Shown one piece after another: positions 1 through 38,377 of a stretch of 38,377 nucleotides of DNA (the first letter of the stretch is position 1; the number at the start of each line of letters is the position of its first letter). The position numbers and the translations under genes are program-made. Origin of the DNA: Bodo saltans (Eukaryota > Euglenozoa > Kinetoplastea > Eubodonida > Bodonidae); contig CYKH01000935.1 in assembly GCA_001460835.1 (NCBI GenBank), forward strand, positions 9,161-47,537, read 5' to 3'. The notes under the pieces were generated by a model. That model was not told the DNA's origin, ran no database searches, and saw nothing but the letters and a program-made list of their open reading frames with translations.

Positions 1-1
1 A

Positions 2-1030
2 CAGTTGCAGCAAGAGAGTTCGTTCACAACATCACATCGACCTCGCCGCCTGTCGCAATTGTCAGCATCCATGCAATCGATGAGTATTTCGTTAATGCCG
101 TCACCTTCTGCCACGGGGGTCTCGCAACAATCTTTGCAACATCACCTTCATCAACTTGCGCAAAATAGTGCGCACACTATTCAACCGCATTATTCTTCCA
201 GTCACAACGTTGGAGGAGCGGGACCTTCACAATCGTCGTCCTTGAGCGCTCCACCTGCGTTTTTGTTGCCTCAATCAAAACTTCAACAGATGCAACCCTT
301 TTCAGCTGCTTCGGGAATCAGTCAATCAACCTCTTCCTTCGTGGGAGATCATCTCAGTCACTTTAGCTTCGGATCGGCCGGTGGCATGTCACTGTCGTCT
401 TTTGCTGTACCCCAACAACATCCTGTCGGTGCTGTTGTTGGGAGCAATGGACCACTGGTCTCCGGAACAACGTTGGCATCTTTGATCACGAGTGCTGGAA
501 GCAACAGCAACAACAGTTCCACGCAAGCTGCAGCCAACCATATTCAGTTGTTCCAAGGTCAGTCATCATCTGCACTCCCTGTGTCGCCGTTGAATTACTC
601 GCCACTCGAGGCGTTGAAGTCGTCCGCAACGTTGTTGACTCCGACGGCATTGACATTTGGCGCTTCTACAGGAACCGCTGCGGCCCAACAACAGCCCTCG
701 CAACAGCCTTTTGTGAGGGTGCAGCAACAGTTTCTGGTGCACCACCCCCAGCACCAGCAACCGCAAGATGAGCAGCCTCAAATCAATCACCACTTGACAG
801 TCCCGCAACAAAGTCTTCATCCTCAACTTCATCATCAACAGCATGCGGCGATGATGATGCCAAGCCAACCGAATCAATTTATCTCTCCAGGACCTCATCT
901 TGGCGGCTCATCATCGGAGAACCTTCAACACCAGATTCCACCGCACCAAATTGTCTGGGATAGCGCCCCAACACAATTTCAACAGCAACAACAACAGCAC
1001 CATGTGCTTCATTATCAGACGCCGTCGTAG
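2..1030 (+). CDS. Gln/His/Ser-rich low-complexity protein, 3' end only
   Basis: The frame is open from the first bases of the window to TAG at 1028-1030, so this is the C-terminal 343 or so codons of a gene that starts upstream. The visible protein is rich in Ser, Gln, His and Pro, with CAA/CAG runs near 700-860 and 979-1000 and no membrane segment or recognisable fold. Such tracts are typical of disordered regions in regulatory or RNA-binding proteins, but nothing here fixes a function. The first ATG in frame (around 71) is internal, so no start is assigned. The antisense frame at 566-898 is a shadow of the repeats. Confidence 0.75.
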   Translation, partial: QLQQESSFTTSHRPRRLSQLSASMQSMSISLMPSPSATGVSQQSLQHHLHQLAQNSAHTIQPHYSSSHNVGGAGPSQSSSLSAPPAFLLPQSKLQQMQPFSAASGISQSTSSFVGDHLSHFSFGSAGGMSLSSFAVPQQHPVGAVVGSNGPLVSGTTLASLITSAGSNSNNSSTQAAANHIQLFQGQSSSALPVSPLNYSPLEALKSSATLLTPTALTFGASTGTAAAQQQPSQQPFVRVQQQFLVHHPQHQQPQDEQPQINHHLTVPQQSLHPQLHHQQHAAMMMPSQPNQFISPGPHLGGSSSENLQHQIPPHQIVWDSAPTQFQQQQQQHHVLHYQTPS

Positions 1031-2971
1031 TGTCATGTTGATTCTCTCTCGAATGATGGTGTTTTACATGATTCGGGGGTGTGCATCTCCGCCTTCCTTA
1101 TGTTTCGTGCTTTCCCTTTCGCCCATCATTAGCCTGTGAAAAGCGAGACATAACTTCCTACCTGTGTTGTGTGTGCTCCTATTTTTTTTCCCCCATCGAG
1201 TGCTCCCTACAACCCCGCAACACACTTTTTTTTTTTTTTTCCCCTCACACCCAAGTTTTCCCACTCCCCCCTCCCCTATTACCACGCAAAAAAAGTGCGC
1301 CACAAGAGTTTGCTTTCGCGCGCGCGCTCGCTTATGTCCACGACAACAAAGATGATGATGACTAAATACGTCGTGAGTGTGTTTGTTTTTTTCATAACAA
1401 TTTTTTTTTCCACTTCTCCTCTCTGCTGCTACTAACCCGTTCTCCTGCGCCCCTTTTGTTCCGGTTACTGGCGTCATGCATGTTTTTTTTTTTTTGTTTG
1501 TTTGTTTGTTTGTTTGTTTGTTTGTTTGTTTGTTTGTTTGTTGTTGGACTCTCACATATTCATTTACATTATGTTCCTATTTTCCAATTTTTCCTTGAAC
1601 CCACATTTGTAAGAGGTATTTGCTTGTGATTAGTTTCTCGTACACAAAAGTGGAAGTAGGCCTCGAGACGAAAATATGGTTTCTTTCTTTTTGTTCATTG
1701 TCCCACATTGGATTTGTTACAAAAACTGCTTATCGCAGTTCATGATTTTTTTTCGCTTTGCGCGGGGCGTGCTGGGGATTATGTGTGTGTGCATTTTTTT
1801 TATTTTTATTTTTTGTGTGTGTGTGTGCTTTCCTTTTTACTTTGTCGCCTTCAATCATCCAAACAAGTGTCTCGTTTATAACGTAGTTAATGCTCGCCCC
1901 CCCACCCCCACCCCTTTTTTTTTTGTATTATCGTCACTAACCACCTTACCAGATGGCACAGGTCCTGTGAATCAATGCGTTGTTTCCCTCACTCTCTCTC
2001 ACGCAATTTTTTTTCGCTGCTGTGCGATCACCCCACCAATCAAAGAGGACGTTCTTTTTCTCAGAAAATCATTTAGAAGGGAGCGTCAACTTTTTTTTTG
2101 CCCCCTTCCACCTTTTGTTGGTGTTGCTTTTAATGGGAACGTTGAAGAAGGCTTTATCAACCATAACGTATGAAGTGTTTTCTTTGACGAGATCGACGGG
2201 GGAATACACACAAAGTGTGCAAAAGTGTTCTGAAGACAAAATATTCGAAAAAAGAAGTGAATAAATACTTCTCAAAAAACTTGACAGGCAACCGGTTATG
2301 TAAATATAAAACCGCGTTTTCAGATCCATCCAATCGCAAGAGGTGCGAGGGGATGATCTCTCGTTGCGAAAGCGAACGCAACGCACAAAAAAACAAAAAA
2401 TCGTGAGACAAAGGTAATACACCTTTTTAGTGCACACTATGGGCGCGTGCGTCCTTTTTTTTTCTTTTTCTTTTTTCTGCATTCCTTCCTTCCAAGGTGC
2501 TTTACTTTTTTGCTTTTGTTTTTGTTTTGTTTACGTTGTAAATGCCCGAGCTCACCGACAGTTGTGATCGCAACTCTGATCGCTCCCACTTCACTTTTTT
2601 TTTTTGATGTCGCTCGCAGAACAAATAAATGCAGCAGAGATTTATTCTGCCAAATGCGTGGGAACTCCGCAACCAAAAGTCTTTTTTTTTGAGATCTGAG
2701 CGGCCAAGAACGCCGTATAACTCGCCCGCTTTGTTTCGTTTCGTTTCGTACAGTATGGAGTGATTTTAGCTTGTTTACTTTGGTTACATTTAATTTGTAT
2801 TGAATTCTCGGTTTTCGCATTCCTCCAAAATAAATAAATAATATTAATAATAAATGACAAGGGTTTTTAATTTCCGCTTTTTGTGCATTGATATGTGCGT
2901 GCTTTTTTGTGTGTTTGGGTTGCAACACACTCACTAGCGAGATCTTCGGTTATTACACACAGGAGGGAAAT
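1031..2971. other. Long T-rich intergenic region
   Basis: About 1.9 kb with no convincing gene. It is rich in poly-T and poly-pyrimidine runs (1184-1245, 1391-1425, 1794-1825, 1914-1924, 2085-2110, 2452-2530, 2595-2605), has short GT runs and a TTTG microsatellite at 1496-1541. Open frames here translate to Phe/Cys/Lys-rich low-complexity peptides. The other intergenic spaces in this window are mostly 100-700 bp, so this one stands out. It could hold a boundary between transcription units or long UTRs. I see no RNA gene. Confidence 0.6.
1496..1541. repeat. (GTTT)n microsatellite
   Basis: About eleven perfect tandem GTTT units directly follow a T run. This is a simple sequence repeat in non-coding DNA. 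Confidence 0.9.
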
Positions 2972-3301
2972 ATGTCCAGCAGTAATGAGGAATGGTGGTC
3001 TGCTCATAATGGGTACTTTAAAGGGACACAATCCCCAGCTGCTGCTGCTGCGCCCACCAGAAAAGAGCAGTGCACTACTCGCGTGCTGTCGCGTCGAATA
3101 TTGACGACAACAAACCGAAGTGTTGTTCCCTTGGCACCAAAATCCAGCAAAGCCGCTGGCAGCAGCGGTAGTCGTGCCACAGCAGGAAAAGGACCGAGTG
3201 GGTGTTGTCCATTGTGTCGACTTTCACGCAAGGACTGGCCATTTTGTGGGGTAAATGGTGAACGGCATCACAACACCTCTTCTGGTCAAGCGGAAAGCTG
3301 A
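2972..3301 (+). CDS. Possible small CPLC-motif protein
   Basis: This 109-codon frame starts at ATG 2972, after T-rich DNA, and ends with TGA 3299-3301. Its composition is protein-like (Ser/Ala/Arg-rich and basic) and unlike the Phe/Cys-rich noise frames around it. Near the C-terminus it has a CCPLC cluster followed by another Cys and a His-His pair, a layout that could bind a zinc ion, though it is too short to assign. I do not recognise a family. The open frame continues upstream to an ATG at 2888, but that extension reads through T-rich DNA and looks like leader. It could be chance coding. Confidence 0.45.
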   Translation: MSSSNEEWWSAHNGYFKGTQSPAAAAAPTRKEQCTTRVLSRRILTTTNRSVVPLAPKSSKAAGSSGSRATAGKGPSGCCPLCRLSRKDWPFCGVNGERHHNTSSGQAES

Positions 3302-3500
3302 AAAGATGAATCTGATGTTTGCAATGGGTCGAACAGCATAGACAAAATCATACATACACAAGAACGTATCAAGAAGGGAGGTTTTTAGCTTTGTTGCGAA
3401 AGGAAGAATATTGGATTGAAAGAGGCTTGGGGTTTCTTTTTTTGTGTGTGACCACTTCAAAATACGGAAAGAATCGCTCCGAATCAAAATCGGCATCTCA

Positions 3501-3520
3501 ATTTTTTTCTGCCAAGTCAG
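3501..3520 (+). promoter_or_regulatory. Candidate polypyrimidine tract and trans-splice acceptor
   Basis: A T/C run (3501-3510) is followed by AG at 3515-3516 and again at 3519-3520, 13-17 bases before the ATG of the hydrolase gene. This layout is expected for kinetoplastid spliced-leader addition. Confidence 0.45.
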
Positions 3521-3532
3521 TCTTAAAGTGTT

Positions 3533-4969
3533 ATGATGTGCTCCATGCGTGGTGGTTATTTCCTCAACAATATTTTCGTACCAATCTGGTTGTGCGTTTG
3601 TTTGACAGCAGCGACGTCGGTTGCAGCCAATGGTGCGGCGCGTTCGTCATCGACTCAAAGCAGCAGCAGCGATAGCGATGCCTTTAGATCACTGTGCATC
3701 CTACCGCTAGGAGATAGCCTTACCCAAGGTGTCGGTGCGCACGGATCGTACCGTTCGCATCTTTTTGACCTGTTGCAGTCGCGCCATGCAAACCTAAACT
3801 CCCACCACCACAGGAACAGTATCATTGGCAACAACAACAACAGGATAGAACGCTCCAAACTAGGTGTGACGTTTATTGGATCGTCGAATCGAACGTGCAC
3901 GCCGAAGAAGCCGCTAGAACGCTTTCCACACGACACCTTCGACCAACCTCACGAGGGGCACTGCAGTTGGAATTCCCGGCAACTGTCAGAATACGTCCTG
4001 TCGTTCATAGAACACCAAAGCAAAGGACGCGCGCTTGTTGACGGTGACGTCTCCGCCGAAACCCCAGCACCACCGCCCAGTGTGTTCGGTGTCGGTGGTG
4101 CCGACGAAGCAGAGCGGTTGTTTCTCGCACGGGGTAAACAGCACGCTGCGGCGACTTACGCAAAGAAATGCCGTTTTGGGGCTGTTGATGTTTCGCTTCT
4201 TCTCATTGGACACAATGACGCGTTTCAAGCGGCGAGAAAGTGTAAAATTAAGGAGGCAATCCCAATCTCCGGCGCATCCGATAAAAAAAATGCTGCGCTT
4301 GCCAACGCCGCAGCACTGAAGGACACCAAAGCTGCAGCGTGTGTGTCTCAGTTCCTCGCCGATTTCGAAACAAATGTGGTGAACCTCGTGGATGGTCTAT
4401 TCGAAGCGTATCCACTGATGCGACTTGTAGTGGGCCTCAACCCCACCACCAACTTTCCTGTTGTGGACGTCGTGTTGCATCATATTCTTCTTTCAGTGGT
4501 GGGAGAGCATGGCCGTGGCAGGAGTAATGTCGCAACGTTCGATGACTGGGAGCGGCGGCACACCTTTGACTCCACGCACCCGAACGAAATGGGCTCCAAG
4601 TACATGGCGCTGCGCTGGTATGAGGCGATGCGACAGCTGCCTGTTCCCCTTGTGCAACTGGTGACTGCAACCGGCGTAGGGGGAGGAGATAGAGATGACG
4701 GCAGTCTTCTCGATGCTGCAATTATCGATGCATCGAGAGATGGGCAAGTGATTTCGAAGCTGCAACGTGCAACACCACAACTGTTGCCACTGAAAGGGAT
4801 CGAAGAGTTCGATGATGACGACGAGCACTTTCCGTTTCGCGTGAGTCGATTGCTGTTTCTTATGTTTACAGTCACATTTCTGCTAGCGGTTGCAGTGCGT
4901 CGTGTGCGCATGAGCCTCAGAGGACTGGCGCTCGTGGTAGCTCCTGCTGCGCTGAGAAAGTGGCTGTAG
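3533..4969 (+). CDS. SGNH/GDSL-type hydrolase, secreted and membrane-anchored
   Basis: Predicted esterase/lipase-like hydrolase of the SGNH superfamily, 478 aa. A hydrophobic N-terminus (residues 12-32) looks like a signal peptide. Block I is GDSLTQG (60-66, nucleophile Ser62). Block II is HEGHCSW (about 140-146), close to the HEGHxGW form seen in XynB-like SGNH esterases. Block III is GHND (226-229). Block V is DSTHPN (346-351), giving catalytic Asp346/His349. A hydrophobic helix at about 439-455 with a basic tail suggests a type I membrane protein with the enzyme outside the cell or in a lumen. A His/Asn-rich insert lies at 90-104. ATGs at 3533, 3536 and 3545 all keep the signal peptide; I use the first. 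All catalytic residues are present. The substrate is not evident; carbohydrate or lipid esters are likely from the family. Confidence 0.85.
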   Translation: MMCSMRGGYFLNNIFVPIWLCVCLTAATSVAANGAARSSSTQSSSSDSDAFRSLCILPLGDSLTQGVGAHGSYRSHLFDLLQSRHANLNSHHHRNSIIGNNNNRIERSKLGVTFIGSSNRTCTPKKPLERFPHDTFDQPHEGHCSWNSRQLSEYVLSFIEHQSKGRALVDGDVSAETPAPPPSVFGVGGADEAERLFLARGKQHAAATYAKKCRFGAVDVSLLLIGHNDAFQAARKCKIKEAIPISGASDKKNAALANAAALKDTKAAACVSQFLADFETNVVNLVDGLFEAYPLMRLVVGLNPTTNFPVVDVVLHHILLSVVGEHGRGRSNVATFDDWERRHTFDSTHPNEMGSKYMALRWYEAMRQLPVPLVQLVTATGVGGGDRDDGSLLDAAIIDASRDGQVISKLQRATPQLLPLKGIEEFDDDDEHFPFRVSRLLFLMFTVTFLLAVAVRRVRMSLRGLALVVAPAALRKWL

Positions 4970-5037
4970 TTCACTGATTTTGTTGTTCTTCACTTTTATG
5001 AGTTGCCAACATAAGGCATGTGGGTGTTTTGTAGTTA

Positions 5038-5094
5038 TCCTCCTTCCTGTTACCACTTTGCTTGGCTGTTTTTTGTTCTATTTCGCACGATAAG
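5038..5094 (+). promoter_or_regulatory. Candidate polypyrimidine tract and trans-splice acceptor
   Basis: A long C/T-rich stretch is followed by AG at 5093-5094, only 10 bases before ATG 5105. Splicing here would remove the upstream in-frame ATG at 5018 and so decides the start of the next gene. Confidence 0.5.
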
Positions 5095-5104
5095 AATTTT
5101 GGTC

Positions 5105-6490
5105 ATGCAAAAAGCCGCACCTTCAGATGTCTCTCCCACCCCTAACCGCCGAGGCCTCGATAGCGCCGGTGGTGGTGGCATCAGTGGAGGCGTTCCAGCT
5201 GACGTTGCTGCCGCACAGAAAGCCGCGTCCCGCTTGACATTTGAGCCGACCACAACGCCTGATGCCGTGATCGTCAAGGCGTTTCAAGGCAACCGTCACA
5301 TCATCCCTCAACCACCTTTTCCTCGGCTACATCCGACAGTTGACCAAGAACGTGCTCAGCCATATTTACGTCAAAAAGAAGAAGAGCGAAAGGCGCAACC
5401 ACTTCCGATGCTGTCGATTCCAACGCCTACCACTCCATGGTATCCTGAAGCCACAAAGGCGCCGATTCTTGGCAAAGCTCTCACGCCAAATTTAGCCTCC
5501 TCACTGTCGTCGCCGAGGTCCTATGAACGCGCAGCAGCTCGCAACGAAATCGTCGCTGAGGTGTCTGGTCGGCTTGGCGGGCAAATCCCTATCAATTGTC
5601 GCATATTCTTTTCTTGCTTCTGCGCTGAGATGAATGAAAAAGGCTACGTGACCCCGGTGCAAATGACAAAGGTGTTTCGTGAAGTCTCTGATATTGTCGA
5701 CATCTCGCACGTGGACAGCTACTATCAACTGCTCGACCCTAGACGGAGAGGTGCTGTGCATGTGTTGCTAATTATTGCCTCTCTAGATATCATTCTTAAC
5801 GGACCACAACGAGAAGTGATTCGACGGTCGTGTTTCGCGCCGTTCGATTTAGACGATCGTGGATACATTCACAAGGCCTTTCTCGATGCTTTGAAGAAGG
5901 CCGGGAAAGACTTGCCACCAACCGCAGCGTCGATTCCAGGGATGGTGACTGCCCTGCTTGGTGGGTCGACAGGAAATGGTGATCGAGACCGTCCAGAGAG
6001 TGCTGCCTATGCTGCGAATAATGGCGCAGGACGTGCGGGTAGCATCACACCGCTTCCCACTGCCAATGTGTCCCCGCAGCGGCCATTGACGAGGGTTGGC
6101 TCAGGGCTTAGTGCATCGCAGCTTGACAACAACAACAACAGGCCCGGATCGCCGGGACCTTCTCTAAGAACCTCCGACATGGTGAAAGTGCTGAACGACA
6201 TTTTTGTTGAAATTGGAAAGGAAGAAGAGGACGCGTACATCGCATCGCTCTCCAAAGGGAAAAAGAGCAGCAAGAAGAAGAAGGCCCCTCCCTTGAAGTC
6301 CAATCAAAAGTCCGTCATCCCAGTGAACCGCGCTCGCATTACTCACATGGATTTTGCTGTGTTTGACAGATATTTCAACGAGTCTAAGACGATGTCGGTT
6401 GCGTTCGCCCGTTGTTGGCTTCCGTTGGTGGAATCCGACACTGACATTCGGTTGCACATCGTCGAAAAGGTTCAAGAGTTTTCGGAGTAA
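5105..6490 (+). CDS. Hypothetical protein with degenerate EF-hand-like region
   Basis: Protein of 461 aa when started at ATG 5105. The frame is open from 5018, but that extension encodes a Phe/Leu-rich stretch lying before the likely splice acceptor. The N-terminal 150 residues are Pro/Ala/Ser-rich. A helical core at about 160-280 contains two EF-hand-like loops: one around E175-x-N177-x-x-G180-x-V182, and a better one at D248-x-D250-x-x-G253-x-I255, which lacks the usual acidic residue at position 12. Calcium binding is therefore doubtful. A Ser/Pro/Asn-rich linker, a Lys-rich patch (about 380-400) and a short conserved-looking C-terminal segment follow. There is no signal peptide or membrane helix, so it is probably a cytosolic or cytoskeletal scaffold. 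I do not recognise a specific family. Confidence 0.75.
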   Translation: MQKAAPSDVSPTPNRRGLDSAGGGGISGGVPADVAAAQKAASRLTFEPTTTPDAVIVKAFQGNRHIIPQPPFPRLHPTVDQERAQPYLRQKEEERKAQPLPMLSIPTPTTPWYPEATKAPILGKALTPNLASSLSSPRSYERAAARNEIVAEVSGRLGGQIPINCRIFFSCFCAEMNEKGYVTPVQMTKVFREVSDIVDISHVDSYYQLLDPRRRGAVHVLLIIASLDIILNGPQREVIRRSCFAPFDLDDRGYIHKAFLDALKKAGKDLPPTAASIPGMVTALLGGSTGNGDRDRPESAAYAANNGAGRAGSITPLPTANVSPQRPLTRVGSGLSASQLDNNNNRPGSPGPSLRTSDMVKVLNDIFVEIGKEEEDAYIASLSKGKKSSKKKKAPPLKSNQKSVIPVNRARITHMDFAVFDRYFNESKTMSVAFARCWLPLVESDTDIRLHIVEKVQEFSE

Positions 6491-6650
6491 AGAGAGTATC
6501 CTAGAGGAGTTTGAGAGTGATCACCGTTGGCGTTCGGTGGCGTGGTATCGTCGAATCAAGAAAGGCAAAGGGATCGGAATGTACTGTCAACATGTTTTGT
6601 ACACACAATAACGCGTCACAAAGAAACCAGCAGTCACACTGCAGCGACAC

Positions 6651-6696
6651 AGATCGCTTCTTCACTTTTCCTCCACTGTCATTATCATTTCAATAG
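6651..6696 (+). promoter_or_regulatory. Candidate polypyrimidine tract and trans-splice acceptor
   Basis: A C/T-rich tract ends with AG at 6695-6696, 57 bases upstream of the first M64 protease ATG. The predicted 5' UTR then contains a five-codon upstream frame. Confidence 0.45.
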
Positions 6697-6739
6697 GAGT
6701 GCGACAACAAGCTAGCACACACACACAGCTTAAGAAGAT

Positions 6740-6754
6740 ATGACCAGCAGCTGA
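6740..6754 (+). other. Upstream mini-ORF overlapping the M64 start codon
   Basis: ATG-ACC-AGC-AGC-TGA. The last A of the stop codon is the A of the main ATG at 6754 (TGATG). If the mRNA is spliced at 6696, this is the first ATG, so translation of the protease would need leaky scanning or reinitiation. Confidence 0.4.
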
Positions 6755-9183
6755 TGAAGCTCAGAGTCGCATGGTTGTCAGCTTGCGCAGCGGTATTGTT
6801 GTTGTGCGTGAACGGTTGCGATTCTTTGCGGAAGTCGGCGTCGCCGTTTCTGACAACCAATTCATCTACCTTTGTCAGTATCAAAGTCACAGCGGAATGC
6901 CATTTATCGTTGGACGAAGTGCGTCCTACTAAATCTCGGCATTTCGTCGGATTTGCACCCTCACAACATCCGCAGCCGTTCATGCTACAGGATCACTACA
7001 TCCCTCATCCGGCGGAGACGTTCGGCATGGTGGCGTCTACACGGTACTTTTACACCCACCGCTTTCGTGTCTCATACATGGATAATATCAAGACTATTGA
7101 GATGTCATACGTCACGCCAGATCCACGCGTCCTCCACACTCATGGCTCCTCCTCCTCCCACCAGGAAGGCAATGACAACACTCTTTCGGTAGATGATGAC
7201 GATATCCATCGTCGCGCAGCTTCTACTAGGGGGCACTTATCGACTGATGAGGTCGGGTACCTCTTTTTGTACATTCCTTCCAATATTCCAGTCCTTACCG
7301 TACAATGCCACAACGTCTCTATGCGGCAGGATATTCACCTTCCAATCGACGAAGACCGCCAGCAGCATCGTCCAATGCGAAAACATTTCGACTCCCTTGA
7401 GTACAGTGCGAATGGAGCCCAGCTGCTAGAGATTCAAGTGTCTGGCCCACCGGACCGCGTCAACAGCGTTGTGTTTCTCTCTGACGGGTATCTTGCCAGC
7501 GACAACGAGACGTTCTTCAATCGTGTAAAGGAGATATTTCATGCAATTGATAGCAGTCCAAGCGATGATCCCGCACTCACGACGATGAAGGCGACGGTCC
7601 CGTTTGCTCGGTACGTGGCGTTTTGGAATGTATTCGCTGTGTTTCAGCCATCTCCGGAAGCTGGCGCGAGCAACCGAGTGCACAACACTGTTGTGAACGA
7701 TAACCTCGTCTGCTTCTACCCCTCAGATATTGAACGCGCGCTTCAATGCGACAATTCACGAGCGTTGTCGCTGGCGAGAGTTGCTCCGCTTCCAGAGAAT
7801 CCCGACAATTTTCTGATTATCATCATTGTGAACAGCAACCAATACGGTGGGACGGGTCTGTTTTACCCCGGGACGATTCACATTAATGCATTTTTTGCAG
7901 GCTGGATGGGCGGGTATCACATGCCCATGAACGAGTACGCCGCACTAGTGAATCACGAATGTGGCCATGCGTTTGGGAACTTGGCGGATGAGTACGACTA
8001 TGGGGATCACATCGGGTCGTCTCCGTATCGGTCGTTACTGAACTGTGTAGAACCGTCTGACAATGGCAGCTCGTGGAAGACGCCGCTTCCTTGGCAGTTC
8101 TGGATCGACGTATTCCACGGTGCGAATACGACGAGAAAGTTACACTATATGGGGAAAGGAACCGCGCAAACATTGTTAGCTGCTCAGAATTACGGTACGG
8201 ACGTTGTACCTACGATTGGATGTTCGTTCAGTAACTACTATCGAGGAAGTTCTCGGTGTCTTATGAACAGGCTCGATGATTTCTTTATGTGCCCCCAGTG
8301 CAGAGAGGGCGCGAGTAGAACGCTCTTTCAGACGAATTTCGAACTTCAGTGGCCGCGGCGTCCACTTGAGGATCAACTTGTGGTGTTAAGTCGGTGGAAT
8401 GCGACGTATCAAGGCATCGCCGGTGGTGGTGTGACCTTACATTTACCGCGCTCGCTTGCGTCCCCGCTCCTTGACAACAACTTTGCAGTGGAGTGGTATG
8501 ACGCTCATGGCAATCTTCTTCTTACCAGCGCCGCCAATAATCCTGCTGACCTTGACTGTCCCACATGTCATTTTATTCCGGCGGCAACACTTGAGACGTG
8601 GCCGTTGGATGAAATTATCGTATTCTCAGCGATTATTCGAGATCACAGCATCTTTCTACGCCCTGAGTACGTCGACGATCCTTTTTTGACCCAAATTGCG
8701 ATTTTCAGGATGATCATCCCTTCAATGGATCCTGTCACCAACAACAGAACAACATCCGCGGCTGCTGCTGGACGTGATCGTCATCACCAACGAATTGAGG
8801 ATGTGGTGAGCACTGTGGACACTCTTCCCTCACCAGAAACGATTGGCCTTTACAAGGCAGGCACTGACGCTGGAGAGGTGGATAGAAAGCCTTACCTGTA
8901 TCGGTGTGTTCCCGCACATCCTGCAGAGGATTCGTTTTGCAACATAAGTGACCTTACCGCAGCAACGATTGAGGTCGGTGCAGGACTCAGCTGGTTGGAA
9001 GCACAAGCACTCGCCCTTGCCGGCTTGTGCTTGGTGTCTTTGTGGTTAGAGAGGTATGAAGCAGCTGCGTACCCACCACCAACACCTCAAATGCCCCCAA
9101 GTGGTGTCAATCATGAAGCAGTATCGTCTCCCGGACAAGATGTTTGTGCAGTGGGTATCTTTACTGGCAACGAATGGGCATGA
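6754..9183 (+). CDS. M64-family (IgA-peptidase-like) zinc metalloprotease, short membrane-anchored paralogue
   Basis: Secretory metalloprotease of 809 aa. Residues 1-24 form a signal peptide. The zinc-binding/catalytic site is H401-E402-C-G-H405, followed by AFGNLADEY, matching the HExGHxFxxLxDEY signature of peptidase family M64. The Cys-rich MNRLDDFFMCPQC segment (about 505-518) is shared with the next gene. A single hydrophobic helix at about 748-768 probably anchors it. Beyond that there are only about 40 residues, which are Pro-rich and show no similarity to the next gene. It is a tandem duplicate of the following gene: the two align through the whole ectodomain, but this copy lacks the tetraspanin-like and EF-hand parts. 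The frame is intact, so the protease is probably active at the surface or in the endomembrane system. The substrate is unknown. Confidence 0.85.
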   Translation: MKLRVAWLSACAAVLLLCVNGCDSLRKSASPFLTTNSSTFVSIKVTAECHLSLDEVRPTKSRHFVGFAPSQHPQPFMLQDHYIPHPAETFGMVASTRYFYTHRFRVSYMDNIKTIEMSYVTPDPRVLHTHGSSSSHQEGNDNTLSVDDDDIHRRAASTRGHLSTDEVGYLFLYIPSNIPVLTVQCHNVSMRQDIHLPIDEDRQQHRPMRKHFDSLEYSANGAQLLEIQVSGPPDRVNSVVFLSDGYLASDNETFFNRVKEIFHAIDSSPSDDPALTTMKATVPFARYVAFWNVFAVFQPSPEAGASNRVHNTVVNDNLVCFYPSDIERALQCDNSRALSLARVAPLPENPDNFLIIIIVNSNQYGGTGLFYPGTIHINAFFAGWMGGYHMPMNEYAALVNHECGHAFGNLADEYDYGDHIGSSPYRSLLNCVEPSDNGSSWKTPLPWQFWIDVFHGANTTRKLHYMGKGTAQTLLAAQNYGTDVVPTIGCSFSNYYRGSSRCLMNRLDDFFMCPQCREGASRTLFQTNFELQWPRRPLEDQLVVLSRWNATYQGIAGGGVTLHLPRSLASPLLDNNFAVEWYDAHGNLLLTSAANNPADLDCPTCHFIPAATLETWPLDEIIVFSAIIRDHSIFLRPEYVDDPFLTQIAIFRMIIPSMDPVTNNRTTSAAAAGRDRHHQRIEDVVSTVDTLPSPETIGLYKAGTDAGEVDRKPYLYRCVPAHPAEDSFCNISDLTAATIEVGAGLSWLEAQALALAGLCLVSLWLERYEAAAYPPPTPQMPPSGVNHEAVSSPGQDVCAVGIFTGNEWA

Positions 9184-9623
9184 CTTTTTTGGTCTCACTC
9201 TATTTTTTGTTGTGCCGAGGCAATTTGCGACTTATGTATCCCTTGTTTTTGTTAATGGAATTTCAGAGATGCGCACTTTTCTTGATTTTTTTTCTTTACA
9301 CTGTGCAAGTGAAAATAGATCACATTCTTTGCTGAAAGGAGATTCAACGGTTACCAGGCAACAAAGGGCGCTCTGTAACCTAGTTAGCACAAAGCCGGGT
9401 TCCTACGCACGTTCAGCCACTTTCGCAAAGAAATTCTGCAGAAGAGCTGTTGTGTTACTGTGGGACTAACTTATTACCTTCCCGCTTTCAACATTCTATT
9501 TCCACGAAGGACAAGTGGTGTGCTTTTGCATATCTCGGTTACTGAGTGTTATTTCATAGTGTGCCGTCGGAAACAGCAACTCGAACAACTTCAAAAACAA
9601 CAACATCCATCAATTCATTCGTT
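9184..9623. other. Intergenic region between the two M64 genes
   Basis: About 440 bp, T-rich at 9184-9300. AG acceptor candidates after C/T-rich tracts lie near 9507-9508 and 9558-9559. I found no residual tetraspanin or EF-hand coding sequence in any frame, so the short M64 gene was not simply cut off by a single recent frameshift. Confidence 0.5.
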
Positions 9624-12600
9624 ATGCCTAGCACATCAACACTCTCTTTGGTTCTCATTTACATTGCAGCCGTCGCGACCTGCCTTGTGGCTGTTAGCCA
9701 CGCTACCACCATACGCAAAGCTCGATCGCAGCACCTTACCACAGAGACGTCTACTTATGTAAGCATCAAAGTGACTGATGTGTGCCGTTTTGCGTTGCAT
9801 GAAGTGCGACCCACAACGTCTCATCATTTCTCCGATTTTGAGCCAAGTTCACACCATCCTCAGCCCCACGGTTTGCACGATCACAACATTAACCCTTCGC
9901 ATTTCGGCACGACAGCGTACACTCAAGAATACTTTAGCCACCGTCTGCGTGTGTCGTACATTGACGTTACAACAGGTGTCGAGATGTTCCACGTGCAGCC
10001 GGACCCTCGCATTATTTACCTCGATACCCACGGAGACGATGATCCCACTCACACAGCTGGCGGCGGCAGCGCCACACACAACAATCACAACCATCATCAC
10101 GATGAATCAGTCCACAATCACCACGATCATCACCATGGTAAAGATCAGATTGGGAAGGAGTTAGGCCATCTAGGGGACGAGGGCTACCTGATGATGTACA
10201 TTCCCTCCAACGTGCCTAAGTTGTCGATCCATTGCCACAACATGTCTGTGTCGCTTGATATTCATCTGCCCATGACGCGTGACGGGAGTGAGACGCATGC
10301 TCCTTTGCGAAAGCACTTCAACTCTTTAGATGCCGGCGACGGCATTCAGCTGATGACCCTGCGCGTGGCAGGACCCGCGGAGCGAGTGAACAGTATTGTC
10401 TTTTTATCCGACGGCTACCTTGCGTCGGACAACCAGACGTTCTTTGACAAAGTGAACTCTGCTCTCAGCACCATCGACGCAAGTTACAACGATGAGCCTA
10501 CGATTCAAACAATGAAGGCAACAGTTCCGTTCGGGCGATATGTCGCGTTCTGGAACGTGTACGCGATTTTTCAACCGTCACCCCAAGCCGGTGCGAGTCG
10601 TCCGCTCTACAACCTTGTCGTCAATGACAATCTCGGTTGCTACCACACACCGCAGCTTGAACGTGCCATTGCGTGCGACCGCTCCAAATCCATGTCTCTT
10701 GCTCGTGTTGCACCCATTCCTGAAGACCCAGACAATTTTCTGATTGTTGTTCTTGTCAACACGGTGATCTATGGTGGTACTGGTTTGTTTCAAGCTGGAA
10801 CGATTCATATTGGACAATTCTTTGGCGGTATCGTTGGCACGACACCCATGGCGGACAACCAATACGCGTCTCTGGTCAACCATGAGTGCGGGCACGCATT
10901 TGGTCAACTGTTAGATGAATATGCGATTGGTTTGACGGCGAATGCACCGTACGTGCAGTGGTCGAATTGTGTGCAGCCTTCTACGAGCAACGGGAACACG
11001 TGGGCGACGCCCCTCCCGTGGCAATTGTGGATTGATATTTACACTGGCACCAATGCCACTCTCATCAGACAATTCACAGCGAATTACGACTCTGCGCGCG
11101 ATCTGCTCCCTCAGTTCGGTTACGGGACACTGCAAACACCACAGGCAGTGTGTGGTTACAATAACTACTACAAAGGAAGCAACAATTGCATGATGAACCG
11201 CCTCAATGACTTCTTTATGTGCCCCCAGTGTCGTGAGGGGTACAGCAAGGCGATCTTTAACACTAACTTTGAATACCAGTGGCCCCGTCGTCCTCTTCTT
11301 GACCAAATTCTTGTGCTGAGCCGTTTTGGCACTGCAGCTCAGGGCATCGCAGCAGGGGGTGCCACACTTCATTTACCAGCGTCGCTAGATTCCGCCGGTA
11401 GCTTCACCATCGAGTGGCGCGACGAGAATAACGTCACCATTGTGCGTGCAACCGATGCGAATTGCCCCACCTGCCTTTTTATCCCCGCGTCTACGTTATC
11501 GACATGGCCCCTAGACACGATTGTTACGTATTCCGCCATCATTCGTGATCAGAGTGTATTCATCCAACCAGCTGCGCGCGCTAACATTCCCATGATGACC
11601 CAAACTGCGGTGTTCCGCATGGTGATCCCCACGAATGATCCAGCGTCAGGCAGCACTCCCGCTCCAGGTTCCCCGGCAACAACACCGGCACCAACTTCTG
11701 CCAATGCGTCAACCCCTGCGCCGTCAACTCCCATTGTGCTGCTTGGCGCTGCCAGCTTTGATGGCAACGTGACGGTGTCACTAACCACCTCGCTTCCTAC
11801 AACAACAGTCGGGACGTTCACCGTGAACACGGTGGCCGGCACCGTTGATCGCCTAGGATTCTATTACCAATGCGTTGCGTACACCAGTGGCATCAACGCG
11901 ACGTGTGAACTAGGCAATGGTACAGCATCCCAGTACGTGTATGTCAGCGATATCGATGCCCTCGCTGAGTACGATGCCTACGTTCTCTACATTCTTGCCG
12001 GAGTGGCAGTGGTACTCGTGTTCTTGTGGCTGTACGCGTCCATGCGGTACAAGAAAGTTGCGGGCAGAGTCGTGCGTCCTATTTTCAAGACGGAGTTCTC
12101 TGCTATCGTGACGTTGATTCGTCGCGTGATGATGGTCAGCTCCGTTCTGTTCATGGTGGCGGCAGTTGGCGCATTGGTGACCAGTGGATACTTTTACACC
12201 AAAACGTCGTTTGTGGGCAAGGTTATCATTATTGGTGGTGTGATTATTTCGTTGATCCTCTACGCCATGGCATTTATCGGATTCTGGGCGATCACCAACA
12301 GAGCGAAACGCCTTGTCATGGCTAACGGCGTGGTGATGATCGTCGCCGAGGTGCTTCTTATCGCAGCGTTGGCATTGTGCAACATCGTGTGTGAACAAAT
12401 CATCGATGACTACCCCCTTGGTGACTTTGACAGCCAAATGACCAACTGGTGGCGCCGCAACACCGCAGATGATCCAACATACATTTGCGGATGGCAGAAC
12501 GAACTTTACTGCAGTGGGTGGGGCAACTACTCTTGCAGTGGTTCGTTCGTGGACCCCACCAACTGCCCTCCCGCTGCCAGCTGTTCGTCCAACCAGTACG

Positions 12601-13436
12601 GCACTTCTTGTCAAGTCAAGATCAATGAAATCGTGGACCAATGGTACCCAATTGTGTTTGCGATTCTGATCGTCTGCGTCGTCCTTATGGCCTTTGCTGT
12701 CGTCTTCAACTACGTCTACTACTTTTCGTTGTGGAGCATGAAGCAACAATTCCGAGCACGAAACAACGAGCGTGTGTACAAAGCAACGGCGAGAAAAGGT
12801 ATTGCACGGGCAGATGTCGACAAAGCCAAGGCACTACACGTGTTACGCACATTGGACGTTGGCGATTTGCAGCATCTCGTCAAAGAATTCCGGCGTATTG
12901 ATGAAGATGGAAATGGCTCACTAGATATGAAAGAGCTCGGCATCTTCTTCCGCAAAGCGTTGTGCTACAAAATCACCATGGTCGAGTTGAAACAGATCTT
13001 TGAAGCAATGGACATTGATGGGGACGGCACCATTTCTGTGGATGAGTTCTTGGCGGTGTTCCGGTCGGAAGACTTGAGTGGCGCTCGTGGGGCCAACGGT
13101 GCTGTGCTGCAGTATCCTGCTGGAGAGATGCCACTTGTCGCTGGGTCAACGCTGGAACGTCAGCAAAAGGTTCGAGAGAGGCTGGAAAGCACATTTAATG
13201 CATCTGTGTTTGACGGCGCTCCTCGCCCGACGTCAAGCGGCCAGCACATTACGTTTTCCCCTCAAGCAATGAATGTGGAAGGGTATGTGGCTCCGCACCA
13301 TGGGGCACCACAAGCCTACTACGCCGCACCGCCACCAACCCAGCAGCAACCTCAGCAGTATGCCCAGCAGCAGCAGCAGGTTCAATATGCTGTACCCGCC
13401 CAACCGCACAAACTGTCGCGCAGCGATTCATTGTAA
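9624..13436 (+). CDS. M64 metalloprotease fused to a tetraspanin-like membrane block and two EF-hands
   Basis: Protein of 1270 aa from the first ATG (9624; the frame is open further upstream without an ATG). Parts in order: signal peptide (about 1-27); M64 ectodomain with a His/Asp-rich insert (about 151-172) and the site H420-E421-C-G-H424 followed by AFGQLLDEY; a Thr/Pro-rich stalk (about 675-705); membrane helix 1 (about 782-805); a basic cytosolic linker; helices 2-4 (about 833-857, 865-890, 896-926); a large loop with six Cys beginning with a CGW motif (about 927-1002); helix 5 (about 1003-1037); and two canonical EF-hand loops (1093-1104 and 1130-1141, both DxDGxGxI/L type). The tail is Gln/Pro-rich. 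Helices 2-5 have tetraspanin layout: small first loop, large Cys-rich second loop. Predicted topology puts protease and large loop outside and the EF-hands in the cytosol. Protease and EF-hand calls are firm; the tetraspanin call rests on topology. Confidence 0.88.
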   Translation: MPSTSTLSLVLIYIAAVATCLVAVSHATTIRKARSQHLTTETSTYVSIKVTDVCRFALHEVRPTTSHHFSDFEPSSHHPQPHGLHDHNINPSHFGTTAYTQEYFSHRLRVSYIDVTTGVEMFHVQPDPRIIYLDTHGDDDPTHTAGGGSATHNNHNHHHDESVHNHHDHHHGKDQIGKELGHLGDEGYLMMYIPSNVPKLSIHCHNMSVSLDIHLPMTRDGSETHAPLRKHFNSLDAGDGIQLMTLRVAGPAERVNSIVFLSDGYLASDNQTFFDKVNSALSTIDASYNDEPTIQTMKATVPFGRYVAFWNVYAIFQPSPQAGASRPLYNLVVNDNLGCYHTPQLERAIACDRSKSMSLARVAPIPEDPDNFLIVVLVNTVIYGGTGLFQAGTIHIGQFFGGIVGTTPMADNQYASLVNHECGHAFGQLLDEYAIGLTANAPYVQWSNCVQPSTSNGNTWATPLPWQLWIDIYTGTNATLIRQFTANYDSARDLLPQFGYGTLQTPQAVCGYNNYYKGSNNCMMNRLNDFFMCPQCREGYSKAIFNTNFEYQWPRRPLLDQILVLSRFGTAAQGIAAGGATLHLPASLDSAGSFTIEWRDENNVTIVRATDANCPTCLFIPASTLSTWPLDTIVTYSAIIRDQSVFIQPAARANIPMMTQTAVFRMVIPTNDPASGSTPAPGSPATTPAPTSANASTPAPSTPIVLLGAASFDGNVTVSLTTSLPTTTVGTFTVNTVAGTVDRLGFYYQCVAYTSGINATCELGNGTASQYVYVSDIDALAEYDAYVLYILAGVAVVLVFLWLYASMRYKKVAGRVVRPIFKTEFSAIVTLIRRVMMVSSVLFMVAAVGALVTSGYFYTKTSFVGKVIIIGGVIISLILYAMAFIGFWAITNRAKRLVMANGVVMIVAEVLLIAALALCNIVCEQIIDDYPLGDFDSQMTNWWRRNTADDPTYICGWQNELYCSGWGNYSCSGSFVDPTNCPPAASCSSNQYGTSCQVKINEIVDQWYPIVFAILIVCVVLMAFAVVFNYVYYFSLWSMKQQFRARNNERVYKATARKGIARADVDKAKALHVLRTLDVGDLQHLVKEFRRIDEDGNGSLDMKELGIFFRKALCYKITMVELKQIFEAMDIDGDGTISVDEFLAVFRSEDLSGARGANGAVLQYPAGEMPLVAGSTLERQQKVRERLESTFNASVFDGAPRPTSSGQHITFSPQAMNVEGYVAPHHGAPQAYYAAPPPTQQQPQQYAQQQQQVQYAVPAQPHKLSRSDSL
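10071..10140 (+). other. His/Asp-rich insert in the M64 ectodomain
   Basis: Encodes roughly residues 150-172 with a dozen His plus Asn and Asp. It lies between the N-terminal domain and the catalytic domain. The short paralogue has an acidic stretch (7186-7212) at the equivalent place. It may bind divalent metals, or it may be simple repeat expansion. Confidence 0.5.
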
Positions 13437-14130
13437 ATGAATTGATCGGATGCGCTATTTTTTTTACACTCTAGGAAATACATCGACGGCTGAGAAAGAA
13501 ATGAAGAACAGATTGTCAAGTTTGTTCTTGACGCTTGCTTTTTTGTGTGTGTGTGTGGATACAGATATTACGTTTTGGGCTTCTTCCTGCTTTTTGCTCG
13601 TGCGTTTTTAGAGTAAGTGGGTTTTTTTGTTCTTCGGACCAGAAAATACCTAGCTTCTGGCATCTTGTCACAGAGCGTGTGGAGTTGCTTTTGTTTCCAT
13701 CCCCCTTCTCTCAGTCCCACACAATTGCCCCACCACCGCCCTGAAGAAGAACTTTTTTTTCTTTTTTTTTCCCCCGTTGATATGCCGATTGTTGCTAAGT
13801 CATGATCGTAGCTTTCAAAAAGGCATCATGTTTTGGTTTGAATCCCTCCGCGTTTGAGATTCTGCGAGAGATCCAAAGCTCTCTTATTTTTTGTGTGAAC
13901 GTTTAGGTCAAAATAGGCTCGTACTTGTTCCCCTTTTGATCTTGTGTATCGACTTCATCTCCGATTTTTTTCCCCTCGGTTGCACTTGCGTTTACTCCAC
14001 AAAGGCTTTGAAAGACATTCCGTTTGAAGCGCGATTTTTTTTTTTAGGTTTTTCAACAAAATAGCAAAATATTTGCCTCGAAGGGATCGTTGTGGCGTTT
14101 TTTCCCTGTGAACAAGAAACCCATTTTCTC
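13437..14130. other. Intergenic region with many pyrimidine tracts
   Basis: About 690 bp between the M64 fusion gene and the coiled-coil gene. It holds a GT run (about 13543-13556) and T/C runs at 13751-13775 and 13964-13977. A T run at 14034-14045 ends with AG at 14046-14047, the most likely splice acceptor for the next gene. No coding or RNA gene signal was seen. Confidence 0.5.
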
Positions 14131-16524
14131 ATGCGCGTTCCGCTGGAGCCCCACGCTAATTTAGCTGCCGCCGCACACCATCATCGACGAGCACCATCTG
14201 CAGAGGCTGGCAGTGGAGGCAGCGATGAGGGCGTTCGTCACAAGCCGATCTTACAAGCTCGTCGGAATCAGTACGAAGATTACCGCAACATGAAAGACCG
14301 CGACTTTCAATCCATCCACGAGGAAGTCTCCCACCTGCGTCAAAGCACCCGGGATCAGGAGCGTATTATTGCGATTCTTAAGGAAGAAAAGAGTCGTCTT
14401 CTCGCCGAGCTTCTTCAAAAAGGAAAAGACCTTCAGCACTTGAAGGATGTCATGAAGCGGCCCACCCACTCCGCGGAGGAGCGCAATGTGTTGGAAGAAC
14501 TGAAGCGTACACTAGCAGACCGAGAATGCTCTGTGGATGAGTTGAAAAGTGAAGTCGTAAGGCTTAACAATGTTCATCAACGAGCATTGGAAGACTATGA
14601 TGATGTTCTTACTCAAGTGAAGCAAATGGAACAGCAAGTGTACAATGCGCAGCAAGAGGCGGCACATCGAGCAGCAGATGCAGAACGATTGAAACGCGAC
14701 ATAGAACTGTTGAACGAGGAAATGACGGCACGCGTCAACAACATCAACCACGTGGTGAATGTTGCGGCGGAGGTGGGAAAACGTGACGCATCGACGGACC
14801 ATCATCTGCTAGAAGAACAGTTAGAAACATGGAAACAGAAATACGACGACCTTCAAACGCAACTAAAACGGGCTCAGGACGAAGAACAGCGCCAAAAAGA
14901 GTTGGCTCTTCGGCAGCAAGCTGCGGCGAATGAAGTTGCCTCAGAGAAATCAGAGCTTCTCGCAGAAGTTCGTCGCCAGCAGACACTTTTAGGTGAAATG
15001 GACGAACTCAAAGCACAAATTGACGCATTCCGTATCGACAAGGCGACCACAGAGGAACTCCTGCGTGAAAAGCTTCATGTTGCGCTGGTAGACATTCACG
15101 AGGAGAAGGAAATCTCGAGACGCCTGATGGCAGAGGTGGATGCCAAGGAAGATATCATCGCCGGAAAGGACAGAGAAGTGGCCAAAGTGCAGAGAGAATT
15201 TGAAGCGCGACTGGATGAGGCACTCGCTGGGCACAAAGCGACGCATCGGGAGGTTGAGGAGAAATTGACGAAAGCGTTGACGGATGCACAGCGAGAAAAC
15301 GTCCAAAACGCAGAGGAAGCAGCACGTCTCACTCTTAGACACGAAGCCCTGCTCAAGAAGCTGCGGGACGCGGAAGTGGAGCACAGCAATACAGTGACTG
15401 AGAGGGATGGTCATAAATCCGCCGCACAGTCTCAAATGTCGCAGATCCAAGAACTTCAAGCAACGTTGCGTGAGGCGCAGTCAGCGCTTGAAGAGGCATT
15501 CCACGAAATCGAAACTCTTCGTGCTCAATTATCGCAACAACACGCCCCTTCGTCGTCGCCTGTGCGAACATCTCCAACAGCAGCACATCATCTAGAGCAA
15601 TATGAAATCCTTCGCCAGTCGACAGATCTTCAACACCGCCAAGATGTCACCGCCCTTCAGAGCACGCATCAAGCGGCACTCGAGGCCCTTGCTTCCGAAG
15701 CGGCCCGACAGAACGAGGCGCTCCTCGTAGAAATTGCCGCATTGCGGGAGGCTCAATCTGAACATGATCATATACGCCATGAAACTCTGGCCAACGAAGT
15801 CGATCAACTGATGCACGCATTGGAAACTGCGACTACCGCGCTGGAAGCTGAACGAGCAGAAAAGGTGATCCTTAGCGAGCAACTAGCGTCGATGACAGCG
15901 CAGGTCCATGCCGTGAATGCACAACAGGATCAAGCAGCGAATATGGCAGCCCTTCAATCGCACACGGTTGCTTTAGAGCGCCAAGTTTCGGAACTAGAAA
16001 CACATTTGCACACCGCAGTGGATGCGTTGGAGGCAGCCAGAAAAGAAATAGAAGCACTTCACGTAGCATCGCAAGTGGCTTCTGATGATCACACCAAAGC
16101 GTTAGAAAATGCTGCTGCTGGAGCGGTCGATGCAGCAACAGCCTCAGCTTCAGCAAATGCAGACAAACGCGTTGAACGGCTTGAAAAAGAAAAGAAGCAG
16201 CTTCAAGAAAAAATGAAGGCGACAGAAGTAGATCGTGACGACAAGCAAAAGTCTCTGGACATACGAGGACAGCAGCTCCGTCAGGAAGCCGACGCAACCA
16301 GAATTGCGCAAGAAGGAATGCGTAATGCACAAACCGCACTAGCGCAGGAAAAGCTCGATAGAGCGCATGATGCTGCAGAGCATGAGAAAGCCTTGGCAAC
16401 ATTTATGGCTGCTCATGAGGACGACATCAATGACCTACACGGAGAGCTTGAAGCGGCAAAGGCGACGATTGTGACACTCACGGCAGACAACGAGAAGATG
16501 AAGAACATTCAAATGCATTGGTAG
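14131..16524 (+). CDS. Long coiled-coil protein
   Basis: Protein of 797 aa from the first ATG, 14131 (the frame is open a little upstream from a GTG). After a short Ala/His-rich head (about 1-45), nearly the whole chain is heptad-like and very rich in Glu, Gln, Lys, Arg, Ala and Leu, with few helix breakers; one Pro/Ser break lies at about 485-500. That indicates a long parallel coiled coil. No ATPase, kinesin head or membrane segment is present. Such proteins in kinetoplastids are often cytoskeletal, basal-body or flagellar, but the sequence alone does not fix the role. The splice acceptor is probably at 14046-14047. Confidence 0.85.
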   Translation: MRVPLEPHANLAAAAHHHRRAPSAEAGSGGSDEGVRHKPILQARRNQYEDYRNMKDRDFQSIHEEVSHLRQSTRDQERIIAILKEEKSRLLAELLQKGKDLQHLKDVMKRPTHSAEERNVLEELKRTLADRECSVDELKSEVVRLNNVHQRALEDYDDVLTQVKQMEQQVYNAQQEAAHRAADAERLKRDIELLNEEMTARVNNINHVVNVAAEVGKRDASTDHHLLEEQLETWKQKYDDLQTQLKRAQDEEQRQKELALRQQAAANEVASEKSELLAEVRRQQTLLGEMDELKAQIDAFRIDKATTEELLREKLHVALVDIHEEKEISRRLMAEVDAKEDIIAGKDREVAKVQREFEARLDEALAGHKATHREVEEKLTKALTDAQRENVQNAEEAARLTLRHEALLKKLRDAEVEHSNTVTERDGHKSAAQSQMSQIQELQATLREAQSALEEAFHEIETLRAQLSQQHAPSSSPVRTSPTAAHHLEQYEILRQSTDLQHRQDVTALQSTHQAALEALASEAARQNEALLVEIAALREAQSEHDHIRHETLANEVDQLMHALETATTALEAERAEKVILSEQLASMTAQVHAVNAQQDQAANMAALQSHTVALERQVSELETHLHTAVDALEAARKEIEALHVASQVASDDHTKALENAAAGAVDAATASASANADKRVERLEKEKKQLQEKMKATEVDRDDKQKSLDIRGQQLRQEADATRIAQEGMRNAQTALAQEKLDRAHDAAEHEKALATFMAAHEDDINDLHGELEAAKATIVTLTADNEKMKNIQMHW

Positions 16525-16851
16525 AGAGACCCTCTCCATAGGCTGTTGGCTTTCTCGCTCTCGTGCCTCTCTGCTGTGCAGTGGTCGTATGCTTTTGTGT
16601 ACATTATTGTGATGCAAGCTATCAGCGATCAACCCCAACAGATATCTGCGACGCATTGTGATTTCAGACAACCGTCTTCACTTTTTTGAAACTCACTCTT
16701 TGTTGAAACAAACAAACAAACTAAGTCACGCACTGTAGGAACCATTAGGTAAGAGACGAATATTCATCTTCTGTCGGCTGCGCATCTTAGTTGCTCGGGT
16801 GGTCGATCTGCAGGAGCGACCAAACGTTGCCGTTGTTCTGCACACTCCAAT
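16525..16851. other. Intergenic region
   Basis: About 330 bp. It contains a short T run (16681-16687), a CAAA repeat (about 16706-16721) and AG candidates upstream of ATG 16852. Nothing else was recognised. Confidence 0.4.
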
Positions 16852-19800
16852 ATGCAACTTGCAATCTACCTTTTTTGTCTTTTCTTCTTCACCCTCGCTT
16901 TGCCCACCGCAGTTGTCGCCGACGAGGTTGCCTGCGACGTAGACAACCACACTCTTGTTTCGCACAGCACTTACACAATTACTAACTGTGCAAGGCGCGA
17001 CGGCTCTCCGTTTCTTCTTCTCGTTCCAGGGAATGATTCATCCACTTTATTGAACGTCTCGGTGGTTGTGACGTTTGGCACCGTGTTGCCAATGTTGCTT
17101 CTGGATAGCATGACACTGGTAGAAAATGTAGCAGTGCTCGTGTCTGGTGCTCGCGTTTCGTCAGTCTCTGAACCTCCGTTGGTTCAGCTAAGTGCTTCAT
17201 CGATGTCCATGGTCTTTGTAAATGGCCATTCTTTCAGCAGTGTGCGAGGCGTTGCCTTGGCTGTTGTCAACGTGACCGTGACGATGGACACAGAATCGCG
17301 TTACACCAATTTCGGCTCGATTGGCGCATGTTTGCTGCTTGTGGTCAACATGGAAGACCACGGCATTGTCGACGGCATTCGTGTGCTTGTCGAGGAGTCT
17401 ACTGTGCTGCAACGATTTAATAGCACTACGTACAGGAGCTTGGGGATGATGGATATCTCAGTAGGGGAAGAGTGCACGATAAGGAACGTCAATGTGACGA
17501 TAGCTTCAAGTGCGATTCAAGTATTTGCGAACTTCTCATCACAGGCATATTTTTGGTTTCCTAGCACTGCTCTTGTTCTCATTCAGACAACTACAGGCGG
17601 TCCATCTGGTTCCATCGCGACAGATGTTTACTACGCAACCATCGGCAAGGTGTTGCTACAAATTGAAATGAACACCGTGGGCACCGCTCTTGGTGCCATG
17701 AGTGGTACTGCTGCCTATGCGCTCGCAAGTGTGGTGGTGCTTGGTGTCCACAACGTTTTGGCAGCAGGCGTCAATATCACTCTTAGTCCCGGAGCGCGTG
17801 TGGTGGCTGTGTGTGAATGCTCTCGCCTGTGCGGCAATCAGAACATCGATGCACCTGTTGGCATCCTGTCAACCTATGTGGTGTCATTCAGATCGTTTTT
17901 GGATCGATCGTCGAACGAAAATGTGACGATTGCTCTTTCGGGAGTGACTTTAACAGCAAAAGCACCATCAGGAGCTTATCTCATCAGTGTGTATCTGACA
18001 ACCACACATCGATGTATCATTTCCCTTGCGGACTTAACTTTCGATAGCAGTCTCAGAGGGTTTTACATTGGGACGGAGGCAAGATCTACAAGCGTAGTCT
18101 ACTTTGCAAATGTGGCTATGTCTGAAGTAACGATTGCACTGAGCAATGTGTCGCTTGCAAGCACTGTGGAAAGCGGGGGCTGTTCCTCCACGATATCTGC
18201 GGTGGTGTCAACAGCAGGAAATGTTTCGAATTCGTCATTCGAAATCACAGAGGCGCACCTTTCAACCTTTGTTACTGTTGGTGTCGTGACTCCACTATCA
18301 TTGTTCGGAGTATCAGCAACGCTGTCCGCGGCGTCAACAAACCTCCTGAGCCTCCTCCCGCCCAGCTTGCTCTTGCCGAGCACGGTGGAAGCGATCACCA
18401 TTCGTATTGTGAACTCCGCAGTTGTGGCTGGTCATACGTCCGGAGTTCCTTTATTGACCATATTTACTGTTGTGATATCGTCTATCTCTGCCGTAAGCTT
18501 GATCACCTCAGTGCGGAGCAGCAACATCCTCATTCAGCGTGTTGTTGTGCAACGTACTCGTCCTCTTGCTGCTGGCGCTGAAACGTGGTTTCCAAGGACC
18601 TATACAGGAGGTGCCATTAACGTAACGTCCATCGTGACTGCGCTTGACATCTCGGGTCTCATGTACGTGTTTCTTCCCGGGTCTTCTTCTTTTGTGTCTA
18701 GCATGATTGGCCCAGCGACGGTCACTACTCAGACGAATGTCTCCGTGAGAATAAGTGAGTGCAATGTGAGCTACGCGACGAATCTTGCTCCTGGCCTTGC
18801 TGACGTACCAGCATTTTTCTTCGCTCCTAGTTCGTTGACTGCATCCAACTACACAATTCACAACTCGTCGTTGTTGCGGCAACCAGATTCTACGACAAGT
18901 AGAAACGTCGTTGTATCGCCTTTAGTCAGTGGTGCCTTCATGGCAGTTCTTTCCAATACCACAGTTGATTCGACAACGATCAGCTTTAGTAACTCCGTTT
19001 CTCTTTCTGCAGTACTCCTCCTTGTCAAATTCTCTTCTTTGCGGATTGCCTGGAAACGTACTTACGTCGACGCTGCTCCTCCAGCGATGCGTTTCATCTT
19101 CACGAGAGTGACGACAATGACCGCCGTCGCTCAGGCGCTCCTTTTCTCAGTGACTTATGGCGGGAGCATTCACTTTGTAGCCAACTCAACCTCCGCAGCA
19201 ACATCATTATCATCATCATTATCAGCACCTCTTATTTCCGTGACGCAGTCGACGTTTGAGAACTATCGTTTTGTGTTTGCACCGAACCATACTGTGCTCG
19301 AAGGGAATTTGAATAGCAGCAACGACAATCATCAACCAGCGATGGTGCTCCTTGAATTGGGCTGTACAAACCTGTGGAATCGTGAGCCAATGTCTTTGGC
19401 GGTAGCAGCAGAGCCTCGTTCCCCATTGCTGGCATACACTGCATTTCCTCAAATCGGTTCTATACATTTCCCTGATTGTCAGCCAGCGAGACTTCCGCTG
19501 CGTGACTTTTCTGTTAGTGCGGGAGCAGCAGGATCCGTTGCAGCCGTTGTGTACGTATCACTGCTTTCTAGAGGTTCATCTGCAGTGACCCGTGGCGCAG
19601 CGACAAGCCTGCAACGGTCTATGCAAGTGCTTCGTTTGTGGCAGCGATGCCGCCGTTCTGCTGATGATGACAGCCCCTTCTCGGAGGACGGCGCCAACTC
19701 AAGTCCTCCGCTGTTCAGTGACTTGAGCGACAATGTCCTTGGAATCTCCTTCACGTTTGTCGATGATGAGATCTTTGATTTTGCCGCTGGGGCTGCATTC

Positions 19801-20934
19801 GGCAATGCCATTTTTGTCGTTGCACTCGGTGCGCTGTTTCATTTGCTTCTCGTTGCTAAGGCACGCGTTTGCCAGTCTCTGGAAAATAGCCCAATTGTGT
19901 CATTTATAATGGACATGACTCCAGCTGCACGTCTTCCAGGTTCTATAGCAAATGACTTTGGCAAGCTGTTACAGCCGTCAACGGCCGCGTGCACTGCTCT
20001 ATTGTTTGGCCGATCAATTTCGCATCGTGTGTGTGGCGCAGTCCTAGCGTGTGTCTGGCTATATTACCCTGTCGCATCTGCTCACGCTGTGCTTTGGCGT
20101 GGTCGGCGTGACCGACAATTCCTATTGGTAGGAGCAAGAGTGCGATCGCTACGGCAAACTAATGACAGCGGATCTGTCACCACCAAGCAACATCTGACCA
20201 AACTCGTCACCTTTACCGCGAGTCCGACGCAAGAATGGAAGCCAAGGCCAGGGTGTAGCCACCGTGGCACAAAAGAGCGACACTATTCGCAATATTTACT
20301 GAGCAACCTCTCACCTGTTTTTGAGGCGTTTGTGGAGAGGAGGGAATGGTATTTTATGGTGGAGTGGACCATGGGCATCCTAAGTGGTATTGTTCTCGGT
20401 GCCGCTTCGGTGATTGCAGCCACAGGAGGTGACGAAGCGTGCAGCGCTGCACAGTGGGGGACGTACAGTGCCATAGCATTTTCGGTGCTGAACCTGGTCT
20501 TCTGTTTATTACTTCGACCATTTAGCGTGCGACTTGAGATCTGGATGACGATCGTCATTAGTGCACTCGAACTCCTTGCAGAAGTTCTTGTCGCTGCTGG
20601 GGATGCTGATGCGTCAGATAGTGTAGTGACAACATCGGCAACGCTCGAGCTGGTCGTTATTGCGGTGGTAACTCTATTCCTCGCATATTATCATAACACT
20701 CCTTCGTTGGAGAACGCTCCGGTGGCAGATGGTCCTAAAGTAACCATCAAAGTGAAGGTCCCTGGTGCAATCGAGAGGCTCCGAGCTCGTGCGACGCAGG
20801 TCACTACTGTTGCCGCTGAAGTCACACCACCATCCACCGCGACGACAAAGACAACCTCGTTGGAACAACTAAGATCGCTGATTGAATTAATTTGCTCACA
20901 ACAAGCAGCAGAGTCCAACACACCTAGCGTGTAG
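16852..20934 (+). CDS. Large multi-spanning surface protein, intact array copy 1
   Basis: Protein of 1360 aa with a clean signal peptide (about 1-23), a long ectodomain and a C-terminal membrane part. The ectodomain is Ser/Thr/Val-rich with many N-x-S/T sites and repeated short beta-strand-like phrases (NVTV, VSVxV), suggesting a beta-helix. A Cys motif CEC...CG (C321/C323) is shared with the other copies, as is a GGC(S/A)S phrase. The C-terminal module has about six or seven helices (about 890-910, 976-1002, 1046-1080, 1165-1190, 1205-1222, 1230-1250, 1259-1280). Conserved phrases are LQRSxxVLxLWQxCR, FAAGAAFGNA, WRGRR and REWYFxVEW. The general layout recalls trypanosome DGF-1 surface proteins, but I cannot confirm homology. 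This is the only undamaged copy in the window; copies two and three are broken. Confidence 0.85.
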   Translation: MQLAIYLFCLFFFTLALPTAVVADEVACDVDNHTLVSHSTYTITNCARRDGSPFLLLVPGNDSSTLLNVSVVVTFGTVLPMLLLDSMTLVENVAVLVSGARVSSVSEPPLVQLSASSMSMVFVNGHSFSSVRGVALAVVNVTVTMDTESRYTNFGSIGACLLLVVNMEDHGIVDGIRVLVEESTVLQRFNSTTYRSLGMMDISVGEECTIRNVNVTIASSAIQVFANFSSQAYFWFPSTALVLIQTTTGGPSGSIATDVYYATIGKVLLQIEMNTVGTALGAMSGTAAYALASVVVLGVHNVLAAGVNITLSPGARVVAVCECSRLCGNQNIDAPVGILSTYVVSFRSFLDRSSNENVTIALSGVTLTAKAPSGAYLISVYLTTTHRCIISLADLTFDSSLRGFYIGTEARSTSVVYFANVAMSEVTIALSNVSLASTVESGGCSSTISAVVSTAGNVSNSSFEITEAHLSTFVTVGVVTPLSLFGVSATLSAASTNLLSLLPPSLLLPSTVEAITIRIVNSAVVAGHTSGVPLLTIFTVVISSISAVSLITSVRSSNILIQRVVVQRTRPLAAGAETWFPRTYTGGAINVTSIVTALDISGLMYVFLPGSSSFVSSMIGPATVTTQTNVSVRISECNVSYATNLAPGLADVPAFFFAPSSLTASNYTIHNSSLLRQPDSTTSRNVVVSPLVSGAFMAVLSNTTVDSTTISFSNSVSLSAVLLLVKFSSLRIAWKRTYVDAAPPAMRFIFTRVTTMTAVAQALLFSVTYGGSIHFVANSTSAATSLSSSLSAPLISVTQSTFENYRFVFAPNHTVLEGNLNSSNDNHQPAMVLLELGCTNLWNREPMSLAVAAEPRSPLLAYTAFPQIGSIHFPDCQPARLPLRDFSVSAGAAGSVAAVVYVSLLSRGSSAVTRGAATSLQRSMQVLRLWQRCRRSADDDSPFSEDGANSSPPLFSDLSDNVLGISFTFVDDEIFDFAAGAAFGNAIFVVALGALFHLLLVAKARVCQSLENSPIVSFIMDMTPAARLPGSIANDFGKLLQPSTAACTALLFGRSISHRVCGAVLACVWLYYPVASAHAVLWRGRRDRQFLLVGARVRSLRQTNDSGSVTTKQHLTKLVTFTASPTQEWKPRPGCSHRGTKERHYSQYLLSNLSPVFEAFVERREWYFMVEWTMGILSGIVLGAASVIAATGGDEACSAAQWGTYSAIAFSVLNLVFCLLLRPFSVRLEIWMTIVISALELLAEVLVAAGDADASDSVVTTSATLELVVIAVVTLFLAYYHNTPSLENAPVADGPKVTIKVKVPGAIERLRARATQVTTVAAEVTPPSTATTKTTSLEQLRSLIELICSQQAAESNTPSV

Positions 20935-21148
20935 TGGCTTTTGCTGTTTTGCTGTTTGACTACCTCCTCTCGGTTTTTTTTTTCTTTCTTTCTCTCTCTT
21001 TTGATCTGTTTCTCTTTTTGTCGAAAGCTAAGCACATGTTCCCTTCTGCACTATTAACCAGGTGTTCTTTGTTTACGTAGCTTTAGTCTATTGCGCAGCT
21101 TCTAATTTTGTGAAGTCCTTTTCCTTTTTTCCCCCGCTCTCAAGGCAA
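20935..21148. other. Intergenic region, left flank of the inversion
   Basis: Short pyrimidine-rich stretch (20972-21000 and 21120-21135). It ends where the minus-strand surface-protein fragment and its inverted repeat begin. Confidence 0.4.
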
Positions 21149-21187
21149 AAGTGTGATGGCGCAGTTGGTCACGGTGACATTAATGTC
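21149..21187. repeat. Left inverted repeat bounding the inverted segment
   Basis: These 39 bp are the reverse complement of 27040-27078 with a single mismatch by eye. The repeat includes the palindrome GTGACATTAATGTCAC (21174-21189). It sits at the point where the inverted half of surface-protein copy 2 stops. Confidence 0.8.
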
Positions 21188-21534
21188 ACGAAGTATCGAC
21201 AGATATGAGACCGATAATATCGTCGCAGCGGACGGGGCTCGTGAAATGATTTGTGCGTCTGAAATACAAAGAACAATGTGTTGATTCACCGTATTCGCGA
21301 TGCCCAAATGCTTCGAAGTGCAGCACCAGTGCTGTAAGTCCTCGGGGAAAGTTACCAGGCTCGTAACCACATTGGTTGCCACATTCACATCCCACAGCAT
21401 AATATCCACCTGATAGGTCAAGGAAAACATTCTCAACGCGTGCAATGTTGCGAATGGACAACACGGAGACACTATCTGACGCTGGAAAACTGAAGTTGGT
21501 GCTATTCACCGCCATACCAGGCGCAAATAATGTG
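21149..21534 (-). pseudogene. Surface-protein copy 2, inverted middle fragment
   Basis: Read on the minus strand, this fragment encodes the part of the ectodomain containing the family Cys motif CEC...CG and ends with a TNCAITL phrase that resumes on the plus strand at about 27060. It lies left of the transposon, and the upstream part of the same gene is at 25689-26480. With one TA kept at the transposon site, the two reading frames are offset by one base, so a frameshift is also present near the junction. Confidence 0.75.
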
Positions 21535-21536
21535 TA

Positions 21537-21552
21537 AAGGCGGGGTCATAAT
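21537..21552 (+). repeat. Left terminal inverted repeat
   Basis: AAGGCGGGGTCATAAT, identical to the reverse complement of 25671-25686. Preceded by TA. Confidence 0.9.
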
Positions 21553-21595
21553 GATATACCCCCTCAATAGCGTACCCCCCAAAAATTTTGGTGGA

Positions 21596-21691
21596 GGGGG
21601 TACACAATTGCGGGGGTACACAATTGCGGGGGTACGGTATTACGGGGGTACGCTATTACGGGGGTACGCTATTATGGGGGTACGCAATTAT
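21596..21691 (+). repeat. Six subterminal 16-bp GGGGGTAC units
   Basis: GGGGGTAC occurs at 21596, 21612, 21628, 21644, 21660 and 21676, an exact 16-bp period with unit GGGGGTACRCWATTRY (one unit has GG after the TAC). Two opposed CCCCC units lie between this array and the left terminal repeat (about 21559-21580). The right end has the same plan with fewer units: GGGGGTAC on the plus strand at 25627, 25643 and 25660, and one opposed unit at about 25605-25613. The likely role is a transposase-binding array. Confidence 0.85.
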
Positions 21692-21937
21692 AAGATACCC
21701 GGTCAGCTGATGGAAGATTGTTCCTTTTTGTTTTGTGATTTCCTTTTTTTTGAAAAACGGTTGGCGAGAAAAGGAAAGCGGAATATAATTTTTAGGATTC
21801 AAAGTTGTCAATTCAATCAAAGTAACGCAGGTTGGTTCATTAGCGTTCTTATGGAGTTATGTCATCTCTTAACCTATGATTGCAGTAGATGAAAGAAGAG
21901 AGGGAATAAAGAGAGGGAAGGAAGAGAGGGAAAACCG

Positions 21938-23245
21938 TCACTCAGCGTCCCATGCAGCACGCCAGGGACCACGTCCCTCGCGGCAGTACATGTCCGGACA
22001 GCGCCAGAAGTCGTGACCCCTCTCTTTGGATGTCATTTGACGTAGGTACTTACCGCAGTCAGGGCATTGCCGAAGCGATACCTTTGGCAGTGGTCGCAGT
22101 GGGTCTTCGCGCAGCAACGCAAATTGAAACGTGGGATCCTCATGCTTTTGTGCGAGTTGTTTACGCGACAAGATGCCGTGCTGGTTGGAGATGATACGGA
22201 TCACCGCATTCAACGCAAACAGTCCGCAGTCGTTTGAACCTGGCGCTTGCAGTTTGAAGCATGTTTCAGTGCCAACTACCCTGTTGGAACCTGCGGAGAG
22301 CCACGCAACAAATTCATAGAAAACCTCACGGCGGTATGACTCGTAGTGATCTTTGCAGCTATCCCAAGTATACGCTTTCTTGACAAACGGATCGTAGCCA
22401 AATGCAACGAAATGGGAATGATGAAAGACGACGCATGCCATACGCATTTTTATAAGCTGAGGCGGATAGGGACGGGAATGTTTGCGCAGAACTTCGAACC
22501 CGAAAGAATCAATGATCAGGTGGTCAGGAAAACAGTGGCGTATCACATCTAGCAGTGCCGTGATGGTGCGGGTGGTGATCATGGCGTTCGCAGGATAATC
22601 CCACAGAGGCTCGTTCTTGGGGACAAACGCTACCAAATCGCCGTCTGGGAACAGGATCCGCTCGGTCTCCACGTCGATGTAATTCCGTTCAGCTTTGCGT
22701 TCAGGGCTCTTGCGTTTACTTTTGACTTCTGGTGGGAGCGATCGCTGCTGCTGCGGCGTGGTTTCGTCGACGTTGAATTCTTTAAGCGCGGTTCGAATCT
22801 GCTCGTTGGACAGAAGCACAACATCGTTTGCTACTCGCTCGGTGCGACGCATTGCCAGGAGCTGATCGAGTTTGCTCGCCGGTCGTTGAGGTACGGCAGG
22901 TGCGGCTTTCGCTAATCGTGTTCCGAGCGTTCGGCGAGGAGCGGCTGTCTCTTCTGGTCTCGGGCGCTTAACGGATGGGCGTGTTCCAATGACTTCGGTA
23001 TCCGCAACAGCAGACGCAGCGGTGATCAGTTGTTCTTCCGAAGGTGCATAGATCACTTTGCTTGGTGTCGCACTTTGCTTCTGACGAAGTACCCATTCTT
23101 GGTTCGCGTCTCCCGGCTGAAAAACGTACGATGGCATATGAGGCAGTTTTATCGTTTCAGCCGAGGGATTGAGGTATCCGAGTGAGTCAAAGATCGCGCT
23201 TGAACTCCACGTCGATGAGTTCCCACGCTTTGATCGCGACTTCAC
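21938..23245 (-). CDS. Ulp1-type (C48) cysteine protease with C-terminal zinc ribbon, transposon-borne
   Basis: Protein of 435 aa. The catalytic core fits the Ulp1/SENP fold: His278 in HSHFVAFG, Asp295 in TWDS, Gln333 in KLQAPGSNDCG, and nucleophile Cys340 in the DCGLFALN motif. Together these are the full His-Asp-Gln-Cys set, so it is predicted active, probably cleaving SUMO-like or other Gly-Gly-type bonds. The N-terminal 190 residues are basic and disordered. After the protease there is a C2C2 zinc ribbon (C394-x2-C397...C416-x4-C421) with a TSKERGHDFWRCP stretch that resembles GRF-type zinc fingers. The frame starts at 23245, inside the end of the transposase gene (59-bp overlap). A later ATG at 23140 avoids the overlap. 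It may be translated from a shared transcript or made by frameshifting. Confidence 0.85.
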   Translation of the reverse strand: MKSRSKRGNSSTWSSSAIFDSLGYLNPSAETIKLPHMPSYVFQPGDANQEWVLRQKQSATPSKVIYAPSEEQLITAASAVADTEVIGTRPSVKRPRPEETAAPRRTLGTRLAKAAPAVPQRPASKLDQLLAMRRTERVANDVVLLSNEQIRTALKEFNVDETTPQQQRSLPPEVKSKRKSPERKAERNYIDVETERILFPDGDLVAFVPKNEPLWDYPANAMITTRTITALLDVIRHCFPDHLIIDSFGFEVLRKHSRPYPPQLIKMRMACVVFHHSHFVAFGYDPFVKKAYTWDSCKDHYESYRREVFYEFVAWLSAGSNRVVGTETCFKLQAPGSNDCGLFALNAVIRIISNQHGILSRKQLAQKHEDPTFQFALLREDPLRPLPKVSLRQCPDCGKYLRQMTSKERGHDFWRCPDMYCREGRGPWRAAWDAE

Positions 23246-24439
23246 CGAGGATTTGGCGCTTGTCTGTAGCAGAAAGTTTCCGGTAATGAGCCGCAGTGTT
23301 CACTTCGATCATGCGCATAATCAAGCCGTGGTGCACTCGACGGTAAAGGCCGAAGTAGTAAACGTCGAGGGCTTGCACCAAGGCGGTGCAGTTCGCCGGG
23401 ATCACCTGTATCCACCATCCTTTGTCCAAGACGGCCGTGATGACTGTTTGCGTGATGTGGCACGTGGCTGAGTCGAAGACCAGAAGCTTGCGCTTCCTTT
23501 CGTGGTGTCGTTCGATGTGTGGGATAACGTCTCTCACAAACACCTTCTCCGTCATGTTACCCTTTGGCGCAAAACGTACGGAAGTGCTCGTTACTCTTGC
23601 GTCGTCGAAGTTGTCGCTGCCTTTGAAAAACACGAGTGGTGGAATCTTGGTAGTCGCGAGGAAAAAAAGGCCTGTCGCAATTTTCTTGTTGTCGAGTAAG
23701 GGACACGAGGTTGCNNNNNNNNNNNNNNNNNNNNNNNNNNNNNNNNNNNNNNNNNNNNNNNNNNNNNNNNNNNNNNNNNNNNNNNNNNNNNNNNNNNNNN
23801 NNNNNNNNNNNNNNNNNNNNNNNNNNNNNNNNNNNNNNNNNNNNNNNNNNNNNNNNNNNNNNNNNNNNNNNNNNNNNNNNNNNNNNNNNNNNNNNNNNNN
23901 NNNNNNNNNNNNNNNNNNNNNNNNNNNNNNNNNNNNNNNNNNNNNNNNNNNNNNNNNNNNNNNNNNNNNNNNNNNNNNNNNNNNNNNNNNNNNNNNNNNN
24001 NNNNNNNNNNNNNNCAAAGATGACGTGTCAGCGGAGTACCGGTGTGATTGAAATCGCGAACTTCTTCAGCGACCTTGTTTTCTTTCTCCGAGACTGAGGA
24101 TTTTCGACCTGCACCAGGTGACCGCATGTACCCCTGCTCGAGAACCTTCGCAAGTCTTTGACGATCTCTCACGTACTTCCGGAGCTGACCCTTCTGGATC
24201 GAGATTCCTGAAATCATGCAAAAGTCGTTGCATAGCGACTGGTAGCCTTTTCGGACGGGATGGGTCTCCCTTGGACGCGCGCACTCGTGGAGCCATAACA
24301 GCACAGCACGTAACTTCGCAGCGATCGTAAGCGTCCGGTCGTTGAGGACTCCGCGGTCGAGCAGAGTCTCAAGGTACGTCCGCAGAGCGAAATCAGAATC
24401 GTCAGCGACGAAATCTGATTCGTCGTCCGGTTGTGACAT
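23187..24439 (-). CDS. Pogo-like DDE transposase, interrupted by an assembly gap
   Basis: Two stretches of one gene lie either side of 300 Ns. The N-terminal part starts at ATG 24439 (the frame runs on to 24484, but that extension is an internal copy of the terminal repeat). It has a helix-rich region and an AGRKSSVSEKENKVAE segment, followed by a G-T-P motif, like the CENPB/pogo helix-turn-helix region. The C-terminal part has the DDE_1 hallmarks: KLLVFDSATCH (second catalytic Asp) and ALVQALDVYYFG (third Asp, as in the LLQPLDV motif of pogo/Tigger). The first Asp falls in the gap. The two parts are in different frames across the gap as assembled, so either the gap length is wrong or there is a frameshift. 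Intactness cannot be judged. Confidence 0.82.
23715..24014. other. Assembly gap (300 N)
   Basis: Exactly 300 undetermined bases. The round number and the frame change across it suggest an estimated or placeholder length. Confidence 0.98.
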
Positions 24440-24471
24440 CCCTAATGCGTCCTCTCGCGATAATATACGAA

Positions 24472-24488
24472 AAGGCGGGGTCATAATT
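24472..24488 (+). repeat. Internal copy of the transposon terminal motif
   Basis: AAGGCGGGGTCATAAT recurs here in the left-end orientation, preceded by GAA rather than TA, immediately upstream of the transposase start. It could be an operator-like transposase-binding site or the end of a nested or fused smaller element (24472-25686). Confidence 0.85.
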
Positions 24489-24514
24489 TTGCGTAAGGGA
24501 CATGGTAAGCTAAA

Positions 24515-24630
24515 TCACCACCTAAGTGGGAGTAACGAGGAAAAAAAGTCACCACCGAACACCCTTCTTGCTCAGTGGTGGCTTCAGGGAAGAACGAGTC
24601 ACCACCGAAGTGGGAGTAACGAGAAAAAAA
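24515..24630. repeat. Direct repeat pair in transposon non-coding DNA
   Basis: The phrase TCACCACC(T/G)AAGTGGG followed by AGTAACGAG and an A run occurs at 24515-24547 and 24599-24630. A TCACCACCGAA fragment also lies at 24549-24559. Confidence 0.8.
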
Positions 24631-24650
24631 ATTCGATAAAAAAAAGGAGC

Positions 24651-24749
24651 GGCTGCATTCACGACTCCAACAAAGACAAGTCTTTGTTGGAGTCGTGAAT
24701 ACAGCCGAAGACAAAGACAAGTCTTTGTTGGAGTCGTGAACACAGCCGA
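24651..24749. repeat. Near-perfect palindrome plus tandem copy
   Basis: Perfect 21-bp arms (24657-24677 and 24680-24700) are separated by only two bases. With one mismatch the arms extend to 27 bp (24651-24677 and 24680-24706). The right half is then repeated 41 bp downstream (about 24712-24749). It would form a strong hairpin between the CCCH gene and the transposase gene and could act as a terminator or processing signal. Confidence 0.85.
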
Positions 24750-24881
24750 GGAATATGACGAAGTTCATTTTTGACTTGCCTTAAAAAGAACAAGTAGCAG
24801 GAGGCAATGATCACAGAATGAGGTACAGTGCTAAGAGTATCTACGGCCTGTTAAGTTGTTTCTTTGTTTTTGTTAACGGGG

Positions 24882-25514
24882 TTAATTAATTACGAACTTT
24901 GGTTCTGCGAGTTTGGCCAGGTTCCACAGGTCAGACATGTTGTCGAGGTCTCCCTCCAACAACATGTCCAACACCTTGCCAGAGAGGAGCGACCTCTTCA
25001 GGTCGTTCCGCTGGCCCTGGAGGTCGGAAACCTCCTCGAGGTTTGCGCGTTCGCGCTTCCGACCCTCCGCGAGGCGCGCGAACTTCTTCGCGGCCACGTC
25101 GGCGGCCTCGGCCCGCGACATGCAAGCGTTCAGCTTGATGTCCTTGCGGGGCCAATAGAAGACGGTGAGAACACCGTCCTCCATGACCGCTTCGCAAGCG
25201 TGCGTCTTCTGGCAGTTGCGTCTGCCGCAGACGCCAAGCCTTGCGAAGTCCCAACATAGGGACTTCGGGTGGCCAGCCCAGCGGCACGCATCCCCGCCGC
25301 ACTTGTCGGCGCGGGCGCAGGGGTGCACGGGACCAACCCACGCCGTCCCCTTCTTCTCCCGTACGTAGGAGATCAGGTACGGGGGGCAGGCAGGCAGCAG
25401 CCCTTGCTCTTGGGTTGCGCCTTGCTCTTGGGTTGCGCCTTGCTCTTCGGTTGCGCCTTGCTCTTGGAGTGCGCGGTGCTCATCGGTTGGCTGGAGCGCT
25501 TGTTGGCTCGACAT
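24882..25514 (-). CDS. Small protein with two CCCH-type zinc fingers, transposon-borne
   Basis: Protein of 210 aa from ATG 25514. The N-terminus carries tandem EQGAT(Q/E) repeats (about 18-38). Two Cys-Cys-Cys-His clusters follow: C66-x5-C72-x4-C77-x4-H82 and C87-x8-C96-x4-C101-x3-H105. The second is a good match to the CCCH class that usually binds RNA. The C-terminal half is charged and helical (Lys/Arg/Glu-rich). Codons are strongly GC-rich at third positions, unlike the transposase, the Ulp1 gene and the host genes nearby, which suggests a different origin. The gene lies between the right terminal repeat and the palindrome. A role as nucleic-acid-binding accessory protein for the element is inferred only from location and fingers. 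Confidence 0.75.
   Translation of the reverse strand: MSSQQALQPTDEHRALQEQGATEEQGATQEQGATQEQGLLPACPPYLISYVREKKGTAWVGPVHPCARADKCGGDACRWAGHPKSLCWDFARLGVCGRRNCQKTHACEAVMEDGVLTVFYWPRKDIKLNACMSRAEAADVAAKKFARLAEGRKRERANLEEVSDLQGQRNDLKRSLLSGKVLDMLLEGDLDNMSDLWNLAKLAEPKFVIN
25403..25475 (-). repeat. 18-bp tandem repeat inside the CCCH gene
   Basis: About four copies of an 18-bp unit encode the EQGATQ/E repeats. Copies are nearly identical, so the expansion is recent. Confidence 0.8.
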
Positions 25515-25670
25515 TTTGAAAAGCAAAAACCTTTCGACTCAAAAAAAAAGTGAACGAAATTTTTTTGGAGGTCAGGTTCAGGATTTCAAATTTTCACGGA
25601 ATAGCGTACCCCCTATCCCCTTGCCTGGGGGTACGCAATTGTGGGGGTACGGCTAATATGGGGGTACGGA

Positions 25671-25686
25671 ATTATGACCCCGCCTT
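25671..25686 (-). repeat. Right terminal inverted repeat
   Basis: ATTATGACCCCGCCTT on the plus strand, the reverse complement of the left end. Followed by TA. Confidence 0.9.
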
Positions 25687-25688
25687 TA

Positions 25689-26480
25689 CGATCTTGAGAA
25701 TGGAATTCCCAGTCACGACCATCGACACATTGCCAACGGAAACATACAACGCGCCGACGATGCAATTGATAGAAAACAGTATTGGATCAATTGGTCTAGA
25801 AAATAATGACAGACTTGTGTTCGACAAGTGGTGAATCGTGCTACGAGTGATAGCAATGTTGACACCAGTGACGGAAGTCGGTCCCAAGGACCCGATGAGC
25901 AACATACCCATGTTTGAAAACACTGGATTCAAATCATAACGTAACACATAGAGTCGCGCACCGTAATCGACACATCGCTGACGTCTGCAGGTCCATAATT
26001 CGCCAAGGACAATACAAACACTGCATTGATGTTCACTTCCCAGTAAAGGTGGGCGTCGTTGTGTTGATTTGTATTCGTAGTATTCTGGATCAAAATCGAA
26101 ATGTTTCGCGCCACAAACTTTAGTGTTGGAGGAGGATTCACAGCAAATATCGAAAGACTTGGTGTGTGCCATGGGAATGCAATCACGTTGTGCAACGGGC
26201 CCACGCGCACTCCGGAAAGTAAAATAGCGACGCTGTCGATACGGCTAGTTAGGTTGGAAAACAACAAAGGAAGGACGGCTCCATTGGTCACAACAATCGA
26301 TACGTTCACAATATCCACCATCGATGTAGCGGCAGTGACGTTGTTGGCATATCCAGCACTAGTAAAAATGTGTTGATAGGGAGATCCGTCTGCTCGGATG
26401 CAGTCGCGGAGTGTGTAAGATGGGTGGGACGAAATGGTGAAGTTTGGGGCATTGCATGGAATTTCAAGTGCTGCGACCAC
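25689..26480 (-). pseudogene. Surface-protein copy 2, inverted N-terminal fragment
   Basis: On the minus strand this encodes the family N-terminus: an IPCN phrase, then Y-x-x-R-D-C-x-R and DGSP, matching copies 1 and 3 just after their signal peptides. The open frame begins at GTG without a clear signal peptide, so the start may be damaged or lie in another frame. The frame shifts at about 25935. The continuation is cut by the transposon and resumes at 21534. It is non-functional as it stands. Confidence 0.78.
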
Positions 26481-26629
26481 AGGTTGAAACGAGCATGATG
26501 AAAGTCGGCAGTAGTAGAACTAAAAACGGCAGTAGCCGACGCAAATGTTTGCCTAATACCACTAAACAGTTTCGCATCTCTAATTTGGTTTACACTTGAC
26601 GCATACCAAGGTAGACTAAACTTTATGTG

Positions 26630-27039
26630 GTACGGTGCTGGATACTACCTTGGAAGTGCCGTTGGTCTCGTCAACATTGACTACTGGCTCTGAAGTCTCA
26701 TTGATCGTTCAGAATGTCTCAGCGACACTAACCTATGACGGAGGTGGCTGTGCCTCTGCCATCGGCAACATCGTCATGTTTACAGGCGGCTTCACCAATG
26801 TCTTAGTGATATTAACGAATACGTCCATGACGACGTACAGCGTTGTCGGTGTTCCTGTTCCCCCAAATTGGGTACGTGGTGATGATCACTTCGTTGGTGT
26901 CATTCCTACCTCCTAACACTACCGCGGCAAGTCTTTATGAACAAATTGACATTAGCATAGTAAACTCGTCGTTAGCAGTTGCCCACACGACTGCAATCCC
27001 GGTGTCAGCGACGTACCTCGCGGTATCCTCGAGTATCGC
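26630..27039 (+). pseudogene. Partial duplicate of surface-protein copy 2 segment
   Basis: This roughly 410-bp stretch repeats 27077-27527 at high identity but lacks 18 bp near its start and about 22 bp in the middle, and has a 2-bp insertion that shifts the frame. It sits head-to-head with the inverted N-terminal part and abuts the right inverted repeat. Confidence 0.8.
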
Positions 27040-27078
27040 GACATTAATGTCATCGTGACCAACTGCGCCATCACACTT
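27040..27078. repeat. Right inverted repeat bounding the inverted segment
   Basis: Reverse complement of 21149-21187 with one mismatch. It includes the 12-bp palindrome GACATTAATGTC (27040-27051). It marks where coding sequence interrupted at 21149 resumes on the plus strand. Confidence 0.8.
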
Positions 27079-29800
27079 TACGGTGCTGGATACTACCTTG
27101 GAAGCAGAAATTTACGAACAGACAGTGCCGTTGGTCTCATCAACATTGACTACGGCTCTGAAGTCTCAGTGATCGTTCAGAATGTCACAATGACACTTAC
27201 CTATGACGGAGGTGGCTGTGCCTCTGCCATCGGCAACATCGTCATGTTTACAGGCGGCTTCACCAATGTCTCAGTGGTATTAACGAATACCTCCATGACG
27301 ACATACAGCGTCGTTGGTGTTCCGGTTCCCCCGAAAGTGATCCTTCTGCTCCTTACATTTGGGTACGTGGTGATGATCACTTCGTTGGTGTCATTCCTAC
27401 CTCCTAACACTACCGCGGCAAGTCTTTATGAACAAATTGACATTAGCATAGTAAACTCGTCGTTAGCAGTTGCCCACACGACTGCAATCCCGGTGTCAGC
27501 GACGTACCTCGCGGTATCCTCGAGTATCGCAGCCTTTAACGCATTCTCCCTCATGAAAGACTCTTACGTTCGTCTTGAGAATGTTTCACGTCGAACGTTT
27601 GCTGCCATCCGATGTCGGCCCAGTGACGTAGTTTCCGAGTACCTCATATGGAGGCGGTCTTAATGTAACGGCGTTGGCTAGCATGTTTAACCCGATTGAG
27701 TATTTCAGCTCCGCTCTTCCTCAAAGTGTATCTCCACTGGTTGGTCAACTTGTTAGTTCACCTGGCGTCTTGTACCACGTCAACGTGACGATTATTGCAA
27801 CAGCCAACTGCTCTGTTTGTTACGAAGACGCGTTAATTCCTAGTCCCACTGATGTGTTGACATTTGTAGTGCTTCGTAAGGAAGTGAACTATTCGAACTA
27901 CGTTTTTGAACACTCTTCTGTGCGCATGCCGTCGTCTTTGTTGTCAGCAGCAGTCAATGCAGGATCGCTTCTTACCTCACTGTCTCCCACGTTTCTTTTT
28001 GGCACCAATAAATTTATTTCGTTTCGATGGATACAAGCGTTGTCGTCTGTATTGATGCTTGTGAGGTACCACCCACTGACGATCCAACTCAGTGCCAACT
28101 TACTCACTCCGACGACGAATATTTCTTTCTGGGATGTAGACGCTACATCTGCCACACTTTCTAGCGCCATCATTGGGACAAACAACAATCGTTCTCCACA
28201 ATATTTAATGACCGGTGGCAGTGGAGGCTCTCTAGTGTTCCAAAAAGAAGGCGAAGCATCTGAAGCATCTGCTGATGCAGGTATCGGTAGTGATGCTTCG
28301 CCTTGGAGGTATCGGTTGCTTGGAGGTATCGGTAGTGGCTCTGCTTTGGGTCTTTCCCGTCCCGCGTTGACAATTGCCCATTGCTCGTTTGTGGATTTTA
28401 CTTTTGTGATCTCACCGAGCCTTTCCTCGACAGTCACGCTATCGTCGTCATCATCATCAAGCGCACACCTTCCACTGGTGCTTCTTGGCTGCAATCTGTG
28501 GGATGGGCGCGCTATGTCGGCGAACGTTGTTCGTCTCAATGAAGAGCTGTTGCCCAACATTGCATTCCCTTCGAGCATATGGAATGCGTCCCTACGATGT
28601 GAAGGATTTCAAACAATCAGCCCAACACTTGGCCGCCCTCCCCTTTTCCCGTTGAATACAGTGCTGCTGTATCGCGTCAGTGATACTGCCACGTCATCTG
28701 TTGCAGCGGTTGTTGTTTTATCGATCGTCGTGGGGAGTCTTTCCACAGCAAGTGTGGCTCGCAGTGCCACCGTAAATCTTCAACGCTCACTTGCGGTGCT
28801 CGGGCTCTGGCAAAAGTGCCGCCTCGCTTCTGGTGAGGACAACAACGATTCAGAGTATGAGCTCCAGCGGCAGCAGCAACGGTAGCACAATAATAAGCCC
28901 GCCGCTTTTCAGTGATTTCAGCGACAACATTCTTGGTGTTGGATTCTCTATTGGGCAGTTCCGGGGTCCTTCGCAGACAACTACGCGAGACTCTTGCAAC
29001 CATGGGCAACGCTCAGCCGGTATCGTGGCCTATGGTGCTCTCCTCTCTCTTGTATGGGTCACATTCCCAATCTATTGCGGCTACTATATTTTATGTGATG
29101 TGGCGTGGCAGAGTCCATCGTCAGTTTCTACTGTTAGGCGTCAAGCGACGCACACCAACGACACCACGCCGAGGTTCTCGCTTTGCTGTTGGCTGTGGTT
29201 CAGCCTTGCGGCACGTCGTTCACTTGACCGCGGACCCATCTGAGGAGTGGGCACCACGACCACCCCACCGTGGAACGAAGGAGTACGCAATCGCTCGTAT
29301 GTTGCTGGAACATCTCAGTCCAGTGTTCGAAATGTATGTGGACGGCCGTGAGTGGTATTTTCTTGTAGAGTGGGGCGTTTGCATTGTCAGCGCGGCTGTC
29401 TTAGGTGCCGCACAAGCCGTGGCGACCTCCAGCAGCAGCGACGCATGCAATGCTGCTCAGTGGTGCAGCCATTGTCTTGACTGCAATTCATCTCGTGGCG
29501 TGTCTGTGGCTTCGCCTACAAAATTCGGTTAGAGATGTTTGTAACTGTTGTACTGTGCTGTTTAGAGTTACTGTCGGATTCTCTCGCAGCGGCAGGCAAC
29601 GACTCAGCAGCTGACACGGTTGTCACAGTGTCGGCTCTTCTCGAGATTTGCATTGGTTCATTCACTACATTGCTCATCCGCCTTCTGTTCCTTTCACAAC
29701 AAGCTGGCCCATCATGCAACAGAGTACAGCTGGCTGCCGTCGAACGAAGAAATCCACAATACAATCAACGAACAACACACTTTACTCACCATCCATGAAG
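27040..29800 (+). pseudogene. Surface-protein copy 2, C-terminal part with several frameshifts
   Basis: Continues the ectodomain (GGGCAS phrase, DISIVNSS) and then the C-terminal module: a first membrane helix followed by LQRSLAVLGLWQKCR, PPLFSDFSDN, MWRGR, the HRGTKE box and REWYFLVEW. The frame breaks near 27640, 28880, 28970 and 29480. The segment holding the FAAGAAFGNA helix is missing between about 28950 and 28970. Every expected motif is recognisable but no complete frame exists, so this is a pseudogene. Confidence 0.82.
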
Positions 29801-30195
29801 AGCGTCGAGGTCGGAGATTCTTCGACGTAGTCGCATGAGCAGTTGACGACGTTGTTATCATTGATTTGTAGTGCTGCTGCTGCCCCGGAGTGCCAGCAAC
29901 GTTGCCGTAGGAAGCAGCTCCACACACGACAAATACATCTGCAGCAAGCACGAAAAACATTAACGTGAGCACCAATAATCGCTCCAACTTGATGCACACC
30001 ATACGCACTCTCACTAACAGTGAAGACTTATTTACTCAGCCGTATACTTTTACGCTAACACTTTAAAAAGAACCGACCGAAAATCAACAACAACAAAAAC
30101 ATTCGTTTGAGTATTTGTGCATTTCCTGTTGTTTGTTTATTTTAACACCATTAGCTGGCACTCTCAAAACCTCAAATGAAATTCAACCTTGAAAA
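29801..30195. other. Intergenic region before the LRR gene
   Basis: About 395 bp. On the plus strand a T-rich tract (30118-30145) is followed by AG at 30153-30154, a reasonable splice acceptor for the LRR gene. No confident gene was seen. Confidence 0.45.
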
Positions 30196-31191
30196 ATGAA
30201 CGCTGATGAGTTATACCCCAAGCGTGTGCGTAGTCAAAAAAGCGATGCACGGAGAAACCTCAGTTTCGCAAGCCGAAGAAGAAACCCCAACCTCAGGATG
30301 TGCCAGCTGTTGCATTTGCAGCACTTGGACGCTTCTGAGTCCAAAATCAATGGAAGCAGTATCTGCAACATTAGGAGCGTGACGAGCCTCAACCTCTGTG
30401 GCTGCACTAACATCACCGACATGCGTCTTATTGGCATTTGTACTCTGCCTCAACTGACACGTCTTAGCATTAGTTGGTGCGTGAATATCAAAGGGCACAT
30501 CATTGGGTGCGGCATGTCAAATCTAACGTATTTAGAGTTACGCGGCTGCGACGGTCTTCGCGACGTTAATCTCAACGACATTTCTGCTCTATTGCATCTG
30601 GAGCACCTAGACTTGGGCAACTGCAATAACATTACGGGTGCTTCTATTTGCAACATATCTACACTGACGTCGCTCAATCTGACAGGCTCAGGTTGCATCA
30701 CGGATAAAGGTCTTAGTGGTGGTCTCTCTACACTCCGACAACTGCAAAAAAAAAAACAAGTTACAGGCAGCTGTCTTCACAGCATGCCATCCCTCAGACG
30801 CTTGAACGTGAGTCGTTGCTGGCGAGTTCATGATGAAAATCTCAGACAGATGTCAACGCTGACAAAACTTCGGTACTTAGACTTGTCTGGTTGTGCGGTC
30901 ACGGGCTCTACCCTCGGAAGTATTTCCACACTAACACATTTGGACTTGAGCAGGTGTTGGGACGTCACTGATGTTGGTATCAGTGCACTATCCACTCTAC
31001 CGGAGCTTCAACATCTGACGTTATGCAATTGCCAAAAGATTTTAGGCGCCACTCTGTGTCGTTTACCAGCGTTGAGGGTTCTCAACGTAAGTGGGTGCTC
31101 TCAAATTACCGATGTGATGCTAAGGGCCATCTGCGCGTTACCGCAACTTGAGCATGTTGACTTGAGCGACTGCGCGACCATCATGACATGA
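30196..31191 (+). CDS. Leucine-rich repeat protein (cysteine-containing LRR type)
   Basis: Protein of 331 aa made almost entirely of LRRs of about 23-24 residues, with the pattern LxxLxxLdLsxCxxITd seen in cysteine-containing LRRs. About eleven or twelve repeats start at residue 35. The N-terminus is basic and has no signal peptide or membrane helix, so the protein is probably cytosolic. At about residues 180-190 one repeat is broken: a ten-base A run encodes Lys-Lys-Lys in place of the expected LDLSxC core, as if about seven residues were lost without breaking the frame. The last repeat stops soon after the LSDC core. LRRs of this kind mediate protein binding; the partner is unknown. It is flanked on both sides by damaged surface-protein copies and may itself be decaying. 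Confidence 0.8.
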   Translation: MNADELYPKRVRSQKSDARRNLSFASRRRNPNLRMCQLLHLQHLDASESKINGSSICNIRSVTSLNLCGCTNITDMRLIGICTLPQLTRLSISWCVNIKGHIIGCGMSNLTYLELRGCDGLRDVNLNDISALLHLEHLDLGNCNNITGASICNISTLTSLNLTGSGCITDKGLSGGLSTLRQLQKKKQVTGSCLHSMPSLRRLNVSRCWRVHDENLRQMSTLTKLRYLDLSGCAVTGSTLGSISTLTHLDLSRCWDVTDVGISALSTLPELQHLTLCNCQKILGATLCRLPALRVLNVSGCSQITDVMLRAICALPQLEHVDLSDCATIMT

Positions 31192-31497
31192 GCTATGTGA
31201 GTGGTGCAGCCAGATGAGTATGCGACACCGTCTAATGCATTCGATTCGATCTTGAACACCCGCCATGGTGCAGCTAGTGCCGCAGAGAGCATATGTGAGT
31301 GGTGCAGCCAGCCTGTTCACACCATATTTGCTTCCTTTGTCCCACAGCTGTCTACGGCAAACGCGGAGTTTGCTGCAGCGATGTCACCTTAACGCGTCTG
31401 TATCAGAAGGTCTTCCTTTCTTGGCGCGAAATTAGCTGTCCTCATTATTCGACACTTTCTTGTTTCTTGAGTTATTTGATTCCAGGGATGCGTGACA
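31192..31497. other. Intergenic region with a 20-bp direct repeat
   Basis: TATGTGAGTGGTGCAGCCAG occurs at 31194-31213 and 31292-31311. A C/T-rich tract from about 31420 ends with AG at 31483-31484. An ATG at 31488 lies out of frame with the surface-protein start at 31498. Confidence 0.55.
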
Positions 31498-34400
31498 ATG
31501 GCACATTCACAATATTATCTGCTGATGGCTTTGGCAATCACAGCTAGCGTAGCGCCACATGCCTGTGCTGTGGAAATGACTATTCCATGCAACGCAGACA
31601 GCTTTATGTTGTTCTCGTACAACGACTACACCATCCGTGACTGCACTCGACCAGGTGGTTCCCCGTTTTTGTTTCTTGGCACGAGCCCCAATGCATCAGC
31701 ACTCATCGATGTCAGTATTACTGTGCTCAATGGAGCAGTCATTCCGCAGCTCTTCTCCAACACGATCGCTCGCCTCGAAAACGTTTCCGTGCTGATCTCA
31801 GGCGCACGGGTAGGCCCTTATCATCGCGTCATTACCGCACCAACGCAGTCGCCAAGCCTATCGATAGTGACTGTGTACAGCGCCGCTTTTGAGCCATTTG
31901 TCGCTAAGAACATTTCTATGATAGTACACAATATCACCGTCGTTATCAACACGAGTACCCCCGTCCATGACTGGAACGTAGATATTCATGGAGACTTCTT
32001 GTTGTCGCTCCCGCTTGGTGGACCAGCGGAGGTGAATGGACTGCTTGTTAATGTAACCGACAGCGTGATTGTGCTGCACTTTGATGGGCATCCACTGTAT
32101 CGGAACTTAGGGATTGTCGCAGTTGATTTTCAAAGCGCGAGAAGCAAACTTGCCCACGTGAGTATCTACGTTGCCTTCAGCACGATAAGTATCGTAGTTG
32201 ACATGGCTCTCACGAATTTCACGCGAGAAATGTCGCCATGCCACTTTCATTTTGTATGCAGACTTTCGGGCTGCAGTGCAAGTAAGATCTCTTACGCTGC
32301 TCATGACAACTCATTGCTCCGAATGGAGTACACAATGCCGGGGTATGGCAACGCAGCACCTGATGCGATCCACTGGTTGGTAGATAGTGCCGGCATATTC
32401 GCAACACGCGATTTTTCTGACATCAGCGCGATTGCATTTGATCTTCACAACACAAGCGCTTCAGTCTCTTGTGACTGCAGAACACGGTGTGGATTTTTGA
32501 CGTCAGGTGAACGAGGTCTTCTTTCTGCTGCTGTGTTTCTCATAAACTCAATCAATGTTGACGATGCAGTGACCCAAAATGTCACTGCGCAGATTTCATT
32601 AGCATCACTCTCAATATCTGCCCCAATGGACGCCTATGCAGTATTGGTTTCCTTTCTCTTAAACGTTAGCACTGTTTCCGTGACCATTGCCAATGCAAAC
32701 GTTTCAATTCTTGGAGCTGGTTTGTACATTGGAGGAGAAGCACGAACCGACAGTGTGGTTGGGTTTATCAAAATCAAGTTTGGTTCGCGTATCATGGCAG
32801 CATTGAGTCACATTGCGCAGAGCGTCGTGCATGAAAGCGGAGGTTGCGCTTCCGCCACCGCGAGCATGTTGACATTCACAGGAAACTTCTCCAAAATCAT
32901 TGCTACTCTTCATCAGGTATCACTCAACGCACAAAGTGTTCGAGGAGTTGTGGTGCCATCGGACCTTGTACCGGGTCTGGTTACCTTTGCGGTTGTCACC
33001 ACGCTTGCGTCCCTCATCACCCTAGCGCCGTATTCCCTTATTCCGACGTACTATTATTATGTGGACATCATCATCAACAGCTCGACCATCGAAGCTGCTC
33101 ACGTTACAAATGCGCTTCCTGGCACATCGTACGCTACTGTGGCATCGATGGTTTCAGCCTTCAGCGTTGTGACCCCCGTAGCAAGTTCATCTGTAACGTT
33201 GCTTGGTGTCCGTGTTGTCCGACGGAGGCCATCAACCGTAGATGTCGATCCTGACAGCTGGATCCCGGAAACATTTTCTGGTGCTCGCTCAAATGTAACA
33301 GCAACAGTCACCATGTTCAATCCGTTGAGTTTCTTCTTGTCGAGTATTCGAGATCCGTTGATTCATGCAATCGCTTCTTCCATAGCCGGAAGCGGCGTTA
33401 TATCCCTGGTCAACGTGACTGTAAACGTAACGCTCCATTGCGTCGTCGAGTACGAAGTCGGGATGTTGCCAAGCATCGTCGACGTTCCATCACTGCTAGT
33501 GTTGCCCAATGAAGCGAACTTCTCAAGGTTCTATTTCTCCGACTCGACTTTGCGCATTCCGCTCGGTAGCGAAGGTGTAGGATCGTTGGTTGCTGGATAT
33601 TCCAAAGCGACATTGTACGAGACTCAAATCTCAATGAAGGCCATTCGTGCTTCTTCGTCCGTGCTTCTGCTGACGAAAAGCAATACCCTTACAGTCGTGC
33701 TAGGGCCCACGTTGTCGATGTATCTGATATTTCTTGACATTAGCCTCGTAGCTCCTCTCGCTGTTGGTGTCGGTGCCTCATCATTTGGTCGCATCTAGCG
33801 ATAACGGATTGCTGCACCTCCTCGTTGTTTTCCCACAAGGGAATTCGACGACGCCCTCCACAACAGTCAGTTATCTTCGCGCAGGGTTCGAACTTCTCAG
33901 GCTTCACAACAATAGTTGCGCCAACGATAAACGTCACAGCACTTCTAGTCCCTTCATCAGCAGTCGTGTTGCTGCACCTCGGGTGCAATGTGTGGAACTC
34001 ACGCACGATGGACAGCAGCATAGTTCAGCAGACAGACCCTCACCTCTTTCGCTTCTCAACGTTCTCCGAATGTGATACTCCGTCTGCGCCACCTCTCATC
34101 CACAACGCAGGAAAGGCAACGAACTCGGTGAATGCCGCAGTGTACGTGTCCCTGTTCTCAGGGGCCTCCTCTATTACAACTCTTCAACGCTCTGCAACAG
34201 TGTTGCAGCTATGGCAACGATGTCACAGACAAGATGATGGCTCCACTGGCAGCTATTCGCTAGGCGATGATTCGCCTCCCTACAGTGAGCTGAGCGACAA
34301 TTCTTTGGGCTTATCTTTACCTGTTGGTGAGCAAAGTTTAGAGTACGCGGCTGGTGCCGCGTTTGGCAACGCACTGCTCGTCCTTCTCCTTGGCGGGTTG

Positions 34401-35575
34401 TTGCACGTCACCTTTCTCTCTCAGAAGCGGTTGATGTCGCACTCTAATTTTGGTCGAAAGAAGTCGAAAGAAGTCGTCAGCAAGTTACGTGTGCCTAAAG
34501 GGGTTCATCCCCTCTAATCCCTTTCCGGGATCACTCGCCGACAAATTCACAACTTTACTTCAGCCCTCCTCCGGCGCTTGTGCAGCGCTCCTTGTGAGTC
34601 CGCTGATTTCAGTTGGGTCGATATTTTCTGGAGCAGTAATGGCGGCTGTGTGGCTGGCGTTTCCGTGTTTCTGTGTGCATGCAGTCATGTGGCGTGGACG
34701 GCGCAAGCGTATGTTTGTACTGTGACGATCAAAACTTAGAGCTGCAGGAGCGGCTGTCATTGCGTCGTCCCTCTCGTCGTGTGTTACATTTGCCACTGGC
34801 AGTCTTCAAGAGTGGAAGGTGCACCCCAGCTGCCTTCACCGAGGAACAAAAGAAAGAAGTGCAGCGCTGTTCCTCCTACAGAGGCTTGAGCCTGTATTCG
34901 GCCGGTTCGTTGACGGACGTGAGTTGTACTTCCTCGTCGAGTGGAGCATCAGCATCCTTAGCGGCGCGCTGCTAGGTGCCGCACAAGTGGCCCCAGCAGA
35001 TACTGCTTGTGCTGCTGGGGTGTGGGGTGGTGGCAGCTCGATTGCATTTTCGGCTCTCCAAATTGTGTTGTGCGTTGCGTTCAATCCGTTTTCTCAGAGT
35101 CTTGAGTTGTGGATGGCCGTGCTGCTTGGATTCTTCGAATTCGTGTCCTGTGTTCTCGCCATGCTAAATCTACTGGATGACCGTGCTGCTTGGATTCTTT
35201 GAATTCGTGTCCTGTGTTCTCGCCATGCTAAATCTGGGCGATGCAGCAGATTCGGTGGTCACTGCTGCCGCTAGTTTAGACATAGCAGTTTCAATCATCG
35301 TAATGCTCTTGCAGCTCGTGCTGCGGTTCAACAAGAAGCGAGGAAAGTCTGCTGCCGAGCTTGGTGGAGCAAAATGGAAACAAGGCACCATGGATCACGA
35401 GCGACATGGAGGCAGACGTGTGCGAATTCAACACGCTTGTCAAAATGACAGAGCTCGAGCGACCACCCATCGTAACACGATGTTTGCTCTCAAGGAGGTG
35501 CAAGAGGCGAAACAAGCGTTTCAGCTTGAATCGTTGATTATTTTAATTTGCGGGCCTCGCCGCAAGATCTCATAA
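31498..35575 (+). pseudogene. Surface-protein copy 3, frameshifted
   Basis: The first frame (31498-33798) is open for 766 codons with a good signal peptide (ATG 31498), the IPCN and RDC motifs, the CDC...CG motif and the GGCAS phrase. It then breaks. The C-terminal module continues in other frames: 33825-34517 (LQRSATVLQLWQRC, AAGAAFGNA), about 34450-34725 (LLQPSSGACAAL, MWRGRRKR), 34819-35202 (HRGTKE, REL-YFLVEW) and 35177-35575. At least four frame changes are present, one explained by a 64-bp tandem duplication. All family motifs remain recognisable in order, so decay is recent. A secreted ectodomain fragment could still be made from the first frame. Sequencing error is possible, but neighbouring long genes have none. 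Confidence 0.82.
35113..35235 (+). repeat. 64-bp tandem duplication
   Basis: The segment starting at about 35113 repeats at a 64-bp spacing (for example CCGTGCTGCTTGGATTCTT at 35117 and 35181) with two differences. As 64 is not a multiple of three, it breaks the reading frame of surface-protein copy 3 and duplicates one membrane helix. Confidence 0.88.
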
Positions 35576-35984
35576 AAAAGAGAGACTGTTCTGATAACAG
35601 AGTTCTGCTGAAATTGTTTGCAGTTTCGAATTGTTTGCAGTTTGAAACCAAATTGACGGAATCTCTGAAGACAATTTTTATGTGGAAATTAAATCCGATA
35701 ATTAGTTCCCCCTTCGTCGAGAATCGAAGCTCGCACTCTCTTTGTGCGTTGTGCTTAGATCATCGCTGCGATTGTCACTTCTCTTCTTACTTTCCAAATG
35801 AGAAAAAAAGAAATTGCGATCTTTTCTCCATTACCCCTCCCTCGTTTCACCCTGCAAGTGGAAAAGAAAATTAGAGCCTTTGCGGTCGTCTTTCGCAACG
35901 GGAAACTTAGGCTTATGCGACATGTTTGTACTGCAGTATTTCTTTTGTGTTGTTTTCTTTTTTTGCTTGAAGCTTCAGCAAAGT
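35576..35984. other. Intergenic region with a strong splice-acceptor candidate
   Basis: About 410 bp. The T-rich tract 35939-35967 is followed by AG at 35971-35972 and 35977-35978, just before ATG 35985. Nothing else was recognised. Confidence 0.5.
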
Positions 35985-38377
35985 ATGTCAGACAATTCCT
36001 CAGCCCTATCGTATCGTGAGCGTGTTGTGCGCTATTACCAAGCATACGCACCTGAGGGTCTCAGCAAAGTGGACAGTGCAATGGAGCGGTACGCAGGCCA
36101 AGAAGAACGATTGTTGAACGACTTGAAAACAAAGTACGGGAAAGCTGAACCTACTGATGAACAAGTGCGGATTGGCCTTGCGTCACCACCCGCCCCGATG
36201 CCGAGCACTGAGCTGAGCAGCTCTCCGTCAATCCGTCGCACTGGGTCAACCGCTGGCCCCCCGCGCCGTCCCTCCATGGCAGGCTCTCCCAGAAGTCGTC
36301 AAGGCAGCGTCGGTTCGCCAAATCAAGGTAACAGTAGCTTTGCTGCTTCACCAAGTGGTGTCGTTGCAGCATCTTCCCCACCACCACCAGCTTCTTCTTC
36401 TCAACAATCCGGAACATTCGGTGACGTGCAAGTTTCCGATGGGGACGACGACGATCCGTTCGGAACTCCACTGGCAGAGTCGCAGCGAAGGCCAGTCGAC
36501 CCGTACACGTCAATGCGTAGCAAAGTCACGCACGACGTTGGCTTTTCTGATGTGATCTTCAAACGTATTTGGGAAGACGCGTGGATGGGGAAGATTCCGT
36601 ACGGAAATCTGTTCAAAACGTGGGGAGATTCTATCATTCACTCTGGATTTGGATGGAAGCTGACCAACGCCAGTGCCATTCAACGATGGCAGAAGCGATA
36701 TTTTGTTCTCGTGCCGCACTTTCTTTACTACTTTGACTCGGATGACGCCAAAGCGCCGTGCAAGGGTGCAGTGTATCTCGAGAGGGCCACGATCAAGGAG
36801 CAGGACATCAAAGAGCGCAAAGGCATTGTGATTACGCCACGGGTGCATAAGAAGCCCTTAGAGTTGGTGTCGGAGGGAGATTTCTCGAACTTCACCATCA
36901 ACTTTGACCCAAAGAAAGCACAAGATGTTTGGGTGGAGCTGCTGAATAACATGGCGAAGATTGTCCCAACACCCACGCAACCCGCTGGGACATCGTCGTT
37001 AGACAGTGCCACGCCCACGCGTGGCGGTATTCCAGACTCTCCCGGTGTCGCTCTTAAGAAGGTTCAGAGCAGTGTTGGATCTGCCTCACTAGCTCGACGT
37101 GCAGCGTCAACGGTGTCCCCCATGCGCCTTGAGCGCAGCAACACCGCTGGTGTGAGCGGTGGCGGTGGATATGGCGCAGTAGGAGGAGATCAGCAATCCT
37201 CTCTGTTTAGTCCTGTTGGTGCTGTTGGCGCGCCGCATATGACATTGGCTCAGTTTCCTCCACCCTCCAACTCCTTCGATCGGAACACTTCTTATCCACT
37301 CACCCCACGAGAAGCGGCAATCCTGGCCGCTGCGGATGCTCATGGCGCTCAGCTGCCACCGATGCCAATAGTGCGGCCGAACGCATTTCTAGCTGCCCTC
37401 GAAGACCCATCCGTTCTGAATAACAGTGTACCGCCACTTGCTCAGGAATCGAATGCAGCCAATAGTAACGCCGTCGGGGTAAATATGGCGACGATAGCAG
37501 CAACGGGAGCCTCCTCCTCAGCGGCAGCGGCCACAACAACTGTGAGTGAACATCATAATCGTCAACTGCTTCAACAGCAGCAGAAGTTACAGCAGATGCT
37601 TGTGGCGGCCCAGCAGCAGCAATCAGACCTACTTTTCCGATCCCAACTTCAACAAGAAGTCACCAAAGCGCGACAAACGCTGCATGTCGACGAAAGTGAT
37701 CTCAAGCGACGAATTGGTCGAATTGCGGACGACAGAGACACCCCAGCACTCGCGGAAGCACTGCTGTCGTTTGTGATCGACAACGTCAGTGATTTGAATG
37801 CTCTGTGGAAGCTGATGTCGCAGCTTGATGACTTGCCGCGCAAGAAGACCAACACTCCAGCATCTAGTCCAGTGCCACCGCAGCAACAAGAGTTTGGCGG
37901 CGACGGTTACTACGCCGCTCAACAGCAGCAACAACAGCCCAACCTTGTTGGGTTGACACCGCGAGCGTCTCCGCCTCCTCAGCAGTATGGAAGCAGCAGC
38001 GTCGGTGGTGGGGCGTCTATCAGCCAATACCCGCACACGCCCCACGTTGCGTACCAACAACAACAACCTGTCCTTTACCGTAGTCACACTCCGAACCTCG
38101 ATGACGACATTGTGAGCGTGTCACGAGTGCCTGCGGCGCAGCCGACGACGACGTTGACATACGATCACATTTCTCACCAGATTGCTGCGGATCAGGCACA
38201 CTACCGTGAAACAGAAGCGGCCCTTCATCGCCAGCGAATTTTAGAAAATCAAGAAATTGCTGCACGTTTCCAACAACAACAGCAACAGCAGATGGATCAC
38301 GCATTCTCAAATAGCGGAGGCCACCATCACGTGCCGGGAGGTCCATCTTCATTGTTCGCGACAACTGCGGCAGCAGG
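35985..38377 (+). CDS. PH-domain, Gln-rich protein, 3' end cut by the window
   Basis: The frame is open from ATG 35985 to the last base, about 797 codons, so the C-terminus is missing. Residues 8-52 hold a short helical module (VVRYYQAYAPEGLSKV ... KYG) that I associate with kinetoplastid proteins. A Ser/Pro-rich linker follows. Residues about 219-325 form a pleckstrin-homology domain: a GWKL start, the RWQKRYFVL strand, LYYFDS, and the C-terminal helix with its conserved Trp (VWVELL). PH domains bind phosphoinositides or proteins, which suggests membrane or cytoskeletal scaffolding. The rest is low complexity with many Gln and Ser runs, plus a helical segment at about 560-625 (QQEVTKARQTL ... 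LMSQLDDL). The start is supported by a pyrimidine tract with AG seven bases before it. Confidence 0.85.
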   Translation, partial: MSDNSSALSYRERVVRYYQAYAPEGLSKVDSAMERYAGQEERLLNDLKTKYGKAEPTDEQVRIGLASPPAPMPSTELSSSPSIRRTGSTAGPPRRPSMAGSPRSRQGSVGSPNQGNSSFAASPSGVVAASSPPPPASSSQQSGTFGDVQVSDGDDDDPFGTPLAESQRRPVDPYTSMRSKVTHDVGFSDVIFKRIWEDAWMGKIPYGNLFKTWGDSIIHSGFGWKLTNASAIQRWQKRYFVLVPHFLYYFDSDDAKAPCKGAVYLERATIKEQDIKERKGIVITPRVHKKPLELVSEGDFSNFTINFDPKKAQDVWVELLNNMAKIVPTPTQPAGTSSLDSATPTRGGIPDSPGVALKKVQSSVGSASLARRAASTVSPMRLERSNTAGVSGGGGYGAVGGDQQSSLFSPVGAVGAPHMTLAQFPPPSNSFDRNTSYPLTPREAAILAAADAHGAQLPPMPIVRPNAFLAALEDPSVLNNSVPPLAQESNAANSNAVGVNMATIAATGASSSAAAATTTVSEHHNRQLLQQQQKLQQMLVAAQQQQSDLLFRSQLQQEVTKARQTLHVDESDLKRRIGRIADDRDTPALAEALLSFVIDNVSDLNALWKLMSQLDDLPRKKTNTPASSPVPPQQQEFGGDGYYAAQQQQQQPNLVGLTPRASPPPQQYGSSSVGGGASISQYPHTPHVAYQQQQPVLYRSHTPNLDDDIVSVSRVPAAQPTTTLTYDHISHQIAADQAHYRETEAALHRQRILENQEIAARFQQQQQQQMDHAFSNSGGHHHVPGGPSSLFATTAAA

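Follow-up and report, generated by a model that had tools for sequence, protein, structure and literature searches.

Among described transposons, the Fot and Fot-like elements of the pogo superfamily are characterised by terminal inverted repeats (TIRs) of ~50 nt, a TA target site, a length of 1.2-5.2 kb and a transposase of the DDE_1 type whose catalytic residues show DD35D spacing (Gao et al., 2020; PMC7386202), in an account whose main text contains the words "protease" and "kinetoplastid" zero times. Ulp1-type proteases have been described on other elements. In Table 1 of the Ginger1 paper, several families have an Ulp1 protease as the C-terminal domain of a Gypsy-integrase-like transposase, and these families come from animals (PMC2836005). 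The CryptonF and CryptonS elements of oomycetes encode a C48 peptidase related to Ulp1, which in CryptonS is an additional protein; they move by a tyrosine recombinase, and their termini are direct repeats, not TIRs. In the same source, the description of MarCry-1_FO, a Crypton joined to a DDE transposase of Mariner type with TA sites, mentions no peptidase (PMC3212892). The non-LTR retrotransposons NeSL and Utopia-1_TSP, which are reverse-transcriptase elements, carry an Ulp1-like cysteine protease domain N-terminally in their main protein (PMC4640811). Within kinetoplastids, Merlin, with an IS1595-type transposase, was reported from Bodo saltans and Perkinsela as the first DNA transposon of the group (PMC8101967), and a mobilome survey of the related trypanosomatids reported no DNA transposons in 57 genomes (PMC12278014).

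The window analysed here, a 38,377-nucleotide stretch of DNA from the genome of a kinetoplastid flagellate, contains a real cut-and-paste DNA transposon. It is a TA-flanked TIR element (21537-25686) with three co-directional reading frames, all on the minus strand, for a CCCH-type zinc-finger protein, a probable DDE_1/pogo-type transposase and a cysteine protease of C48/Ulp1-like type whose C-terminus carries a zinc ribbon (Table 1). With the Fot-like elements it shares a TIR of about 50 nt, the TA site, a length within their range, the catalytic spacing and, probably, the transposase type; it differs in that their DNA-binding Pfam motifs are undetected here and in having the C48-like domain and the CCCH gene. 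A DNA transposon bearing an Ulp1 domain is what some Mutator-like elements reportedly are as well, by the literature that the Ginger1 authors draw on, and there the transposase superfamily is a different one. With Ginger1 the element has in common an Ulp1-type domain at what is probably the transposase C-terminus, here on a DDE_1/pogo type. We regard it as probable, if well short of assured, that this is a pogo (Fot-like) transposon whose DDE_1-class transposase is made with, or frame-joined to, a C-terminal C48/Ulp1-like protease, and which carries a CCCH gene too. The TIRs with their TA sites, the short relatives with the same ends and the three co-directional frames are the directly observed parts of this explanation.

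The ends are as clear as a preliminary description of the locus had claimed, with AAGGCGGGGTCATAA at both, TA outside each and 51-nt arms showing 76% complementarity. With up to three mismatches allowed, the TIR 16-mer has three matches in the window against 0.22 expected, a number reached in 0 of 100 shuffles; the third match is internal to the element and was absent from that description. Flanks are TA/TA in the window and at C558, and TG/TA at C101, these being the three loci with both ends recognised, and TA also lies beside the end at C428, C858, C378, C291 and C233. TIRs with a TA target-site duplication are as expected of pogo. An Rfam search of the window and of locus L031 at gathering thresholds gave no match.

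Table 1. Features of the element and its flanks (window coordinates)
Feature	Position	Strand	Basis or comparison
Left target-site TA	21535..21536	.	sequence
Left TIR, AAGGCGGGGTCATAA, 15-bp core of 51-nt imperfect TIR	21537..21551	+	
Left subterminal array, 16-bp GGGGGTAC-rich repeats (family D1)	21596..21690	+	
Open frame with C48/Ulp1-like protease; first ATG 23137, 399 aa from there	21938..23299	-	45% identical relative beside C858 left TIR
Zinc-ribbon-like cysteines, protease C-terminus	21983..22066	-	kept in C858
Catalytic-type motifs: HHSHFVAF (22400-22423), AYTWDS (22358-22375), LQAPGSNDCG (22223-22252)	22223..22423	-	
Transposase C-terminal motif IFDSLGYLNPS, in protease frame, not transposase frame	23141..23200	-	contiguous with transposase frame in C412
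Probable DDE_1/pogo-type transposase; ATG at 24439, stop 23187-23189	23187..24439	-	Pfam, D spacing, profile vs C644
300 N inside transposase gene; may not equal real length	23715..24014	.	sequence
Internal third copy of TIR core, same direction as left end	24472..24486	+	32 bases before transposase ATG; decayed form at same place in C144
Spacer with direct repeats (CACCACCGAAGTGGGAG type); hairpins 24650-24751	24487..24881	.	~65 bp in C144
CCCH-type zinc-finger protein, 210 aa	24882..25514	-	relatives at C144, C807, C513
Right subterminal GGGGGTAC-rich repeats (family D1)	25627..25673	.	
Right TIR, AAGGCGGGGTCATAA	25672..25686	-	
Right target-site TA	25687..25688	.	sequence

The transposase probably belongs to the DDE_1 class, as judged from its sequence. 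The 175 aa that follow the run of N match Pfam DDE_1 with an E-value of 0.0013 and 18.8 bits, below the curated cut-off of 22, and the second and third catalytic D residues are 35 residues apart, as in DD35D; the first D is expected within the 300 N, which the preliminary description had not mentioned, and so is unseen. The DDE_1 assignment made there is probable, with a score under the cut-off and a core partly hidden. A transposase profile scored 33.3 against C644, itself above the DDE_1 cut-off, a value reached by 0 of 60 shuffles; against C194, another DDE_1 protein, it was within the range of shuffles (6 of 60 reached its score). An N-terminal DNA-binding motif of the HTH_psq or HTH_Tnp_Tc5 type went undetected, the 141-aa N-terminal part giving only DUF4954 (E 0.29) at a maximum E of 10; HMMER filters drop weak matches, so this negative does not weigh heavily. 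Viral contigs yielded 1 and 14 pattern-matching stretches for the protease and the transposase, respectively, with 0 confirmed, and phages searched for protease relatives yielded none.

The protease is classed as C48/Ulp1-like, and its protease and SUMO activity are predicted. The catalytic-type H, D, Q and C, assigned by motif, are present, as earlier claimed, and invariant with C858, but the Pfam C48 profile gives no direct match to the C-terminal part at E up to 10, and the link to the family therefore runs indirectly, through C80. When the genome was searched with PF02902, allowing E up to 1, only C694 and C80 came up, the latter scoring above the Pfam C48 cut-off. Against C80 the protease profile scored 44.3, reached by 0 of 200 shuffles, and tblastn, restricted to a set of 18 loci, aligned 134 aa with E 3e-5; this homology to a family member is the tie to C48. 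The profile scored low against C694 (20.0) and stayed within the shuffled range when compared with SENP1 alone (14 of 200 shuffles did as well), and a search of solved structures, with the protease alone and as a two-sequence profile, returned no protease-like match. As to the ribbon, Zn_ribbon_Top1 is matched by the relative at C858 (E 0.0015, 18.8 bits; curated cut-off 32), and the window protease itself gives only Zn_ribbon_recom, at E 4.7.

The protease had previously been described as cargo, a view that its junction with the transposase does not favour. Its open frame extends 54 codons upstream of the first ATG and contains the transposase C-terminal motif. At C412, the transposase C-terminus (0 of 500 shuffles) is followed in the same frame by a corresponding motif, IFSSVGYINPS (0 of 500 shuffles), and 482 bases past that motif, in the same direction, lies the N-terminal part of the protease domain, against 475 bases in the window. 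Runs of at least seven T, present in 3.45% of 2000 random minus-strand windows, occur within 160 nt upstream of the CCCH and transposase genes, and none precedes the protease. Because the transposase motif, contiguous with the transposase frame in C412, lies in the protease frame in the window, and no T-rich tract stands upstream of the protease, a separate cargo gene is improbable; the protease resembles a domain at the transposase C-terminus, like that of Ginger1. A fusion or a frameshift product, the frameshifting itself being conjectural, is likelier than cargo. C412 is no proof of fusion, since its zinc-ribbon pieces are duplicated and lie on the opposite side of the transposase fragment from that expected, which marks it as a rearranged copy. 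The copy is also interrupted by a stop 12 codons past the motif; together with the end of the window transposase frame at 23187, ahead of ATG 23137, this would suit a protease translated alone as a second gene, its frame overlap with the transposase motif then being a mutation in the window copy or chance. The long upstream extension holding that motif and the lack of a T run speak against such a gene, which we consider doubtful. A plus-strand transposase match at C412 (2472-2597; E 0.03, weak) was rejected, as the stretch reads like a WD-repeat gene.

Zinc fingers of the zf-CCCH type follow the pattern C-x7-9-C-x4-6-C-x3-H. Of the two fingers attributed to the third protein, the second (residues 87-105, C-x8-C-x4-C-x3-H) is good by this pattern, but the first (residues 66-82, C-x5-C-x4-C-x4-H) is atypical, and the protein matches 0 Pfam families at E up to 10. 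Profile searches proposed for the three proteins thus returned DDE_1 and neither Peptidase_C48 nor zf-CCCH. Between the window and C144, the CCCH genes differ at 6, 3 and 22 first, second and third codon positions (P 2e-5), with dN 0.080 and dS 0.566 over 70 codons; this codon comparison shows purifying selection on the gene.

With a third TIR copy inside the element, the CCCH portion may stem from a merger. A transposase-protease element would then have joined a smaller CCCH unit of the same TIR family (24472-25686), the original right end being lost and the internal TIR marking where the CCCH unit once ended on its left. The internal TIR is oriented so that it and the right TIR could form a pair enclosing the CCCH gene, a TA precedes the decayed internal site in C144, and CCCH pieces without a transposase match occur at C807 and C513 (L023 and L024). 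Against this, a CCCH unit bounded by two TIRs was absent among the loci read, and C144, a decayed copy, has the transposase 5' end, the internal TIR remnant and the CCCH gene colinear, in the identical junction order, amid surroundings that differ from those of the window (no match in the ~110-135 bp of window flank compared per side), so the joint must be old. Such a merger is possible, though we lean against it. Alternatively, the three genes could form one original element in which the internal TIR is a putative transposase binding site that tunes expression of the transposase gene itself, as its place just ahead of the transposase ATG and the retention of its decayed form in C144 would allow. 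Most kinetoplastid genes have no dedicated promoter, which makes an operator less natural here, and this second possibility strikes us as somewhat unlikely.

Other copies in the genome bear on whether the extra genes belong to the element. Copy counts are lower bounds, the genome search scoring the best candidates only and skipping simple repeats. Among the copies found, that in the window alone has all three genes, the other gene-bearing loci being fragments with one or two; end-bearing loci were recovered, as had been suggested, but none is a further full copy, and the three genes are not always together. Six of the eight end-bearing loci (C558, C101, C428, C378, C291 and C233) have no protease or CCCH match, as would be expected if these were host genes picked up once and carried as neutral passengers. 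The same six, however, showed no transposase inside either; C558 has a diverged transposase remnant ~4 kb away from its element, and the 689-bp C101 element, checked for remains of the three genes, held nothing convincing. C858 is a diverged element with a different TIR. Its protease, 45% identical, occupies the corresponding position next to the left end and retains H, D, Q and C as well as the cysteines of the ribbon, with NCA around the cysteine where the window has DCG, and identities of 0.54, 0.64 and 0.37 by codon position; about 8.9 kb of N adjoins this protease. Since the genes are linked in pairs at C858, at C412, where the protease adjoins the transposase C-terminus, and at C144, the extras are not one-off insertions of the kind that would have undone the preliminary description. 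With the purifying selection on the CCCH gene, this makes neutral cargo highly improbable, and the decayed relatives suggest that the protease and CCCH extras belong to the element. As a separate observation, a spliced leader is represented at C232:1 by its final 19 bases, 8 bases before the ATG of a frame that reads like a ribosomal protein, which fits a kinetoplastid host.

For a Fot-like pogo element with a joined protease, a working order of events can be proposed. A T-rich, splice-acceptor-like tract precedes both the CCCH and the transposase gene, so these may be expressed from host polycistronic transcription by trans-splicing. The transposase half would bind the TIRs and the GGGGGTAC repeats and move the element to TA sites. 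Tethered to the same complex, the protease half would act on the transposase, or on host proteins of chromatin and repair, by cleaving off SUMO or a tag that resembles it. Kinetoplastids control their genes mostly at the mRNA level, and the CCCH protein may bind the mRNA of the element and set its level. In a more elaborate version, which we think unlikely, a +1 frame change would give two transposase forms, a short one and one with a zinc-ribbon Ulp1-type SUMO-stripping protease, and the CCCH protein would serve the element as a private mRNA-binding factor, needed since control of an element in a polycistronically transcribed genome has to act at the RNA level.

Cut-and-paste DNA transposons are rarely reported in kinetoplastids, where Merlin is the only DNA transposon given in the published accounts considered here (PMC8101967; PMC12278014), and the window element would add another superfamily. 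As those descriptions have it, Ulp1-type proteases sit on elements with quite different movers: Ginger1, Mutator-like elements, Cryptons and some non-LTR elements. If the present reading is true, a DDE_1/pogo-type element would be another independent case, again with the protease at the C-terminus; it would lend weight to the view that mobile elements benefit from de-SUMOylation or a related cut, and would open that view to testing. An element-borne CCCH protein, in a host group that relies on post-transcriptional control, would likewise make self-control of an element at the RNA level testable.

The element limits of the preliminary description hold (Table), with TA outside both ends. The window has three occurrences of the end core, one at each end of the element and one internal, against 0.22 expected, a count reached in 0 of 100 shuffles. 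The terminal inverted repeat (TIR) arms are 51 nt long and pair at 76%, and 16-bp repeats rich in GGGGGTAC lie inside both ends. All three reading frames, for a CCCH protein, a transposase and a protease, are on the minus strand; the transposase gene is broken by a run of N, either a gap or a withheld stretch. The spacer ahead of this gene holds long near-perfect hairpins, whose arms measure 28 nt (96%) and 38 nt (89%).

The transposase is probably of the pogo type, Fot-like, as judged from sequence comparison. The 175 residues beyond the N run match Pfam DDE_1 at E 0.0013, below the curated cut-off, and match a DDE_1 protein of the same genome that lies over the cut-off (C644) with a profile score of 33.3, the maximum in 60 shuffles being 19.1. 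However, the profile match to another such protein (C194) was not beyond shuffles, 6 of 60 being as good. A Pfam search of the N-terminal part detected no DNA-binding family. In the Fot-like family, TA sites are reported for 50 elements and TIRs of 40–60 bp for most (PMC7386202). Three more loci of the genome (C194, C644 and C520) exceed the Pfam cut-off for DDE_1, each with a transposase gene or part of one; those of C644 and C520 resemble each other, and that of C194 is different.

The protease had been described as an Ulp1/C48 enzyme with all catalytic residues. Its frame does contain H, D, Q and C motifs, and its C-terminal part resembles a zinc ribbon, but the frame does not match the Pfam C48 profile, and a relationship to the C48/Ulp1 family is suggested indirectly. 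A PF02902 search found two C48 proteins over the cut-off in the genome, C694 and C80. A profile of the proteases from the window and from C858, a diverged element, scored 44.3 against C80 (reached by 0 of 200 shuffles), 20.0 against C694 and 18.0 against SENP1, the last equalled by 14 of 200 shuffles; sensitive tblastn within a local set of 18 loci gave 3e-5 against C80 over 134 aa. The C80 gene has TCCTAGGA-containing stretches on both sides, noted by eye, and may belong to a further element with a protease, from another family. The left end of C858 is related to that of the window, yet different (TAAAGGGGGGGTCAAAT); adjoining it, a 241-aa stretch is 45% identical to the window protease, keeps the four catalytic-type residues and uses a different codon at 69 of 107 shared residues. 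Past the protease this copy passes into about 8.9 kb of N, which hides its other genes.

C412 holds the decayed remains of a C858-type copy, in which the C-terminal end of the transposase, on the minus strand (score 73; shuffle maximum 50; 0 of 500 reaching 73), continues in one frame into ASIFSSVGYINPS, a motif scoring 57 (shuffle maximum 45; 0 of 500 reaching 57). The gap from there to the N-terminal side of the protease domain is 482 bases, against 475 in the window. In the window itself the two are in different frames: the transposase C-terminal part in that of the transposase, the motif in that of the protease, into which it runs on without a stop. Trans-splicing acceptors usually have upstream T runs. 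In the 160 nt that precede their ATGs, the CCCH and transposase genes have runs of at least seven T, and the protease has none; the background is 3.45% of 2000 random minus-strand windows. Because of the C412 joint, the frame arrangement and the missing T run, the protease is read as a putative C-terminal part of the transposase, reached through a programmed frameshift or a frame-changing mutation in the window copy. Two features of C412 speak against a clean joint: its zinc-ribbon pieces are duplicated and stand beyond the transposase piece, away from the other protease part, and the frame meets a stop 12 codons past the motif. C412 also carries a protease fragment duplicated in tandem with a 260-bp step, near a WD-repeat-like frame. 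An Ulp1 domain at this C-terminal position is also reported for Ginger1 transposases (PMC2836005).

As for trans-splicing in this genome, the 19-base pattern that we take to be the 3' end of the kinetoplastid spliced leader occurs twice, against 0 in the reversed control. One occurrence, at the start of contig C232, lies 8 bases before the ATG of a frame that resembles a ribosomal protein, which marks the host as a kinetoplastid; it would be either a retrocopied trans-spliced mRNA or cDNA that entered the assembly.

Relatives of the CCCH gene occur in C144, C807 and C513. The decayed copy in C144 keeps the order transposase 5' end, internal TIR (also decayed), CCCH gene, and its spacer is shorter than that of the window. 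Compared over 70 codons, the CCCH genes of the window and C144 show 6 first-, 3 second- and 22 third-position differences (P 2e-5), with dN 0.080 and dS 0.566; selection therefore maintained the gene for a period following the separation of the two copies, even though the one in C144 has since been disrupted. Since the internal TIR paired with the right TIR would enclose the CCCH gene, the whole may have arisen long ago by a merger; the internal TIR may instead be a regulatory site.

A genome search for the end repeat (29.3 Mb, 934 contigs), as the preliminary description proposed, recovered eight loci with one of two end types. At six of the eight, as read, no gene was found beside the ends. 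Transposase-related sequence occurs at four loci (window, C144, C412 and, diverged, C558, where the remnant lies about 4 kb from the short element), and no locus except the window was found to hold all three genes. Copies lacking the Ulp1 and CCCH genes, which by the preliminary description would have shown these two genes to be one-off insertions, thus exist, but none was seen with a transposase inside, so that this refuting condition has only half of an answer. The C428 fragment lies between 10-bp direct repeats GTGATTACTA (2750 and 2795), as if a bare element end had inserted.

Table. Features of the element and loci in the same genome
Feature	Locus	Position or size	Remarks
Element	window	21537-25686	
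Protease frame	window	21938-23299	
Run of N	window	23715-24014	300 N
Internal end core	window	24472-24486	left-end direction; core search of window
Hairpins	window	24650-24751	
1393-aa protein	window	16753-20934	
Window copy	C421		end-bearing; all three genes
Diverged element	C858		second end type; protease beside left end
Short copy	C558	131 bp	TA on both sides
Short copy	C101	689 bp	TG and TA flanks
End fragment	C428	L020:2750-2804	left end, 35-37 bp
End-bearing copy	C378	about 190 bp	96% to C858
Short copies	C291, C233		end-bearing
Protease fragment	C412	L052:1424-1850	
C48-like gene	C80	L037:5430-6760	over Pfam cut-off
Spliced-leader 3' end	C232:1	L031:1-60	
DDE_1 genes or pieces	C194, C644, C520	L041, L042, L043	

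The element's right flank resembles residues 41–157 (E 4e-14), and its left flank residues 326–395 (E 1e-4), of the 1393-aa protein encoded nearby, both on the minus strand; a further right-flank stretch matches residues 227–262 at E 2.6 only. This protein, for which Pfam gave only RTC at E 0.11, leaves the impression of a surface-type protein. Read from these matches, the element is placed inside a decayed relative of that gene, and two flanks matching one protein on the same strand are consistent with one such gene having been divided by the insertion. In trypanosome chromatin, a highly SUMOylated focus is reported to accompany the active surface-antigen gene (PMC4256477, PMC6893287); beside this, the element's place among surface-protein genes is suggestive, and no more.

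Ulp1 or C48 domains have been reported on Ginger1, Mutator, Crypton and NeSL/Utopia elements (PMC2836005, PMC3212892, PMC4640811). No pogo-type element with an Ulp1 domain came up among the papers listed by searches on Ulp1/C48 and transposons or, as far as consulted, in the three papers just named, in agreement with the preliminary description, and a literature search for a CCCH zinc finger with a transposase and terminal inverted repeats returned no report. Merlin is presented as the first kinetoplastid DNA transposon (PMC8101967), and a survey of 57 trypanosomatids is reported to have found no DNA transposons (PMC12278014). DNA transposons seem to be more diverse in this genome than these published kinetoplastid accounts, as far as consulted, suggest.
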